64,000 bases of DNA from Marinomonas sp. SBI8L (lineage in GTDB: Bacteria; Pseudomonadota; Gammaproteobacteria; Pseudomonadales; Marinomonadaceae): assembly GCF_001624705.1 (NCBI RefSeq), contig NZ_JSEO01000008.1:124001-188000 (forward strand). The letters are read 5' to 3'. Of the stretch, positions 1-64,000 are shown piece by piece (positions within the stretch are counted from its first letter, which is position 1; every line of letters starts with the position of its first letter). Both the position numbers and the translations under genes were made by a program. The notes below the pieces were generated by a model. That model was not told the origin of the DNA. It saw only the letters and a list, made by a program, of their open reading frames with translations, and did no database searches.

Positions 1-846
1 CTTGGTACACGGATTCGTACCGAGCCCTTGAATGACATTGTCTATGAACTGGAATCAACTTATCCAATCGTGCTGGGTAAAGAGGATAACTCAATTAGTG
101 TGCCGGTTCGTGCTGTGGCAGAGGGCAAGGCCTATAACTTGGAAACGGGTCAATATGTGAACTGTGATATCCAAGGCGTCACTGTGACAAATCCTGATGG
201 TTGGATTCAAGTAGTAGGGGACGATGATGAAGACATTGAAGCTTATCGCCTGCGTATTCGTAATGCTTTTAACTCCTTAAGTCATTATCACACGGATGGG
301 GTATATCGACATTTGATTGCGAAGTTTGCCGGTGTCTCCACTGACATGATTTGGTTTGAACATGGTGTGAAAAGAGGTGGAACTAGCGTGGTGCCAGGCG
401 CGGCTGATGCTTATGTTTTGTTCGAGCTTGATGCCCCAGCTGACAGTTATCTAGAGATTATTAATCGCATGATAAGGGATGAAGGCTACCACGGGCATGG
501 TGATGATTTACTGGTTAAAAAAGTGCCCGATTTACTGGTAGACCTTGGTGTCACTGTTTATTTTCCTGTGGCATTAACAGCGGAAGAAAAGACAGCTAGT
601 TTGACAGGTATTGAGCAGGCGATTGAAGCGGCTTTTAGGTCAAATTCGGCTTATGTGATGACACAAACTCAGCCCTATTCTCGCTTTTCATTTACTCGGT
701 TAGCCAGTGAGGTTTATCAAAACTTTCCTGAGATAGAGAGTATTGATTTTAAGGCCATTACTGATGGGGAAGAGGTGATTGGAAGCCACATAAACGCTGA
801 ACTTGAAATCCCACGTTTGGCATCACTCAGTATACAAGAGGGTTAG
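1..846 (+). CDS. Baseplate assembly protein J (gpJ-like), 5' truncated by window edge
   Basis: The reading frame is open from base 1, so the gene almost certainly begins before the window; a TTG at 28 is in frame but is probably internal. The visible 281 or so residues carry the gp47/gpJ-type layout: a region with VPVRAVAEGKAYN and VTNPDG, then the acidic DDDEDIEAYRLRIRNAF stretch that in this family precedes the wedge domain. GpJ is a structural wedge protein of contractile-tail baseplates. The next gene is a gpI-like protein, the usual neighbour of gpJ in P2-type tails. The family call is confident; the start is not visible. Confidence 0.85.
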   Translation, partial: LGTRIRTEPLNDIVYELESTYPIVLGKEDNSISVPVRAVAEGKAYNLETGQYVNCDIQGVTVTNPDGWIQVVGDDDEDIEAYRLRIRNAFNSLSHYHTDGVYRHLIAKFAGVSTDMIWFEHGVKRGGTSVVPGAADAYVLFELDAPADSYLEIINRMIRDEGYHGHGDDLLVKKVPDLLVDLGVTVYFPVALTAEEKTASLTGIEQAIEAAFRSNSAYVMTQTQPYSRFSFTRLASEVYQNFPEIESIDFKAITDGEEVIGSHINAELEIPRLASLSIQEG

Positions 847-848
847 TG

Positions 849-1478
849 ATGGTTGCTAAATTTGAGTTGCCTGTATGGATTCGAGAAGGCAAAGAAATTA
901 ACAAGCTAGCGGATGCTTTTGCGACCTTTTGGGATAAAACGGAAGATTGGATAAAAACACCACTTAACCAGCTAGATGCCGAGACCTGCCATGTGTATGT
1001 GCTTAAGCTTTTGGCGTATCAAAATGATATTGACCGATTTGCTGATGAGCCAGATGAGCTCTTTCGAAAACGAGTAAAACACGGGGTAAAAAATGCCATA
1101 GATGCGGGCAGTAAAGGCGGCTTTAAAGAGGTTCTAGCACGCTTTGATGTGCCCTTGTATGGGCAGATAGAAAGAGACAGTGAAAGTGACTGGGATGTTA
1201 TTACCCTTTGGCTAGCTGACTCTAGTTTGACCCAAAATCCAGAGCTTGCTCACCATATTATTCGCCAATATGGCCGAACCTGTCGCCGTTATGAATTTTT
1301 GATGGTGGATGCTATTGAATCCATCGCCGTAGAGGGATTTAGCTTTGGTATTGATAGAGGGGTAGAGCAAATAAGTGGACGAACGGAATATGTATTTGCT
1401 GATACGACAGAGCCTGCTAAGGCAAGTATCGCTCAGCACTTTATTGAACGAAGTGAAGATAGGATAAAAGTAATTTAA
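849..1478 (+). CDS. Phage tail protein I (P2 gpI-like)
   Basis: A protein of 209 residues. Residues about 1-90 match the gpI pattern: FELPVWIREGKE, a Trp-rich FWDKTEDWI segment, DAETC, then LLAYQNDIDRF and LFRKRVKHGVKNA followed by AGSKGGF. GpI is a small baseplate wedge component made next to gpJ. GTG at 846 overlaps the gpJ stop, but ATG at 849 is better spaced from the GAGGG at about 838-842, so 849 is preferred. The C-terminal half is less conserved by eye. Confidence 0.82.
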   Translation: MVAKFELPVWIREGKEINKLADAFATFWDKTEDWIKTPLNQLDAETCHVYVLKLLAYQNDIDRFADEPDELFRKRVKHGVKNAIDAGSKGGFKEVLARFDVPLYGQIERDSESDWDVITLWLADSSLTQNPELAHHIIRQYGRTCRRYEFLMVDAIESIAVEGFSFGIDRGVEQISGRTEYVFADTTEPAKASIAQHFIERSEDRIKVI

Positions 1479-1487
1479 GGACGAATT

Positions 1488-2054
1488 ATGACAGACATAA
1501 TAAGTGGAACAGTAACAGATGCAGGGGCGCGCTACATTGCCCAAAAAGCTGCGAGTTTAGAACCTGTGGTGGTCACCCACTTTATCTTGGCTAATGTACC
1601 TGGTGTGGATGAAACCACACCAGCAGACCCGAGCATGGGGATACCAACAGAATATTTGATAGATGATTTTGTTGCAGTTCAAGACCCCCATTATAACGAT
1701 GACAATGCGGTGACTTACTCACTGGTACTAGACAGTAGTGTGGGTGATTATGACTTCAATTATTACGGCATAGTCACTGACTCGGGCGAGTTATTAGCCT
1801 ATTCCTATATCCCACTGAATAAAAAGCGAAAAGATATAGGTCAGGTGATTAACCGTAATCTGGTTGTGCCCTTTAGTAATGCTAAACAGCTTACGGGTGC
1901 AGATCTGCCATTGGAATCTTGGCAGTTTGATTACGAAGCCGAAATGCTCGCCATGCAGACCTGCATAATGCAAAACAGTGCAGCGACCATATCTGCTTTA
2001 TCAAGCGCCATTAAAAATCATGAAAGATTATTAACTTTGGAAGGGAAGCTATGA
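1488..2054 (+). CDS. Phage tail-collar fibre family protein
   Basis: A protein of 188 residues starting after an AAGGA ribosome binding site. The N-terminal half resembles the DUF3751 phage tail-collar fibre domain: TDAGARYIAQ, then FILANVPGVDE, a PADPSMGIP stretch, and a DYDFNYYGIV strand pair leading to LLAYSYIP. Such proteins attach fibres to the baseplate. It is shorter than full fibres of the family, so the fibre tip functions seem to be split into the following genes. Its stop overlaps the next start by 4 nt, which suggests translational coupling. Confidence 0.8.
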   Translation: MTDIISGTVTDAGARYIAQKAASLEPVVVTHFILANVPGVDETTPADPSMGIPTEYLIDDFVAVQDPHYNDDNAVTYSLVLDSSVGDYDFNYYGIVTDSGELLAYSYIPLNKKRKDIGQVINRNLVVPFSNAKQLTGADLPLESWQFDYEAEMLAMQTCIMQNSAATISALSSAIKNHERLLTLEGKL

Positions 2055-3037
2055 GTGAACTAAGCACAGCGACGGCAGCTTTAACGCTAGCTGCGTCTGA
2101 AATGAAGGAAGCGAAAGAGTCGTTTGAGTTAGTCAGGCAAGACGCGGATGCAGCCATTGATCAAGTACAACAAGAGATGCTGCCTACAAAAGCAGAAGTG
2201 CAAGTACATTCTGAAGTATTTGCAACCCATGGTCGTAAGAATCTATTAATCAATGGTAAACCGCTTGTTTGGCAAGCTGGCGAGTCATTTACTGAGACAG
2301 GTTATTGTGCTGATCAATGGTTCGCCAATTTATCTGGTGCGGTTTGTACAAAAGATGCTGATCCTGCAAAAGGTATTTTAATCAGCATTAATCAAGATCA
2401 AGGTTCTGGTCAGCTTCATCAATTGATTGAAGAGGGTGTTGTTCAGCAGCTAAGGAATAAAGAACTGACTTTTTCTGCTGAGTATGAAGTGAATAATCAA
2501 TTTGATGGTGACTTGGTGCTAGAGGTTTTTTATTCCAATGAGGGGGATGCCGAATCTGAGGTGACAAACTCACTCATTACTAAAAGGTTTACTCCAACGA
2601 AAAGTGTAGTCGGTGTTGAATCTCTGACTTTTACTGTTCCAAGTGATGCGCTAGGGCTCAGAGTCGCTATTTTACCTGCGATTGGTCAGCCAGTTAACTC
2701 GCAAATGGGGCTTTACAATGCCCAGTTAGAGACTGGTGCTTCAAATACGGTATTTGAAGTCACGCCGTATCAAGAAGAGCTTCTGAAGTGTTGTCGCTTT
2801 TTTTATGTATCAAAAAATTATCATTTTACACGTAATTACGCCAACGTGAATTTTAACGCAGATGTTTATCATCTAGTGCCTATGCGTACTTTACCGTCAA
2901 TTACACCGGTGTTTCCAGCAAGTAGTTTTGATGTGGCCATATGGCCGAATTATCTTGATTCGAACGAAAAATTTCATATGAACTCTAGTAGTGGTGGTAG
3001 TTGTATTAGTGGTTATATGGCAGATGCGAGGCTTTAA
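2051..3037 (+). CDS. Tail fibre-like protein A (receptor-binding candidate)
   Basis: A protein of 328 residues. Residues 1-45 form a helical module (ASEMKEAKESFELVRQDADAAI) recognisable again in the proteins starting at 3636 and 4661. From about residue 60 it has the fibre motif GRKNLLINGKPLVWQAGESF...GYCADQWF, typical of phage fibre domains with a carbohydrate-binding-like jelly-roll fold. The C-terminal 80 residues look unique, as expected for a receptor-binding tip. It overlaps the collar-fibre gene and is followed after 3 nt by a small partner gene. The fibre role is well supported; the receptor is unknown. Confidence 0.72.
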   Translation: MSELSTATAALTLAASEMKEAKESFELVRQDADAAIDQVQQEMLPTKAEVQVHSEVFATHGRKNLLINGKPLVWQAGESFTETGYCADQWFANLSGAVCTKDADPAKGILISINQDQGSGQLHQLIEEGVVQQLRNKELTFSAEYEVNNQFDGDLVLEVFYSNEGDAESEVTNSLITKRFTPTKSVVGVESLTFTVPSDALGLRVAILPAIGQPVNSQMGLYNAQLETGASNTVFEVTPYQEELLKCCRFFYVSKNYHFTRNYANVNFNADVYHLVPMRTLPSITPVFPASSFDVAIWPNYLDSNEKFHMNSSSGGSCISGYMADARL

Positions 3038-3040
3038 AAA

Positions 3041-3427
3041 ATGAAGATTGATACGGTTAAAAAAGTGGGTGATAGCTATTTGGTCAATGAAAAAATGGTT
3101 GTGCCTAATGTTAGTGAAAATGCTATGTGTCGCAAAGTTAAGGCTTGGCTAGAGGCAGGAAATACCCTTATTCCTGAGTTTACAGACACTGAATTAATGG
3201 CGTTAAAGCTTGCTGAAGTGGATGCTGAATGTACTCGTCGTATTGAGCTTTATTGGAATCAAGTCGGGCAACTTAATGCAGCCCTTGGGGTGTACTCTGA
3301 TGAAAATGCAGCCGCATGCAAACACTGGATTACTGCAAATCTCAATGCTCGAGAAACGCTACTAGAAAGAGCCGATATTATAAATATTGATGTGACAGAA
3401 AATGAGTATTGGCCTGAACTGCCATAA
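3041..3427 (+). CDS. Small tail-fibre partner / assembly-like protein A
   Basis: A protein of 128 residues, largely helical and acidic, ending in NEYWPELP. Its place directly after a fibre gene, and an ending like that of the product at 5638 (ELPWPEV), suggest a fibre assembly chaperone or cap. There is no clear match to a known chaperone family by eye, so the role is inferred from position. The start is ATG 3041, just after the fibre stop. Confidence 0.55.
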   Translation: MKIDTVKKVGDSYLVNEKMVVPNVSENAMCRKVKAWLEAGNTLIPEFTDTELMALKLAEVDAECTRRIELYWNQVGQLNAALGVYSDENAAACKHWITANLNARETLLERADIINIDVTENEYWPELP

Positions 3428-3635
3428 CGATTTGATACTTCAAATTTCTGTTTTTCTGGCTTGTTCCTAGCGGTTTCTAGCGATTCCTAGTGATTAAGTG
3501 ATCCATAGAAATAGGGTGAGTCTAGCTAGGTAAATGCAGAGAGTTTTTATCAGTATTAGAGAGATATAGAGAAACACTTTTAGCGTGTTTTGTGTTGAAT
3601 CAGCGATATAGCGCTGATAATAAAAGGAATTAATA
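3428..3635. other. Intergenic gap between fibre cassettes
   Basis: A 208-bp spacer that holds no convincing gene. It contains three near-copies of a short word (CCTAGCGGTTT, TCTAGCGATT, CCTAGTGATT) at about 3467-3495. The break separates fibre cassette A from cassette B and may carry a promoter or mark a recombination junction. I see no terminator with a clear T tract. Confidence 0.4.
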
Positions 3636-4592
3636 ATGAGTGATTTTACAGATTCTTTGGTGGCTATGAAGGATGCAACCGAAGAGCTAGTACAAGCAAA
3701 AGAAGTGTTTGAATCCATCTATGAGGGTTATCAAGGTGCCTTGGATGATTCAATTCAAACCTTACGTGATCTAGAGCGTTATGCCCAAGCTACGGGTAAA
3801 AATACCTTAGCTGTGGCCTCAGCGGCGATTGTCTCTGATTTAGCTCTTGGGGATGAGCTTTATCTCTTGATTACTGAAACCAATGATACAGCCTTAGTCT
3901 CACTTGATGTAAATGGCCAAGGGGCAAAAAGTATTGTCAATGTCACTGCCGCTAATCAGTTGTTTGCTGGTGCACTGGTCAAAGTACGTTATGACGGCAC
4001 GGCGTTTTATGTGATTGAGCAGGTGAACCCAAAAACAGGAAATGCTATTTCAGATATCGGCAAGTTAGTCATAGATACCACGGATATGCTTAGCATAGGG
4101 GAAGTTGCATTAAATGGTGCTGAAATTAGTCGAGAAGAATATTCGATTACCTGGGCCAAAATTAAAAATACCTCAAACTTAATTGATCAAGTCACTAAGG
4201 ATGCTGATCCGATTAGTTACGGTGGCTTTTGGGGCGAAGGAGATGGTTCAACCACTTTTACTTTGCCTATAGTGGGGGGGGAATTTATCCGTATGTTTGA
4301 CGATGGGCGCGGTGTTGATGATGAGCGTGGTTTTGCCAGTTATCAAGAGGATGCTATTAGAAATATTATTGGTGACTTTGGAAATGTTTTGTATCAAGTA
4401 GAACAAGGTGGGGGGGTTGCTAGTGGTGCTTTTTTAGCTGGAACTGGAGCGTATGGGGCTGCAGTGATACCAACTTCAGGAGTAACAGAAAATAATTTAG
4501 ATGGTATTGAGTTTGATGCATCAAGAGTGGTTCCTGTTGCAAATGAAAATCGACCTCGCTCTATCGCTTATTACGGTAAAACCCGCTTATAA
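3636..4592 (+). CDS. Tail fibre-like protein B with tail-collar-type C-terminus
   Basis: A protein of 318 residues. The N-terminus (about 1-45) repeats the helical module of the neighbouring fibres (ATEELVQAKEVFESIYEGY). Residues about 50-130 form a beta-rich domain. From about residue 190 the text GGFWGEGDGSTTFTLPIVGG, then EFIRMFDDGRGVDDERGF, is the phage tail-collar / short-tail-fibre signature found next to receptor-binding tips. A GGAAT ribosome binding site lies before ATG 3636. Unlike fibres A and C, no small partner gene follows. Confidence 0.78.
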   Translation: MSDFTDSLVAMKDATEELVQAKEVFESIYEGYQGALDDSIQTLRDLERYAQATGKNTLAVASAAIVSDLALGDELYLLITETNDTALVSLDVNGQGAKSIVNVTAANQLFAGALVKVRYDGTAFYVIEQVNPKTGNAISDIGKLVIDTTDMLSIGEVALNGAEISREEYSITWAKIKNTSNLIDQVTKDADPISYGGFWGEGDGSTTFTLPIVGGEFIRMFDDGRGVDDERGFASYQEDAIRNIIGDFGNVLYQVEQGGGVASGAFLAGTGAYGAAVIPTSGVTENNLDGIEFDASRVVPVANENRPRSIAYYGKTRL

Positions 4593-4617
4593 AACTTTAT
4601 AAGTTTCTATTACATAT

Positions 4618-4640
4618 ACCTAGGTCTTTTGAGCCTAGGT
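4618..4640 (+). repeat. Short perfect hairpin between fibre genes B and C
   Basis: ACCTAGG (4618-4624) and CCTAGGT (4634-4640) form a 7-bp perfect stem with a 9-nt loop. There is no T tract after it, so it is a weak terminator at best. It could be an mRNA processing or stability element between cassettes. Confidence 0.4.
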
Positions 4641-4660
4641 GAATTCAAGGATGAATTATT

Positions 4661-5641
4661 ATGAGTGAAATACTCGATGCCATTAGTGCATTAGGTGATG
4701 CAACAGCGGATATGACATTGGCCAAAGAGTCATTTGAAACCGTGCGCCAAGATGCTGAACAGGCCATTTCAGATCATTTATCTGAAGCAGATGCCCACAA
4801 CCAATATGTTAAAACCGACACCTTTGAGCAAGTTAAAAAACTGCCAATCTACCCTGAAGTTATGTCGGATGATAACAGGTTAGCGATGACGTTAGACAGC
4901 TCGGTATTAACTATCGAAGCGAATCAAATCATCAGGCTTTATGGCTGGTTAGAAATCAATACTTCTGATTATGCGGTGCGAACCTTTTCTATCAATGATA
5001 CGAAAACCTACCATCTGAGATTTAACCTAACGGATGGTTTTTATCTTAAAGATTTGTCGGACATTGGCTACAACCCTGATTCCTTTGACGAATCGGATCG
5101 TCTATTTGATACCAACTACGATGATATGAACTTGGCGCTTATCTTTGACGGGTTTTTAATGAGGTGTATTCATACCAATCAATTATCAAAAACGGCGTTG
5201 TTCAGCGGCGATGGTAGTATTGTGGTTCCTCTATGTCCAAGATTAAGGAGAGTCTGCTTATTATTTTCTAACCTTGAAGCAAGTGCTGGAGCTCAAAAGG
5301 TAAGTATTCCCGCAGAAGTTGATAAAGGTGGGCATGGCTATTTTTATTCAACGAATTCAAATGCAAATAATAATGTTTGGTCAAATAGCGGTGATATTAG
5401 GCTTGACACAAACAATGTTGGTAGTGATACCACAATATCAATAAACCATATTATTTTTAGTCCTAGATTGCAGAGGTTTCAAACAAGTCACTATATTACA
5501 GAATTGGATGAATCAAATGTTCATGAGTTTCTTCTTAGAGGTGATAAGGGAGAGTGTTTAGCAATTTGGAAAGAAGCAGGAATGACGTTGAATTATGTTG
5601 AAATAGCCTCAGCAAATATAACAGTGGAGTATTTAAGATGA
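4661..5641 (+). CDS. Tail fibre-like protein C (receptor-binding candidate)
   Basis: A protein of 326 residues. The N-terminal module (AKESFETVRQDAEQAI, about 21-36) is closely like that of the fibre A protein (AKESFELVRQDADAAI), then a DAHNQYV word typical of phage fibre shafts appears. The rest (about 70-326) is beta-rich and unlike fibres A and B. The last bases overlap the next gene by 4 nt. A fibre role is likely from the shared module and the locus; no known adhesin family is recognised. Confidence 0.68.
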   Translation: MSEILDAISALGDATADMTLAKESFETVRQDAEQAISDHLSEADAHNQYVKTDTFEQVKKLPIYPEVMSDDNRLAMTLDSSVLTIEANQIIRLYGWLEINTSDYAVRTFSINDTKTYHLRFNLTDGFYLKDLSDIGYNPDSFDESDRLFDTNYDDMNLALIFDGFLMRCIHTNQLSKTALFSGDGSIVVPLCPRLRRVCLLFSNLEASAGAQKVSIPAEVDKGGHGYFYSTNSNANNNVWSNSGDIRLDTNNVGSDTTISINHIIFSPRLQRFQTSHYITELDESNVHEFLLRGDKGECLAIWKEAGMTLNYVEIASANITVEYLR

Positions 5642-6066
5642 AAATATTAAAAGATGTTTTTGTTTCTCATACTGGTGAGCAGTTTTCAAAAGATCTAACC
5701 GAGTTTTATGTGGATCTTAGTGGTATTAAGCATGTCTCTCGCCAACATGCTTCCGATCAAGTAATGTCATGTCATTTCAACGATGCTTTAGTTAAGGATA
5801 ATGGTGTTTGGCGTGTTAGGAATGCTGATGATGACTACCAAGATGCTTATCAGGCTGTTGATGATGCGAGACAAGCGGCTTATACCGCTAGAGTGCGTCC
5901 GCTTCTTGAAGAGGCAGAGATTAAAGCGCATCTTGGTGAGAGTGATGAATATGCTCGTTTAATGGATTTAGCCGTCACAGAGCGGATGGATATTCAAGCA
6001 GAGCTCCCTTGGCCAGAAGTATTGGTAAATGTGGCTACTGAGGCGTCAGTGGATGAGTCCCCATGA
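5638..6066 (+). CDS. Small tail-fibre partner / assembly-like protein C
   Basis: A protein of 142 residues translated from a start that overlaps the fibre C stop. The second half is an alpha-helical, Ala/Glu/Arg-rich segment (DDARQAAYTARVRPLLEEAE) ending in ELPWPE, a layout common in small proteins encoded after phage fibre genes. A role in fibre assembly is inferred from context and from the likeness of its ending to the 3041 product. Confidence 0.55.
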   Translation: MKILKDVFVSHTGEQFSKDLTEFYVDLSGIKHVSRQHASDQVMSCHFNDALVKDNGVWRVRNADDDYQDAYQAVDDARQAAYTARVRPLLEEAEIKAHLGESDEYARLMDLAVTERMDIQAELPWPEVLVNVATEASVDESP

Positions 6067-6611
6067 TTACCCTCATTCTCAACAACACTAAAATCTCTGG
6101 TTATGGGGTGAAGGTGACGTGTGAGTTGGCTTTGCCGGAGGAGGACTTGTCTGGCCAAAGTTCTTCTTCGGCTACGGCTGAGAAGGGCTTTAAACCTAAG
6201 CGTCTTCGTGTGGCGATGAAGGTGAAATATGACGATGCATCTGAGCTTGCCAATATCGTTAGTTTGAGTACGGCTTTGGATGAAGATAAAGGTACTCGTT
6301 TGGTTTACAACATAGAAAACCAAACGGCGAGAGCCTTTGCTGTTCGACAAGTACGTTTCAGCGACAAAGTGTCGGCGCAAGAGTTGGATGATGATCAAGC
6401 CTGGTCTGTGTCTTTTGTCTTAGTCGAACACCTTTCTATCCCTGAAAAAGTGGAAGCCATGAAGCTTAAGCAGAATGAGCCTAAGGTGGCGACAGCGGAT
6501 ACCAGTGTTGCCTCTGAAGCTGAGAGTGGCGAAACCAGTAATTGGCTGGATAATGTGCTTAAGTACTTGGATTCAGCCCTAGCCGATGAGGGGGCAAAGA
6601 ATGAAATATAA
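6063..6611 (+). CDS. Phage baseplate-complex-like protein
   Basis: A protein of 182 residues. The N-terminal 130 residues have the pattern LILNNTKISGYGVKVTCEL, then DLSGQSSSSATAEKG, which I recognise from small tail proteins often annotated as baseplate complex protein in marine contractile phages. It overlaps the previous gene by 4 nt and precedes the hub gene, fitting a structural or hub-adaptor role. The exact position in the particle is unknown. Confidence 0.6.
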   Translation: MITLILNNTKISGYGVKVTCELALPEEDLSGQSSSSATAEKGFKPKRLRVAMKVKYDDASELANIVSLSTALDEDKGTRLVYNIENQTARAFAVRQVRFSDKVSAQELDDDQAWSVSFVLVEHLSIPEKVEAMKLKQNEPKVATADTSVASEAESGETSNWLDNVLKYLDSALADEGAKNEI

Positions 6612-7287
6612 CTTTGTACTCAAGGTAAATGGCGAGCGGGTGAATCTGGTTTCTCATGATGTTGCATTGGATGCGATGGCCGCTGGCCGTGCATCCTTTG
6701 TGGTGCAGTCTGAGAAAACCTTAACAGGGTCTGTCTATTTCAGTTTTGGGATTAATAACGGACAAGAGCATGGTCATTTTTATGGCTATATAGAGCGTTC
6801 GACGCCTGCTTCAAATCAGTCTCAAACCCTATTTTGTCGAGAAAAGTCTAATGTGTTGAGCATGCGTGTGCCCTTGGCATTACGTAATAAAACACTCAAG
6901 GATTTACTGACAGAGGTGAAAGCGATAACGGGCTGTGGCTTTAGCTTACCTCAGTCCAGTTATGCATCTACCCCTGTGCCTTATTTTGTTAATACGGGTT
7001 CTGGCTTTCATCTGCTAAATAAAATCGCCCAAGTATTTGGCATAGAGGATTTTACTTGGCAGCAAAAGCGAGATGGTCTTATTTATATTGGTGCTTGGCC
7101 TGATAGTCATTGGATCGATGCCCCTGTAGAGGTGCCAACAGCTGTGCTGGATAAACAGTTATCAACTCAAAGCGCTGAATTAATGGCGATTCCGGGTTTA
7201 AGGCCGGGTTACCTGCTTAATGGGAATCGTCTTTATAGCGTGAGATTGCAGGAAGCAAAAATGGTGGTGTCATGGAAAAAGCCTTAA
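6601..7287 (+). CDS. Baseplate hub protein (gpD-like)
   Basis: A protein of 228 residues. ATG 6601 is preferred over the in-frame ATG 6586 because an AGGGGG ribosome binding site at 6589-6594 is correctly spaced for 6601. The layout (N-terminal barrel, KTLKDLLTEVKAITG helix, then a region around ACKIAQVFGIEDFTWQQ-like text reading KIAQVFGIEDFTWQQKRDG) resembles gpD / late-control hub proteins that sit at the tail axis above the spike. It overlaps the spike gene by 16 nt. It is shorter than P2 gpD (about 390 residues), so part of the hub may be missing or supplied by the 6063 protein. Confidence 0.65.
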   Translation: MKYNFVLKVNGERVNLVSHDVALDAMAAGRASFVVQSEKTLTGSVYFSFGINNGQEHGHFYGYIERSTPASNQSQTLFCREKSNVLSMRVPLALRNKTLKDLLTEVKAITGCGFSLPQSSYASTPVPYFVNTGSGFHLLNKIAQVFGIEDFTWQQKRDGLIYIGAWPDSHWIDAPVEVPTAVLDKQLSTQSAELMAIPGLRPGYLLNGNRLYSVRLQEAKMVVSWKKP

Positions 7288-8012
7288 CGCGACTAATGCA
7301 AAAGAAATATCCCGAGTTAGCCTCAGGTTGGCATTTGCCTATGTGGGCGAAAGTAACGGATATTTTAACCCCTTTGGCAGGTGAGGTTGTGACAGAAGAA
7401 GCTCCTGTTTATTCTGTTTCAGTACAGCTTTTAGATGTAAATGGTGAGGAAGATACTGAGCTGCCGATTCTGGAAGATGTGCTTTTACCTGTGAATGCAG
7501 GTGGAGAACAGAGAGGTTTCTGGTCAAAGCCGAGTCTTGGTACCTTGGTTGAAATTGCCTTTATGTATGGCTCCCCCGCTCATCCTTTTGTTCGTTCTGT
7601 TTTCCCCCATGGTTTGAAGTTGCCTAACATGGCAGAGACTGATCAAAGGTGGCAGCAGTCTGAGCAGGCTTATATTCAAGTCAATCAAGATAATGAGTGG
7701 GAAGCGAAAGGCAAAAGTAGCAAGCTCACCATAGAGGAAGACTTAACTGAGCAAATTGGCAAACTACGTGAAATTATTGCGACTAAGCATCATGTGGGAG
7801 ATGAGTCGACAAATATCTATAGTCTGCTGCATGATTTAATGAATACAGTGGCTGATCTTGCGAATGTGGCAAGCTCTCATAATCATTCGTATTCATGGAG
7901 TGATCCAGGTGGTGCAGGGACTACTTCCCCGCCGATGCAATCCTCAAGTTACAGCCAAGCGAGTAGCCAAGCCAGTGAGCAAGCAGGTAAACTCGCGCCA
8001 TTGCTAAAGTAG
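7272..8012 (+). CDS. Baseplate spike protein (gpV-like)
   Basis: A protein of 246 residues. Residues about 20-130 form an OB-fold region with the gpV pattern: MWAKVTDI, VLLPVNAGGEQRGFWSKPSLG, then VEIAFMYGSPAHPFVRSVFPHG. A helical stretch follows (about 165-200), and the C-terminus has SSHNHSYSW, containing an HxH pair like the iron-binding tip of P2 gpV spikes, followed by a Ser/Gln/Ala-rich tail. The spike pierces the target outer membrane during contraction. It is the last gene of the tail locus. Confidence 0.78.
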   Translation: MEKALTRLMQKKYPELASGWHLPMWAKVTDILTPLAGEVVTEEAPVYSVSVQLLDVNGEEDTELPILEDVLLPVNAGGEQRGFWSKPSLGTLVEIAFMYGSPAHPFVRSVFPHGLKLPNMAETDQRWQQSEQAYIQVNQDNEWEAKGKSSKLTIEEDLTEQIGKLREIIATKHHVGDESTNIYSLLHDLMNTVADLANVASSHNHSYSWSDPGGAGTTSPPMQSSSYSQASSQASEQAGKLAPLLK

Positions 8013-8031
8013 CCTTTTTTAAGTAATAAGC

Positions 8032-8066
8032 GGCTGGTATTTGATTATGCCAGCCTTTTCTTTTTT
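8032..8066 (+). terminator. Rho-independent terminator after the tail locus
   Basis: GGCTGG (8032-8037) pairs with CCAGCC (8050-8055), with two further pairs inside including a G-T, followed by TTTTCTTTTTT. It isolates the tail genes from trpGDC. Confidence 0.85.
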
Positions 8067-8370
8067 ACCTTCTTCTCAAGATTAGCCCCCTTTTTGTTTA
8101 ATTATTCTTAAAGCGTTACAAGCACTGCTATACAGGTGTTGTTGGATTTTTTGATAAATGAATGTCGTTTTAAAAGAGGGAGTTTATTTTAGTCTTAGCA
8201 GCTATATTGAAATACAAATCTAGTGTTAGAGTTACAGTGATAAATAAGATAAAATCCGCGCCAATACGTCATTATTTATCTGTATTCAAGTGTTTGAAAG
8301 GGGTGATAATAGGGGTAATTCAAACATATTATTTAAATAAAACCTTTAGTTTCAATGGCTTGAAATATTT
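8067..8370. other. Intergenic region between tail locus and trpG
   Basis: About 300 bp with no gene. It should hold the trpG promoter, but I cannot place a confident sigma-70 site. An inverted repeat, TGTTTGAA (8291-8298) with TTCAAACA (8319-8326), lies about 45-80 bp before trpG and could be an operator or leader hairpin. No attachment-site repeat or integrase fragment is visible at this edge of the tail locus. Confidence 0.5.
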
Positions 8371-8949
8371 ATGTTACTAATGATCGATAATTACGATTCC
8401 TTTACTTATAACCTAGTACAATACTTTAGAGAACTAGGTGCTGAGGTAGGAGTTTATCGTAATGATGAAATTACCTTAGAGAAAATTGAAGCACTAAATC
8501 CCTCTCATTTAGTGATTTCCCCCGGACCTTGCACACCGAATGAAGCCGGTGTGTCTTTGGCTGCGATTGAATACTTTGCCGGAAAAATACCTATTTTAGG
8601 TATTTGTTTGGGACATCAGAGCATTGGACAAGTGTTTGGTGGTAAAGTAGTTCGTGCCAAACAAGTAATGCATGGAAAAACATCATCGGTACATCATACG
8701 GATTCGTCATTGTTCCAATCGTTACCTAATCCTCAACTTGTTACCCGTTATCATTCTTTAGTGGTAGAGCAAGATTCGTTGCCTGCGTGTTTAGAAGTGA
8801 CCGCATGGACTGAAGGATGTGAGGGTGAGCTAGATGAAATTATGGGACTCAAACATAAAACCCTTCCGATTGAAGGCGTTCAGTTCCATCCAGAATCAAT
8901 ATTAACGGAAGCAGGTCATGATCTGCTTGCTAACTTTTTAAAGCGATAG
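8371..8949 (+). CDS. trpG: Anthranilate synthase glutamine amidotransferase component
   Basis: A protein of 192 residues, full length for the family. It releases ammonia from glutamine for anthranilate synthase (TrpE), the first committed step of tryptophan synthesis. Visible class I amidotransferase features are [17 protein letters not shown] at the start, [11 protein letters not shown], the nucleophile Cys79 in GICLGHQ, and the His-Glu pair in [10 protein letters not shown]. PabA is a close relative, but trpD and trpC follow immediately, so trpG is favoured. TrpE is not in the window; if the gene order is like that of P. aeruginosa it would lie beyond the tail locus. Confidence 0.95.
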
Positions 8950-8957
8950 GAGACATA

Positions 8958-9992
8958 ATGGATATTCAAAGCGCCATTGCCACTGTTATTGAGCAGCAGC
9001 ATTTAAGTGCAGAAGAAATGCATGAAGTCATGCATTCAATTATGACTGGAGAAGCGACACCATCACAAATTGGTGGCTTTTTGGTAGGCCTTCGCATGAA
9101 AGGTGAAACAGTTGCTGAAATTGCCGCTGCTGCAAGTGTAATGCGTGAGCTGTCTTCTAAAGTCGAATTATCAAATATTGATAATATTATCGATACCTGT
9201 GGTACAGGTGGCGATGGTGGAAAGCTATTTAATGTTTCTACCGCATCATCTTTTGTTGTTGCCGCAGCAGGCGGCAAGGTTGCTAAGCATGGTAACCGTT
9301 CGGTTTCGTCAAAATCGGGTAGTGCTGACTTATTAGAAAAAGCGGGTGTAAACCTAGCATTGTCTGCTGAGCAGGTAAAAACCTGTGTTGAAGAAGTGGG
9401 TTTAGGCTTTATGTTCGCCCCCAATCATCACTCTGCAATGAAGCACGCTATAGTACCTCGTAAGGATATGGCTGTTCGTACTATTTTCAACTTGCTTGGG
9501 CCACTGACAAACCCTGCTGGTACAAAACGCCAAGTAATGGGGGTGTTTGATAAAAAATGGGTTCGTCCTATGGCGGAAGTGTTGCAGCGTCTAGGTAGCG
9601 AACACGTAATGGTTGTTCACTCTCAGGATGGTTTAGATGAAATCAGTTTAGCTGCACCCACTTTTGTCGCTGAACTGAAAGACAATGAGATTCGTGAATA
9701 TAGTATTCAACCAGAAGATTTTAATATCGAAACTCAATCAATCGCGCCACTTCAGGCAGAAAATGTAGAAGAAAGCTTAGAGCTTGTACATGGTGCGCTA
9801 GAAGGCAAAGGTGCGGTGAATCCTGCTCGTGATATTGTTGCTCTAAACGCGGGTGCAGCAATTTATGTCGCTGGCATTGCTGATAACCTTGCTGAAGGTG
9901 TTGCTATTGCTGAAGATGTGATTGGCGGTGGCTTAGCGCGAGTGAAATTAACTGAACTAGCAGCATTTACGCAATGCTATCTAGATAACTAA
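8958..9992 (+). CDS. trpD: Anthranilate phosphoribosyltransferase
   Basis: A protein of 344 residues, normal for the family. It joins anthranilate to PRPP to give phosphoribosyl anthranilate. Diagnostic motifs are DTCGTGGDGGKLFNVST, the KHGNRSVSSKSGSADLLE substrate loop, and NLLGPLTNPAG. It starts 8 nt after trpG with an AGGAGA ribosome binding site, so both are in one operon. Confidence 0.97.
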   Translation: MDIQSAIATVIEQQHLSAEEMHEVMHSIMTGEATPSQIGGFLVGLRMKGETVAEIAAAASVMRELSSKVELSNIDNIIDTCGTGGDGGKLFNVSTASSFVVAAAGGKVAKHGNRSVSSKSGSADLLEKAGVNLALSAEQVKTCVEEVGLGFMFAPNHHSAMKHAIVPRKDMAVRTIFNLLGPLTNPAGTKRQVMGVFDKKWVRPMAEVLQRLGSEHVMVVHSQDGLDEISLAAPTFVAELKDNEIREYSIQPEDFNIETQSIAPLQAENVEESLELVHGALEGKGAVNPARDIVALNAGAAIYVAGIADNLAEGVAIAEDVIGGGLARVKLTELAAFTQCYLDN

Positions 9993-10013
9993 ATTTTAGG
10001 AATTGTGGTTAAT

Positions 10014-10829
10014 ATGCAAATTGAAACGCCAACAATATTAAAGAAGATTGTTGCTAGAAAGCATGAAGAAATTGCTGAACGAAAAAATCATACTCCTTTA
10101 GAAAAGTTGAAAGTGGCTGTTATCGCGGCGAACTCACATAACCGTGTTCGTGGTTTTGCTGCTTCTTTAAAGGCGAAAGTTGCTCAAGGTGATTCAGCCG
10201 TTATTGCTGAGATAAAAAAGGCATCACCGAGTAAAGGTGTATTGAGAGAGATTTTTGTTCCGGCCGAAATCGCTAAGTCTTATGAGAAAGGCGGGGCAGC
10301 TTGTCTTTCTGTTTTGACCGATAGAGATTTCTTTCAAGGCCATGAGGACTATTTGGAAGAAGCTAGAAATGCCTGCTCCTTACCTGTGATTCGCAAAGAC
10401 TTTATCGTCGATGAGTATCAGGTTTATGAAGCAAGAGCGATTGGTGCAGACTGTATTCTTCTGATTGCGGCTTGCTTGTCTGGAGATAAGTTAAGAGAGC
10501 TTGACCAATTAGCTCGTGAACTAGGTATGGATGTATTGGTTGAAGTACATAATAAAGCAGAGCTAGATCTAGCTTTAGAGTTTACTGAAACAGAGTTGTT
10601 AGGTATCAATAACCGAGATTTACATACCTTTGAGTTGAGCTTAGAAAATACATTCGAACTCTTATCTTATATACCGGCAGATCGCTTTATCGTGACCGAA
10701 AGCGGAATACACACGAGTGATGATGTGGCAGCGATGAGAGACAAAGATATTAATGCCTTTTTAGTAGGGGAAGCCTTTATGAAGGCGAATGAACCTGGGG
10801 CAAAATTAGCAGAATTATTTGAAGGGTAG
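10014..10829 (+). CDS. trpC: Indole-3-glycerol phosphate synthase
   Basis: A protein of 271 residues of the TIM-barrel family that closes CdRP to indole-glycerol phosphate. Motifs include [54 protein letters not shown] and [13 protein letters not shown]; it is monofunctional, with no TrpF domain. ATG 10014 gives the usual family N-terminus ([18 protein letters not shown]); GTG 10005 is an alternative, as the AGGA at 9998-10001 sits between ideal spacings for the two. It is third in the trpGDC operon. Confidence 0.96.
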
Positions 10830-10832
10830 ACA

Positions 10833-11237
10833 ATGAAAACGACGGTTGAGTGGAATCAAGATGTACATTTTACAGCTAAAACTGGCTCTGGCTTTACTAT
10901 TGAAATGGATGGTAGCCAAGAAAAAGGTTCAAGACCAATGGAGCTATTGTTAGCTGGTCTTGGTGGATGTACTTCTTATGATGTAGTCAATATTCTTAAG
11001 AAAGCACGTCAAGATGTTGTCTCTTGTGTGGCTGAAATTGATGCAGATAGAGCTGATACAGTGCCATCTGTTTTTACTGAGATTCGCGTTAAATTTATTG
11101 TGACAGGCAGTAAACTAAAAGAATCTGCTGTGGCTAAAGCGGTAAAACTATCTGCAGAGCAGTATTGCTCTGCTTCTTTGATGCTAGAAAAAGGTGGCGT
11201 TAAGATAGTACATAGCTTTGAGATTAAAGAAGCTTAA
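10833..11237 (+). CDS. OsmC family protein
   Basis: A protein of 134 residues, the size of small OsmC/YhfA-type proteins. It has the redox cysteine in GLGGCTSYDV (about residue 47) and the second in AEQYCSASLML (about residue 110), the pair used for peroxide reduction in the Ohr/OsmC superfamily. It follows trpC after 3 nt and so is likely cotranscribed. In pseudomonads an OsmC gene also lies near trpC, there separated by vfr; vfr is absent here. The substrate is not evident. Confidence 0.88.
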   Translation: MKTTVEWNQDVHFTAKTGSGFTIEMDGSQEKGSRPMELLLAGLGGCTSYDVVNILKKARQDVVSCVAEIDADRADTVPSVFTEIRVKFIVTGSKLKESAVAKAVKLSAEQYCSASLMLEKGGVKIVHSFEIKEA

Positions 11238-11260
11238 TTAGCCGTTTTAATCATACTAAT

Positions 11261-11286
11261 AAAAAAAGGCCATTAGGCCTTTTTTT
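11261..11286. terminator. Bidirectional terminator between OsmC and NRDE genes
   Basis: AAAAAAAGGCC, loop ATTA, GGCCTTTTTTT: a perfect 11-bp stem with A and T tracts, placed between convergent genes so that it can serve both strands. Confidence 0.9.
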
Positions 11287-11336
11287 ATGTCTTAAATTTA
11301 TTCAGCAATCTTTCTGCTAAAAGTTTGCTCTTAACA

Positions 11337-12074
11337 TCATGCTGTTTCTGACATCAGACTAATTCTGTCTAAGCTAATAGAGGAAGTTTGAGCATTCTTT
11401 TGGCAAGGCGAGCCGTCAATATAGTGAAAGCTGCTGCTAAATTCTTGAATGGACATATGGCTAAAACTGACTGTACAAGCATCTTCTCTATGCATACATA
11501 CAGACCATTTCGACTTTTCTGGGTAATGGGATGCATGATATGACTTTAGTTGATCAATACAGGCAGTTCTACCTTGAAAATATTGTCTAAAGGTTTCTTG
11601 CCTTGCTTGCGACACTTGAGGGAATTCCACACCAGACGAGGTGTAAGGGGATTCAATAATAAGGTCAGTTAATTGAATGCCATCCCAACACACACTAATA
11701 GGATGAGCTTGGTCTGGTATAAAGATGACTAAAGTGAAAGGGGCATAATGCTGGCAGTTTAAATGTTTTATATGGTCTAACACCTTATCTGCCTTACTAA
11801 GCGCTAAAAGATCTTTAACTAACAAACCACGACTTATTAGTTCTGTCTTAGGTGTAATACCTTGATAGAAGTTTAATAAGCATATTCCAACACCAGAATC
11901 TGTTACACCTATCCAGCTACCACCGGAATTACGATCGGTTGGCATAATATACTGGTTACCAGAAGCGGTTTTATAACGCTCAGGTAACGAAGCAATTAAT
12001 CGTGTTCTTTGTTCATCACGATTAAAAAAGACTTCGTATCCAGTATTGGTTTTAAGCCAGCTAAGTGTGCACAT
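11337..12074 (-). CDS. NRDE family protein (TANGO2-like)
   Basis: A protein of 245 residues. It begins MCTLSW with Cys2 as a possible N-terminal nucleophile and carries the family-naming NRDE motif (FFNRDEQRTR) at about residues 16-25, then GGSWIGV. The family is related to TANGO2; its biochemical role in bacteria is unsettled. It is the last gene of a - strand set with DinB-like, OlsF-like, ATP-grasp and DedA genes, so a link to lipid or membrane handling is possible but unproven. Confidence 0.85.
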   Translation of the reverse strand: MCTLSWLKTNTGYEVFFNRDEQRTRLIASLPERYKTASGNQYIMPTDRNSGGSWIGVTDSGVGICLLNFYQGITPKTELISRGLLVKDLLALSKADKVLDHIKHLNCQHYAPFTLVIFIPDQAHPISVCWDGIQLTDLIIESPYTSSGVEFPQVSQARQETFRQYFQGRTACIDQLKSYHASHYPEKSKWSVCMHREDACTVSFSHMSIQEFSSSFHYIDGSPCQKNAQTSSISLDRISLMSETA

Positions 12075-12089
12075 TGAGTTATCCTGAAA

Positions 12090-12605
12090 TTATTGGTCTT
12101 GTTGACGTAAAAAGGTTGCTGTTGCAGGTGCTAAACCATAATGTTCAGGCACTTCTATTTCTTGCAAACGCATATTCATACTAATAATGGCAATATGATG
12201 AATGCTATGGCTTGCCACAAAAATTAGCTCTCTATGTAAATTAGATTGAGCAAAATCCGATTTCGTTTCAGCTAAGCAAACTTCAGACACTAGACTGAGC
12301 TTTTGCTCAATATCCTTCTCATCTAGGTTGATTAGCCAGTTGCTTAGCTCATCTAATTCTGCGAGAGCTGTTTGTCTTGATTGCTCTACTAGAGCACCTC
12401 TACGTCGCCAATTATAGTCAATGTGACTATTTTCTAAGCCGTGAATCAAAGTAAAGTAGTTATCAATAATATGTCTTAAGTGCTGACCTATGCTGCTTTG
12501 TAAATAGGGTGTATACACTTGGGTATAGGCGCTATCAGATAAGCGTTCAACGATTTCTTTGGCTTGTTTAAGGCCTTCTAGATTACCTTTAATAACTGGA
12601 AGCAT
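12090..12605 (-). CDS. DinB-like helical bundle protein
   Basis: A protein of 171 residues if started at ATG 12605; an upstream in-frame ATG at 12635 would overlap the preceding gene by 25 nt and has no visible ribosome binding site. The pattern GQHLRHIIDNY and HRELIFVASHSIHHIAI gives His residues spaced as in the metal-binding triad of DinB/YfiT four-helix proteins. These often act as thiol-dependent transferases or hydrolases; the substrate here is unknown. It is tightly packed between the OlsF-like and NRDE genes, pointing to an operon. Confidence 0.75.
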   Translation of the reverse strand: MLPVIKGNLEGLKQAKEIVERLSDSAYTQVYTPYLQSSIGQHLRHIIDNYFTLIHGLENSHIDYNWRRRGALVEQSRQTALAELDELSNWLINLDEKDIEQKLSLVSEVCLAETKSDFAQSNLHRELIFVASHSIHHIAIISMNMRLQEIEVPEHYGLAPATATFLRQQDQ

Positions 12606-12610
12606 CTGAT

Positions 12611-14401
12611 CTACTCGCTTTTCTCGTAATGACATAAATAACGTTTTGCTTGTTCATTGCCCATGTATTTGCCCAACATGCGTTCAGGCACGTCCGGTAA
12701 ATTTACTAGAATTAATCCATCAACCGTTTGATTGAAGTCTGGATCAACATTGAAACTGACGAATCGTCCTTTTAAAGCAAGGTATTGTCTGATTAAAACG
12801 GGTAGACCTTTACCTTTTTCCAAGCGAGAGACAAGGTTGGACAGTAATTGCAAATCGCCTAAGCCACTAAGCAAACTTAGGGACCAGAAAGGTTTTTTAC
12901 TAGGTAATAGAGGGTTCGTTGCTTTGACTAAATTTGCCGATTCAGAATCGTAATAATGCGCTGTTAAACATTGCACAATAAGCTGATGAGTAAGTGTCTG
13001 ATATTCACCACTAATGCTAACTGGGCCAAATAGAGTCTGATAGCTAGGGTTTCTGGCAACAAAGGTGCCTATACCTTTCCATAAGAGTAATAAGGCCGAC
13101 AGGCTGCGTTGATAAGGAGCGTCAATGACTGATCGGCCCATCTCAATCGACTTGCCTTGCAAGTTAAGGAAGTTGTCATCAAAGTCGAATAAAGTACGGC
13201 TATAAAGCCCTTTAATTCCTTTTTTATCTAGTATTTGATCAACTAAGCCTAAGCGATATGCACCAGCGATGACTTTCTCGTCTGTATCCCAAATGAAGAG
13301 GTGCATGTAATCTTGATCGAATTCATCAAGGTCAATCGATTTGCCAGTGCCTTCTCCCACTACCCGGAAATTACGCTCACGCATAATACCAATTTGTTGC
13401 AGTATCGGACCCATATGCTCAGAACTACTGATGAAAACACTAAACTGTTTTTGTTCAAGTAGCAGGCTGTCTTCAGGTAGTGCTGTAATGGCCCTTTGTA
13501 ATACATTAGCACCAATATCTGCTTCGATTTCTAATGGATTCTCAAGTGCGTTTAGTGGGCTGTTTTCACTAAGATTACTTTGCTCAATAACATAAGTGTT
13601 AAGGCGAAGGTAGTTGGTGATGTCATCCACATTATTGAGTTTTGAAAACTCAGAGTTAGGGATAAGGTTCCCCCCGTAAATAGGGATCTCTTTGCCTTTT
13701 TTATTGAGTAACTCACGTCCTAAAAGTAGGGTACGTAAACGTGGGTGTACTTTTCCTGCTAGGTAAAATGCCTTGGAATTTTGACCGCCAATAAATACAG
13801 GAAGACAAGCCGCTTTATGCTTTTGAGCTAGCTTACCGACAAGCCTATTCCACTCTTTATCTTGCAGTTGGTTTGTCTCATTATCATAAGTAGATACCTC
13901 ACCTGCAGGGAAAATTAACAATGCACCTTGGTTAGCTAGGTGTTTATGGGCCTGCTTAATCGCTTTTAAGTTAGCTTTCATTGCTTCTGGGCCTTCAAAT
14001 ACATCAACGCCAATAAACAAGGAAGAAAGCTCTGGAATGCGTTTTAGGAAGTGATTAGCCATTACCAGTAGATCTGATCGATAAGCGAGTAAGATCTTAG
14101 CCAGAATAACACCTTCAACTCCACCAAGAGGGTGGTTCGCGACGATCAATAGAGGGCCAGAAGCTGGGATGTTATCCTGATCAAGCCTGTGGGTCTGATA
14201 GCTAATACCTAGTGCATCTAGAGTATGAGTTAAAAAAGACTCTGTACTGGCGTTAGAAGGACGATCCAAATAGTGTTTATGTAAGCTTTTTAGGCCTGTC
14301 ATGCTTTCTATCGCTGGGGCGAACCATTTTAAGGTTTTCGACCTAGGTAGCAAAAATGGGCTTGTTTCAATCTCAGTACTTATTTCGTTGCTAGTTGCCA
14401 T
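12611..14401 (-). CDS. Two-domain acyltransferase (OlsF-like: PlsC-type plus GNAT-type)
   Basis: A protein of 596 residues. The N-terminal third has a lysophospholipid acyltransferase core: VANHPLGGVEG (the HX4D-like block, here with Glu) and FPAGEVST. The second half, from about residue 315, is a hemolysin/OlsB-type N-acyltransferase region: FRVVGEGTGKSIDLDEFD, DTDEKVIAGAYRLG, EMGRSVIDAPYQRS, FGPVSISGEY. Fusions of this layout (OlsF) make ornithine lipids in some gammaproteobacteria, the GNAT half forming the amide and the PlsC half the ester. Here it lies with ATP-grasp and DedA genes, so the head group may be another amino compound. The family call is firm; the lipid product is inferred. 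Confidence 0.82.
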   Translation of the reverse strand: MATSNEISTEIETSPFLLPRSKTLKWFAPAIESMTGLKSLHKHYLDRPSNASTESFLTHTLDALGISYQTHRLDQDNIPASGPLLIVANHPLGGVEGVILAKILLAYRSDLLVMANHFLKRIPELSSLFIGVDVFEGPEAMKANLKAIKQAHKHLANQGALLIFPAGEVSTYDNETNQLQDKEWNRLVGKLAQKHKAACLPVFIGGQNSKAFYLAGKVHPRLRTLLLGRELLNKKGKEIPIYGGNLIPNSEFSKLNNVDDITNYLRLNTYVIEQSNLSENSPLNALENPLEIEADIGANVLQRAITALPEDSLLLEQKQFSVFISSSEHMGPILQQIGIMRERNFRVVGEGTGKSIDLDEFDQDYMHLFIWDTDEKVIAGAYRLGLVDQILDKKGIKGLYSRTLFDFDDNFLNLQGKSIEMGRSVIDAPYQRSLSALLLLWKGIGTFVARNPSYQTLFGPVSISGEYQTLTHQLIVQCLTAHYYDSESANLVKATNPLLPSKKPFWSLSLLSGLGDLQLLSNLVSRLEKGKGLPVLIRQYLALKGRFVSFNVDPDFNQTVDGLILVNLPDVPERMLGKYMGNEQAKRYLCHYEKSE

Positions 14402-14460
14402 ACATGTATCTCAAATTAATTGCGCAGCTAAGTATCTTGCTTATGTTACTTTTCATTTGG

Positions 14461-15585
14461 TTAGTCGGTTGAAGGATAGTCCTTAACCCAACGTTTTTCT
14501 TCTTGCCAAGCCTTATAAAGCTGTAAAAGAGAAGGAGGCTTATGTCCTTCTTTTCGTTGTAAATAACCAATTTTAAATAGAATTTGATATTGCTTTAATA
14601 AGGTTTTGAAGGCTTCTGCAAGACTTGTTCGACTGTCCCAAATATGAGTTGCTTCACTACTTGCACCATTCATTTCTAAGATCTGGTAGTTCTTACCAGC
14701 CATAAGATCATCAATATTTTTAAATTTGAGATCTAAGCGTCCAAAGTGATAGCCAGGAACGCCATCAAAGAAAGTATCTAAAGATTGTGTCAAAGCATCG
14801 GTTATATATTCATTACCGTTGCGGAAAATGCTGCCGCGGCTATGGCTACCTGCAAAAGCAAGGCGGAAGGCTTCATCCTTAGCTAATATTGTCTCTAGCT
14901 TATCCGCATGACGATCTAGATAGATATGAGATAGCTTTCCTGCTCTTTTATCTGCCATGATTAATTGCTTTAAGGTACTTACGCCATCACCGATTACCCA
15001 AGGCGTATATTTCAAGGTGATAGAAATGATCTTGCCTTGTTTTTGACCTGGGTAACGAATATAAAAAATACCCGCTTCAGCTTGGTATTGTGATCTCTCT
15101 TGTAAGAGTAGCTTAGCACCCAGTGGAAAAGCCTTAAGATAATCCACTAGTTGTTCTTCTTGGTTAATTAGCCTTACGCCAGCACCACGACACCCTAAGT
15201 CTGGTTTGGCAACCAGAGGAAGGAAAAGGCCTTTTTGATAGTATTTATCTAAAGCTTGACTCGCATCAGCTTCAGCTGTCTCCGCCTCACCTCTATGATA
15301 GGTGGTGAATTGGCAAATAGACTTTGAAGAGGCGTCCGATGCCAGATCTAAAATATCCGACTTTGATTCACCAACCATACCTGATAGAGGAATACTTGGG
15401 TTGGCAATCAGTGGAAGGCTTAAGCTTCTGTATCTCGCGCTTAATAATAGCCATTGGATAATCACGGGGGTGTACATGGCCCATGCGGGCCAAAACTCAA
15501 AAAATGAGGTGATGTTATCGCTCACCTCAAGAGGAGGCATACCTTCATTTATACCTTTTGGTAATGGGATGCTGTGTGTTTTCAA
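14461..15585 (-). CDS. ATP-grasp ligase of the D-Ala-D-Ala-ligase-like type
   Basis: A protein of 374 residues. The N-terminal part (about 25-85) has an aromatic FEFWPAWAMYTPVIIQWL segment, then ANPSIPLSGMVGESKSDIL. The ATP-grasp part follows: LPLVAKPDLGCRGAGVRLI (nucleotide-binding Lys and glycine loop), LLLQERSQYQ, and the metal-binding end RLDLKFKNIDDL / ILEMNGASSEATHIWD. Such enzymes join a carboxylate to an amine or thiol through an acyl phosphate. Its 4-nt overlap with dedA and its place before the OlsF-like gene suggest a shared, lipid-related role. The substrate is unknown. Confidence 0.78.
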   Translation of the reverse strand: MKTHSIPLPKGINEGMPPLEVSDNITSFFEFWPAWAMYTPVIIQWLLLSARYRSLSLPLIANPSIPLSGMVGESKSDILDLASDASSKSICQFTTYHRGEAETAEADASQALDKYYQKGLFLPLVAKPDLGCRGAGVRLINQEEQLVDYLKAFPLGAKLLLQERSQYQAEAGIFYIRYPGQKQGKIISITLKYTPWVIGDGVSTLKQLIMADKRAGKLSHIYLDRHADKLETILAKDEAFRLAFAGSHSRGSIFRNGNEYITDALTQSLDTFFDGVPGYHFGRLDLKFKNIDDLMAGKNYQILEMNGASSEATHIWDSRTSLAEAFKTLLKQYQILFKIGYLQRKEGHKPPSLLQLYKAWQEEKRWVKDYPSTD

Positions 15586-16151
15586 ACTGAAGGCTCCTTA
15601 GTGATGGCCTGGCTAACTTGTCTATTAGCAAAATAAATAATTAAAAGTAGAACTGGGGCAAGCGCCCAACGCCAAGCTGAATCAGTTAGCCATAGGGCAT
15701 CACCAATGAAGAAGATGGCGCTGTAGATAAAGATACACCATAGCGCAGTGGCACTCATGACAGAAAGGAAAAAGACTTTCAGGTCGACTTTTAATGCACC
15801 ACAGGCTAAGTAGCTGATACTTCTTAACCCTGGAATGAAACGAATGATGAAGATTGACCAAAAAGCAGTCTTTTGTAATCGTTTACTAATCTCGATACCT
15901 GTCTTTGATTCCAGTCGTTTTTTAGCCCACTGAATTCTGTGGCTTGATTTGCCTAAGTAGTAAAGAATTAAGTCACCACTGGCGATACCAATAAAAATAG
16001 ATATTAGACCTGCTGTGTATGAGAGGCTGCCTTCAACCCCTAAAAGAGCAGCGCTAATAATCGCAGCATCTTCTAGAAGATATGACATCAAAATGATGCC
16101 TATAAAGAGCAAAGCTGGGTTTTGAGTCCAGTTAATGAGCATTTCTATCAT
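15582..16151 (-). CDS. DedA family membrane protein (VTT domain)
   Basis: A protein of 189 residues with about five hydrophobic segments. It has the DedA/VTT layout: an N-terminal re-entrant-like segment with YLLEDAAIISAALLG, GDLILYYLGK, then FIIRFIPGLRSISYLACG, which holds the conserved F-x-R-x-x-P-x-x-R motif. DedA proteins are lipid scramblase or flippase candidates. It is the first gene of the compact - strand set and overlaps the ATP-grasp gene by 4 nt. Confidence 0.9.
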   Translation of the reverse strand: MIEMLINWTQNPALLFIGIILMSYLLEDAAIISAALLGVEGSLSYTAGLISIFIGIASGDLILYYLGKSSHRIQWAKKRLESKTGIEISKRLQKTAFWSIFIIRFIPGLRSISYLACGALKVDLKVFFLSVMSATALWCIFIYSAIFFIGDALWLTDSAWRWALAPVLLLIIYFANRQVSQAITKEPSV

Positions 16152-16271
16152 TAGCTTGTCCAGGGATATTAAATAACTTCAGTTAGGACATTCTGGTATA
16201 TAAAAAGTTCAGTTGATTGTAAAGAAAGTGAAAGGATTAGATTTACATTAGGAAAAACGAAAGTGGGATGG

Positions 16272-16344
16272 TGTCCTCACCAGGACTCGAACCTGGAATA
16301 GCCGCTTAGGAGGCGGCAGGTATATCCTGTTTACCTATGAGGAC
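16272..16344 (-). tRNA. tRNA-Arg (anticodon CCT)
   Basis: A 73-nt cloverleaf on the - strand: acceptor GTCCTCA with TGAGGAC, a 4-bp D stem GGTA/TACC, an anticodon stem GCCGC/GCGGC with loop CTCCTAA (anticodon CCT), a T arm CCAGG-TTCGAGT-CCTGG, and discriminator A. The CCA end is not encoded directly after it. It decodes AGG. Confidence 0.95.
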
Positions 16345-16417
16345 TTAATATGTGTGCGATTTTATACCTTAATTTTGTGCTTATTTCAATTATTAGTCAT
16401 TGATTATAAACAGTTAA

Positions 16418-16894
16418 TTAGGCACTTCCGATAATGTGTTTACTGCTGATAGGTCGACTATCTCCCGTAGCAGTGTAAACCCTATGTTTCTTGTTTTGGC
16501 CTTTAAGGATTTCTAGCATAGCTTGATTGCGGCGACGAACAGAACTTAATACTCTTTCGTTAGCAAAATTTTTGCCTTTGCATTGAACCAGTAACTCTTC
16601 ACACTCTTCAACTAGTAGTCGGGTTTCATCATCGGGCGACTGTTGAGATAGCCAGTTTTTAAATGCACCTGGCTCAGGCTTTCTAGGGTTGATAACCCCA
16701 AATTTGCAGAGGATCTTGTGTTGCTTCTCTCCAAGCGAGTCTAATTCGTCAATGGCAGACTGTTTAGCATCAGATATTTCTTGGATACGAGCAGTGTTTA
16801 AAGAGCCAAAAGCAACTCTTTCTTGCGTCAGAAGATCAAGAAGAATATTTAATAATTCTATATTTCGCTTAAGGACAGGGATGAGAGGCAGCAT
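16418..16894 (-). CDS. flgN: Flagellar export chaperone FlgN
   Basis: A protein of 158 residues, helical, beginning MLPLIPVLKRNIELLNILLDLL (first 20 residues typical of FlgN helix 1), with ALNT-like LNTARIQEIS and FKNWLSQQ, the usual FlgN order. FlgN escorts the hook-filament junction proteins FlgK and FlgL, both encoded in this window, to the export gate. It follows flgM after about 20 nt in the flgA-flgM-flgN order usual for gammaproteobacteria. Confidence 0.85.
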   Translation of the reverse strand: MLPLIPVLKRNIELLNILLDLLTQERVAFGSLNTARIQEISDAKQSAIDELDSLGEKQHKILCKFGVINPRKPEPGAFKNWLSQQSPDDETRLLVEECEELLVQCKGKNFANERVLSSVRRRNQAMLEILKGQNKKHRVYTATGDSRPISSKHIIGSA

Positions 16895-16915
16895 GGTAAT
16901 AAGTGTGTCTTAGGC

Positions 16916-17227
16916 CTAAAACATTGAGTCCATAGCAACCATATTGCTCGCCAATTTCTCTGAGTCAACTTTATATTGACCAGATGAGATAGCTAGCTTA
17001 ATTTGCTCGACCTTAGCCATATCCATATCTGGCATGCTATTGATCTTGCTTTGATGGCTTTGCATCGATTGAGCTGCACCACTTAGCTTTACTGTGTCGT
17101 CAGCAAGTGTGCCACTTTTTTCTGCTTGAACAGATTTACTTGACTCTTGTTCTTCGTTAGATTTTTGTAATCTATCGTTCTTTGTTACGCTGGGTTGATT
17201 GCCATACCCATTGATATTAAATGCCAT
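16916..17227 (-). CDS. flgM: Anti-sigma-28 factor FlgM
   Basis: A protein of 103 residues. It has the FlgM layout: a polar, unstructured N-terminal half and a C-terminal helical region with DDTVKLSGAAQ and MAKVEQIKLAISSGQYKVD, ending LASNMVAMD. FlgM holds FliA (sigma-28) inactive until the hook is complete and FlgM is exported. A sigma-28-type promoter (17279-17305) sits directly before it, giving feedback control, in addition to read-through from flgA. Confidence 0.93.
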   Translation of the reverse strand: MAFNINGYGNQPSVTKNDRLQKSNEEQESSKSVQAEKSGTLADDTVKLSGAAQSMQSHQSKINSMPDMDMAKVEQIKLAISSGQYKVDSEKLASNMVAMDSMF

Positions 17228-17278
17228 TTTGTTTCGCCTCTAAGTTTTTGCCTAAAACTTTTTACCTGCCTAACATTT

Positions 17279-17305
17279 TAATCGGCATATTGACCTATAA
17301 CTTTA
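17279..17305 (-). promoter_or_regulatory. Sigma-28 promoter of flgM
   Basis: Read on the - strand: TAAA, 15 nt, GCCGATTA. This matches the TAAA-N15-GCCGATAA consensus at 11 of 12 positions and lies 52 bp upstream of flgM. Confidence 0.8.
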
Positions 17306-17354
17306 GGTATTTAATGAATAAATACAAAGTTATTTTAATCTCTTCACTGATTTC

Positions 17355-18044
17355 CTAATAGTTTACTCGAATCTCGGCTTCAGAAACAACTTTACCGTAC
17401 ACAAAACGACCAGAACTTACATTTTTAACTTTAATTTGTTGTCCGAGTGTACCGTCTTCGGCCGCAACTCCATTCATTTTGACGTTAATTAAGCCGCTTT
17501 GAGCTGAAATGAGTACGTTTTGACCTCGTTTAACAATAATTGGGAGTTCAGTTAATTCTTTGGTTATAAAGGTATTTATATTTATGTTACGTTTTGCAAT
17601 GAGGCCGTAAGGCGGTGAAGAGGGCGAGTAAACTTGCCCTCTAACTTGCGTTAAATCAACCTTATCTAACACAGTATTGCTTGCGTCAATTGTTTGCTTT
17701 CTTCTGATTGGAGCGATTGCTTTTACTGCTTCAACAAGAATTTTTTGGGATACGGGAATAAAAGATTTCCACTCAGGTTGTTGGCAAGATATTGCGTAAG
17801 TTGTTCTTTTCTTTGAGTTTACTCTTTGGTTTTCGACTGATATCGCCTGATCACATGCCGGAAGGTAATTTAACCCACCTCTATTTTCTAAGCTGATAAT
17901 AATTTCTGCATTGGGGTAACTAGAAGCGAGTCTAGGTAGTTCAATGTTTTTAATAAAATAGTTAATTTGTTCTTCTGTTGTTGCTGCAAAAACATTGTTG
18001 CACAACAACGCAAATATGATTGAAATTAACTTGTATTGCTTCAT
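17355..18044 (-). CDS. flgA: Flagellar P-ring assembly chaperone FlgA
   Basis: A protein of 229 residues with a signal peptide (cut after about NVFAA, residue 20). The C-terminal SAF-type domain has LIAKRNININTFITKELT, VKRGQNVLISAQSG and the end RFVYGKVVSEAEIRV, all typical of FlgA. It acts in the periplasm to help FlgI form the P ring. It is first in the flgA-flgM-flgN set and divergent from cheV. Confidence 0.92.
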   Translation of the reverse strand: MKQYKLISIIFALLCNNVFAATTEEQINYFIKNIELPRLASSYPNAEIIISLENRGGLNYLPACDQAISVENQRVNSKKRTTYAISCQQPEWKSFIPVSQKILVEAVKAIAPIRRKQTIDASNTVLDKVDLTQVRGQVYSPSSPPYGLIAKRNININTFITKELTELPIIVKRGQNVLISAQSGLINVKMNGVAAEDGTLGQQIKVKNVSSGRFVYGKVVSEAEIRVNY

Positions 18045-18182
18045 AGAGCAGTTATTTCCATAAAAAATTAAAAGTGGGCGTTAAAGGGATTAGTAAAATA
18101 ACAGAATTCACTCTATCATTGGACGATATATTCTATTTAAGAGTTTAATCTCAAATCGTGTCATCACAAGTAGGAGGCATTT

Positions 18183-19118
18183 ATGGCCGGAGTTCTCGAA
18201 AGCGTTAATCAGCGTACCCAATTAGTTGGGGAGAACCGCCTTGAGTTATTGCTATTTCGCTTGAATGGAAAGCAAGTGTATGGAATCAATGTTTTTAAAG
18301 TTAAGGAAGTTTTACAGTGTCCTAAGTTAACAAGCATGCCTCACAGTAGCCCTGTTGTTCGTGGTGTAGCGCATATTCGAGGTGGAACTATTCCCATTCT
18401 TGATCTCGGCTTGGCGACTGGAGACAGTCCAATTGAAAATATTGATCAATGCTTTGTCATTATTACTGAATATAATCGCAGAATTCAGGGCTTTTTGGTT
18501 AAAGGTGTTGAGCGTATTGTTAATATGAACTGGAGCGATATTCAGCCACCACCAAAAGGACTTTCAAACGATAACTACCTAACAGCTGTGTGTCAGGTAG
18601 AAAAAGAAATGGTCGAAATTATTGATGTTGAACAAATTCTTTCTGAAGTTGCCCCAACTAAACAAAATATTTCGACTGGTATTGTCAGTGAAGAGTTCCA
18701 AACAGAAGCGGTTAAACACCACATCTTAATTGTTGACGATTCCAGCGTGGCCCGTAAACAGATTAAGCGTTGTATGGAAGATGTTGGCTTTGCCACAACC
18801 GTTTTATGTGACGGTCGTGAGGCAATCGACTTCTTGAGAAATATGGCGGATGACGGTGGTGATGTTACTAAAGAATTCTCCATGATTATTTCTGGTATTG
18901 AGATGCCTGAAATGGATGGCTATACCCTCACAACTGAAATCAGGAACGATAGTCGACTACAAGAACTTTTCATCCTATTACATACTTCATTAAGTGGTGT
19001 ATTTAATGAGGCCATGGTTAAGAAAGTAGGCGCAGATGGATTCTTAGCAAAATTCCAACCGGATGAATTAGCTAAAATTGCGATCGAGGCAATTGAAAAG
19101 CAAGTTGAAGCAAGTTAA
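18183..19118 (+). CDS. cheV: Chemotaxis coupling protein CheV (receiver lacks phospho-Asp)
   Basis: A protein of 311 residues: CheW-like coupling domain (about 20-165, with GINVFKVKEVL and RGVAHIRGGTIPILDL), then a receiver domain (about 178-305). The acidic pair D185-D186 (LIVDDSS) and Lys290 (LAKFQP) are present, but the phosphoacceptor is Gly238: the text reads MIISGIEMPEMDGY where CheV proteins have SDIEMP or TDAEMP. The codon is GGT, one base from GAT. Coupling should remain; phosphorylation-based adaptation should not work in the usual way. A strong GGAGG ribosome binding site precedes ATG 18183. cheR follows. Confidence 0.93.
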   Translation: MAGVLESVNQRTQLVGENRLELLLFRLNGKQVYGINVFKVKEVLQCPKLTSMPHSSPVVRGVAHIRGGTIPILDLGLATGDSPIENIDQCFVIITEYNRRIQGFLVKGVERIVNMNWSDIQPPPKGLSNDNYLTAVCQVEKEMVEIIDVEQILSEVAPTKQNISTGIVSEEFQTEAVKHHILIVDDSSVARKQIKRCMEDVGFATTVLCDGREAIDFLRNMADDGGDVTKEFSMIISGIEMPEMDGYTLTTEIRNDSRLQELFILLHTSLSGVFNEAMVKKVGADGFLAKFQPDELAKIAIEAIEKQVEAS

Positions 19119-19181
19119 TGCTCAAAGAGTTAATCTTTAGTGCTATTAACTGCATTGGAAAGACATGGTGTCGGGGGCTAG

Positions 19182-20012
19182 ATGCTGAGTAGTACAAATG
19201 CCATAACTCCTCAGGGGTATGAACATTTTCGCAATTACCTAGAACAAGCCTGTGGCATTTTGCTTAGTGATAATAAGCAATATCTTGTTGCGAGCCGTTT
19301 GGGGAAATTGTTGGAGCGAGAGGGCTTTACTAAGCTCGAACAATTAGTTGAGGCATTAAAGAAGTTCGGAAGTGCTAAATTAAAAGAAGAAGTAATAAAT
19401 GCGATGACAACAAATGAAACCTTATGGTTTCGTGATGCTCATCCATTTAATATTTTGAAAGATAGAATACTTCCTGAAAAGGGTAAGTCTGCCTTGAGGA
19501 TCTGGTCAGCAGCAGCATCAACAGGCCAAGAAGCATACTCTATTAGTATGGTTATTGATGAGTTTAAAGCCTCAAATCCTGGTGTTTTAAGAGCTGGCGA
19601 GAAAATTATAGCGACAGATATTTGTACTAATATATTAGCTCACGCAAAGCAGGCTGAATATGACCATCTTGCTATTGCTCGTGGGCTCGCTGTAGATAGG
19701 CAAAAAAAGTATTTTGATAAACAAGAGAATGGATCTTGGAAAATCAAATCAGCAATAAGTAGTCGAGTTGACTTTAGATACTTAAATTTAATCGAAAGCT
19801 ATACAGCGTTAGGTAAGTTTGATGTGATCTTTTGTCGAAATGTATTGATCTATTTTTCTGCGGATTTGAAATTGGATATCTTAACGAGAATGCATAAGGC
19901 GCTTAACCCTGGAGGTTATTTATTTTTAGGGGGCTCTGAAGCGTTAAGTGGTTTGTCGGATATGTTTGAAATAGTCCAATGTCATCCAGGTATTGTTTAT
20001 CGTGCTAAATAG
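19182..20012 (+). CDS. cheR: Chemoreceptor glutamate methyltransferase CheR
   Basis: A protein of 276 residues, family length. It transfers methyl groups from SAM to chemoreceptor glutamates. Visible are the N-terminal helical domain, TNETLWFRDAHPFN, the SAM-binding LRIWSAAASTGQEAYSI, and FDVIFCRNVLIYF with LFLGGSEAL near the end. It lies after cheV and before flgB, as in Vibrio and Pseudomonas flagellar clusters. Confidence 0.95.
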   Translation: MLSSTNAITPQGYEHFRNYLEQACGILLSDNKQYLVASRLGKLLEREGFTKLEQLVEALKKFGSAKLKEEVINAMTTNETLWFRDAHPFNILKDRILPEKGKSALRIWSAAASTGQEAYSISMVIDEFKASNPGVLRAGEKIIATDICTNILAHAKQAEYDHLAIARGLAVDRQKKYFDKQENGSWKIKSAISSRVDFRYLNLIESYTALGKFDVIFCRNVLIYFSADLKLDILTRMHKALNPGGYLFLGGSEALSGLSDMFEIVQCHPGIVYRAK

Positions 20013-20043
20013 TTTCACCTGAATTAGGTGATGCTAAAAAATT

Positions 20044-20076
20044 AAAAAGCCAGCTACCTAGATAGCTGGCTTTTTT
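20044..20076 (+). terminator. Rho-independent terminator after cheR
   Basis: AAAAAGCCAGCTA, 6-nt loop, TAGCTGGCTTTTT: a 13-bp perfect stem with a T tract. Confidence 0.92.
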
Positions 20077-20225
20077 ATTGCCTGTTTTTTGTCAATGGCA
20101 GTAGGCTTGTCTCCTATTTTTGTTTGCCGCATGCCTTCCTTCACTTTGTTGCCGCTTTTTGCCGTTCAAGTTCAAAACTAATTTGAGTTAATGCGTTTCT
20201 ATTAGCTTTGCGGGCTTATTTAAAC

Positions 20226-20241
20226 TGGCATCATAATTGCT
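20226..20241 (+). promoter_or_regulatory. Sigma-54 promoter of flgB operon
   Basis: TGGCATCATAATTGCT has GG (20227-20228) and GC (20239-20240) exactly 10 nt apart, matching the -24/-12 consensus TGGCAC-N5-TTGCW at all but one strong position. It lies 47 bp before flgB. Confidence 0.85.
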
Positions 20242-20287
20242 TTATCAAGAGACCCAATGAATTGAATGAAGAAAAGAGGCTTAATAA

Positions 20288-20689
20288 ATGGCAATTTCGT
20301 TTGATAGTGCTTTTGCAGGTCATGATAAGTTTTTAAAATTTCGAAGTGATCGTGCGGCTGTTCTTGCGAATAATATTGCTAATGCAGACACCCCAAACTT
20401 TAAAGCGCGTGATATTAGCTTTTCATCTGCTATGTCTAGGGCTCAGGGTGATGCTTTAAAAATGCGTTCAACCAATTCTAAGCATTTTGATTTAGCTTCT
20501 AGTGCAATTCGTGAAGATGAAGATTTATCGTACCGTGTGGCCTCCCAGCCTTCTTTGGATGGGAATACCGTAGATTTGCAAAGAGAGCAAGCTGAATTTG
20601 CTCAGAACTCTTTGCAGTTTGATACTAGCTTTATGTTTCTTGATCGAAAAATTAGTTCGATGAAGAAAGCTCTTAATGGAGGCTCATAA
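20288..20689 (+). CDS. flgB: Flagellar basal-body rod protein FlgB
   Basis: A protein of 133 residues. The rod N-terminal signature is RAAVLANNIANADTPNFKARD (quoted part RAAVLANNIANADTPNF), and the C-terminal helix is QAEFAQNSLQFDTSFMFL. FlgB is the proximal rod subunit next to the MS ring. It is first of flgBCDE, behind a sigma-54 site. Confidence 0.96.
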   Translation: MAISFDSAFAGHDKFLKFRSDRAAVLANNIANADTPNFKARDISFSSAMSRAQGDALKMRSTNSKHFDLASSAIREDEDLSYRVASQPSLDGNTVDLQREQAEFAQNSLQFDTSFMFLDRKISSMKKALNGGS

Positions 20690-20691
20690 GA

Positions 20692-21141
20692 ATGTCGCTT
20701 AATAATATCTTTGCTATTTCCGGTTCAGCGATGAGTGCTCAAACAGTACGTTTGAATACGGTTGCAAGTAACATTGCTAATGCTGAAACGGTTGCAAGTT
20801 CTGAAGATCAAACCTACCGAGCTCGTAAGCCTGTCTTTTCGACCATGATGCAAGAGTCTATGCGTGGTTATGGGTGGAATGAGGTTTCAAATGATGAGTT
20901 TGGAGCAGGTGTTGGTGTTGAGGTAAAAGGTATTGTTGAATCTGATGCACCTTTGCAGCCAAGGTATGAACCTGATCATCCAATGGCAAATGAGACTGGC
21001 TATGTCTACTATTCTAATGTGAACCCAGTAGAAGAAATGGCCGATATGATGTCCGCGTCAAGGTCATTTCAAACCAACGTTGAAGTGATGAATTCTGCTA
21101 AGAGTATGATGCAGAAAATGCTAACTCTTGGGCAGGCGTAG
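20692..21141 (+). CDS. flgC: Flagellar basal-body rod protein FlgC
   Basis: A protein of 149 residues with the rod motif LNTVASNIANAETVASSED near the start, the PDHPMANETGYVYYSNVNPV block typical of FlgC (positions about 94-113), and the C-terminal helix SFQTNVEVMNSAKSMMQKML. It is a proximal rod subunit and starts 2 nt after flgB. Confidence 0.97.
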   Translation: MSLNNIFAISGSAMSAQTVRLNTVASNIANAETVASSEDQTYRARKPVFSTMMQESMRGYGWNEVSNDEFGAGVGVEVKGIVESDAPLQPRYEPDHPMANETGYVYYSNVNPVEEMADMMSASRSFQTNVEVMNSAKSMMQKMLTLGQA

Positions 21142-21150
21142 AGGTAGTTT

Positions 21151-21843
21151 ATGGCAGATTTTGATGCTAGCTTAAGTGGACTAATTTCTCAGTATGGTAC
21201 GGATAATGCCAAGGTTAAGGCTGGAGTTGATGTTGAAGCAACTGAAGACTCTAAAGCGTTAACGGATACTGATGTTTTTATGACGCTTTATATTGAGCAG
21301 CTAAAAGCGCAAGACCCCACAGCACCCCAAGATACTAATAAGATGGTTTCTCAAATTGCTGAGATGAGTTCTCTTGAAGAGCTGTCAACCATTTCGACTC
21401 AACTGGAGTCTATGACGAGTGCATTAACCTCTAGTCAGGCTATTTCTGCATCGACACTCGTTGGTCAAAAAATCATGGCGAATACTAATGTTGCTACCTT
21501 AGATGAGGGTGGTGATGTGCCGGTTAAGATGAATATTCCTGAAGTGTCTTTGTCGACAACATTAGAAATACGTAATGCAGATGGGCAGCTTGTGCGTGAT
21601 ATGAATGTGCATGAAGAGTCATTTGTATGGGATGGCAAAGATAATGAAGGTAATGCATTAGCAGCCGGAGAATATAATTTTAAGGCTCTTTCTATTGATG
21701 GAGAGGGTGTAAAGACATCTTTAATGACTAGGCTTCCTGCCAAGATTGAAGGTGTAACGATTAGTGGCCCGAATGGTACAGAGTTGAATGTATCAGGGGT
21801 GGGCAAAATTGGATTAACTGAAGAGCTTGATATAGTTGGCTAA
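21151..21843 (+). CDS. flgD: Flagellar hook capping protein FlgD
   Basis: A protein of 230 residues. The N-terminal export region includes FMTLYIEQLKAQDPTAPQDT and QIAEMSSLEELSTISTQLE; the C-terminal half has FlgD Ig-like/Tudor strands with VWDGKDNEGNALAAGEY. FlgD is the scaffold at the hook tip during hook growth. It lies between flgC and flgE in the operon. Confidence 0.96.
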   Translation: MADFDASLSGLISQYGTDNAKVKAGVDVEATEDSKALTDTDVFMTLYIEQLKAQDPTAPQDTNKMVSQIAEMSSLEELSTISTQLESMTSALTSSQAISASTLVGQKIMANTNVATLDEGGDVPVKMNIPEVSLSTTLEIRNADGQLVRDMNVHEESFVWDGKDNEGNALAAGEYNFKALSIDGEGVKTSLMTRLPAKIEGVTISGPNGTELNVSGVGKIGLTEELDIVG

Positions 21844-21854
21844 GTGAGAGGGTT

Positions 21855-23552
21855 ATGGGTTTCAATACAGCATTATCTGGTATTAAAGCGTCTGCCGATG
21901 CATTAAGTGTAACGGGTGACAATATTGCTAACTCGGATACAACGGGTTTTAAGCAGTCTAGAATAGAGTTCGGTGATTTATATAATACCAGTGTTGTTGG
22001 TGCTGGTAGTAATAATACTATTGGTTCGGGTGTGAGTGTAAATAACATCGCGCAGGCTTTCTCTGCAGGTAATATTGCTTACACAGATAACAACCTTGAT
22101 TTGGCTGTTGATGGCACAGGTTTCTTTGTTTTAAATCTAGGTGGAACACAAGCCTATACTCGTGCTGGTGATTTCAAATTAGATGCTGAGGGTTATCTTG
22201 TAACCAATGATGGTGCTAACGTAGAAGGTTATAATGCAGTTGATGGTATAGTGGGTGGTAACTTGGAAAACCTTCAAGTACCTACCGATAGAATTGCGCC
22301 ACAAGCCACTGAAAACGTTAAAATACAAGTTAACTTAGATTCTGAATCAAAAGATGTTCCGCCTTATATTGAGGCTGACTTTGATCCTAATGATCCTGAG
22401 ACTTATGACTTTACCCAAACTCAGACGATAACTGATGCTGCGGGCTCTAATCACATCATTACTTACTATTATGCTAAGTCTGAGTTGCCAAATACCTATC
22501 AGGTGCATGCCAGTGTTGATGGTGCTGCAACGGATGATACAGGTGCTGCTTGGATGGTTGATCAATATGCCACCTTTAATGGTCCAGAGGAAGGTAAAGA
22601 TCTTAATGGTGATGGTGTTAATGAAGAGCCGTTCCAGCTTCTATATATGGGAGCGGGTCAGCCAGATACAGCCAGTGTAACTAGCTTGGCGCAAACGCCT
22701 TTTGCTATTACGGGTACGTTAAATGGTGTGGCTATTGCTGATACCATGCTGGCTGCTAATGTTGTTCCGCCAATTAGTGTTGCGCGAGAAGCCTTTGATC
22801 CATCTGATCCAACCACTTATACCTATGGTAATACTAAGACACTGTACGATGGCTTAGGTGAAGAGCATACCCTTGGTTATTACTTTATTAAGCAAGGTGA
22901 AAATAATACCTATGAAATGGTAGTAACGGTTGATGGTAAAACTCAGTATGAAGATCCAGTGACAGGTGAGCTGACTTCTTATATTCCTGATGATGTGGTT
23001 GTAACCTTTGATACGGCAGGTAATATCTCTGGTGTGGCACAAGGTTTTCCGCCTTTTGCCGTGACTCAACCTATTACGCTGGAAATTTCTGGTTTTGATC
23101 CAACCAATAGGTCAGCGAAAATTCCTTTAGATTTGAATGGCTCGACTCAATTTGCTTTAAATAGTAGTGATGTTTTCGTGCAAGATGGTTTCACCGCGGG
23201 TGAGCTGCAAGGTGTTTCGTTTGATGAAGAAGGTTACTTGATTGCAACTTATACTAACCAGCAAACGTCTGTGTTAGGTCAAATTGCCTTGGCTACTTTT
23301 GATAATACAGATGGTTTAACGCCTTCTGGTGATACCTCTTGGGTGGCTAGCTCTGACTCAGGTCAAGCGAACGTAGGTAAGCCAAATACGGGGACTTTAG
23401 GTAGTATTCAAGGTGGAGCGTTAGAAGAGTCAAACGTGGATTTGACCTCTGAGTTGGTTGCCTTAATTGAAGCGCAGCGAAACTATCAGGCGAACTCGAA
23501 AACCTTAGAAACAGAAAATACGGTGACTCAGACTATTATTAATCTGAGATAA
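21855..23552 (+). CDS. flgE: Flagellar hook protein FlgE with duplicated middle module
   Basis: A protein of 565 residues, longer than the roughly 400 of E. coli FlgE. The N-terminus (ITGDNIANSDTTGFK-like text VTGDNIANSDTTGFKQ) and C-terminus (LIEAQRNYQANSKTLETE) are normal axial-protein helices, and FFVLNLGG plus YTRAGDF are present. The extra length comes from a repeated module: FDPNDPETYDFTQTQTITDA (about 175-225) and FDPSDPTTYTYGNTKTLYDG (about 312-362), each followed by a YY(Y/F) strand and VDG. A single copy of this D2-type module is usual. It is last of the sigma-54 flgBCDE group. Confidence 0.96.
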   Translation: MGFNTALSGIKASADALSVTGDNIANSDTTGFKQSRIEFGDLYNTSVVGAGSNNTIGSGVSVNNIAQAFSAGNIAYTDNNLDLAVDGTGFFVLNLGGTQAYTRAGDFKLDAEGYLVTNDGANVEGYNAVDGIVGGNLENLQVPTDRIAPQATENVKIQVNLDSESKDVPPYIEADFDPNDPETYDFTQTQTITDAAGSNHIITYYYAKSELPNTYQVHASVDGAATDDTGAAWMVDQYATFNGPEEGKDLNGDGVNEEPFQLLYMGAGQPDTASVTSLAQTPFAITGTLNGVAIADTMLAANVVPPISVAREAFDPSDPTTYTYGNTKTLYDGLGEEHTLGYYFIKQGENNTYEMVVTVDGKTQYEDPVTGELTSYIPDDVVVTFDTAGNISGVAQGFPPFAVTQPITLEISGFDPTNRSAKIPLDLNGSTQFALNSSDVFVQDGFTAGELQGVSFDEEGYLIATYTNQQTSVLGQIALATFDNTDGLTPSGDTSWVASSDSGQANVGKPNTGTLGSIQGGALEESNVDLTSELVALIEAQRNYQANSKTLETENTVTQTIINLR

Positions 23553-23617
23553 TTATCTGATTAAAATTATCTGACACCCTCTGGCAGATAATCTCTAAAT
23601 AAAGGGGCTGACTATAC

Positions 23618-23634
23618 TTGGCATGATGTTTGAA
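23618..23634 (+). promoter_or_regulatory. Weak sigma-54-like site before flgF
   Basis: TTGGCATGATGTTTGAA resembles the -24/-12 consensus, with GG at 23620-23621, but the -12 GC reads GA. The 36-bp spacing to flgF fits a promoter. It may be a weak site or chance; an 8-bp hairpin (23566-23592) just upstream could reduce read-through from flgE. Confidence 0.35.
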
Positions 23635-23669
23635 TGCTAAGTGTAGTCTTTTTATTTGGAGTGCATAGA

Positions 23670-24413
23670 ATGGATAGAGCCCTGTATCTAGCAATGAGTG
23701 GTGGTAAGCAAATCATGCAAGCCCAAACCATTCGCGCCAACAACCTTGCAAACGTTAATACAACAGGTTTTAGAGCTGATTTCGAGCAAGCTCGTGCTAT
23801 GCCTGTGTATGGTGATCACTATGCAAGCCGTGTCTATTCTATGACAGAAAACCCAGCTACCCGTTATGAGTCTGGTGCCTTAATTCAAACAGACAGATCC
23901 CTTGATATTGCTATGAAAGATAGCGGCTTTATTGCTGTGCTTGATGCGCAGGGAAGCGAAGCTTATACACGTTCTGGTGATTTGCAGATTACTGCTAATG
24001 GGCAGTTAGTGAATGGCAGTGGTTTGCCTATTATGGGAGCGAGAGGGCCAATCTTTTTGCCGCCTATTGATAAAATATCCATTGGGGAAGACGGCACTAT
24101 ATCAATTATCCCAGAAGGTGGAACCGCCTCAGAAGTGGCGACTATTGGCCAGATCAAATTAGTTAACCCAGACACTCAATTAATTGAAAAAGGGCCTGAT
24201 GGCTTGTTAAGAGCGAGAAACGGTGCGCTGTTGGAACAAGATTTTAATACAGAGCTTAAGTCTGGTTTTCTTGAAAGTAGTAATGTCAGTGCGGTGGAAG
24301 AGTTGACCAAGATTATGGGGCTTTCTCGCCAATTTGAAATGAATATTAAAGTAATGGATACGGTGCGAAACAATGGTAATGCATCGGCGCGTATTTTGCA
24401 GAGAAACGCATAA
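23670..24413 (+). CDS. flgF: Flagellar basal-body rod protein FlgF
   Basis: A protein of 247 residues. ATG 23670 is chosen over the upstream in-frame start at 23634 because TTGGAG lies 7 nt before it and MDRALYLAMSGGKQ is the normal FlgF N-terminus. Motifs: IRANNLANVNTTGFRADF, DSGFIAVLD, AYTRSGDL, and the end MGLSRQFEMNIKVMDTV. It is a proximal rod component. Confidence 0.95.
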   Translation: MDRALYLAMSGGKQIMQAQTIRANNLANVNTTGFRADFEQARAMPVYGDHYASRVYSMTENPATRYESGALIQTDRSLDIAMKDSGFIAVLDAQGSEAYTRSGDLQITANGQLVNGSGLPIMGARGPIFLPPIDKISIGEDGTISIIPEGGTASEVATIGQIKLVNPDTQLIEKGPDGLLRARNGALLEQDFNTELKSGFLESSNVSAVEELTKIMGLSRQFEMNIKVMDTVRNNGNASARILQRNA

Positions 24414-24457
24414 TAGTATTTTTATAATAAGTATCGAATTTTTTAAGAGAGTTTAAT

Positions 24458-25243
24458 ATGCATCCAGCATTATGGGTAAGTAAGACAGGTCTTTCTGCAA
24501 TGGATAAGCAGTTGTCTGTTATTTCAAACAACTTAGCAAACGTCTCTACTACAGGTTTTAAGAAAGATAGAGCAGTATTTGAAGATTTGCTTTATCACAC
24601 AGTACAGCAGCCAGGTGGCTTGCAATCTCAAAATACCCAGCTGCCTTCGGGTCTTCAAATGGGGGCTGGTGTAAGGGTGTCAGCAACGCAAAAGAACTTT
24701 GCTGAAGGTGACTATAATGTCACAGACAGAGACTTGGATGTTGCTATTCAAGGGCAAGGCTTTTTTCAAATCTTAATGCCAGATGGCAATATGGGTTATA
24801 CCCGAGATGGTCAATTTCAGTTGAATTCAGAAGGTAGCTTAGTGACTTCCTCTGGTTTCTTGGTTGAGCCGCAGATAACTATTCCTCAAGATGCTTCCTC
24901 AGTGACTATTGGTGATGATGGTACTGTTTCTATCGTAAGACAGGGTTCTGCAGATAGTGAAGGTGTGGGGCAGCTAACCCTAGCTGGTTTTATTAACCCT
25001 GAAGGTTTGTCTTCAATCGGTCAAAACCTTTTTGTTGAAACAGCAGCCAGCGGTGCACCTATTGTTGATGTGCCTGGGACATCTGCTTTGGGTAATGTTA
25101 GACAAAATATGGTGGAAACATCGAACGTTAACTCAGTTGAGGAATTGGTTAATCTGATTACCGCTCAACGTGGTTACGAAATGAACTCAAAAGTTGTCTC
25201 AGCAGCAGATGGCATGATGAGTTTCGTTATTCAGCAGCTTTAG
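24458..25243 (+). CDS. flgG: Flagellar distal rod protein FlgG
   Basis: A protein of 261 residues, exactly the usual size. It begins MHPALWVSKTGLSAMDKQ and has VISNNLANVSTTGFKKDRAV, QGQGFFQILMPDGNMGYTRD, and the end VNLITAQRGYEMNSKVVSAAD. It builds the distal rod through the P and L rings. It is in the flgFGHIJ run. Confidence 0.97.
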   Translation: MHPALWVSKTGLSAMDKQLSVISNNLANVSTTGFKKDRAVFEDLLYHTVQQPGGLQSQNTQLPSGLQMGAGVRVSATQKNFAEGDYNVTDRDLDVAIQGQGFFQILMPDGNMGYTRDGQFQLNSEGSLVTSSGFLVEPQITIPQDASSVTIGDDGTVSIVRQGSADSEGVGQLTLAGFINPEGLSSIGQNLFVETAASGAPIVDVPGTSALGNVRQNMVETSNVNSVEELVNLITAQRGYEMNSKVVSAADGMMSFVIQQL

Positions 25244-25253
25244 GTTTATTGAT

Positions 25254-26093
25254 ATGGCTATGGTCCGGTTTACGCTTTTATTGGCTCTGTTTCTTACTGG
25301 TTGTGCTTCATGGGAGCCGGAAGAAACAGCAGAAGAGGTTGTTGAAGAGCCTGCTGTTGAAGAAGTGGTAGAAGAGGAAGCACCTGTAGAAGAGGTGATT
25401 GAAGGGGAACCTGAGAAAGTCTTCGAACCTGCGCCTGAGCATGCTTATGTGCCTGAAGAAAGTGACCCTTTTAATGCGCCAGATATGAACTATGGACCAA
25501 GATCTGATGATCCCTATTATGCGCCTGTTATTAAATATGAAGCTCAGCCTTCACAGAATGTGAATGGTGGTATCTATAAAGTAGGGATGGGTGATGTCTT
25601 CTTTGGTAGTCAAACTGCCTCTCGTGTTGGTGATATTTTAACGATTAACTTGAGTGAAACAACCAGCTCTAGTAAATCTAATGATGCCTCTTTGACTAAG
25701 TCGTCATCTGCTCAAGTTCAAAACCCTAGGGTTGTTGGTACTGAGGTGAATATTGATTCAGTCTTGCCGGATGGTGGGACCAACTTTGCCGGTAGTGCCG
25801 GTGCTAATCAGAGTAATAGTTTAAATGGCACTATCACTGTGACCGTGTATGATGTTTATCCAAATGGTGTGTTGGCGGTTCGAGGTGAGAAGTGGGTGAC
25901 CTTGAATCGAGGTGATGAATATATACGATTAACAGGTATTATTCGTAAACAAGATATTAAGCCAAATAATACAATCGACTCTGCTCGTGTTGCTGATGCT
26001 CGTATTACTTATTCAGGTTCTGGTGAAATTGCCTCTGGTAGTGAGCAAGGTTGGGTAACTCGTCTATTGAATCGTGGTGTTGTACCGAATTAA
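25254..26093 (+). CDS. flgH: Flagellar L-ring lipoprotein FlgH with acidic insert
   Basis: A protein of 279 residues, about 45 longer than typical FlgH. A lipoprotein signal ends in LFLTGC (Cys17). Directly after it, residues about 20-65 are a Glu/Val/Pro-rich repeat-like stretch ([21 protein letters not shown]) not usual in FlgH. The L-ring core follows normally: [52 protein letters not shown]. It forms the outer-membrane bushing of the flagellum. Confidence 0.95.
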
Positions 26094-26118
26094 TTTGAAA
26101 CCTGTTGGATTGATGACA

Positions 26119-27207
26119 ATGAAATATTGCTTATTAATATGTGCTTTTTTTATCTCGATGATGGCGAATGCCGATCGACTAAAAGATATTTCATCTGTTG
26201 AGGGCGTGCGAGATAACCAATTGTTTGGTTATGGTTTGGTTATTGGGTTAAATGGAACAGGCGATAATAGTAACTTTACGGATCAAAGTTTCACAGGTAT
26301 GTTGGCTCAGTTTGGTATTGTTATGCCGGAAGGGATTAACGCTAATTCTCAGAATGTTGCTGCCGTGTCTTTAACGGCAACCCTGCCTCCTTTCTCTAAG
26401 CCTGGTCAAAAAATTGATATCACTGCTTCCTCTATTGGCAGTGCCAGTAGTCTTCAAGGTGGAACTTTATTGTTATCTACTCTGAAAGGTGCTGATGGCC
26501 AAGTTTATGCGATAGCACAAGGTAATTTGGTTGTTGGTGGTCTGGGGAGTCAAGGTAATGATGGCTCAAGAACTTCTTTAAATATTCCAACCGTCGGGCG
26601 TATTCCCAATGGTGCCAGTGTTGAAAGGACTGTGCCTAATAGTTTTAATCGTGGTGATACGCTGACATTTAATTTGAATCGACCTGATTTCACAACAGCG
26701 AAACAAGTTTCGGATAGTATTAATGCCTTGCTAGGTCCAGGCGTTGCAAAAACACTAGATGCAACATCGATTCGTGTGTCAGCGCCAAGAGATCCAAGCC
26801 AAAGAGTTACCTTTCTATCTATTTTAGAGAATTTAGAAGTTGAGCTAGGTGAGGAGAGAGCTAAAATTGTTATTAACTCTCGAACGGGTACGATTATTAT
26901 CGGTCAGCATGTGAAGGTTTCTCCTGCTGCTGTTACTCATGGCAGCCTAACAGTAACGATAAAAGCTCAAGCGGCTCCTGCTGTTCAAGGCGAGCCACTT
27001 ACGGGTGGTGAAACTATTTATGCACCACGACAAGAGATTGCGGTGAATGAAGATAGTGGGCATATGTTTTTATTTGGCCCTGGTGCCTCATTGAATGATA
27101 TTGTGCGTGCGGTTAATCAGGTTGGGGCGGCGCCTGGTGATGTGATGGCTATTCTTGAAGGCTTAAAGCAAGCTGGCGCAATTAATGCTGATTTGGTGGT
27201 TATCTAA
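26119..27207 (+). CDS. flgI: Flagellar P-ring protein FlgI
   Basis: A protein of 362 residues. ATG 26119 gives a clean signal peptide ([18 protein letters not shown]) and GGA at 26107-26109 is well spaced for it; an in-frame start at 26074 would overlap flgH. Motifs: [53 protein letters not shown], and the end [19 protein letters not shown]. It forms the periplasmic ring at the peptidoglycan, helped by FlgA. Confidence 0.96.
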
Positions 27208-27263
27208 GGCTAAAAAATTATTTATGATAGGATCATAATTATGCTGTTTGCTTGGATCTTGAT

Positions 27264-28262
27264 ATGAATAACGTTAGTTCAAATGAGTTTTACGCCGATT
27301 TTAATGCTTTGGCAAAATTGAAAACGAGTGCGAAACAAGATCCGGAAGCCGCATTAAAGAAAGTTGCTCAAGAATTTGAGTCTATTTTTATTAATATGAT
27401 GCTTAAGAATATGCGTCAAGCCAATGAAACCATTGGTTCTGATTTATTCTCTAGTAATGAGTCAAAGCAATATCAAGAAATGCTTGATTCTCAGATGGCT
27501 CAGTCTTTGTCTAAAGCTGGCGGTATGGGGATAGCAGATGCTCTTATTCGACAGTTTCAAGGACAAGGCGCTGCAACAGGCGCTAAACCTGGCTCCGAAA
27601 CTGCTTTTTTAAATCAAGTCGCCACTCAAGACCTTGCACGTATTCAAGTGCTTGCTAAAAACGCTTCTCAAGATCTTATTTCTCAAGCTCAATCGGCTGC
27701 TGCGGATGAGGATATCGACCTCGCAAAAATAGTTGAGACTCTACAGTTAGATTTAAATGCGAAGCAAACAGGTCAAACTGCTGAACAAGTGGCTTTCAAA
27801 TCACCTGAAGAATTTATTCAAACGCTTTGGCCTCATGCTAAAGCCGCTGCTGAAAAGTTGGGGGTGAACCCTAAGGCAATTTTAGCGCAAGCTGCTTTAG
27901 AGACTGGTTGGGGTAAATATCCAATTGCTAAGCAAGATGGAAGTGCAAGCTATAACCTTTTTGGTATTAAAGCAGATGCAAGATGGCAAGGAGAAAGGGC
28001 TGTCGTGACTACGCTAGAATATGAGAATGGTGTTGCTAAAAAGCAAGTCGCTCCTTTTAGAGCTTATCAGTCATTTGCTCATAGCTTTGATGATTACGCT
28101 GATTTTTTAACGTCAAGTGATAGGTACAAAGGTGCCCTTTCTGCCGGAGATGATGTGGCAAGCTTTGCCGCAAATTTACAGCAAGGGGGTTATGCGACAG
28201 ATCCTAAGTACAGTGAGAAAATACAGGGTATCGCTAAAAGCGAGTGGTTAGAGTCCCTCTAG
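27264..28262 (+). CDS. flgJ: Flagellar rod-cap protein / peptidoglycan hydrolase FlgJ
   Basis: A protein of 332 residues. ATG 27264 is preferred to TTG 27252 because GGA at 27254-27256 is spaced for it. The N-terminal rod-cap domain (about 10-105) has VAQEFESIFINMMLKNMRQA; the C-terminal glucosaminidase domain (from about 180) has QAALETGWGKYPIAK with the catalytic Glu, NLFGIKAD and the FRAYQSFAHSFDDYADFL block. It clears peptidoglycan for the growing rod. Confidence 0.96.
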   Translation: MNNVSSNEFYADFNALAKLKTSAKQDPEAALKKVAQEFESIFINMMLKNMRQANETIGSDLFSSNESKQYQEMLDSQMAQSLSKAGGMGIADALIRQFQGQGAATGAKPGSETAFLNQVATQDLARIQVLAKNASQDLISQAQSAAADEDIDLAKIVETLQLDLNAKQTGQTAEQVAFKSPEEFIQTLWPHAKAAAEKLGVNPKAILAQAALETGWGKYPIAKQDGSASYNLFGIKADARWQGERAVVTTLEYENGVAKKQVAPFRAYQSFAHSFDDYADFLTSSDRYKGALSAGDDVASFAANLQQGGYATDPKYSEKIQGIAKSEWLESL

Positions 28263-28288
28263 CGCTTTTTTTCTCATATCTTCAAATT

Positions 28289-28304
28289 TGGTCAAGTTTT
28301 TGCA
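28289..28304 (+). promoter_or_regulatory. Sigma-54 promoter of flgK
   Basis: TGGTCAAGTTTTTGCA: GG at 28290-28291 and GC at 28302-28303, exactly 10 nt apart, with the TTGC core intact. It is 71 bp before flgK, in the flgJ-flgK gap. Confidence 0.75.
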
Positions 28305-28374
28305 TCCTAAGTCGATATATTAAATAAATGAAGGCTTTTTAGCTTTCGTATTGTTCTGACTTAGGGGTATTAAA

Positions 28375-30354
28375 ATGGCTGGCGACCTTTATTCGATTGG
28401 CTTATCTGGTGTGTTGGCAAGCTCTGCCCAGATTGTGACAACCGGTCAAAACACTGCCAACGTCAATACAGAAGGTTATAACCGACAAACCACGAGTTTA
28501 TCGACTCAGCAAAATGGTGGTGTTGAAGTTGGTTCGACTAAGCGAGTTGTTGACGAATTTGTTAATACCCAGTTAAGAAGCGATACCTCAAACTACAATT
28601 ATTTCGATAGCTATTATCAGCAAGGTGCAATTGCTGATGAGATCTTTTCTGATAAAGCGACCTCTCTTAATACCTATTTAAACAATGCATTTGACTCTTT
28701 GCAGTCAGTTAATAGTGACCCTACCAATACGGGTACTCGAAAAATTGCTTATACAGATTTGAAGAACCTTGTTAGCCACTTCAATGAGCTGGCAAGCTTT
28801 TCTCAAGATCAAACGTCATTGGTGAACGAGCAGCTTACCTCTAATATCGATATTATTAATGAATATGCTAATCAGATTGCTGACCTTAATGGCAAGATCC
28901 TTGTACAAGAAACGGTTGGTGGATCTAAAGCAAATGAACTTAGGGATACCCAAGAAGATATCGCTCGTCAGATTAGTGAATATCTCGATATTAAAATTAG
29001 TTTTGATGAAAATGATTTAATGGAGTTGCAGCTTGGAGGCGGGCAGCCTTTGGTGCTGCAAACCAGCGTCAATAAACTTAGCCTCTCTCCAAGTGAGTAC
29101 GATTCTACTACTTATGAATTAGTTTTGGACTTTGAGGATTATGAGTTAGGGATAGATACAACCGATTTAGGTGGCTCAATTGGTGGCTTGATGAATTACC
29201 GCGCTGACTTTCTCGAAGAGTTAGATAGGCAGCTAGGTCAGCAGGCGATTGTTATTTCTGACAGTGTTAATCAGCAAAACCGTTTAGGTCTAGATGCTAA
29301 TGGTGATTATGGTAAGCGCATATTTGATCTTGCTGATATTACTGTTAGTCAAAGTGGAAAGAATTCAAGTTTGATTCATGAAGTTGATGTTAGGGTTGAA
29401 GAAGGTAAAGCATCAGAGCTTTCAACAGATACTTATGAACTTATCATGACATCAAATAATGCTTTTGAATTAAGAAGCTTTGGAGTCTCTGGTGAATCGA
29501 CTGCGCCAGCAAGGTTTTTCGATTTAGATCAAATGGAAAAGACACCTGACGGGTATTTTTCGATTCCTGGAATAGGAATAGAGTTAAAATTAGAAGAAGA
29601 TGTCAAAGTAGGTTTCAGGCCTGGTGATACCTTTCAGTTTGCACCAACAAGCTTAGCTGCCGCTAATATCTCTTTGGCATCAACTAGTGGTGATGATTTG
29701 GCAATGAATGCGCCGATACAGGTAGAGAGAAGTGCTGATAACTTATCTGATGCCAAAATTTCTATATCGTCTGTATCTAATACAGATGCCGATACCTCTG
29801 CTTTTAGTGCTGATGGTGATTTGTATCGGTTTGCACCACAAGGCATTCGATTTACCAGTGAAAACAGCTTTGATGTCTTGGATCAGGATGGTCTGATTCT
29901 AGCTCAGGTTGCGGATGCTAAAAACTATACAGACTTGTTAGCTCAGGCCGGATTAGATGAGTCAGGCTATGATGTCTCCTTATCTAGTAAGCCTACCGCA
30001 GGAGATGTCTTTAATATCTCTTTCAACCAATCTGGTCGACATGATAACTATAATGGGCGCGCCATAGCTGACTTACAAAATAAAGCCTTGGTTGGTGGTA
30101 GTCAAAGTTTTGCCGATGCCTACACTTCAACCGTGGCAAGGGTAGGTAATTTAACCAATACAGCTAAGACAAATATGGAATCAAGTGAAGTCATGATGGA
30201 GCAAAGTATTGCACGTCGTGACGAAGTGTCTGCCGTTAGTTTAGATGAGGAGGCAGTGAACTTGATTCGTTATCAAAACTCATATGCAGCTTCTTCTCAG
30301 GTGATATCGGCGGCTGAAAAAAGTTTCCAAACCCTTTTAAATTCGATTAGGTAA
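28375..30354 (+). CDS. flgK: Hook-filament junction protein FlgK
   Basis: A protein of 659 residues. The N-terminal helix pattern includes TTGQNTANVNTEGYNRQT and the start DLYSIGLSGVLASSAQ; the C-terminus has VSLDEEAVNLIRYQNSYAAS and AEKSFQTLLNSI. The central region is long, as common in marine gammaproteobacteria. FlgN (encoded at 16418) is its chaperone. It starts 71 bp after a sigma-54 site and is followed by flgL. Confidence 0.97.
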   Translation: MAGDLYSIGLSGVLASSAQIVTTGQNTANVNTEGYNRQTTSLSTQQNGGVEVGSTKRVVDEFVNTQLRSDTSNYNYFDSYYQQGAIADEIFSDKATSLNTYLNNAFDSLQSVNSDPTNTGTRKIAYTDLKNLVSHFNELASFSQDQTSLVNEQLTSNIDIINEYANQIADLNGKILVQETVGGSKANELRDTQEDIARQISEYLDIKISFDENDLMELQLGGGQPLVLQTSVNKLSLSPSEYDSTTYELVLDFEDYELGIDTTDLGGSIGGLMNYRADFLEELDRQLGQQAIVISDSVNQQNRLGLDANGDYGKRIFDLADITVSQSGKNSSLIHEVDVRVEEGKASELSTDTYELIMTSNNAFELRSFGVSGESTAPARFFDLDQMEKTPDGYFSIPGIGIELKLEEDVKVGFRPGDTFQFAPTSLAAANISLASTSGDDLAMNAPIQVERSADNLSDAKISISSVSNTDADTSAFSADGDLYRFAPQGIRFTSENSFDVLDQDGLILAQVADAKNYTDLLAQAGLDESGYDVSLSSKPTAGDVFNISFNQSGRHDNYNGRAIADLQNKALVGGSQSFADAYTSTVARVGNLTNTAKTNMESSEVMMEQSIARRDEVSAVSLDEEAVNLIRYQNSYAASSQVISAAEKSFQTLLNSIR

Positions 30355-30359
30355 ATGAT

Positions 30360-31589
30360 ATGCGAGTTTCAAATAATTTTATCTATAACCAATCGTTAAC
30401 TGACTTAACTAAGTCGAATGAAAGGTATTTGCAGACCCAGAGACGTATTTCTGAAAATACCGACATTATGACGGCCAGTGATGACCCTGTGGGTGCTGCT
30501 CAAGTCATGCGCTATGAAGCAGTGAACTTATTGTTGGATCAGTACTCTGAAAATGCCGTAATGGCAAAAAACAGCCTTGAATATGAAGAGGTTGTACTGG
30601 ACGGTCTGACTGACCTCTTTAACCGTGCCAATATACTTTTGATTCAAGCAGAGAATGGCGCATACGGGGATCAAGATTTAGGTGCGATTTCTGAAGAGTT
30701 ACAAATGCTGACTTTAGCCGCAGCTGATTTAATGAACTCAACAGATTCAGATGGCAATCATATCTTTTCTGGGCATGAATCAACACGTTCTGCCTTTGAG
30801 TTAAAGCCAGATGGTCGTTATGAGTTTGAAGGTGATGAAGGCCGTAAAAAATTACAGATCTCAGATAATGTGACAGTGACTGGGGCTGATTCAGGCAAAA
30901 CCGTTTTCGAAGATGTTTGGACGCGAAATAATTTTACTTATACCCAATTAGCGGGTGAAACGAGTGTAAGAACAGAGATAAAAGATCAAAGTGTTTACGA
31001 TGATTTTTTGCAAAAAAACTACAGTGCGATTGACCCAACGCAAAATGTTTTTGTCTTCGCTACTGTGCCAGGCGCTGGAGCAGGTATTGGGGATACATTC
31101 ACTCTAACTAACTCTGTTGGTGAGGTTGTTGCCAGTGGTGCATTTGAGTCTGGGCGTCCGATTAATGTATTTGGTATGGAGCTAACTCTAGAGGGTGCTG
31201 CTGGTACAACGGGGGTGGTGACTTTTGATAAGCCTGAGCGTGACAATATCCTTAATGAGATGAATAAAACACTTAAGGTTTTATTGGACCCAGATACAGA
31301 TTTTTATCAAAGAAAAAGTGCTTTGCGTGATGCAACAGTAAGTTTGCGAAATACTATGAACTCTGTAGATACTGCTCGCTCTGAGGTTGGTGCTAACCTG
31401 AACACCATTGCCCAAGTCGGTTCCTACGGGGAAATGAAGTCAATTTCTAATCGTGTTGCCCAAGATGAGATTGCTGGTTTAGATATTGCGGAAGCTGCAT
31501 CTGAGCTAGCACAAGAAGAGGCTGCTATAAGTTCTTCTCAGAAGCTCTTTAACCGATTATCTAACTTATCTTTGTTTGACACCATGTAA
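30360..31589 (+). CDS. flgL: Hook-filament junction protein FlgL
   Basis: A protein of 409 residues. It begins MRVSNNFIYNQSLTDL and has ISENTDIMTASDDPVGAAQV, the FlgL/flagellin N-terminal signature, and a C-terminal helix with IAEAASELAQEEAAISSSQK. It joins FlgK to the filament. It follows flgK after 5 nt, so both are one unit. Confidence 0.96.
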   Translation: MRVSNNFIYNQSLTDLTKSNERYLQTQRRISENTDIMTASDDPVGAAQVMRYEAVNLLLDQYSENAVMAKNSLEYEEVVLDGLTDLFNRANILLIQAENGAYGDQDLGAISEELQMLTLAAADLMNSTDSDGNHIFSGHESTRSAFELKPDGRYEFEGDEGRKKLQISDNVTVTGADSGKTVFEDVWTRNNFTYTQLAGETSVRTEIKDQSVYDDFLQKNYSAIDPTQNVFVFATVPGAGAGIGDTFTLTNSVGEVVASGAFESGRPINVFGMELTLEGAAGTTGVVTFDKPERDNILNEMNKTLKVLLDPDTDFYQRKSALRDATVSLRNTMNSVDTARSEVGANLNTIAQVGSYGEMKSISNRVAQDEIAGLDIAEAASELAQEEAAISSSQKLFNRLSNLSLFDTM

Positions 31590-31606
31590 GAAAGAAATAG
31601 TGCCTT

Positions 31607-33193
31607 ATGAAAAAATTTGATGTTGAACGCTTATTTGGCGTAGATATTAGCTTTAGCTATTTTGATATCGATAAAATTATCGAGGTGTTAGGGCTTAAAA
31701 CGGAAGTAAGTTATTCATCAAAAGTTAAAAAAATTGCTAAACAACAAGGGAGTAAGCATAGAATCGTTGCCATAGTAAAAAGGCAAATGGTTCTCGATTT
31801 TGTTAAGCCGGCTCTTGCTTCCGGACTGCTTCCTTATGATCCCTACTTTTACGATAAGAATATTATCGCTAATCCAAAAGATCGACTCTATGACGCACAG
31901 GAAAGGTTGTTGGAAGTCTGCCTGTCTGTTGCTGTTGGTAAGTCTGTAAAAAGTTTACGTAAGCTTGATGGTCGCTATGACTCCCGTGATGTCAGAACCC
32001 GCTATGAAAAAGGTCAAAGCGCCTTTAAATACTTTCGCAATATTCTTAATGACTATACCCGAGACTATATTCTAGATTTTAAAGAAGGGCGTTTGGGGGA
32101 GAGTGGTGAAGAGTCTGATGCAGGTAAGCCAATCAAAGAAACAGAAAGTGATATGCCTGCTTACAATGAAGAGGCTGTCGTTTCTGAAAAGAAACCAGAA
32201 GCTACCTTGTCGTTAAGGCAAAGATCGCTCATGGCAAGGGCTGTTAAAAAGACTAAAACTGTGAGTGTGGCGGATGAGATTAAAGATGCCTTGCCTTTAT
32301 ATGAAGAGGCTATGGCTATCCTATTATCTCAAGAGGCGCCATTCAAACAAGGAAAAGCCTTTGATGAGAAGGTTTTAGTTGAGCTAATCGATAAGCTAAT
32401 TGCTTCTTACGATAGAAATCCGAGTGCACTTTTGTGTGTGAGGTTTGTGCGTTCACCTGATACTTACCTTGTGAAACACCTAATAGGGTGCTGTATTCTG
32501 GCAATACACTTTGCTAAAAGTTTAAAGATGTCTGATGCCTATGTTAAAGCCATTGCGCTTGGTGGTTTGTTATTTGATTATGGTCGCTTTAAATTACCAG
32601 AGCCTATGGTGAATAAGGCGGGTAAGCTTTCTGAGTCAGAGTTTGAGATGTTTAAAAAGCATATCAGTTTTGGTTTACGGGCAGTTAAGGCATCAGATTG
32701 GTTAGTAAAAATAGTGTATCAAATGCTTGAAGATCATCATGAAAAAATTGATGGTACTGGTTACCCTGAGGGGAAAATTGGTGAGGAAATCTCTGTCTAT
32801 GGAAAAATGGCAGCCATTATCGATGCCTATGATGCTATGACATCGACCCAGTCCCATAAAAGCCCTATGAGTCCAGCGCAAGCTTGTAAAAGAATCACGG
32901 ATGAAGCTGGTCTAGCCTTTGATGCCGATTTAACTAAACGCTTTGTTCAATGCGTTGGTCGTATTCCAATTGGTACCTGTGTTGAATTGTCGAACGGACG
33001 AATTGGTTTTGTTTTGACGTTGAATAAGGCGTTAACACCAAAATTGGTTAGACAAATCTATTTGGCTAAACAAAAAACAAGCATGGCACCTCAAGATATT
33101 GATTTAGAAGTCACGGCAGGTGATGTATCTATTAAAAGAATTGTTGATGCACAATTAATTAATATAAAAATGGAAGATTATCTATTTGTATAA
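31607..33193 (+). CDS. Degenerate HD-GYP domain protein
   Basis: A protein of 528 residues. The N-terminal 240 residues match nothing I recognise; a charged linker follows. The C-terminal HD-GYP domain (about 285-480) keeps His291, His377-His378 (EDHHEK), DGTGYPEG at about 382-389, and IDAYDAMTS. The defining HD pair reads Phe323-Asp324 in FDYGR, where active members have HDIGK. Loss of the His metal ligand suggests little or no cyclic-di-GMP hydrolysis, and a sensing or scaffold role is possible. It sits between flgL (17 nt gap) and the flagellin genes, which suggests a flagellar function. Confidence 0.85.
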   Translation: MKKFDVERLFGVDISFSYFDIDKIIEVLGLKTEVSYSSKVKKIAKQQGSKHRIVAIVKRQMVLDFVKPALASGLLPYDPYFYDKNIIANPKDRLYDAQERLLEVCLSVAVGKSVKSLRKLDGRYDSRDVRTRYEKGQSAFKYFRNILNDYTRDYILDFKEGRLGESGEESDAGKPIKETESDMPAYNEEAVVSEKKPEATLSLRQRSLMARAVKKTKTVSVADEIKDALPLYEEAMAILLSQEAPFKQGKAFDEKVLVELIDKLIASYDRNPSALLCVRFVRSPDTYLVKHLIGCCILAIHFAKSLKMSDAYVKAIALGGLLFDYGRFKLPEPMVNKAGKLSESEFEMFKKHISFGLRAVKASDWLVKIVYQMLEDHHEKIDGTGYPEGKIGEEISVYGKMAAIIDAYDAMTSTQSHKSPMSPAQACKRITDEAGLAFDADLTKRFVQCVGRIPIGTCVELSNGRIGFVLTLNKALTPKLVRQIYLAKQKTSMAPQDIDLEVTAGDVSIKRIVDAQLINIKMEDYLFV

Positions 33194-33195
33194 TC

Positions 33196-33339
33196 TTCTC
33201 TAATTCTCTAATTCTCTAATTCTCTAATTCTCTAATTCTCTAATTCTCTAATTCTCTAATTCTCTAATTCTCTAATTCTCTAATTCTCTAATTCTCTAAT
33301 TCTCTAATTCTCTAATTCTCTAACTCTCTAATTCTCTAA
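33196..33339 (+). repeat. Tandem octamer repeat, 18 copies of TTCTCTAA
   Basis: Eighteen head-to-tail copies of an 8-nt unit, starting 2 nt after the stop of the HD-GYP gene. All copies are identical except the 17th (33324-33331), which reads CTCTCTAA. A partial unit TTCT follows. The unit length and copy number are typical of slippage-prone contingency loci. It ends about 155 bp before the sigma-28 promoter of the first flagellin gene. Confidence 0.97.
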
Positions 33340-33343
33340 TTCT

Positions 33344-33493
33344 TTTCTTTTTTATTTAAATAAGTGGTTGTTAATATAATATTTAATTCTTGCTTTTTAT
33401 AAGTTGGGGTCGTGCTGATAAAAAATAAATCAATTATAAGTTATTGATTTTATTTGATTTAATTATTTTGTTTGAAAATATTTAATAAAAAGT
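33344..33493. other. AT-rich spacer between octamer repeat and flagellin promoter
   Basis: Very AT-rich, with no gene visible. It may act as an upstream promoter element or nucleoid-protein binding site for the flagellin promoter; this is inference. Confidence 0.4.
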
Positions 33494-33520
33494 TAAAGGT
33501 TTTCTATATTCGATCGATAA
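33494..33520 (+). promoter_or_regulatory. Sigma-28 promoter of flagellin gene 1
   Basis: TAAA (33494-33497), 15 nt, ATCGATAA (33513-33520): 10 of 12 consensus positions. It lies about 164 bp before the start codon, leaving a long AT-rich untranslated leader. Confidence 0.78.
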
Positions 33521-33683
33521 GTTATATCCTCAAAATAAATTAAAAGATCAAAATAAAAAAAGTTATAAAAAAAATTAAAGTAAGTTTTCATGTCGTCGAT
33601 AACTATTGTATCAAGCAAACAACCAAATAATTAAATAACACTAATGGTTGTTGAGTGAAAATCTTGTTTTAGGAGAGAAAACA

Positions 33684-34574
33684 ATGGCACTTTATGTAAA
33701 TACTAATACAACGTCATTATACGCTCAGCGTCAATTAGGTAATTCTGGTGACGTGTTAGATAAATCTTTCGAGCGTTTGGCTTCTGGTCAACGAATTAAC
33801 AGCGCAGCAGATGATGCGGCGGGTCTTCAAATCTCGAACCGTTTAACATCTCAGACAAATGGTCTAAACCAGGCGATGCGAAATGCAAACGATGGTATTT
33901 CCCTAGCACAAACTGCTGAAGGTGCGATGGACGAAACAACTAACATGTTGCAACGTATGCGTACTCTAGCTATCCAGTCTGCCAACGGTTCCAATACAGA
34001 TGATGACCGTTTGGCTATTCAGCAAGAGATTGCTCAGCTAGCAACAGAGATTGACCGTGTTGCTGATACAACAACCTTTGGTGGACAAAACTTACTTGAT
34101 GGTAGTTATGCTTCTGGTAGTTTCCAAGTAGGTGCTGACGCAAGCCAAACAATTAGTTTCTCACTTGCAAGTGGCGGTACTAACAATAGTGTTGATATTT
34201 CTGCTGTAGGTGGTTTTAACGTTCAGGGTTTATCGACTGCTGCTGGTACAACCATTATTACTTCATTAACAGCATCTGTTTCTTCTGTTGCGAATGCGCA
34301 AAGTATGATTGAAATGCTGGGTAGCATGATTGCTGCGGTTGATACTAAGCGTGCGGAGCTTGGTGCGGTACAAAACCGATTCTCTTCTACCATTAGTAAC
34401 TTGGGTAACATCAAAGAGAATGTTGAAGGCGCACGTTCACGAATTCGTGATGCGGACTTCGCGGAAGAAACTGCGACCATGACAAGTAATCAAATTCTGC
34501 AACAAGCTAGTACAACTATCTTGTCGCAAGCAAACCAAAGACCACAATCAGCGATGTCCCTACTAGGGGGTTAA
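33684..34574 (+). CDS. fliC: Flagellin 1
   Basis: A protein of 296 residues. ATG 33684 is used, not the upstream in-frame start at 33648, because AGGAGAG lies 7 nt before it and [19 protein letters not shown] is a normal flagellin start. Both ends carry the conserved D0/D1 helices ([40 protein letters not shown]). The central region is short and Ser/Thr-rich, suitable for O-glycosylation by the Maf/pseudaminic acid system downstream. It is nearly the same as the second flagellin at 35294. Confidence 0.97.
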
Positions 34575-34611
34575 TAAATCGCGGTCACAAGATCACGTTT
34601 AAAATTTAGTT

Positions 34612-34803
34612 AGGCTGCTCTGCGAAGGGCTTATCAACTAGAGGTTAATTGGTGAAGGTTGATAAGTAAGCGAAATTGCTTTTAGCTTTTTGGCGAAAGT
34701 TAAAGGGATTTACTAAAGGCTTCTTTTGAAGAAGTGATTGGCAAGCCATTAGTTTTCTAATGGCATAAAAAAGCGGCTGATCAGGCCGCTCTACGAAGGA
34801 CTT
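34612..34803 (+). repeat. Diverged direct repeat pair and hairpins after flagellin 1
   Basis: A 21-nt word (34612-34632) recurs with three differences at 34783-34803 (core AGGC-GCTCT-CGAAGG-CTT). Between and around them are hairpins: CTTATCAAC with GTTGATAAG near 34629-34670, GCCATTAG-TTTT-CTAATGGC near 34745-34764, and AGCGGC with GCCGCT near 34772-34790. This could be a structured 3' untranslated region or a small RNA; no protein gene is apparent. Confidence 0.5.
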
Positions 34804-34874
34804 TCAAATGCCGGAGGCAAGAGGTTTGGCGATGGCACTTGAAAATTTCGCTTCTCTCTCCTAGAAGTGATTTC

Positions 34875-34906
34875 AGCCAAACATTCGAAGTGTTTGGCTT
34901 TTTTTT
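34875..34906 (+). terminator. Rho-independent terminator between flagellin genes
   Basis: AGCCAAACA, loop TTCGAAG, TGTTTGGCT and a run of T: a 9-bp perfect stem. It ends the first flagellin transcript about 300 nt beyond the stop codon. Confidence 0.92.
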
Positions 34907-35154
34907 GTGAGATTGGCAGTCCCACAACATATCTATAGCAATACCTGTGCCAACCTTTCTGTTCGATTAATAAAGTATAAAAAAGCACCAGATTTGAAAA
35001 AAATGGACAAATCCTCCTATATAAAAAATATTTTCTTTATTTTTTATCATTAAAAATCTATCTAACTTGTTGAAATAACAAGTGAATAAGGATTTTTATT
35101 GCCGCTTTCTATGCCTTTTTTTTCCGCCTTAAGGAAAAAAGTATCTTTTTTATC
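34907..35154. other. AT-rich spacer before flagellin 2 promoter
   Basis: About 250 bp with no gene. It is T-rich and lacks obvious elements apart from a short hairpin (ACTTGTTGAAATAACAAGT, near 35071-35089) that could pause polymerase or bind a regulator. Confidence 0.4.
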
Positions 35155-35181
35155 TAAAGCTTTTGTTTTTTGGGCCGAAAA
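35155..35181 (+). promoter_or_regulatory. Sigma-28 promoter of flagellin gene 2
   Basis: TAAA (35155-35158), 15 nt, GCCGAAAA (35174-35181): 11 of 12 consensus positions, stronger than the site before flagellin 1. It is about 112 bp before the start codon. Confidence 0.83.
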
Positions 35182-35293
35182 CAAATTTAAGAGGTTTTAC
35201 GATTATTGGAATCGTGTTTGGCGACACGCATTCAATATCGGAAAAAAGCGTTTACCTGGCAGGTAAACAATTAGGCGAAACTAGGAGGCTATA

Positions 35294-36181
35294 ATGTCTG
35301 TATATGTAAATACAAATACGACTTCTTTGTATGCTCAGCGTCAGTTATCCACTTCAGGTAATAACTTGGATACAACTTTTGAACGTTTAGCATCTGGTAA
35401 GCGTATCAATAGTGCGGCAGACGATGCTGCTGGCTTGCAAATCTCTAACCGTTTGACTTCTCAGACAAATGGTTTGAACCAATCTATTCGAAATGCTAAC
35501 GATGGTATTTCTTTGGCGCAAACTGCTGAAGGGGCGATGGACGAAACAACAAACATGTTGCAACGTATGCGTACCTTGGCAATTCAGTCAGCAAACGGTT
35601 CTAACACCGATGATGACCGATTAGCGCTACAACAAGAGATCTCTGCACTAACAACTGAGATTGACCGTGTTGCTTCTGATACTACCTTCGGTGGTCAGAA
35701 CCTACTTGACGGTTCTTATTCATCAGGTGTTTTCCAGGTTGGTGCTGATTCACAGCAAACAATCAGTTTCTCCCTAGCTACTGCTGGTGTAAGCAACAGT
35801 GTTGATGTTTCTGGTCTTGGTGGATTTAGTGTACAAGGTCTTTCATCTGCAGCGGGTACAACCGTTGTTACTTCTGCTACTGCATCTATTTCATCTGTTG
35901 CCAATGCGCAAAGTATGATTGAAATGCTAGGTAGTATGATTGCTGCTGTCGATACTAAGCGTGCGGAGCTTGGTGCGGTTCAAAACCGTTTCAGTTCTAC
36001 TATTAGTAACTTGGGTAACATCAAAGAGAATGTTGAAGGCGCGAAATCACGTATTGCTGATGCCGACTTCGCTAAAGAAACTGCTGAATTGACAAGTAAT
36101 CAAATTTTGCAACAAGCAAGTACGACTATTCTGTCTCAAGCAAACCAAAGACCGCAAACTGCATTATCGCTTTTAGGCTAA
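35294..36181 (+). CDS. fliC: Flagellin 2
   Basis: A protein of 295 residues, colinear with flagellin 1. The N-terminal 130 residues ([20 protein letters not shown]) and C-terminal 110 residues differ at only a few positions; changes cluster between about residues 140 and 200, as in the VSNSVDVSGLGGFSVQGL segment. It has its own sigma-28 promoter and an AGGAGG ribosome binding site. It is likely a filament subunit and glycosylation target of Maf. Confidence 0.97.
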   Translation: MSVYVNTNTTSLYAQRQLSTSGNNLDTTFERLASGKRINSAADDAAGLQISNRLTSQTNGLNQSIRNANDGISLAQTAEGAMDETTNMLQRMRTLAIQSANGSNTDDDRLALQQEISALTTEIDRVASDTTFGGQNLLDGSYSSGVFQVGADSQQTISFSLATAGVSNSVDVSGLGGFSVQGLSSAAGTTVVTSATASISSVANAQSMIEMLGSMIAAVDTKRAELGAVQNRFSSTISNLGNIKENVEGAKSRIADADFAKETAELTSNQILQQASTTILSQANQRPQTALSLLG

Positions 36182-36194
36182 TTCAGTGCGTGAT

Positions 36195-36222
36195 AAAAGC
36201 TGGGGGCTACCTCAGCTTTTTG
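36195..36222 (+). terminator. Terminator after flagellin 2
   Basis: AAAAGCTG (36195-36202) pairs with CAGCTTTT (36213-36220), with a 10-nt loop and a short T run. It may be leaky, giving some read-through to flaG. Confidence 0.7.
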
Positions 36223-36241
36223 GGTTTTGGAGGGTGCTATC

Positions 36242-36676
36242 ATGGCAATAGGTTCGAGTGATTTATTAAAAAGCTCAATGGATCTTGGTGTTGGCCAACA
36301 GCTTCAACACTCGAGGGCAGAGAGTTTTGCGCAAGAAAAAACGCGAGAAACGAAAACTGTAACATCTCTTCGTGAAGGCCAGAACGTTCAAGCTGATGCT
36401 AGATACATGCAAAGGGACGTAAACGAAAAAAAGGAAAAAGTAGACTTTCAGCAGCTAATGGACTCAACTAAGAGTATGGCGCAGTTAAATATTAAGCTTT
36501 CTTTTGATGTTTCAAGTGCAAACAAAGATAATGTTGTTAAAGTGCTTGATCAAGAAACGGGAGAGGTCGTCAGACAAATACCGACAGAAGAGTTTGTTGA
36601 AATGTCTGAACGTATTCAAGCGTTATTAAGTGAATTGGGTGATATCAAAGGCGCGTTAGTGAATCGAGAGGTTTAG
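36242..36676 (+). CDS. flaG: FlaG family flagellar protein
   Basis: A protein of 144 residues. ATG 36242 follows a GGAGGG ribosome binding site; an in-frame TTG at 36227 is unlikely. The C-terminal FlaG domain is clear: LSFDVSSANKDNVVKVLDQE, TGEVVRQIPTEEFVEMSERI. FlaG proteins affect filament length. It lies between flagellin and fliD, the standard place. Confidence 0.92.
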   Translation: MAIGSSDLLKSSMDLGVGQQLQHSRAESFAQEKTRETKTVTSLREGQNVQADARYMQRDVNEKKEKVDFQQLMDSTKSMAQLNIKLSFDVSSANKDNVVKVLDQETGEVVRQIPTEEFVEMSERIQALLSELGDIKGALVNREV

Positions 36677-36705
36677 CAACTTTGACTTAAATTTAGGGGC
36701 AGTAT

Positions 36706-38130
36706 ATGAGTGTGGGAGCCTTAGGAACAGGTTCTGGTATGGATTTGGAATCTCTTGTGAGTGGCTTAGTTAGTTCTCAAAGAGATTCTAAAATTGCAGC
36801 TTATGAGCAAAAAATATCAGATTTGTCGGTTGAGCTTTCTGCTGTTGGTTCAGCGGAGTCAGTGGCGTTTTCCTTTCATGAAGCCGTTAAAAAAGTTAAT
36901 GACCCTCGTTTATTTAATAGCCGTATTGCCGATATTGAGCAACCAAGTACGGGCGATGCTGTTGCAATAGAAGCAAGTGGTCGAGCTCGAAATGGTCAAT
37001 ACAATGTTGGTGTAAATCAGGTCGCATCCGGAAGTCGGATGGAGTTGTTACCTAATGTGTTTGAATCTCCCGATGAAGTTTTAACTGCATTGGGTGGTAC
37101 TATGACATTTGCTGCAGGTAATGAGTCTTTTACCATCAACCTAGAAGGTGGTACGACACTGGCAGAATTGTCAGGCATCATTGCTCAAGCTGAAAAGAAT
37201 TTTGGTGTTTCCGCTAGTATTATTGATACTGGTGAGGGTGATGTTCGCCTTATTATCGAATCTGATAAGACGGGTGATGGTAACGACCTTACTATTTCAA
37301 GTTACGAAAAAACTTTAGTCGATATCATGGGGACAGATACCCGCTATGATTTCGCGACACTTCCGCAAAAATACACAGACTTGCTTAAATCAACTAAGAA
37401 TAATTTAAGCATGGTTCCTGATAACCTTATTTCAACTCAGTTCTCTCAAAACGGCATCATTAATGTTGATGGTGTTGAAATACAGGGTGAAAACAATACT
37501 TTTGATAAAGCCGTTCAAGGCCTAGAAATTGAAGCCTTGAATAAAACAGAGGGGCAGGTCGCAGCATCTATCTCGACCGACTCTGAAACCATCAAAGAAT
37601 CGATTAGAACCTTAACCGATTCCTATAATAAGATGGTATCCACCTTTAATGATCTTACGCAAATGGGCGGAACATTACAGGGAAATAGTCTACTCCGAAA
37701 TCTTGAGTCTTCTTTAGTTACTACCTTAGGTAGAACTTTTGAAGGTGATGGTGAATTTAGAACTATGTTCGATTTAGGCCTAGAAGTTGAAAGAAATGGC
37801 TTAATTAAAGTCGACAGTTATAAATTAGATAACGCAATTAGTTCAGGTTTTAGAAATTTTGCCGATATGTTTACTGGAGAGCGTGGAATTGCAAAAGCTT
37901 TTGATGAGCTGATGCAACCTTATATGGGTGCAAGTGGACTATTTCGCAGTACTGAAGACTCTATCCAGTCTCAAATTACCTCTAATGATGAATCTAGAGA
38001 GGCATTTGATCTTAGGATGGAGCAATATGAAAAAACATTGCGTAAACAATATTCTTCACTTGATAGCTCGATCGCTGAAATGAATGCCAGTGGCGCCTAC
38101 TTACGTAGTCAACTGGCGGGATTAGAATAG
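36706..38130 (+). CDS. fliD: Flagellar cap protein FliD
   Basis: A protein of 474 residues. It begins with GTGSGMDLESLVSGLVSSQR, the FliD D0 signature, and ends with a helical region including RMEQYEKTLRKQYSSLDSSI and MNASGAYLRSQL. FliD caps the filament and folds incoming flagellin. fliS follows. Confidence 0.96.
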   Translation: MSVGALGTGSGMDLESLVSGLVSSQRDSKIAAYEQKISDLSVELSAVGSAESVAFSFHEAVKKVNDPRLFNSRIADIEQPSTGDAVAIEASGRARNGQYNVGVNQVASGSRMELLPNVFESPDEVLTALGGTMTFAAGNESFTINLEGGTTLAELSGIIAQAEKNFGVSASIIDTGEGDVRLIIESDKTGDGNDLTISSYEKTLVDIMGTDTRYDFATLPQKYTDLLKSTKNNLSMVPDNLISTQFSQNGIINVDGVEIQGENNTFDKAVQGLEIEALNKTEGQVAASISTDSETIKESIRTLTDSYNKMVSTFNDLTQMGGTLQGNSLLRNLESSLVTTLGRTFEGDGEFRTMFDLGLEVERNGLIKVDSYKLDNAISSGFRNFADMFTGERGIAKAFDELMQPYMGASGLFRSTEDSIQSQITSNDESREAFDLRMEQYEKTLRKQYSSLDSSIAEMNASGAYLRSQLAGLE

Positions 38131-38156
38131 AAGACTAGAAGAATTGGAGTTAATGT

Positions 38157-38591
38157 ATGTACGTAAACAAGGGTATTCAGGCTTATAAAAAAGATTCTTT
38201 AAAGTCTGACCTTGCCGGAGCCGACCCGCACCGTATTATACAGCTGTTGATGCAGGGGGCGCTTGAAAGGCTTGCCCTTGCTAAAGGTTGTATTGAAAGA
38301 CGCGACTTGGAAGGAAAGGCAAACGTATTAACTCGAGCGATTGAAATTATTAACGCCCTCAAAGACTCTCTTGATCGCTCATATAACCCTGAGCTTGCAG
38401 ATAACCTTGATTCCCTCTATGACTACATGACATTCAGAATTACTGAAGCAAGCTCTAAACTTGATAACAGTATTATTGATGAAGTTATGGGTTTGATGCT
38501 GCAAATTAAAGGTGCTTGGGATCAAATCTCAGAATTAGATAAGCAAGAAGCTTATATGGAAAAAGAGAATGAGCGATTAGGTAACGGTTAA
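38157..38591 (+). CDS. fliS: Flagellin export chaperone FliS
   Basis: A protein of 144 residues. Typical FliS features are GADPHRIIQLLMQGALERLA near the start and DSLDRSYNPELADNLDSLYD in the middle. It binds flagellin C-termini before export. It lies directly after fliD. Confidence 0.96.
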   Translation: MYVNKGIQAYKKDSLKSDLAGADPHRIIQLLMQGALERLALAKGCIERRDLEGKANVLTRAIEIINALKDSLDRSYNPELADNLDSLYDYMTFRITEASSKLDNSIIDEVMGLMLQIKGAWDQISELDKQEAYMEKENERLGNG

Positions 38592-38594
38592 ACT

Positions 38595-38885
38595 ATGGAA
38601 TACCATCAAGCATTAGAGGATATTACCCTACAAATCAATGCTGCTATCGAGCAGTCTGATATTCCTTTAGTGCTTTCTCTATGCCAACAAGGCGTAAAGC
38701 TAGTTAAAGATAATGAACCTGCGAAACCAGAAGATCTGGATGTATTAAACGCATTTCAACAAAGTCATACCAAGGCTCAATTACTTGTTACTAAAGCACG
38801 TGACAAGCTAAAAGGCGCACTGAGCAAATCCAAACACGCTCGAAAAAGTATCAAACAATACAAAGGAATCTCCTCAAATGTCTAA
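38595..38885 (+). CDS. Small helical protein in the FliT position
   Basis: A protein of 96 residues, fully helical and Lys-rich at the end (KGALSKSKHARKSIKQYKG). Its place 3 nt after fliS and the size fit FliT, the chaperone of FliD, but the sequence likeness is too weak to claim the name. Its end overlaps the Maf gene by 8 nt. Confidence 0.6.
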   Translation: MEYHQALEDITLQINAAIEQSDIPLVLSLCQQGVKLVKDNEPAKPEDLDVLNAFQQSHTKAQLLVTKARDKLKGALSKSKHARKSIKQYKGISSNV

Positions 38886-40998
38886 TGATATCAATGACTC
38901 TATAGCCTCTGTTGAAGCAAGACTTAAACAGAAACAAGAGAGATTGGAATCACTTAGACAAAAGGATGCTATTTTTACCGAGAAGTTTCAGAAAAACATG
39001 CAGGCTTTAGAAGAAATGATGCCTCATATTTTTGAAAGTTTTCAGTCATTTAGACCGCAAAACCAAGAAATATTCTTGGATGAGTTTGGTGATCTAAATA
39101 TCGATCTGGCGCAAGATAATCCTTTGTATCAAGGTCCCGTAAAAAGTAAAGCAGCAGCAAAAATTGACAAGGTGATAAACGAGCCAAATAAAACGGTGTT
39201 AGATATCACTCGTACTAAAGATCATCCATCTCGACATGTTTATTTTAATAACCTTATCCAAGATGTGATAGATCAAGGTGCAGAGGGACTAACGCCTCTG
39301 ACAGAAATACCCGATTTTGCTGGATCAGTATTTTTTTTCGGCATAGAACTTGGTTATCAGCTAGAGGCATTTCTAGCCCGTAAAGAAGTTAAACACCTTT
39401 ACCTTTATGAAGCTAACCCAGATTTATTTTATTACTCTCTGTTTGCCATAGATTGGCGTCCAATTCTTGAAAAATTCAATCAAGATGGCAAAACCATTCA
39501 TATTATTATTGGTTTGAGTCCTAAAGAGCTAAGTCAAAAATATGCTTTACAGCTAACCGAAAATGGCTTTTTTATGGCAGGCATGACGTATTTGCATGTG
39601 GCCTATCTTAGCCCTGAAATACAAGCTGCACTGGATTATTTTGTAAAGCATTATAGTACTCAAATAATGGGGTGGGGCTTTTTTGATGATGCTTTAATGG
39701 GTGTTGCACATGGATTGAAGTCTCTACCTAAATCTAAGCTAGCGAGAGTGACGCGAAATGACGCCGGCGAGCCAAACTCTCTACCTAATTGGATGAAAGA
39801 TATTCCTGTCTTTATTTTAGGTAACGGACCTTCCTTAGATAATTCGATTGAGCTAATCAAAGAAGTTAAAGATAAAGCCCTATTTATTTGTTGTGGTACT
39901 ACGATCAACACTTTAAGCCGACTAGGTATTAAGCCTGATATGCATGTTGATGTTGAGCGTATGATTCATACCGCCCAAAAGTTTGAATTCTTAGAGGCTG
40001 ACTATCTTGAAGATATTTTGGCTTTAAGTGTTGATGTTATGCACCCTGACTTCTTCAAGTATTTTAAACGTAGCGGCATGGGGATGAAGCCGGGCGAAGC
40101 AATTACGTCCCTTATTCTGTCTAAAGCAAGAGCGGCGGGTGATAGTACTGAATATGTACAAATGAATCACTCAGGCCCTATCGTTGCTAACTTAGCTTTA
40201 TCCTTTGTGCATTTATTTGGCTTTAAAAACGTCTACTTTGCTGGCGTTGATAACGGCTTTAAAGATATGACTGTGCACCACTCCAAGCATAGTGGTTATT
40301 ATGGTAAAGACGGTAAAGAAACAGGTTTTCAGACTTTTGTTGAAGAAAAACTGGTTGTTAGGCCAGGTAACTTTGGTGGTGAAGTTCATACCACAAGTAT
40401 TATGGACTCATCTCGTGTGCAACTTGAGTTAATGCTTAAACAACTACATAAAGAAAGAAGCTTTTCATGTTTTAATTTGTCTGATGGCGCCAAAATAGAG
40501 GGCAGTATTCCTGTTCAGCCTGAAGATGCCATGATATTTGATCCAGATATTAATAAACAAAAAGTGATTGAGGTTTTATACGAAACTTTCTTTGATGATG
40601 CGCCTGAGCAAGTGATGTCCATGGATACCAAGGAGCTTATCTCTCAAACAGCATTTGATGAAGTGGTTGAATTCTTGCAACAAGGCTGGGATGACAAAAT
40701 TCAAACCCGAGAAGATGTCACTAACTTGTTATGGCATCAATATAGAACCTTATTCTTATTAAAAACCACAATACATACTCATCTATATGATATTTTTGCT
40801 GGCTCTTTTACCTATTCTGCTTTCGCCATTATTAAATCGGTTTATGCTTACCGTGAAGAGCATGAAGCCGTATTACACGCTAAAAAAATCTTTAATATAT
40901 GGTGTGATTTTCTACAAGAAATGCCAATTATGGCAGACGATGTGAGCCAGTTTGTTGATGGTGGCTCGGATAAAATGCGTTTGTTATACAATGGCTAA
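38878..40998 (+). CDS. Maf-type flagellin glycosyltransferase (motility accessory factor)
   Basis: A protein of 706 residues. An N-terminal helical region (about 1-120) is followed by a central Maf / MptE-like (DUF115) domain: VFFFGIELGYQLEAFL, KHLYLYEANPDLFYYSL, PVFILGNGPSLDNSIELIKE, ALFICCGTTINTLSRLGIKPD, and YFAGVDNGFKDMTVHHSKHS. Maf proteins transfer nonulosonic acids to Ser/Thr of flagellin in the cytoplasm. The next genes are the pseudaminic acid pathway, which gives the likely donor, CMP-pseudaminic acid. Confidence 0.9.
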   Translation: MSNDINDSIASVEARLKQKQERLESLRQKDAIFTEKFQKNMQALEEMMPHIFESFQSFRPQNQEIFLDEFGDLNIDLAQDNPLYQGPVKSKAAAKIDKVINEPNKTVLDITRTKDHPSRHVYFNNLIQDVIDQGAEGLTPLTEIPDFAGSVFFFGIELGYQLEAFLARKEVKHLYLYEANPDLFYYSLFAIDWRPILEKFNQDGKTIHIIIGLSPKELSQKYALQLTENGFFMAGMTYLHVAYLSPEIQAALDYFVKHYSTQIMGWGFFDDALMGVAHGLKSLPKSKLARVTRNDAGEPNSLPNWMKDIPVFILGNGPSLDNSIELIKEVKDKALFICCGTTINTLSRLGIKPDMHVDVERMIHTAQKFEFLEADYLEDILALSVDVMHPDFFKYFKRSGMGMKPGEAITSLILSKARAAGDSTEYVQMNHSGPIVANLALSFVHLFGFKNVYFAGVDNGFKDMTVHHSKHSGYYGKDGKETGFQTFVEEKLVVRPGNFGGEVHTTSIMDSSRVQLELMLKQLHKERSFSCFNLSDGAKIEGSIPVQPEDAMIFDPDINKQKVIEVLYETFFDDAPEQVMSMDTKELISQTAFDEVVEFLQQGWDDKIQTREDVTNLLWHQYRTLFLLKTTIHTHLYDIFAGSFTYSAFAIIKSVYAYREEHEAVLHAKKIFNIWCDFLQEMPIMADDVSQFVDGGSDKMRLLYNG

Positions 40999-41021
40999 TT
41001 AACTTATTTAAGGTTGATTCA

Positions 41022-42050
41022 ATGCCGCAATCCCCTTTTATTATTGCTGAGTTATCAGGCAATCATAATCAAGATTTTTCTTTGGCTAAAGCCATGATAG
41101 AAGCCGCTGCTAAAACCGGTGTCGATGCAATAAAGCTACAAACCTACACTGCAGACTCCATGACGTTAGATGTAAGAAATGAGGAGTTTATGGTATCTGC
41201 TCAGGGGAGTTTGTGGGAAGGCGACAATTTATATGACCTTTATGCAAAAGCCTCCACTCCTTATGAGTGGCATAAACCTTTATTTGATTATGCTAAATCA
41301 CTCGGTCTTATCGCTTTTAGTTCACCCTTTGATATTGCAGCAGTCAACTTCTTAGAAGAGCTTGATGTGCCATTATATAAAATTGCTTCGTTTGAATTAA
41401 CTGATTTGCCACTAATATCAGCTGTCGCAAAAACGGGTAAGCCTATGATTATGTCTACCGGTATGGCGACCAAGGCTGAAATTGAAGAAGCGGTGAGCCT
41501 TGTTAGATCAATCGGTGATAATGACATCACCTTGCTCAAATGCACCAGTACTTATCCTGCGAAAATTGAAGATTCTAATTTAGCAACACTTGCAGATTTA
41601 GCCAGAACATTTGATTGTCAGGTCGGTTTATCTGATCACACTCAAGGTTTTGCTGCAGCAGTTGCTGCTACGGCGTTAGGTGCCAGTGTTATAGAAAAAC
41701 ACTTTGTCTTGGATCGAAGTGCAGGTGGGGTTGATGCTGCTTTCTCCATGGAGCCGGATGAATTGGCTCAATTAGTCTCTGCCTGTCGACAGGCGAAAGC
41801 TGCGCTTGGTGAAGTGACTTATGGTGGTACCAAAGCAGAACAAGATTATAGACAATATCGTCGCTCAATTTATATCTCAAAAGATAGTAAGAAAGGCGAT
41901 AAATTGTCTGACTCTAATATGCAAATTATCAGGCCTTCACTAGGACTTGCGCCAAAGCATTGGCCTGATGTCTTGGGTAAAACCTTGAACGTTGATGTGA
42001 AAAAAGGGGAAGCACTGGATTTTTCCATGTTAGAAGAGCAAATTCTTTAG
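41022..42050 (+). CDS. pseI: Pseudaminic acid synthase
   Basis: A protein of 342 residues of the NeuB family: FIIAELSGNHNQDFSLAKAM, VDAIKLQTYTADSMTLD, GLIAFSSPFDIAAVNFLEEL, LLKCTSTYPAKIED, VGLSDHTQG, and the C-terminal SAF domain (KDSKKGDKLSDSNMQIIRPS). It condenses 2,4-diacetamido-2,4,6-trideoxy-altrose with phosphoenolpyruvate. The YTADSMTLD wording favours PseI over NeuB. It follows the Maf gene and overlaps pseG by 1 nt. Confidence 0.94.
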   Translation: MPQSPFIIAELSGNHNQDFSLAKAMIEAAAKTGVDAIKLQTYTADSMTLDVRNEEFMVSAQGSLWEGDNLYDLYAKASTPYEWHKPLFDYAKSLGLIAFSSPFDIAAVNFLEELDVPLYKIASFELTDLPLISAVAKTGKPMIMSTGMATKAEIEEAVSLVRSIGDNDITLLKCTSTYPAKIEDSNLATLADLARTFDCQVGLSDHTQGFAAAVAATALGASVIEKHFVLDRSAGGVDAAFSMEPDELAQLVSACRQAKAALGEVTYGGTKAEQDYRQYRRSIYISKDSKKGDKLSDSNMQIIRPSLGLAPKHWPDVLGKTLNVDVKKGEALDFSMLEEQIL

Positions 42051-43060
42051 TGCTAAATGTGGCCAATAAACAAGTACTTATCCGAGCGGATGCTTCTCAA
42101 GAAATCGGTATGGGGCACAGAGTAAGGTGTCAAATTTTGGCAGACTTATTTTGCGAGAAAGGTTGGCAAGTATCTTTTGTTTGTCATGTTAGTTGTTGTC
42201 AAATGAGTACTGATGAGGATATTTTTATTAGTCATGAGGACGCTTTTTTAGAGATGGCTGCACAGGCAGACCTCGTCATACTGGATCACTATCAATATGA
42301 TTCAAAGATGATTGAGGCTTTGTATAAAGCCCAGCCTAAGCTCTTTTTGATCGATGATATGAATGATAGGGGGACTTTACATTGTCGTTGGCTGCTAAAC
42401 CCTATCTCTTTGGATTACCAAGTTAATCTTGCTGACTTAAAACGAAGCTATCAGGAAGCACCAGACCTGTTTCTTGGTTTAGATTATGCTTTGTTAAGAC
42501 CCCAATTTAGGCACAAACCACATGGTTCCTCTGATAAATTATTTATCACTTTAGGAGGAACAGACTCTCTTTCTTTAACTCTGCCTATCCTTACATGTTT
42601 AAACTCATTAGGTTTTCGTTCTGAAAATATGATGGTTATGCTTGGTCAGAATGCAAAGGGAGCAGATCAAGTCATTGCTTTATGTCAGCAGCATAATATT
42701 GAGTATCAACAGAGTGTAAGAGATGTTGCTGGGTTAATGAGTCAAGCTAAAATGGCTATTTCAGCAGGTGGAAGCACCTTGTTTGAGCTAGCTGCCATGG
42801 GTGTACCAAGTAGTTTTTTACAGGTAGCGGATAATCAAACCGAGCTGCTAAAAGAGCATGAAAGCTATGGGTGGTGCAGAGTGTATCGAATACATGATAA
42901 AGGAAAAGATGTTAGGGCACTGATGGTGGCCAAGATATGCGAGCAAATCATGGTGGATTGGGATGACACTGATTATCTCAGTCAGTGTCAATCTCGTATT
43001 CCTCACTCACAGCACTCAGGGTTAGATCAGATACTCGAAAAAATAGAATCGACATTTTAG
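42050..43060 (+). CDS. pseG: UDP-2,4-diacetamido-2,4,6-trideoxy-altropyranose hydrolase
   Basis: A protein of 336 residues with a GT-B-like fold: RADASQEIGMGHRVRCQIL, VILDHYQYD, LFLIDDMNDRG, YALLRPQF, LFITLGGTD, and AISAGGSTLFELAAMGVPS. It releases the sugar from UDP before PseI acts. The GTG start at 42050 overlaps the pseI stop; GTG 42059 is an alternative. It is PseG only; there is no fused PseH acetyltransferase. The convergent pseF gene ends 4 nt away. Confidence 0.92.
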   Translation: MLNVANKQVLIRADASQEIGMGHRVRCQILADLFCEKGWQVSFVCHVSCCQMSTDEDIFISHEDAFLEMAAQADLVILDHYQYDSKMIEALYKAQPKLFLIDDMNDRGTLHCRWLLNPISLDYQVNLADLKRSYQEAPDLFLGLDYALLRPQFRHKPHGSSDKLFITLGGTDSLSLTLPILTCLNSLGFRSENMMVMLGQNAKGADQVIALCQQHNIEYQQSVRDVAGLMSQAKMAISAGGSTLFELAAMGVPSSFLQVADNQTELLKEHESYGWCRVYRIHDKGKDVRALMVAKICEQIMVDWDDTDYLSQCQSRIPHSQHSGLDQILEKIESTF

Positions 43061-43064
43061 ATAG

Positions 43065-43748
43065 TTAATCGGAATGCAATTCTAATAATTGCTTTAGCAC
43101 TTCAAAGTCTTCTGCTGTATCTAAATCTTGTACTAAACATCGAGGGAGCATAACTGGCTTTGACTCAGGGCCAAAAAACTCTGGGCCTTCTACTAAATCT
43201 TTCGCTCTAGCCCAATAGAATTGTCCTGCATCATGAATAGCTTCAATAAGATCTTGAGACCTATGCTGTATAAACTCAGGGTACATAGGAGCAACATGTC
43301 CTGAACTGGTTTGCTTTAGCGCCCTTTGTACCGGAAAAGCAAAACTGGTGGCAGCAAAGCTAAATTTAGCTTGAGTTAACTTCTCATAGCCTTGAATTAA
43401 GTACTCAGGCTTTAGCAGAGGGCAGGTAGCATAAATCATGCAGGCTTTATCAACCTTTTCTCCTGAAGATACTAACCAGCTGACGGCATGCTGAAAGACA
43501 GCTGTCGTTGTACTGTAATGATCAGAGAGCTCTGCCGGTCTAGTAAAGGGGGTTTCTGCGCCAAATAACCTAGCCACTGAAGCAATTTCCTCGCAATCCG
43601 TCGAGACAATAATGCGATCAAACAGCTTTGTTTTCATTGCCGCTTCAATGGAATAGGCAATGAGTGGCTTGCCATATAGTTTAATAATATTTTTTTTGGG
43701 TAGTCTCTGAGAGCCGCTTCTTGCAGGAATGATTGCAACATTGATCAT
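43065..43748 (-). CDS. pseF: Pseudaminic acid cytidylyltransferase
   Basis: A protein of 227 residues of the CMP-sialic-acid-synthetase family: VAIIPARSGSQRLPKKNI, PLIAYSIEAAMKTKLFD, RIIVSTDCEEIASVARLFGA, and CMIYATCPLLKPEYL. It activates pseudaminic acid with CTP. It overlaps pseC by 4 nt and converges on pseG. Confidence 0.93.
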   Translation of the reverse strand: MINVAIIPARSGSQRLPKKNIIKLYGKPLIAYSIEAAMKTKLFDRIIVSTDCEEIASVARLFGAETPFTRPAELSDHYSTTTAVFQHAVSWLVSSGEKVDKACMIYATCPLLKPEYLIQGYEKLTQAKFSFAATSFAFPVQRALKQTSSGHVAPMYPEFIQHRSQDLIEAIHDAGQFYWARAKDLVEGPEFFGPESKPVMLPRCLVQDLDTAEDFEVLKQLLELHSD

Positions 43749-44956
43749 AAATTATTCTCTAACTCTTCAAAACTACTTAAGACACTTCTTAATGCTTCTC
43801 TTACTCTCTTTTGTTGCTCAAAAGCAAGGTCTGAGTATAAAGGTAAGGATATACAAGAATGGTAGTAGTTTTCTGCATGCGGGAAATCTCCCCAAGAAAA
43901 ACCTAAATTCTGATAGTAAGGCTGAGTATGAATCGGAATGTAATGAATCTGAACACCTATCCCCTTTGATCTTAACTCTTGAAAAATCTGTTTGCGAAAA
44001 GGAGTGAGCTTTTTACTTAAACATATTGGATATAGATGAAGCGAAGAGTGACTACCTTTCTGAAGTAGGGGTAAAGTGATATCAAGATCAGATAATAAAC
44101 TAGAGTAGTTTTGAAATAGTGCATGCCTTAGTTGAATAAAAACATCTAGTTTAGATAACTGAGAGAGCCCTAAAGCGGCTTGCATTTCAGTCATTCTATA
44201 ATTGAAGCCTAGTGTTTGTTGTTCGTAGTACCAGCTACCTTGCTCTTTATCTAATAATTCATTTTGCTCTCGTGTTGTACCATGGCATGCGTACTTACGC
44301 ATTTTGTTTGCAAGTACTGGGTTATTCGTGGATGCTAATCCACCTTCGGCCGTAGTAATGATCTTGACGGGGTGGAAGCTAAAAACACAAATATCAGAAT
44401 ACTCACAAGAGCCAACTTTTTGGCCTTGGTATGATGCCCCAACTGCATGTGAGGCGTCTTCAATAATAGAAAAATTATATTTTAGAGATAGGGTGTGAAT
44501 GGCTTGCATTTCACAGGGCTGGCCTGCGAAATGTACCGGAATGACTACTTTGGGAAGCTTACCCTCTTGTTCAGCTATGGCCAATTTCTCTGCTAGTTTC
44601 TTTTCACATAAATTATATGTACTTGAGTCAATATCGACGAAGTCTATTTTTGCATTGCAAAAGAGTGCACAATTTGCAGAGGATAAAAATGAATTAGGGG
44701 AAGTCCAAACAATGTCATTTTCCTCTACTTCAAGCGCTAAACAAGCAATATGTAGAGCGGCAGTTGCATTAGCAACTGCGACCGCATTGTGAACTCCTGT
44801 GTATTCACAAAATGCTTTTTCAAAAGCAGGTATGACAGGGCCTTGAGTTAAAAAATCTGACTTTAAAACGTCGATTACAGCATTAATATCCTCATTATCA
44901 ATACTCTGCTTTCCATAAGGGATAAATGACGGTTCTATCGCTTTTTTTAATGTCAT
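43745..44956 (-). CDS. pseC: UDP-4-amino-4,6-dideoxy-altrose transaminase
   Basis: A protein of 403 residues of the DegT/DnrJ/EryC1 PLP family: FIPYGKQSIDNEDINAVIDV, VAVANATAALHIACLALE, SIIEDASHAVGASYQG, with the PLP lysine in VFSFHPVKIITTAEGGL and NYRMTEMQAALGLSQL after it. It makes the 4-amino sugar after PseB. It lies 3 nt downstream of pseB. Confidence 0.93.
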   Translation of the reverse strand: MTLKKAIEPSFIPYGKQSIDNEDINAVIDVLKSDFLTQGPVIPAFEKAFCEYTGVHNAVAVANATAALHIACLALEVEENDIVWTSPNSFLSSANCALFCNAKIDFVDIDSSTYNLCEKKLAEKLAIAEQEGKLPKVVIPVHFAGQPCEMQAIHTLSLKYNFSIIEDASHAVGASYQGQKVGSCEYSDICVFSFHPVKIITTAEGGLASTNNPVLANKMRKYACHGTTREQNELLDKEQGSWYYEQQTLGFNYRMTEMQAALGLSQLSKLDVFIQLRHALFQNYSSLLSDLDITLPLLQKGSHSSLHLYPICLSKKLTPFRKQIFQELRSKGIGVQIHYIPIHTQPYYQNLGFSWGDFPHAENYYHSCISLPLYSDLAFEQQKRVREALRSVLSSFEELENNL

Positions 44957-44959
44957 ATA

Positions 44960-45982
<1,023 letters not shown>

Positions 45983-46053
45983 TTATTTGAAGGCGCTATA
46001 CTTCATCACATATTATCGGCCATTTTTTGTAAAACATTAATAGAATCAAAGCC

Positions 46054-46614
46054 TTATTTGATTCGAGTAAAACACTCTAAAATATGGTCGTTCACCATGC
46101 CGGTTGCTTGCATAAAAGCATAGCAGGTTGTTGGGCCAAAGAACTTAAAGCCTCTTTTTTTCAAGTCCTTAGCTATGGTGTGTGAGAGCTCAGTACTGGC
46201 TGGTACTTGGCTAATATCTTCCGGTTTATTATCTATGACTTTATGATCACTAAAGGCCCAGAAATAAGTGCTGAAGCTGCCATGCTCTTTGATAATCTCT
46301 TGAAACTGCTTTGCATTATTTATGGTGGCTTGTATCTTTCCTTTATGGCGAACAATTTCTGGATTAAGTAATAAGGCCTCTTGTTCGGTGTCAGTTATAT
46401 TTGCCACTTTATCGATATCAAATTGATGGAAGGCTTTACGGTAGCCTTCACGCTTATTAAGTATAGTGATCCAGCTTAATCCAGCTTGCGCACTTTCCAA
46501 TACTAGGTACTCAAAAAGTGTTTGGTCATCATAAATAGGTTTGCCCCAATCTTTATCGTGATAATCCATATAGGAATCAGAAGCAAGGCACCAAGAGCAG
46601 CGTAAAAGTGACAT
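46054..46614 (-). CDS. tag: DNA-3-methyladenine glycosylase I
   Basis: A protein of 186 residues. The Tag signature is clear: RCSWCLASDSYMDYHDKDWG with the zinc-site Cys and His, LFEYLVLESAQAGLSWITIL, and the end GFKFFGPTTCYAFMQATGMV with NDHILECF. It removes 3-methyladenine from DNA. It lies upstream of pseB on the same strand but is probably unrelated to it. Confidence 0.96.
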   Translation of the reverse strand: MSLLRCSWCLASDSYMDYHDKDWGKPIYDDQTLFEYLVLESAQAGLSWITILNKREGYRKAFHQFDIDKVANITDTEQEALLLNPEIVRHKGKIQATINNAKQFQEIIKEHGSFSTYFWAFSDHKVIDNKPEDISQVPASTELSHTIAKDLKKRGFKFFGPTTCYAFMQATGMVNDHILECFTRIK

Positions 46615-46726
46615 AATAAAAGGCCTGATAACGTATAAAAAAGTCTAGTTTGCCTGACTTTTAAGGTGAGTTACATTTAATTGCGGCAGTCGTTGTAAAT
46701 TTTACTAAGGTCACAAGAAGCCTAAC

Positions 46727-47611
46727 ATGAATATTTCCAGTAATTTACTTGCTTTAGGGCAGGTATGGTTTTTTAACTTATTATTAATTCCACTCTTATT
46801 TTTGATGATTAAGCGGCTTGATTGGAAGACCTTGATTAATGATAAGGTGCTACAGCATAGGTTTTTTGCGGCAACCTTAGTCCTGCTTATTATCTGGCAG
46901 GTGAATATCAGTATTAGTTTAGATGTTGCGATTCACTTTTTGGGTATTACTACTTTATGTCTAATGTTCGGTTGGAGCTTAGCTTTACTCGGATCACTAA
47001 TTGCACAAGCGGGGTTTTTAATACTTGGCCAAGGGCAATGGGAGAGTTTTGCCCTTAACTACTTTATCAATGCCGTCATCCCTGTTGCTTTTACTTGGCA
47101 ACTCCATCTCTGGATTGAATCAAAGAAGCCTCAAAACCCTTTTGTTTTCATCATGGGCGCTGGCTTTTTAAGTTGTTTGCTCTCCTCTATTTTAGTCGCC
47201 ACGTTAGCTGGTGTTATGCTGTTTCTAGGTGGGCAATTTAAGTTTAACCTTGGCGTTTTAGATTACATCAGCTATTTGCCACTATTTATTTTCCCAGAAG
47301 CGGTTGTGAATGGCATGTTCATCTCTGGGTTTAGTATATTGCACCCACATTGGATGCAGGCATTTAATGATGAGCGCTATTTCCAAAAGCCAGCACCGAG
47401 CCAGAAGGTTGAGCAAGATAAGGTGCCAGATGCATTAAATTTAGATGCACAAGAAATGCAAATGGATAGAGAAGATAAGGAAGAGCCTGAATCGTTAGAT
47501 ACAGAAAATTTTGATAAATATCGACCACCAGAAGGCTGGCGTAACAAAGCTTTAGATAACAAAGATAATGATAACTCACTGAATGAAAAGGATAATAAAA
47601 AGCATGACTAA
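46727..47611 (+). CDS. CbiM-like energy-coupling-factor membrane protein
   Basis: A protein of 294 residues with six or so hydrophobic segments in the first 215 residues, then a charged tail rich in Asp/Lys/Asn. The pattern HFLGITTLCLMFGWSLALLG and FPEAVVNGMFISGF suggests the CbiM/ECF permease family, which takes up metal ions or vitamins. No ATPase partner is nearby, so the transport role is uncertain. Its end overlaps nudF by 8 nt. Confidence 0.65.
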   Translation: MNISSNLLALGQVWFFNLLLIPLLFLMIKRLDWKTLINDKVLQHRFFAATLVLLIIWQVNISISLDVAIHFLGITTLCLMFGWSLALLGSLIAQAGFLILGQGQWESFALNYFINAVIPVAFTWQLHLWIESKKPQNPFVFIMGAGFLSCLLSSILVATLAGVMLFLGGQFKFNLGVLDYISYLPLFIFPEAVVNGMFISGFSILHPHWMQAFNDERYFQKPAPSQKVEQDKVPDALNLDAQEMQMDREDKEEPESLDTENFDKYRPPEGWRNKALDNKDNDNSLNEKDNKKHD

Positions 47612-48218
47612 GTTTACCCAGAAGGATGTTGAGGTTCAAAAAGAAGAAATTCTTTATGAAGGCTTCTTTACCATGAAAAAAGTCACGCTTAAACACAGAT
47701 TGTTTGATGGTGGGTGGAGTAAAGAAATAAGCCGAGAAATGTTGGTGCGTGATGATGCTGTCTGTGTCCTTTTATACGACCCAGTCGCTGATAAAGTGCT
47801 TCTTATTGAGCAATTTAGACCTTGTGCCGTGAAACATGAAAGCCCTTGGTTGCTGGAGTTAGTTGCGGGTATGGTTGAAGAAGGCGAACAGGATGAGGAG
47901 GTTGCTAGACGTGAATCACTTGAAGAAGCGGGAGTCGAAGTAAAGCGTTTAGAATACATGTTTAAATTTGTGCCTTCTCCCGGTGGACTGGTGGAATATT
48001 TGCGAATGTATGCGGGTGAGTTTGATGCCAGCAAGGTTGATGTTAAGCGCAGCTTTGGCTTACCAGAAGAAGGAGAAGACATACGTTTGCACTTAATGTT
48101 GGCGGAAAATGCCATTGATTTATTGAAAACGGATATAGACAATGCAAGTACTATAATGGGACTGCAATGGTTAGCGTTAAATCGAGCTGAATTAAGGCAA
48201 AAATGGACTCAAAATTAA
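47604..48218 (+). CDS. nudF: ADP-ribose pyrophosphatase (Nudix)
   Basis: A protein of 204 residues. ATG 47604 is preferred because AAGGAT lies about 10 nt before it; ATG 47583 has no visible site. The Nudix box is GMVEEGEQDEEVARRESLEE followed by AGV, and the ADP-ribose-type PSPGGLVEYLRMYAGEF region follows. It hydrolyses ADP-ribose. It heads the nudF...yqiB-yqiA-parE neighbourhood common in gammaproteobacteria. Confidence 0.92.
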   Translation: MTKFTQKDVEVQKEEILYEGFFTMKKVTLKHRLFDGGWSKEISREMLVRDDAVCVLLYDPVADKVLLIEQFRPCAVKHESPWLLELVAGMVEEGEQDEEVARRESLEEAGVEVKRLEYMFKFVPSPGGLVEYLRMYAGEFDASKVDVKRSFGLPEEGEDIRLHLMLAENAIDLLKTDIDNASTIMGLQWLALNRAELRQKWTQN

Positions 48219-48280
48219 GTCTTTCATGACGACCTTGTACCCATAGAATCAAGTTATGAAATAGTGGGTGAACAAGTTTA

Positions 48281-49240
48281 ATGTTAAAAGCTTTAATGCA
48301 AGTCATCGCGCCCTTTAGACCTTTATTGGGCGTTTTATCTTTCTTATATATTTGTCTCGTTACTTTAGGGTTAGCCTCGCTATTACACATAGCGGCACTT
48401 TATTATTTTTTATGGCGACCTCAAGACGAACAAAGGTCTCAAAATATTTATCATCAGTTATATGAAACTTGGTTTGCCGCTATAAACTTTTGGTTACGCA
48501 AAGTATTAGGTGTCAATTGGGCATTAGATAAAGAGCAAAAAAAGCAGGCTGATACTTGGCAATTTGTTATTGCAAACCATCAATCTTGGGTCGATATCTT
48601 TGTTGTTTTCGCTCAAATACAAGGGCGAATGCCTCTCCCAAAAGTTTTTATGAAACATAACCTTATCTGGATTCCTCTGGTAGGTACTGCGACATATTTA
48701 ATGGGTTTTCCATTTATGCGTCGCTACAGTAAAGCTTTTCTTGCTAAACACCCTCATTTGAAAGGAAAGGATATAGAGACCACACGTCGATCATGCCGAC
48801 GTTTTATGCAAGCTCCCAATACAGTGCTAAGCTTTGTGGAAGGAACGCGCTGGAGTCAGATGAAACATGACCAGCAAGACTCTACTTATCAATATCTATT
48901 AAAACCCAAAACGGGTGGTGTTGCGTTTGTATTGCAAGCCATGCCTGACAAGTTTCAAGCCATTGTGGATATGAGTGTTATTTATCCACAAGAAAATATT
49001 TCATTTTGGGATTTGCTCTGTGGGCGTTTAAAATCTGCTAAGGTAGTTGTACGAAATATTCCGTTTCCAGATAAAGTGCTAAGCTCGACAGATTTTCAAC
49101 CTGCTGGAATACATAGGTTGGAGTTTAATGATTGTTTTAATCAATTTTGGGCTGAAAAAGATAAGCGTATAGGGCACTATAAAGCGGCTTTAGAGCAAGA
49201 GGCAAATATGCCAAAACAAGGTGCAATCAAAAGTAGTTAG
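48281..49240 (+). CDS. 1-acyl-glycerol-phosphate acyltransferase family protein (YihG-like)
   Basis: A protein of 319 residues with an N-terminal membrane segment (about 15-45). Acyltransferase blocks are present: VIANHQSWVDIFVVF (HX4D), GFPFMRRYSKAF, LSFVEGTRW, and IVDMSVIYP. This layout is that of YihG/YihG-like phospholipid acyltransferases. It occupies the place where cpdA usually lies between nudF and yqiA. Confidence 0.85.
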   Translation: MLKALMQVIAPFRPLLGVLSFLYICLVTLGLASLLHIAALYYFLWRPQDEQRSQNIYHQLYETWFAAINFWLRKVLGVNWALDKEQKKQADTWQFVIANHQSWVDIFVVFAQIQGRMPLPKVFMKHNLIWIPLVGTATYLMGFPFMRRYSKAFLAKHPHLKGKDIETTRRSCRRFMQAPNTVLSFVEGTRWSQMKHDQQDSTYQYLLKPKTGGVAFVLQAMPDKFQAIVDMSVIYPQENISFWDLLCGRLKSAKVVVRNIPFPDKVLSSTDFQPAGIHRLEFNDCFNQFWAEKDKRIGHYKAALEQEANMPKQGAIKSS

Positions 49241-49243
49241 AAT

Positions 49244-49702
49244 ATGATTAAAGATGCTTATATCCCCGACTTAAACAGCTTACAAATGCTTGGCGAACTT
49301 AATTATCGTCGCATTGCGCGTATTATGCGCAGTAAAGAAGCTGAAGCCGAGTGGCATTTTTTGATTCACAGTATAGGTGGACAAGAAAGCCGCCTCAGCC
49401 TTGTTTTAACCCAAGAAAGCCAATATACCAGCCAGTTTAAGTTGACCTTTGGCCAGCAAAAGCGAACAGATTTGTTGTTTGACCATGGTGTAAATATGAC
49501 TGTTCGCTTATATCATGATGTTAAAATTGCTGAAATTACCGATGGCCATAGGCAGTACCAAGGGGCTTACCCTTATCCGAATGATGCCATGTTGCATAAA
49601 GACGAAAAAATGCGATTGAATCAACAGCTCGCAGACCTTCTAGAACTGTGTTTAAAACATGGCTATCGACTTAACCAAGATGATCTCGTGGCATTTGCCT
49701 GA
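49244..49702 (+). CDS. DUF1249 family protein (YqiB-like)
   Basis: A protein of 152 residues. It matches the YqiB pattern: DLNSLQMLGELNYRRIARIM near the start, ending LLELCLKHGYRLNQDD. Its function is not known. It follows the acyltransferase after 3 nt and precedes yqiA, the conserved order. Confidence 0.85.
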   Translation: MIKDAYIPDLNSLQMLGELNYRRIARIMRSKEAEAEWHFLIHSIGGQESRLSLVLTQESQYTSQFKLTFGQQKRTDLLFDHGVNMTVRLYHDVKIAEITDGHRQYQGAYPYPNDAMLHKDEKMRLNQQLADLLELCLKHGYRLNQDDLVAFA

Positions 49703-49759
49703 TAGGTTAAAAAGCTTACCCATTATTTTATTCCCTTCTATTTATTCGAGTAATTCTAG

Positions 49760-50332
49760 ATGCCTTGTTTGATATACCTTCATGGTTTTAATAGTTCTGA
49801 GAATGCCAAAAAAGCGAGTTTATTAAAGCAGCACTGCGCAGAGATAGGTTTGTCCGACTCACTTATTGTGCCTAGGTTAGACTGGGAACCCACTAAAGCC
49901 ATTGACGCTTTAGAGGCTTTGATAGAGGCAAATTTAGATCGAGGAGTGTGTTTATTTGGCAGTTCACTCGGTGGCTTTTATGGTACTTATCTCGCGCATA
50001 AATACGGTGTTAAATGTGTCGTGTTAAACCCTGCTGTGGGTGCACCTTTATTACTTCAACGCCACTTAGGCCCGCAAAAGAATTATCACACTGAGGAAGA
50101 GTATGTCCTCACACAAGAGCATATAAAACAGTTGCAGAAGTTTGATGTGCCTTTAACCAAACCTAATTTGTTTTGGTTAATGTTACAGAAAGGAGATGAA
50201 ACCTTAGATTATCGCCATGCTTTGAATTATTACCAAGGGGTTGATACTAGCTTGGAAGAGGGTGGTGATCATGGCTTTGTAGGCTTTGAACGTTATCTGG
50301 ACCAGGTACTTCGTTTTGCTAATCTCGTTTAG
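49760..50332 (+). CDS. yqiA: YqiA-type alpha/beta-hydrolase esterase
   Basis: A protein of 190 residues of the UPF0227/YqiA family: LIYLHGFNSSENAKKA, nucleophile Ser in CLFGSSLGGFYGTYLA, an Asp in QKGDETLDYRHAL, and the His in GGDHGFVGFE. It is an esterase of unknown natural substrate. It is upstream of parE. Confidence 0.9.
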   Translation: MPCLIYLHGFNSSENAKKASLLKQHCAEIGLSDSLIVPRLDWEPTKAIDALEALIEANLDRGVCLFGSSLGGFYGTYLAHKYGVKCVVLNPAVGAPLLLQRHLGPQKNYHTEEEYVLTQEHIKQLQKFDVPLTKPNLFWLMLQKGDETLDYRHALNYYQGVDTSLEEGGDHGFVGFERYLDQVLRFANLV

Positions 50333-50541
50333 AGAAGCAAAGAATAAGCCCTCTACTTCATCATGTTGATAAAAGTATTTAGACTAATTCTATTTCAATT
50401 CTAGTTTTTTATCGACTGTAAACTCATGCAGGGCAGTGTTAGACTGATGCCCAATAATGTTTAGTAATCCACTTACCTTCTTGTCTTACCAGCACAAAAA
50501 GCGGATGAAGAATACAATCTAATACAGAAGTTGGAAAAAGA

Positions 50542-52440
50542 ATGTCTGCCAATCAATATAATGCGGATTCTATTGAAGTCCTAAGTGGCTTAGAGCCAGT
50601 ACAAAAACGTCCTGGTATGTATACGGATACCGCCCGACCTAACCATCTTGCCCAAGAAGTTATTGATAACTCAGTCGATGAGGCATTAGCAAAGCATGCT
50701 GATAGGGTTGAAGTGACTCTACATAAAGATGGTACATTAAGTGTTGAAGATAATGGCCGTGGTATGCCTGTCGATATTCACCCTGAAGAAGGTGTATCAG
50801 GCGTAGAGCTTATCTTAACTAAGCTACATGCGGGTGGTAAGTTCTCCGGTGATAACTATCAGTTCTCTGGTGGCTTGCACGGTGTTGGTGTGTCTGTCGT
50901 AAATGCCTTGTCTACACAGCTTGATGTTTGGGTAAAACGAAATGGCATCCAATACCATATTGCCTTTGCTGATGGTTTAAAAACACAAGATCTGACCGAA
51001 ATCGGTACCTGTGGTAAAAAGAATACGGGTACAAAAGTTAGCTTTAAAGCTGACCCTAAGTACTTTGACTCTGCAAAATTCTCTGTCTCTAGGCTTAAGC
51101 ACCTCTTAAAAGCGAAAGCTGTTCTATGCTCTGGCTTGCATATGATCTTTATTAACGAGTCAGGCTCAGAAGTCGAAAAGGAAGAGTGGTTCTTCCAAGA
51201 TGGTTTAAAAGATTACCTTGCTCAAGCAAATGCTGGCTTTGAATTACTGCCTGAAACTCCGTTCGTTGGTGGTGTCACCGAAATAACTCAAGGGGTTGAT
51301 TGGGCCGTTCAGTGGTTGCCAGAAGGCGGTGAGTTAGTCACAGAAAGTTATGTGAACTTGATTCCTACAGCTCAAGGCGGTACCCATGTAAACGGGCTAA
51401 GAACAGGCCTTCTTGAAGCTATAAAAGAGTTTTGTGACTTCAGAAACCTGTTACCAAGAGGGGTTAAACTAACGGCTGAAGATGTTTGGGAAAGATGCAG
51501 CTATGTACTGTCTGCTAAGCTGCAAGAACCGCAATTCTCGGGGCAAACCAAAGAGCGTTTATCTTCTCGTCAAATTGTGGCCTTTATCTCTGCTACAGTA
51601 AAAGATGCATTTAGCTTATGGCTAAATAAGCATGTTGAAGATGGGCAAAAAATTGCTGATATCGTTATTTCTAGTGCGCAAAAACGTATGCGAGCTAGTA
51701 AGAAAGTCGTGCGTAAAAAGATTACGCAAGGACCTGCTTTACCCGGAAAACTGGCAGATTGTGCTGGACAAGATACCGCACGAAGTGAGCTTTTCTTGGT
51801 GGAGGGTGATTCGGCTGGTGGATCAGCTAAGCAAGCCAGAGATAAAGAGTTCCAAGCGATCATGCCCTTAAGAGGTAAGATCTTGAACTCATGGGAAGTG
51901 GATTCGTCTGAGGTACTTGCTTCACAAGAAATTCATGACATTTCTGTCGCGCTAGGGGTTGACCCAGCTGATGATAACTTGTCTCAGCTTAGATATGGCA
52001 AAGTCTGCATTCTCGCGGATGCTGACTCGGATGGACTCCATATTGCGACCTTATTGTGTGCCTTGTTTGTGCGTCATTTCCCTGCATTGGTTAAAGCTGG
52101 CCATATATTTGTTGCTATGCCTCCTCTGTATCGTATTGATGTGGCAAAAGAAGTGCATTACGCCCTAGATGATGAAGAAAAAGACATCATCTTGCATAAG
52201 CTTGCAGCAGAGCATAAGCGTTCTACGCCAAACGTTCAGCGATTCAAAGGACTTGGTGAGATGAACCCATCTCAATTAAGAGAAACTACCATGGCGCCAG
52301 ATACTAGACGTTTGATTCAGTTGACCATGGAAGATGTGGAAACAACGGGTGAAGCTTTAGATCGTCTTTTATCTAAAAAACGTTCAGGGGACCGTAAAAT
52401 TTGGCTAGAAACCTATGGTAACCTTGCTACCATTGACTAG
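50542..52440 (+). CDS. parE: DNA topoisomerase IV subunit B
   Basis: A protein of 632 residues, the usual ParE length. GHKL ATPase motifs: LEPVQKRPGMYTDTARPNHL, EVIDNSVDEALA, GGLHGVGVSVVNALS. The TOPRIM part has LFLVEGDSAGGSAKQARD and CILADADSDGLHIATLL, and the end has QRFKGLGEMNPSQLRETTM. With ParC (not in the window) it decatenates daughter chromosomes. Confidence 0.97.
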   Translation: MSANQYNADSIEVLSGLEPVQKRPGMYTDTARPNHLAQEVIDNSVDEALAKHADRVEVTLHKDGTLSVEDNGRGMPVDIHPEEGVSGVELILTKLHAGGKFSGDNYQFSGGLHGVGVSVVNALSTQLDVWVKRNGIQYHIAFADGLKTQDLTEIGTCGKKNTGTKVSFKADPKYFDSAKFSVSRLKHLLKAKAVLCSGLHMIFINESGSEVEKEEWFFQDGLKDYLAQANAGFELLPETPFVGGVTEITQGVDWAVQWLPEGGELVTESYVNLIPTAQGGTHVNGLRTGLLEAIKEFCDFRNLLPRGVKLTAEDVWERCSYVLSAKLQEPQFSGQTKERLSSRQIVAFISATVKDAFSLWLNKHVEDGQKIADIVISSAQKRMRASKKVVRKKITQGPALPGKLADCAGQDTARSELFLVEGDSAGGSAKQARDKEFQAIMPLRGKILNSWEVDSSEVLASQEIHDISVALGVDPADDNLSQLRYGKVCILADADSDGLHIATLLCALFVRHFPALVKAGHIFVAMPPLYRIDVAKEVHYALDDEEKDIILHKLAAEHKRSTPNVQRFKGLGEMNPSQLRETTMAPDTRRLIQLTMEDVETTGEALDRLLSKKRSGDRKIWLETYGNLATID

Positions 52441-52466
52441 CGTGTTAATTTCATTCTTAGGTTTAG

Positions 52467-52736
52467 TTAAGGAACCTACGATTAAGCTACCTCTTCTCAG
52501 TCTTATCAGAAAAAGTGACAAACAAGGCGTCACTTGATGCAATGTAGGTACCTTTCGAGAAGGGACAACACAGAGTGTCATTTTTTCTGAAAGACCCGAA
52601 GGGCGTGGTCTAAAAGACCTATATTTAAGCTGAGAGCCTTATCAATAGAGCAACTATTAAGTTGTGGCCCTCGCCATAAACCTAGGTGCTTTTATCTACA
52701 CGCTGAGGCGGGAGGGCTTATTCGCAGGTTCCTTAA
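52467..52736. repeat. 270-bp imperfect palindrome after parE (structured RNA or MITE candidate)
   Basis: TTAAGGAACCT (52467-52477) is the exact reverse complement of 52726-52736. Pairing continues inward with few breaks: CGA/TCG, TAAGC (52483-52487) with GCTTA (52716-52720), CCTC with GAGG, and CTCAG (52496-52500) with CTGAG (52703-52707). Inside are further hairpins: AGTGAC/GTCACT near 52515-52535, GGTC-TAAAA-GACC near 52616-52628, and CAACT-ATTA-AGTTG near 52662-52675. No open reading frame of note lies within. A second copy is not seen in this window, and no clear target-site duplication flanks it. Confidence 0.75.
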
Positions 52737-52851
52737 TACTGTCCATTTGTGAAGTATTGACTGAACCTAGTGATATTCCTTTTGTCCTAATCTATATATT
52801 CATTTCAATGGCATAAAGTGCCGCTAAGACTTACATATCATAGGTGTTTTT
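52737..52851. other. Spacer before the HD-GYP gene
   Basis: About 115 bp with no gene. It presumably carries the HD-GYP promoter, but no strong consensus site is visible. Confidence 0.4.
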
Positions 52852-53787
52852 ATGAGTTTACTGAGGAAGGTAAATCAATGGGTCTCTGGTTCTGCAGATA
52901 ATTCGATTGATAATATAAGCGACTCTCATTTCACCAGCTTATTATCCAGTTTAATGACCATGGCTTGGTTTGTAGAGGCAAGAGACCCTTATACGGGTGG
53001 GCATTTGTGGCGTGTGTCTAAATTCTCTGAGTTGGTTGCTCTCAAAGCTGGCTTATCAAAAGATGATGCTGCGCGCATTAGTCTAGGTGGCTTTTTACAT
53101 GACTTAGGTAAAGTGGGTATTCCTGATGCTATTTTGCGTAAGACAGATAAATTAACGGATGCTGAGTACGAGATTATCAAAACCCACCCTAATATCGGCT
53201 TTCGTATGTTATCTGGACACCCGTTAGCTGATTTAGTTAAAGATGCAGTCTTATTACATCATGAAAGGCCCGACGGCCGTGGTTATCCACAAGGTCTAAG
53301 CGCAGAAGACATTAGTGATATGGCCAAGGTTGTAGGTTTATGTGATGCTTTTGATGCAATGACAAGCTCTCGCCCTTATCGTGCTGGTATGCCACAAGAA
53401 AAAGCACTTTCCATTATTGCTGCTAATAAAGGAACACAGTTTGATGCAGGTTTTGCTGATGCCATCATAGCTTTAGGTGAGGCTGGTGAACTGGCTCATA
53501 TAATAGGTCATAGTGATGAAGGCATACCGCTTCAATCTTGTCCTGCTTGTGGTCCAACCATAGTGGTCCAAAGAGAAAGTCAAACGGGGGATCATTTACA
53601 TTGCCCAAGTTGTACAGGCAGTTTTGCACTTGAGAAAGAGGCTAATGAATTCCATATAACACGGCTTAATCAGGCTGCGAGTGCAAAAGACTTGGAACCT
53701 AAATTGGATACAGGGCTAATTAATCGTCAGCTTGATCATGCCATTACAGGCTTGAGTCAACAAACGATTGTTAAGCATCTTACTTAG
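52852..53787 (+). CDS. HD-GYP cyclic-di-GMP phosphodiesterase with C-terminal Cys-rich tail
   Basis: A protein of 311 residues. A complete HD-GYP domain (about 30-215): TGGHLWRVSKFSELVA, GGFLHDLGKVGIPDAILRK, IIKTHPNIGFRML, LLHHERPDGRGYPQGL, LCDAFDAMTSSRPYRAGM. All HD-GYP metal ligands are present, in contrast to the protein at 31607. After the domain a CPACG...CPSC zinc-ribbon-like pair appears (about 227-265). It probably lowers cyclic-di-GMP. It converges on the rhombosortase gene with a 4-nt gap. Confidence 0.92.
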   Translation: MSLLRKVNQWVSGSADNSIDNISDSHFTSLLSSLMTMAWFVEARDPYTGGHLWRVSKFSELVALKAGLSKDDAARISLGGFLHDLGKVGIPDAILRKTDKLTDAEYEIIKTHPNIGFRMLSGHPLADLVKDAVLLHHERPDGRGYPQGLSAEDISDMAKVVGLCDAFDAMTSSRPYRAGMPQEKALSIIAANKGTQFDAGFADAIIALGEAGELAHIIGHSDEGIPLQSCPACGPTIVVQRESQTGDHLHCPSCTGSFALEKEANEFHITRLNQAASAKDLEPKLDTGLINRQLDHAITGLSQQTIVKHLT

Positions 53788-53791
53788 TTGG

Positions 53792-54439
53792 CTAGGGTTT
53801 GGAAAAGCTTGGTATCTTGGTATCAGGCTTAGGTCGTGCGCGTTTATCAAGATATAAGCAGAGAAGCGCCGCAGGAATACCGCTTAACACACCGATTAAA
53901 TGAACATTCTTAGCGATAATTATGCCTTGGTCAGCAACGAAGTGAGTAGTCTCAAACCAAGGTTGTAGTTGTAGCATTAAAACTAAAATCACCAGATTAC
54001 AGATCAGTCTATTTGAGCGCCAATAACGAATTGAGCCAAATGCAAAAAGACCATAAAGAATGCCAGAGAAGCCCGCATAAGTATTTAGTTTATAACAAGT
54101 AATTAAATAGCTATCTATCACAGCAAGTATAAAAATGAGACTAAATACTTGCTCGTAAAATGACCTACGCGATTTCATATCATCCATGAATAACCAAGAG
54201 TAAATGATTAAACCAGACATATTCATGATCAGATGGTTAATGTTCCAATGGGTGAAGTGAGCAGTGACATAACGCCAAACATCTTGTTGCCAATCACAGG
54301 TAGTCAGCCATAAATTAGTCCAAGACTCGCTGTAAGGGGCAAAGAAAATCATCAAGATGAATATACTGAGAAAAAAACCTTTTAAGGGTCGGCTCAATAC
54401 ATTAGGTGTATCTGTCTTAATTAATTGAAGTATTTGCAT
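53792..54439 (-). CDS. rrtA: Rhombosortase-like rhomboid family protease
   Basis: A protein of 215 residues with about six membrane segments. The pattern VWRYVTAHFTHWNINHLIMN, the serine in YAGFSGILYGL, and a C-terminal His (KNVHLIGVLSGIPAAL) match rhombosortases, which cut GlyGly-CTERM proteins. No GlyGly-CTERM substrate is seen in the window. A 22-bp palindrome (54464-54485) lies just upstream. Confidence 0.82.
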   Translation of the reverse strand: MQILQLIKTDTPNVLSRPLKGFFLSIFILMIFFAPYSESWTNLWLTTCDWQQDVWRYVTAHFTHWNINHLIMNMSGLIIYSWLFMDDMKSRRSFYEQVFSLIFILAVIDSYLITCYKLNTYAGFSGILYGLFAFGSIRYWRSNRLICNLVILVLMLQLQPWFETTHFVADQGIIIAKNVHLIGVLSGIPAALLCLYLDKRARPKPDTKIPSFSKP

Positions 54440-54463
54440 AATGGTGCCACTGGCTACTCAATG

Positions 54464-54485
54464 GTCCATGAGATATATCATGGAC
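54464..54485. promoter_or_regulatory. Perfect inverted repeat upstream of rrtA
   Basis: GTCCATGA, GATATA, TCATGGAC: 8-bp perfect arms around a 6-bp spacer, 25 bp before the rrtA start. The size fits a dimeric regulator's operator. Confidence 0.5.
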
Positions 54486-54871
54486 ACTTACACAATATTA
54501 CATTAAAACAGCTGTTTTATGGCTATTTTTTGTAAAAAAAATGTCTATATCTTAATAAAATTGTCTAAAAAGTATTTTAAATGCTTTTCTATCTCATCGA
54601 TTTAACAAGATATTTTTCAAATATACTGATTTATGTAATTAATTTTCAAACAGTGGTTAGTTTAATTGATGCTTACATCTCTTTGTCTTTTTAGAGGCAT
54701 AAACCTAATTCGTTTGCTTTGTCCTGATATTGTTATAAAGACGTTAAATAAGACTAAATTTTCGTTAGAAAATGAAATGCTAAAGCAAGATGAGAGTTTT
54801 CACGTTAAAATAAAGGTATAGCTTTGTTTTAAATGTAGGTTTTTATGTTGTGTGCCTACTAAGGAATCATT
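54486..54871. other. AT-rich intergenic region between rrtA and the UPF0149 gene
   Basis: A divergent gap of about 390 bp with no gene. It is strongly AT-rich, with T and A tracts that could include promoters for both sides. I see no RNA gene in it. Confidence 0.5.
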
Positions 54872-55483
54872 ATGACAGAAGAGCAAAATCAAGAAACAAT
54901 TGATGAAGACGCTCTTTATAATCGTCTTGATCATTATCTTTCCAGTTACGGTTGTGAACGCTCGCTAATGTGTGTCTCAGAACTCGATGGCTACTTTACT
55001 GCCCTTGGATGTACTAAAGATAGTCTTGAGCCTGATGCTTGGATCTCAGGTATTTGGGGAGTGGATGAAGACCAGCCTGTATGGGCTTCTCCTGAGGAAG
55101 AAGAAGAGTTTTTAAGTCTCGTATTGCTAATGTATGTTAATACCATGGACTGCCTTGTAAAAGGAGAGTTACACCCTGTATACCTTCAGGTTGAAGTGGA
55201 CGGGGATCAAGAAATCGTGATTGATGAATGGTGTGTTGGCTTCATGCGCGGAGCCCGTTTAACCGGCCTAACACGAAAAGGTGATAAGAGCTTTTTAGAT
55301 GAAGTGCTGGCTTCGGTACGCTTGTTTGGCACAGAGGCCGGCTGGAGTAAACTGGATAATATGAGCCGAGAAGAGATTATTTTTTGGCAAGAGTTGATTG
55401 AGCCTTCTATTATGCGTTTAGCTCAGTTTAACCATCCAGAGATAAACTTGGCCGAATCCAAGAATCCACCTGTCTTGCATTAA
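54872..55483 (+). CDS. UPF0149 / YecA family protein
   Basis: A protein of 203 residues, acidic. It has the YecA-type order: SELDGYFTALGCTKDSLEPD and WISGIWG near the start, then EWCVGFMRGARLTG. There is no C-terminal SEC-C zinc motif. The function is unknown. It ends before a bidirectional terminator. Confidence 0.82.
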   Translation: MTEEQNQETIDEDALYNRLDHYLSSYGCERSLMCVSELDGYFTALGCTKDSLEPDAWISGIWGVDEDQPVWASPEEEEEFLSLVLLMYVNTMDCLVKGELHPVYLQVEVDGDQEIVIDEWCVGFMRGARLTGLTRKGDKSFLDEVLASVRLFGTEAGWSKLDNMSREEIIFWQELIEPSIMRLAQFNHPEINLAESKNPPVLH

Positions 55484-55505
55484 AATCTCTTAAACCCAGT
55501 GCATA

Positions 55506-55535
55506 AAAAAGGGAGGCTATCATGCTTCCCTTTTT
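55506..55535. terminator. Bidirectional terminator between UPF0149 gene and aminotransferase
   Basis: AAAAAGGGAGGC, loop TATCAT, GCTTCCCTTTTT: a 12-bp stem with one G-T pair and A/T tracts on both sides, between convergent genes. Confidence 0.88.
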
Positions 55536-55560
55536 AGTGTCTTTAATTATTGTAAAACAA

Positions 55561-56757
55561 TTAACCAACAACAGTCGCGATAGACTCAGCTAGGTACTCA
55601 AGGTTATCGTCTGTAATACCTGCTACATTCATACGGCCAGTATCAGCAATATAGATGGAGAACTCATTACGCAATCTAAGTACTTGCTCAAGCGTAAGGC
55701 CAGAATAAGAGAACATACCTCTTTGATCTTTAATAAAGCTAAAGTCTTTAGTGCAGGATGTTTTTTCTAGGCTTTCAACCAACTTGTGACGCAAGTCGTT
55801 AATACGATCACGCATAGTCGCAACTTCAGCTTCCCATTCAGCATGCAATGCTTTGTCTTGCATTATGGTGTAAACCACAGAGGCACCATGAGCAGGAGGC
55901 ATAGAATAGTTTGCACGAATTGCCATTCCAACAATAGAAAATGCATTGCTTGCTTCTTCAGTCGTTTCAGCAATGATGCTCATTCCACCGCAACGTTCGC
56001 GATAAATACCAAAGTTCTTAGAGAATGAGTTAGCAATTAGCATGCTAGGCACACGCTCAGCCATATATCTTAGGCCAGCCATATCTTCATCAAGACCATC
56101 GCCGAAGCCTTGGTAAGCAGCGTCAACTAACGGAAGCAAACCTTTCTCAAGCACGAGATCTGTAAGAGCATGCCAGTGTTCGATTTTCAGATCGATACCC
56201 GTTGGGTTATGGCAGCAAGCGTGAAGTAAAATAGCATCACCTGCTTTTACTTCTGCTTTAAGCGTTGCCATCATGTCATCAAAACGAAGACCGTTCGTTT
56301 CGGCGTCATAATAAGGGTATGCTGCGATCTCAATGCCAGAGCTTTTGAAAATAGGTAGGTGGTTACCCCAAGTCGGATCACTGACCCAAATTTTTGGGTT
56401 AGCTAGGTTTGCACCAATAAAATCAGCTGCGACTTTTAGTGCGCCAGTACCGCCTGGTGTTTGTGCAGAGAAAATACGCTTGTCAGCAATGACTTTGCTG
56501 TTTTCACCTAAAAGTAATGTTTGTACCACAGGTGCAAACTCAGGAGCGCCATTAATGCCAATATAGCTTTTAGAGTCTTCTTGTTCCAATAAAATTGCTT
56601 CGGCTTTTTTAACACTATTTAAAATCGGCGTATGGCCAGAATTATCTTTATAAACACCGACACCCAAATCAATCTTTTTAGGATTTGGATCGTTACGGTG
56701 AGCTATGATGAGCGCTAATAAAGGATCGCCTGGAACCGCTTTTAAATGCTTAAACAT
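55561..56757 (-). CDS. Aromatic amino acid / aspartate aminotransferase
   Basis: A protein of 398 residues of class I PLP aminotransferases: IDLGVGVYKDNSGHTPILNS, AQTPGGTGALKVAADF, DPTWGNH, ACCHNPTGIDL, VDAAYQGFGDGL, the PLP lysine in NSFSKNFGIYRERCGG, and the C-terminal ADTGRMNVAGI. The family includes TyrB and AspC; sequence alone by eye does not settle which. Either is consistent with the trp genes as part of amino acid metabolism. Confidence 0.93.
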   Translation of the reverse strand: MFKHLKAVPGDPLLALIIAHRNDPNPKKIDLGVGVYKDNSGHTPILNSVKKAEAILLEQEDSKSYIGINGAPEFAPVVQTLLLGENSKVIADKRIFSAQTPGGTGALKVAADFIGANLANPKIWVSDPTWGNHLPIFKSSGIEIAAYPYYDAETNGLRFDDMMATLKAEVKAGDAILLHACCHNPTGIDLKIEHWHALTDLVLEKGLLPLVDAAYQGFGDGLDEDMAGLRYMAERVPSMLIANSFSKNFGIYRERCGGMSIIAETTEEASNAFSIVGMAIRANYSMPPAHGASVVYTIMQDKALHAEWEAEVATMRDRINDLRHKLVESLEKTSCTKDFSFIKDQRGMFSYSGLTLEQVLRLRNEFSIYIADTGRMNVAGITDDNLEYLAESIATVVG

Positions 56758-57008
56758 GGTGCTTGAGTCCTATTTTTCAGAGGGGTCGTAAAGCTTGCTA
56801 TTAATTAGTATTAATCTAGTAGAGCAAGTTAAAAAATCGTCTTTTATTCTGCCGTATTTGCATTTAATTACAATCATTAAATGGGGAATTTTATCGACAA
56901 TAATTTCTTTGCCTGTAAAGAAATCGATACAGAATATAAATAGGGAAATAGGCTTTAAGTCGAGGAATAGACTCTTAAAAAAAATTGGTAGAAAGTGACT
57001 TAGTTTTA

Positions 57009-57041
57009 AAGGAAGGAGCAAGCAGGCCTCGCTCCTTCTTC
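57009..57041 (-). terminator. Hairpin terminator candidate after fhs
   Basis: GAAGGAGC (57012-57019) pairs with GCTCCTTC (57031-57038), with two further weaker pairs. On the - strand it is followed by CCTTTAAAA, a weak T tract. It lies 7 nt beyond the fhs stop. Confidence 0.6.
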
Positions 57042-57047
57042 TATGGA

Positions 57048-58712
57048 TTACTCTAGACCTTTAATAATGCCATTCTCTAAAAGCTCAATATTGTTTGCTG
57101 CAGGTTTCTTAGGTAAGCCTGGCATACGCATAATATTGCCTGTCAGCACCACTAAAAAGCCGGCTCCAGCATTGATCTGTATTGCTCTTACTGTCACTTC
57201 AAAATCTCTGGGCCTGCCATGAAGTGTCGGATCATCAGATAAAGAGCTAGGTGCTTTGGCAATGCAAACAGGTAAATGTGTGAGTTCGAGTTGCTCAACA
57301 TGCTTTAAGTCTTTCTCTGCTTCTTTAGAGAAAGCCACATCAAATGCCCCATACATGGCTTTACAAACAGCTTTCACCTTTTCAATGACAGGTAGGTCTA
57401 ATTGATACAAGGGTTGAAAAGGACGATTCTTGCTGACAGATTCCATCACCACCTTAGCTAATTCAATGGCTCCTTTACCTCCATCAGCATGATGGCTTGT
57501 TTCTGCAAAAGACACGTTATGTTGAGCACATCTAGCCCGTATCAAAGCTATTTCTTCGTCTGTGTCTGTTGCAAAGCGATTTAGTGCAACCACAGGGTGT
57601 TTATTAAATAGCTCAACACTTTCAATGTGTTTATCAAGGTTCTCTAAGCCTTTTTTAACGGCTTCTAGATCTTGTTTTACCAAGTCGTCCTTGGCTTTAC
57701 CCCCATGCATTTTGAGAGCTCTGACCGTCGTTACCAGCACCACAGCATCAGGGTCAAGTTCAGCAATACGGCATTTGATATCAAAGAATTTTTCTGCGCC
57801 AAGGTCAAATCCAAAGCCTGCTTCAGTAATGGCCCAATCCGCGTGATGCATTGCCATGCGAGTAGCAATAATGCTATTACAACCATGGGCAATGTTGGCA
57901 AAAGGGCCCCCATGAACAAAGGCAGGAGTACCTTCAAAGCTCTGCACTAGGTTAGGTTGGAGCGCATCTTTAAGTAAGGCCATCATAGCACCTGTTATTT
58001 CAAGCTGTTTTGCTTGTACTGGCAGGCCGTCAAAAGTGTAACCAATTAAGGTGCGATCAAGGCGTTTTTTTAAGTCACTGGCATCCGTGGCTAAGCAGAG
58101 CATGGCCATAACTTCGGATGCGGCGGTAATATCAAACCCTCCTTCACGAGGTATACCCTGCATCTTTCCACCTAAGCCGAGAACAATATTTCTAAGGCTT
58201 CGGTCGTTCATATCCATGACTCGACGCCAGACAATTTGTCTAGGGTCTATCTTTAGTTGGTTGCCTTGATATATATGGTTATCAATGGCTGCCGATAATA
58301 AGTTGTTGGCACTGGTGATAGCGTGAAAGTCCCCAGTGAAATGCAGGTTAATTCTATCCCCTGGCATAATTTGACTATAACCACCGCCTGTCGCACCACC
58401 CTTCATGCCAAGACATGGCCCTAAAGAAGGCTCTCTTAAGGCTAAACACACCGATTCGCCTAATTGCGTAAAAGCTTGTCCTAAGCCTATGGTTGTGGTG
58501 GTTTTACCTTCACCAGAAGGTGTCGGCGTTGTCGCTGAGACTAGAATGAGTCGGCCTCGTTTGTTACTTGAAGTTTTTAGTGCGGCTAGGTCTACTTTGG
58601 CAATATCTTTGCCGTAGGGTAAAAGGTGGGCGGGATCAATACCTAAACTGTCGCTGATTTGTGTAATCGGCTTGGGGCTAAATTGCTGTGCGATTTCAAC
58701 GTCTGTTGCCAT
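57048..58712 (-). CDS. fhs: Formate-tetrahydrofolate ligase
   Basis: A protein of 554 residues. The start at 58712 (MATDVEIAQQ) is preferred to 58739 because AAGGAG lies 7 nt before it. The family motifs are TPTPSGEGKTTTTIGL (ATP loop), GGATGGGYSQIMPGDRINLH, DFHAITSANNLLSA, FVHGGPFANIAHGCNS and MRMPGLPKKPAA near the end. It makes 10-formyl-THF for one-carbon metabolism. Confidence 0.97.
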   Translation of the reverse strand: MATDVEIAQQFSPKPITQISDSLGIDPAHLLPYGKDIAKVDLAALKTSSNKRGRLILVSATTPTPSGEGKTTTTIGLGQAFTQLGESVCLALREPSLGPCLGMKGGATGGGYSQIMPGDRINLHFTGDFHAITSANNLLSAAIDNHIYQGNQLKIDPRQIVWRRVMDMNDRSLRNIVLGLGGKMQGIPREGGFDITAASEVMAMLCLATDASDLKKRLDRTLIGYTFDGLPVQAKQLEITGAMMALLKDALQPNLVQSFEGTPAFVHGGPFANIAHGCNSIIATRMAMHHADWAITEAGFGFDLGAEKFFDIKCRIAELDPDAVVLVTTVRALKMHGGKAKDDLVKQDLEAVKKGLENLDKHIESVELFNKHPVVALNRFATDTDEEIALIRARCAQHNVSFAETSHHADGGKGAIELAKVVMESVSKNRPFQPLYQLDLPVIEKVKAVCKAMYGAFDVAFSKEAEKDLKHVEQLELTHLPVCIAKAPSSLSDDPTLHGRPRDFEVTVRAIQINAGAGFLVVLTGNIMRMPGLPKKPAANNIELLENGIIKGLE

Positions 58713-59035
58713 GATTGGCTCCTTGGTGATAATTAACACGCTTTCAAAGTTTGGGATTCTTTCATCGAAGAAGGCAAATAATGACTTCCTCTCATATCTA
58801 TAATTTAACCTGTTATTAATCTTGAAAATTTGACCTAAAAGGCCTTGAGGAACATTGTGCTTGTGAGAAACGCATAGTGCGACAAGCCGTTAGGTAATAC
58901 CCAAATATGAAAGTTTGCTTACGCACCTTATTAAGCTACAACTCAAGACTGAGCTTGTCAAAAACATAAAGATTGGAAGTGCAATAAGGCAGAACTTACT
59001 TTTTCTGCCTTATTGTGAATAAGTTACGAGAGGAA
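58713..59035. other. Intergenic region upstream of fhs
   Basis: About 320 bp with no gene. It should carry the fhs promoter on the - strand. A 12-bp perfect hairpin, AATAAGGCAGAA (58983-58994) with TTCTGCCTTATT (59003-59014), lies just past the stop of the next gene and may end its transcript, though no long T tract follows. Confidence 0.55.
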
Positions 59036-60331
59036 TTAACCAACTTGCTCTGATAAAACAGGCCAACTGGCGGTGATCTTACCAGCCTCATAAAGAGAAA
59101 TATTACCGAACTGTAAAAAGACAAACTCACTTTGCGTCGGCCTTAAAAATATCCAATCATCTACTTTTAGTTGAATATTATCAGAGCCATTTAACATTTC
59201 TTGATTGGTCGAGTGTCCCCACACAGGGTTAATACTGAGGCCCTTAGGTGAGATAGGGTTAGCTTTCCAGTTACCGCCATAGGTATAAAAAGTTTTACTA
59301 CGGTTAGGGTTCCAAAATGACATCAGTCGACCTAAGCCATCAACCCCAGGAATTTGAGTCTCTTGCATTACTTTTAGTACTGGCGTGGCGATAAAAGCGG
59401 CTGCGACATGGTCAGACAGGGTATCTAAATCAAAATCACTTGGTTTAACCAAACAAGAGCCCGCTGCCACTTCATTGTGAGGATAATCACCTTCGTCATA
59501 ATACTGATAAGTAGGGCTACCAGCTGAATTTAGAGTGAGTTCATCAGCACTTTTTCCGGAAACTCTAAGTGCGATTGCCAGCTTATCTCGATAGCTTTGC
59601 ATAGCCGCGTCTCTCAAAGCTATTTTCCGCCCCGGTACTTTTGCTACATGGGGCTCATAGCCCATGAGTCCTGCAAAACTTAATGCGGGGTCAGAATCGA
59701 TTTGTTTAAGCATTTTTTCGAAGATAAGATCATCGGCAACACCGCCACGATGAAACCCCACATCGAGCTCGATATTGATCCTCATTTTAACCTTAAGACT
59801 ATGGGCCAAGGCTTGATATTGGTTGAGTCGTTCTGGGGAATCGATCAACCATTGTAGTTGGGTTTCATGATCAAATTTTGGCGTTTGATTAGCTGCATAA
59901 AGACGATAAAAATTGGCCGCTGCAGTAACTGGCATAGGCTTTCCTAGCAGCACATCCGAATCAGGCAAAGCTTGAGCAACCTGATTCAAAAAAGGCTGGT
60001 GGAATAGCATAAGTTTGTTGGTTTGTGACTGCTCCATAATTAAACGCAGTAGCGGAATCGAAGGTAAAGATTTTGCGACAATACGATAATCAAAACGTCC
60101 AGCTAAATGCGTTTTAAGTACCTTAATATTGTCAATTAATAGGCTTTTATCTATTACCAAGTTAGGTTTGGAAAGGGCTTTATTATCTAAGGCCAAGCTT
60201 AGCTGATTAAAATAGTGATTATGGTTCTCACCAATATCATTGGGTTTGGCAATACCAAGACCTGCAAAGGCAGCTAGGCCAATCCCTCCAAGGATAAAGC
60301 GACGACGAGAAGGTGTGACTTGATCAGACAT
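59036..60331 (-). CDS. Tat-exported DSD1-family PLP protein
   Basis: A protein of 431 residues. A Tat signal (SRRRFILGG, residues 8-16) starts it. The alanine-racemase-fold domain follows (NLVIDKSLLIDNIKVLK; possible PLP lysine Lys87 in RIVAKSLPSIPLL; INIELDVGFHRGG). The C-terminal DSD1-type domain keeps AAGSCLVKPSDFD and SWPVLSEQ, but the H-x-C metal pair of D-serine dehydratase / D-threonine aldolase relatives reads Gln400-Ser-Glu402. A D-amino-acid or hydroxy-amino-acid reaction in the periplasm is possible, but the substrate is unknown. It is downstream of the oxidase and cytochrome genes. Confidence 0.8.
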   Translation of the reverse strand: MSDQVTPSRRRFILGGIGLAAFAGLGIAKPNDIGENHNHYFNQLSLALDNKALSKPNLVIDKSLLIDNIKVLKTHLAGRFDYRIVAKSLPSIPLLRLIMEQSQTNKLMLFHQPFLNQVAQALPDSDVLLGKPMPVTAAANFYRLYAANQTPKFDHETQLQWLIDSPERLNQYQALAHSLKVKMRINIELDVGFHRGGVADDLIFEKMLKQIDSDPALSFAGLMGYEPHVAKVPGRKIALRDAAMQSYRDKLAIALRVSGKSADELTLNSAGSPTYQYYDEGDYPHNEVAAGSCLVKPSDFDLDTLSDHVAAAFIATPVLKVMQETQIPGVDGLGRLMSFWNPNRSKTFYTYGGNWKANPISPKGLSINPVWGHSTNQEMLNGSDNIQLKVDDWIFLRPTQSEFVFLQFGNISLYEAGKITASWPVLSEQVG

Positions 60332-60340
60332 GTTGCGCTC

Positions 60341-61750
60341 CTATGCAATATCAAACAGGCTTTTTAAGTAAGGGTTTAAAAACTTACCTTCTGGGTCCAA
60401 TGACTGCCTGATGTCTTTAAAATTTTGCCAATTAGAATAATGCGCAGCAAACTCCTGGCTTTGCATACTATTGAGTTTGCCCCAGTGTGGGCGGCCATGA
60501 TATTTCTTGAAAATAGGCTCAACCGCTTTGAACATGGCTTGATAGTCTTCGTTATAGAATCTATGGACAGCAATAGAGCAGGTTTCGCGGCCGTTAAAAG
60601 GGCTTAACCAGATATCATCGCTTTTAACGAAACGGAATTCGAACGGGAAGAAAACCTCATCAAAATGCTTCTCGACAGTGTCTCTAATTTCTCTAAAAGC
60701 TTGAACGGCATATTCCCTAGGTAAGTGATATTCCATCTCATTAAATCTAACATTGCGCTCTTGCGCATAGTTTTGCCATGAGTTGGCTATGGTCACCTCT
60801 TTTTCAATTTTTTGCATTTCATGACTTAAAATATATTCCCTAATTCTAGGGGACCAAGCTAGCCAATCCCTTAATTGTTTGAGGGTTTCAGTACCATCAT
60901 TTTGGTCTATCTTATCTGTGACAGAGGGGGCTTCATCTGTGATGTTGTGGGTATCCATCAAGCCATAGCCAGAAAAGGGGATATAGTAGAATTCGAAATT
61001 ACGATTTGCCTTAGCAATCTTTTCGGCATTATCGAGAATATCATCAATAGCGACACAGCTTGTTTCGCGTCTAAGGCGATACTTAGGCATATTTTGTAGA
61101 CGAATTTGAGTGACAATTCCTAATGCGCCAAGGTTAACTCTGGCTGCTTGGAAAATATCTGAGTTTGTCTGTCTATCACAGGACAAAACCTCTCCATTGG
61201 CCGTAACTAATTCTAAGCCTTCAACAAAGTCCGATAAGCAACCTAAGCTAGCCCCTGTGCCGTGAGTGGCTGTACCAAGGGCACCTGCCAATGTTTGCTC
61301 GTCAATATCAGGCATATTTATCATAGCTTGGCCTCGTTCAGCTAAAGGCTTACCTATGTCTCCCAAACGAGTACCCGCCATAATGACGGCTTGATTCGTG
61401 GTTTCATCATGGGAGATAACCCCAGTCATACGACTAAGCGACAATATTGTGTCTTGAGTAGGCACAAGGGGGCTAAAGGAATGGCCAGCGCCAACCGGAC
61501 GAATATGGCCTTTTGCCTGAGTAATAACTTGCTGAAGCTCTGTAAGGCTTTTTGGCGCAATACGTGACTGAGGGAAGCACTCTTGAGAGCCTGACCAGTT
61601 TCGCCAAGGAAGGCTTTTTCGAGTGACTTTCTCCAAGGTCTTTTCAGACGACATAGTGCCTGTTTCTTGTGCCAAGCTGATGGTTGGGCTTAAGCTTGCA
61701 CCGACTGCTGTACCAATTAATGAACCCAATAAGTTGCGTCGACTAATCAT
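60341..61750 (-). CDS. Tat-exported D-arabinono-1,4-lactone-oxidase-like flavoprotein
   Basis: A protein of 469 residues. It begins with a Tat signal (SRRNLLGSLIG). The FAD domain (VAO type) shows HIRPVGAGHSFSPLVP, GTRLGDIGKPLAERGQAM and ALGTATHGTGASLGCLSD; the C-terminal ALO domain ends with RPHWGKLNSM and LDPEGKFLNPYL. Relatives oxidise sugar lactones or alditols and pass electrons to oxygen or cytochrome c. It is 10 nt upstream of the PLP gene and downstream of a cytochrome gene. Confidence 0.88.
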   Translation of the reverse strand: MISRRNLLGSLIGTAVGASLSPTISLAQETGTMSSEKTLEKVTRKSLPWRNWSGSQECFPQSRIAPKSLTELQQVITQAKGHIRPVGAGHSFSPLVPTQDTILSLSRMTGVISHDETTNQAVIMAGTRLGDIGKPLAERGQAMINMPDIDEQTLAGALGTATHGTGASLGCLSDFVEGLELVTANGEVLSCDRQTNSDIFQAARVNLGALGIVTQIRLQNMPKYRLRRETSCVAIDDILDNAEKIAKANRNFEFYYIPFSGYGLMDTHNITDEAPSVTDKIDQNDGTETLKQLRDWLAWSPRIREYILSHEMQKIEKEVTIANSWQNYAQERNVRFNEMEYHLPREYAVQAFREIRDTVEKHFDEVFFPFEFRFVKSDDIWLSPFNGRETCSIAVHRFYNEDYQAMFKAVEPIFKKYHGRPHWGKLNSMQSQEFAAHYSNWQNFKDIRQSLDPEGKFLNPYLKSLFDIA

Positions 61751-61825
61751 ATTCTGTGTCCTTATTCCTGTTCTTAGAAAGCAATTGAAAAGTAAGTAAA
61801 AACTTGCCTGACAGTGGTTTAGTGA

Positions 61826-62185
61826 CTATTTGCTTTGCGCCATAAATTGAATGAGTTGCTCAAATTCTTCTTCACTGCAATCCATGCACATGCCAAATGG
61901 CGGCATGCCACCAAAACCATTCACCACATGAGTGAGTAAGGTTTCCATGCCTTTGTCTATTCTTGGCTGCCAAGCAACGAGATCTCCTGTAAGAGGGGCT
62001 TGTGTGTCAGGGTTAGCATGACAAGCGACGCAACTACGTTGGTAAATGCCATTTAAATCTTGGTTAGAAGGTGTAAGTGACCTTGCTTGTTCAAGTCTTA
62101 TTGCATCATCTTGTACCTGTTCACAGCCTGTAAGGAAAAGGGAGATAAAGCCGCTCGCTAGCAGTAAAAAGTAGGGTTTAAGCAT
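61826..62185 (-). CDS. Cytochrome c5-type lipoprotein
   Basis: A protein of 119 residues from ATG 62185; an in-frame TTG at 62203 is less likely. The lipoprotein signal ends in LFLTGC. It has a single c-type haem site (CVACH), an axial Met region GFGGMPPFGMC, and the extra Cys pair with MDCSEEEF, as in cytochrome c5. It may accept electrons from the neighbouring flavoprotein at the periplasmic face. Confidence 0.88.
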   Translation of the reverse strand: MLKPYFLLLASGFISLFLTGCEQVQDDAIRLEQARSLTPSNQDLNGIYQRSCVACHANPDTQAPLTGDLVAWQPRIDKGMETLLTHVVNGFGGMPPFGMCMDCSEEEFEQLIQFMAQSK

Positions 62186-62425
62186 GGTTTTTTTACCTTT
62201 CAAATACGGATATTAAGGAAAATAAAACTCGCTTATTGCCTGAGCAAAAGAGTGTCTAGCTAGGTTAGTAATATGCGTCTGAGTAATTATTTTCTATTTT
62301 TGTTGTCAATTACTGAATATCGGATTTAAATGGTAGGTAGTTTTTACAGCAAGAAAAACCACATATGAGGCCAGACCCTGACAATCTCGGCCAATCATAA
62401 AAAATAAAAATAATGAAAAAATCTT
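62186..62425. other. Divergent intergenic region between cytochrome and AraC genes
   Basis: About 240 bp between divergent genes, likely holding both promoters and possible AraC-protein binding sites. No specific operator is recognised. Confidence 0.4.
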
Positions 62426-63496
62426 ATGAATCACACATTGCGTTCACCTTTGGCGCCCTTTGCTCGACAAGATTGCGCTATCCCAACTTATTTGTTTCAC
62501 CTGCTAACGAGCCTTTTTTATCAAAGAGGCTTAAATACGGCCGCTTTGACTCAAGATGCTGGTATTAAAGAAGGGGAGTTGACCCAAGAAGGTACCTTGA
62601 TCTCTTTCGACCAAAGTATGGTGATTATTGATAATGCGCTAACACTCAGTGGTGATTCTGCACTTGGCTTGGCAGTAGGTAGCCAAGAGAGTTTGAGTGA
62701 TTTAGGCATGTTGGGTTATGCGATTGCTAGTTGTAAAAATGGTTGGGATGCACTTCGCATTTCAGAAAGTTACTTTCAAACCACAACTAACCTTACCCAT
62801 GTTGAGATGAGTTTTGGTGAAAATGAATGCCGTCGATTCTCTCGTCCTACCCATCAAGTTTCTGATCACTTATTTAGGTTTTTGGTAGATGAGGATTTAT
62901 CAGGTCATGTGAAGTTAACCCGTGATTTTCTAGACGATACTTATACGCCACTTGCTGTGCATTTCGCCTATCCAGAGCCTGATAATTTGAGCTTATACCA
63001 AACCTTTTTTCGTTGTCCTTTAGTTTTTGATGCACCTGTAAGTCAGGTCGTGATTCAACAAGAAGATTTAGAGCGCACGAATCAGTCTTATAACCCTGTG
63101 ACTGAAAGCCTAGCGATTAAGCTGTGTGATGACATGCTACTGCAGCAAGACTCTAATCGTAGCCTTGTTGGTAAGGTGCATTTAGCGCTATTAAGAACCC
63201 CCGAAAAATATCCTTCTATTCAAGAAGTGGCCGAACAACTTGCTATGAGTGAACGTAGTTTGAGACGACGACTTACAGAACTAAATACCTCCTATAAAGA
63301 AATTTTTAATGCGGTTCGCCAAGAGCTCGCCTTACGCTATTTAAAGGACTCAAACCTTGCGATGGAGGATATTGCACAACTTGTCGGCTTTAGCGATAGC
63401 ACCAGTTTTTATCGTTCGTTTAAGAAATGGACAGGCAAAGCTCCCTCCAGTTATCGCAGTAAAGCTTACTCTGATTCTAAGCCCAAAATGAATTAG
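62426..63496 (+). CDS. AraC family transcriptional regulator
   Basis: A protein of 356 residues. The N-terminal half is the Arabinose_bd-type ligand domain of OruR/ArgR-like AraC proteins (LGMLGYAIASCKNGWDALRI). The C-terminal HTH pair is clear: VAEQLAMSERSLRRRLTEL and GFSDSTSFYRSFKKWTG. Divergent from the cytochrome-flavoprotein-PLP set, it is a good candidate for their regulator, and perhaps of the outer membrane gene at 63730. Confidence 0.92.
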   Translation: MNHTLRSPLAPFARQDCAIPTYLFHLLTSLFYQRGLNTAALTQDAGIKEGELTQEGTLISFDQSMVIIDNALTLSGDSALGLAVGSQESLSDLGMLGYAIASCKNGWDALRISESYFQTTTNLTHVEMSFGENECRRFSRPTHQVSDHLFRFLVDEDLSGHVKLTRDFLDDTYTPLAVHFAYPEPDNLSLYQTFFRCPLVFDAPVSQVVIQQEDLERTNQSYNPVTESLAIKLCDDMLLQQDSNRSLVGKVHLALLRTPEKYPSIQEVAEQLAMSERSLRRRLTELNTSYKEIFNAVRQELALRYLKDSNLAMEDIAQLVGFSDSTSFYRSFKKWTGKAPSSYRSKAYSDSKPKMN

Positions 63497-63729
63497 TCCG
63501 ATTTTGTCAGGATATGGCCGAGCTGGTTATTCTTGCCTCCAAAAAAATCATGATAGTCTGAAAATCAATGCTTTTAACCACATTTAGCCTAAATTTCGAT
63601 GCTTAAAGTGACTTTCTAAGACGCTTGTTTTAGCGCTCTAACTCTAGGAAAGTTCCTCGAAAAGCGGTGATTTCTCTAATAACGCTTAGGAGCATGCAAA
63701 ACAATAATAAAAAATATTAGGGACTATCC
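63497..63729. other. Intergenic region before the outer membrane gene
   Basis: A 233-bp gap with no gene. An AGGGA ribosome binding site lies before ATG 63730. No terminator with a clear T tract is visible after the AraC gene. Confidence 0.4.
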
Positions 63730-64000
63730 ATGAATAAATTCAACATGCCGTTTGTGTGCTTAGCACTCTTGGCTCCTTTCTCAGCAAGTGCTGCTGTCTA
63801 TGAATTCACACCTTATGATTTAAGCTTGGTTTACAGTGATAAAGAAAAAGTTAACCTTGCTTATTCTAGTTATCGTTATAATTTTAACGGAGATTACTCG
63901 ACAAGCTTAGGCGGAGGGAAAACCGGAGAATCTTTTGATGATACTAAGGTATATACCTTAGGCTTGCATAAGCAACTCACAGATAAGATCGATGTCAGCG
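63730..64000 (+). CDS. Outer membrane protein, 3' truncated by window edge
   Basis: The first 90 residues of a protein that runs past the window. A signal peptide (LALLAPFSASA) is followed by short amphipathic strands with many Tyr, Ser and Gly residues (DLSLVYSDKEKVNLAYSSY; KVYTLGLHKQLTDKIDVS), the pattern of an outer membrane beta-barrel, perhaps OmpP1/FadL-like. The family cannot be fixed from this fragment. Confidence 0.6.
   Translation, partial: MNKFNMPFVCLALLAPFSASAAVYEFTPYDLSLVYSDKEKVNLAYSSYRYNFNGDYSTSLGGGKTGESFDDTKVYTLGLHKQLTDKIDVS

Follow-up and report, generated by a model that had tools for sequence, protein, structure and literature searches.

The window, a 64,000-nucleotide stretch of Marinomonas DNA (C67:124001-188000), opens inside a cluster of phage tail genes which begins in the stretch directly upstream (L002, C67:104001-124000). 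The source genome, G000, comprises 5.19 Mb in 69 contigs. The element spans about 21 kb, from L002:6653 to window position 8012. It starts with an S24-type repressor on the minus strand (L002:6653-7405), followed by orf181, a gpA replication protein, Ogr, an alpha/beta hydrolase, a DUF4262 protein and a 595-aa DUF7217 protein, the last also on the minus strand. After these come GpR, an HP1-type sheath of the DUF2586 family (L002:14630-15739), the tube, an amidase (L002:16190-16594), a phrog_2524 protein, a holin (L002:17031-17213), the tail chaperone, the tape measure, a DUF2590 protein and baseplate protein J, whose gene starts at L002:19653. The nearest named match of the sheath, at 93%, is in Marinomonas sp. 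MED121.

Within the window all of these features lie on the plus strand. The 3' part of J (1..846, assigned by Baseplate_J and a match to HP1 orf29) is followed by tail protein I (846..1478; Tail_P2_I, phrog_1228) and by a tail-collar fibre N-terminal (docking) protein without the receptor-binding part (1488..2054; Phage_tail_fib and PHROG fibre families). Three fibre genes and two small ORFs come next: fibre 1 (2051..3037, phrog_4492 tail fibre); a small ORF behind it which by position only, with no family match, is a possible fibre chaperone (3041..3427); fibre 2 (3636..4592, phrog_1858 tail fibre); fibre 3 (4661..5641), which matches phrog_17588, a family of unknown function, and has an N-terminal stretch resembling fibres 1 and 2; and a fibre assembly-type protein (5638..6066, phrog_3916 tail fibre assembly). 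The cluster closes with an HP1 ORF34-type baseplate protein (6063..6611, PF25759), the baseplate hub (6586..7287, phrog_2258) and the baseplate spike (7272..8012; phrog_4011, with Phage_base_V below the cut-off). The three fibre-type genes (2051-5641) are alike in their N-terminal stretch and are preceded by one separate docking protein, an arrangement by which one particle might carry several receptor specificities.

Behind the spike, a terminator-like stem followed by a T run is found at 8032..8055 on the plus strand (one found, against a mean of 0.2 in shuffles), and across a gap of 358 bp the tail cluster with its terminator gives way to trpG (8371..8949, plus strand), trpD (start at 8958) and trpC (start at 10005). 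This bears out the preliminary description, which had placed a contractile-tail gene set, ending in a terminator, directly upstream of trpG-trpD-trpC; the tail genes in 1-8012 are of HP1 type. The same description had seen no integrase, lysis or capsid gene between spike and trpG, which holds, and no attachment repeat, which does not. Paired repeats with a 12-bp spacing at 8300..8318 (plus strand) are read as a remnant of phage attR arm sites, and the first ~20 bp of trpG are read as the phage attachment site, with the attachment core ATGATCGATAA at 8380-8390. This feature is recognisable solely through comparison with complete prophages.

Gene content and left flank of the element

The gene set of an R-type tailocin is complete, with sheath, tube, tape measure, chaperone, J, I, hub, spike and fibres. 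It is accompanied by a lysis cassette of the tailocin kind (amidase and holin) and by the S24-peptidase repressor, which is a candidate for damage-inducible control. Pfam and PHROG family scans and the comparison with HP1 found no capsid, portal, terminase or integrase in the element or upstream of it, so the earlier proposal of a tailocin-like headless element is upheld. Of 28 HP1 proteins, 10 are matched in the G000 stretch, namely the rep protein, nine tail proteins and no head protein, whereas complete relatives do match HP1 portal, terminase, scaffold and capsid. The HP1-like terminase of one such relative, G046, used as a query, matches G046, G030, G008, G019 and G005, and has no match in genomes G000, G036 and G041. 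The G030 integrase has no match in the G000 locus at 1e-8 or in the G000 genome at 1e-60, and a search for attL, a flanking copy of the trpG start, found none for the G000 element. No P2-type Ogr box common to the sequences upstream of gpR was found. In gpA, G000 has a His at the position of the second motif Tyr, a motif that is catalytic in P2; G036 and the relatives keep the Tyr.

Extracellular contractile injection system (eCIS) clusters of the Afp/PVC type carry an AAA ATPase. The AAA family is absent from the Pfam scans of the element's proteins, and membership in this class was rejected on that ground.

On the left, the element is flanked by a two-component system and a type VI secretion (T6SS) cluster, then by mscS, gph and rpe, giving the order rpe-gph-mscS...T6SS...element-trpG. 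The preliminary description had likened the place to the R/F-pyocin address between trpE and trpG, and this part fails, since trpE is absent from the far side: the two Anth_synt_I_N (trpE-type) hits are away from the element, on contigs C3 and C56. As a separate observation, the T6SS cluster (L003, L002:1-3123) lies directly left of the headless element and the same adjacency is seen in G036, which places two contractile systems side by side.

Complete and headless forms at trpG across Marinomonas

The survey of the genus covered 49 Marinomonas genomes and 48 trpG loci, as G042 gave a paralogue only. The HP1-type sheath was found in 8 of the 49 genomes, six of which (G000, G036, G030, G008, G019, G046) carry it on the trpG strand, upstream of that gene. 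The G046 case spans two contigs: the one with the prophage stops within trpG and shares 41 bp with the one that holds trpG. The mgtE-trpG interval is empty, at 207-380 bp, at 28 of the 48 loci, holds 1.1-9.4 kb of other genes at 10, and is replaced at three by mscS adjoining trpG with no mgtE; one locus (G017) is left unassigned. In G020, which is presumably M. mediterranea strain MMB-1, mscS lies 477 bp before trpG, so there is no tailocin at that site. Complete HP1-like prophages of 37-40 kb occupy four loci (G030, G008, G019, G046), and the headless element occupies two (G000, G036), in two species, G036 being a MED121-type genome. Both stages are thus present at one Marinomonas locus. In G036, about 13 kb of other genes, including LysR-type regulators and metabolic-looking ORFs, separate spike and trpG (L012:1146-14109).

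All four complete trpG prophages have a tyrosine integrase at the mgtE end (in G030 with the domains Arm-DNA-bind_3 and Phage_integrase), preceded in every case by a trpG-start copy at a distance of 184-185 bp. The copies match the true trpG start at 17 (G019), 17 (G030), 20 (G008) and 20 (G046) of 20 positions, and in each of the four prophages none of 2000 shuffles equalled this. The left flank of G019 aligns to the empty site of G029 with 95% identity over ~500 bp, and the alignment ends ~24 nt inside trpG. From the copies beside the integrase and this empty-site comparison, the phage appears to integrate into the first codons of trpG and to provide a new start.

On the right side, a GGGTA-type repeat occurs twice with a 12-bp spacing, ~71 and ~59 bp ahead of trpG. 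A GGGT[AG] pair, a motif picked after inspecting the Marinomonas prophages, is present in all 6 genomes that carry an HP1-type element at trpG, among them G000 and G036, and at 0/42 other Marinomonas loci. The first repeat of the G000 pair has a one-base difference (GGGTG), and G036 retains the pair beside trpG despite the ~13 kb that now lie before it. We take the repeat pair to be what is left of the founding phage's attR. Of 48 Marinomonas trpG starts, 21 contain the exact attachment core, which is hence not universal.

The preliminary description had left a choice between shared descent with the pyocins and repeated use of the site. Repeated use is favoured, because four other Marinomonas genomes have complete HP1-like prophages in that very place, with the trpG 5' end as attachment site. 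Common descent with the Pseudomonas R/F-pyocin cluster could draw on the position on the same side of trpG and on rpe-gph, which is found upstream in Pseudomonas-family loci too. Against these points, the sheath belongs to a different family (DUF2586), most Marinomonas loci have the empty interval, and complete HP1-like phages with an integrase occupy the same place, so this already disfavoured descent is very improbable. The description had also argued from the differing gene order against a simple recent transfer of an R-pyocin, and rightly so: the order is that of HP1, as is the sheath type.

In G000 and G036 alike the tail genes are uninterrupted reading frames. Several pS values in this comparison are near saturation, so pN/pS is used for direction only: the structural and amidase genes give pN 0.014-0.163 and pS 0.37-0.70, the fibre-region genes pN 0.065-0.185 and pS 0.44-0.68, the holin pN 0 and pS 0.098, and the repressor, open in both, pN 0.021 and pS 0.507; trpG itself gives pN 0.036 and pS 0.572. 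Three non-element neighbours deviate in this run: HK through an error at its reading-frame start, TssK, the G036 copy of which is shorter, and a kinase with 46% identity. These values bear on whether the element is a decaying, functionless prophage remnant whose head module was deleted and whose other genes have yet to degrade. Such decay would fit the loss of integrase, attL and head and the changed Tyr of the G000 gpA motif, but it seems unlikely, as the tail, lysis and repressor genes stay open in both genomes with pN far below pS, and their synonymous divergence is similar to that of trpG. Within the element, the alpha/beta hydrolase and DUF4262 genes (L002:10262-11783) stand apart, with pS of 0.08 and 0.14, far under their neighbours, and were likely exchanged recently.

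The retention of gpA, Ogr and orf181 is unusual for a tailocin and speaks against that reading. The element might instead be a tail donor or satellite-like element which combines its own tails with the heads of another phage and uses gpA and Ogr in doing so. Both genes are conserved (gpA pN 0.107, pS 0.590), and G005 and G041 hold what looks like a mobile element that is tail-only yet has an integrase and a primase. However, G000 and G036 have neither integrase nor attL and no HP1-like terminase in the genome, and we consider this role improbable.

The tape measure has 466, 504, 547 and 549 aa in headless elements and is longer, at 684, 688, 704 and 746 aa, in those complete elements that were seen (HP1, 689). 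In every tail-protein tree G000 and G036 fall together (support 96-100). The placing of G005/G041 is weak for sheath plus tube (38), hub/spike (56), gpR (44) and the concatenate (50), and they group with complete phages in the TAC tree (97) and the J/I/DUF2590 tree (98). A single headless ancestor for the G000/G036 and G005/G041 forms is unsupported by these trees.

The G005 and G041 elements (G005 C1, L075 + L021; G041 C1, L076 + L023) are ~25-30 kb long, with a full HP1-like tail and no head gene matched. They also encode an HP1-type integrase, an 880-aa Toprim primase-like protein, Ogr and DUF7217, and are flanked by exact direct repeats of 60 bp and 46 bp which resemble a tRNA 3' end. Each looks like a mobile tail-only element.

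The trpG start as a probable integration target outside Marinomonas

The G030 integrase was used as a query against 390 genomes of the order and gave 82 matches at 1e-60; trpG was tested in 28 of these 82 integrase-positive genomes and was present in 27. In five genomes (G174, G314, G331 and G083 of family f36, and G417 of f43) integrase and trpG share a strand, with the integrase 36-70 kb upstream. A trpG-start copy precedes the integrase by 235-253 bp in all five, with matches at 18 (G174), 17 (G314), 16 (G331), 22 (G083) and 17 (G417) of 24 positions, which were reached by 0, 1, 5, 0 and 0 of 2000 shuffles, respectively. Each of the five also shows two copies of one hexamer at a 12-bp distance, placed 69-76 bp ahead of the codon that aligns with codon 1 of trpG. 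No HP1-like tail genes were found in the cargo of those five genomes in the stretches read. In G124 the integrase match is on the trpG contig, 114 kb upstream of the gene.

From its rpe-gph-trpE order and its R-tailocin content we take the genus of G140 to be Pseudomonas. Of 25 genomes of this genus, two (G423 and G435) have a GGGTA-type pair upstream of trpG. The order in G435 is rpe, gph, trpE, repressor and R-tailocin, trpG-start copy, integrase, ~43 kb, repeat pair and trpG. Its tailocin matches 6 of 7 tail-region ORFs of G140, three at 92-95% and three at 31-62%, and its trpG-start copy (21/24, 0/2000 shuffles) lies 186 bp before an integrase which is 39% identical to that of G030. The copy, the integrase and the repeat pair suggest that the trpG start is used as an attachment site in G435 too, beside an existing tailocin. 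In G423 (L106), the trpE-trpG insert is 5.7 kb with the repeat pair at trpG, and no related integrase was found in the 6.6 kb read.

In the stretches read, the GGGTA-type pair was found in none of 15 genomes of G140's genus with tailocin genes beside trpG, which are 14 of 24 fetched genomes (one on a single gene) and G140. A looser test, for any hexamer repeated 11-13 bp apart, was positive at four other loci of the Pseudomonas set, of which two have trpE and trpG side by side, and also in G271 and G068. For the Pseudomonas set, the GGGTA-type motif alone is therefore informative. No tailocin-adjacent locus of the sample keeps the pair, and the idea that the Pseudomonas tailocins themselves go back to an attachment site remains a hypothesis.

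It is an evenly balanced proposition that one lineage of Arm-DNA-bind_3 tyrosine integrases has, across the order, a conserved attachment site in the first codons of trpG, and that unrelated tailocins recur at trpG for this reason. Prophages would arrive there, lose head and integrase, and be retained; if true, a standing phage entry point explains why tailocins keep arising at trpG.

Origin of the element and comparison with known systems

Gene content, descent from a phage that used the trpG attachment site, the loss of the head and conservation in two species are established here. We think it likely that an HP1-like temperate phage left the element behind and that the host domesticated it as an R-type tailocin. 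This phage would have entered the first codons of trpG through its tyrosine integrase, then shed the integrase, attL and all of its head and packaging genes, and the host lineage would have kept the remnant. On DNA damage, the S24-type repressor would cleave itself, the early genes (orf181, gpA, ogr) would be expressed, and the tail and lysis genes would follow via Ogr. Headless contractile tails with up to three fibre kinds would assemble, holin and amidase would lyse the producer cell, and the released tails would bind and perforate related bacteria. Judged by its kind, the element probably serves to attack rival bacteria.

Among the new points, the strongest is the attachment site at the trpG 5' end, with complete and headless stages of related phages together. 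A trp-locus address is now tied, in another genus, to a specific integrase target. Because complete prophages are found where close relatives keep the tail only, domestication from phage to weapon at trpG is directly testable.

In the literature seen, mostly without subscription papers, no mention of a phage attachment site in trpG was found, and an earlier description is possible; the same partial literature gave no reason for the trp-locus address of the pyocins or the P. syringae tailocin. The accessible text of one paper reports a predicted P. aeruginosa prophage, WX-3, which includes trpG and whose predicted att sites gave no PCR band (PMC12456005).

The R-pyocins of P. aeruginosa are located between trpE and trpG (PMC10598620, PMC7344871). 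The window element resembles them in its predicted headless contractile tail, lysis genes, repressor and place directly upstream of trpG, but has an HP1-type tail, has trpE elsewhere and keeps gpA and Ogr. The R-pyocin sheath is of the R-pyocin/P2 type, which is absent here, the sheath being HP1-type DUF2586. The tailocin of P. syringae is of Mu-like origin. It is similar as a tailocin of independent origin at the trp locus, and differs in phage ancestor and tail type. Its position is next to trpG (PMC12208367). For MEDPRO2, an R-type bacteriocin of Marinomonas mediterranea, the published report describes 12 kb with no capsid genes and no replication genes, and proteins closest to R2 pyocin of P. 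aeruginosa (PMC10870725). The window element, probably an R-type tailocin of Marinomonas too, likewise lacks capsid genes; MEDPRO2 is R2-pyocin-like and has no replication genes, whereas the window element is of HP1 type with gpA.

The closest likeness is to phage HP1 (Hpunavirus, Peduoviridae), in tail gene content and order and in Rep/gpA. HP1 has head genes and another integrase, different from the Arm-DNA-bind_3 integrase of the trpG prophages, whereas head genes and integrase are both missing from the window element. The HP1-type tail, seen here along with retained gpA and Ogr, joins the candidate ancestors of tailocins.
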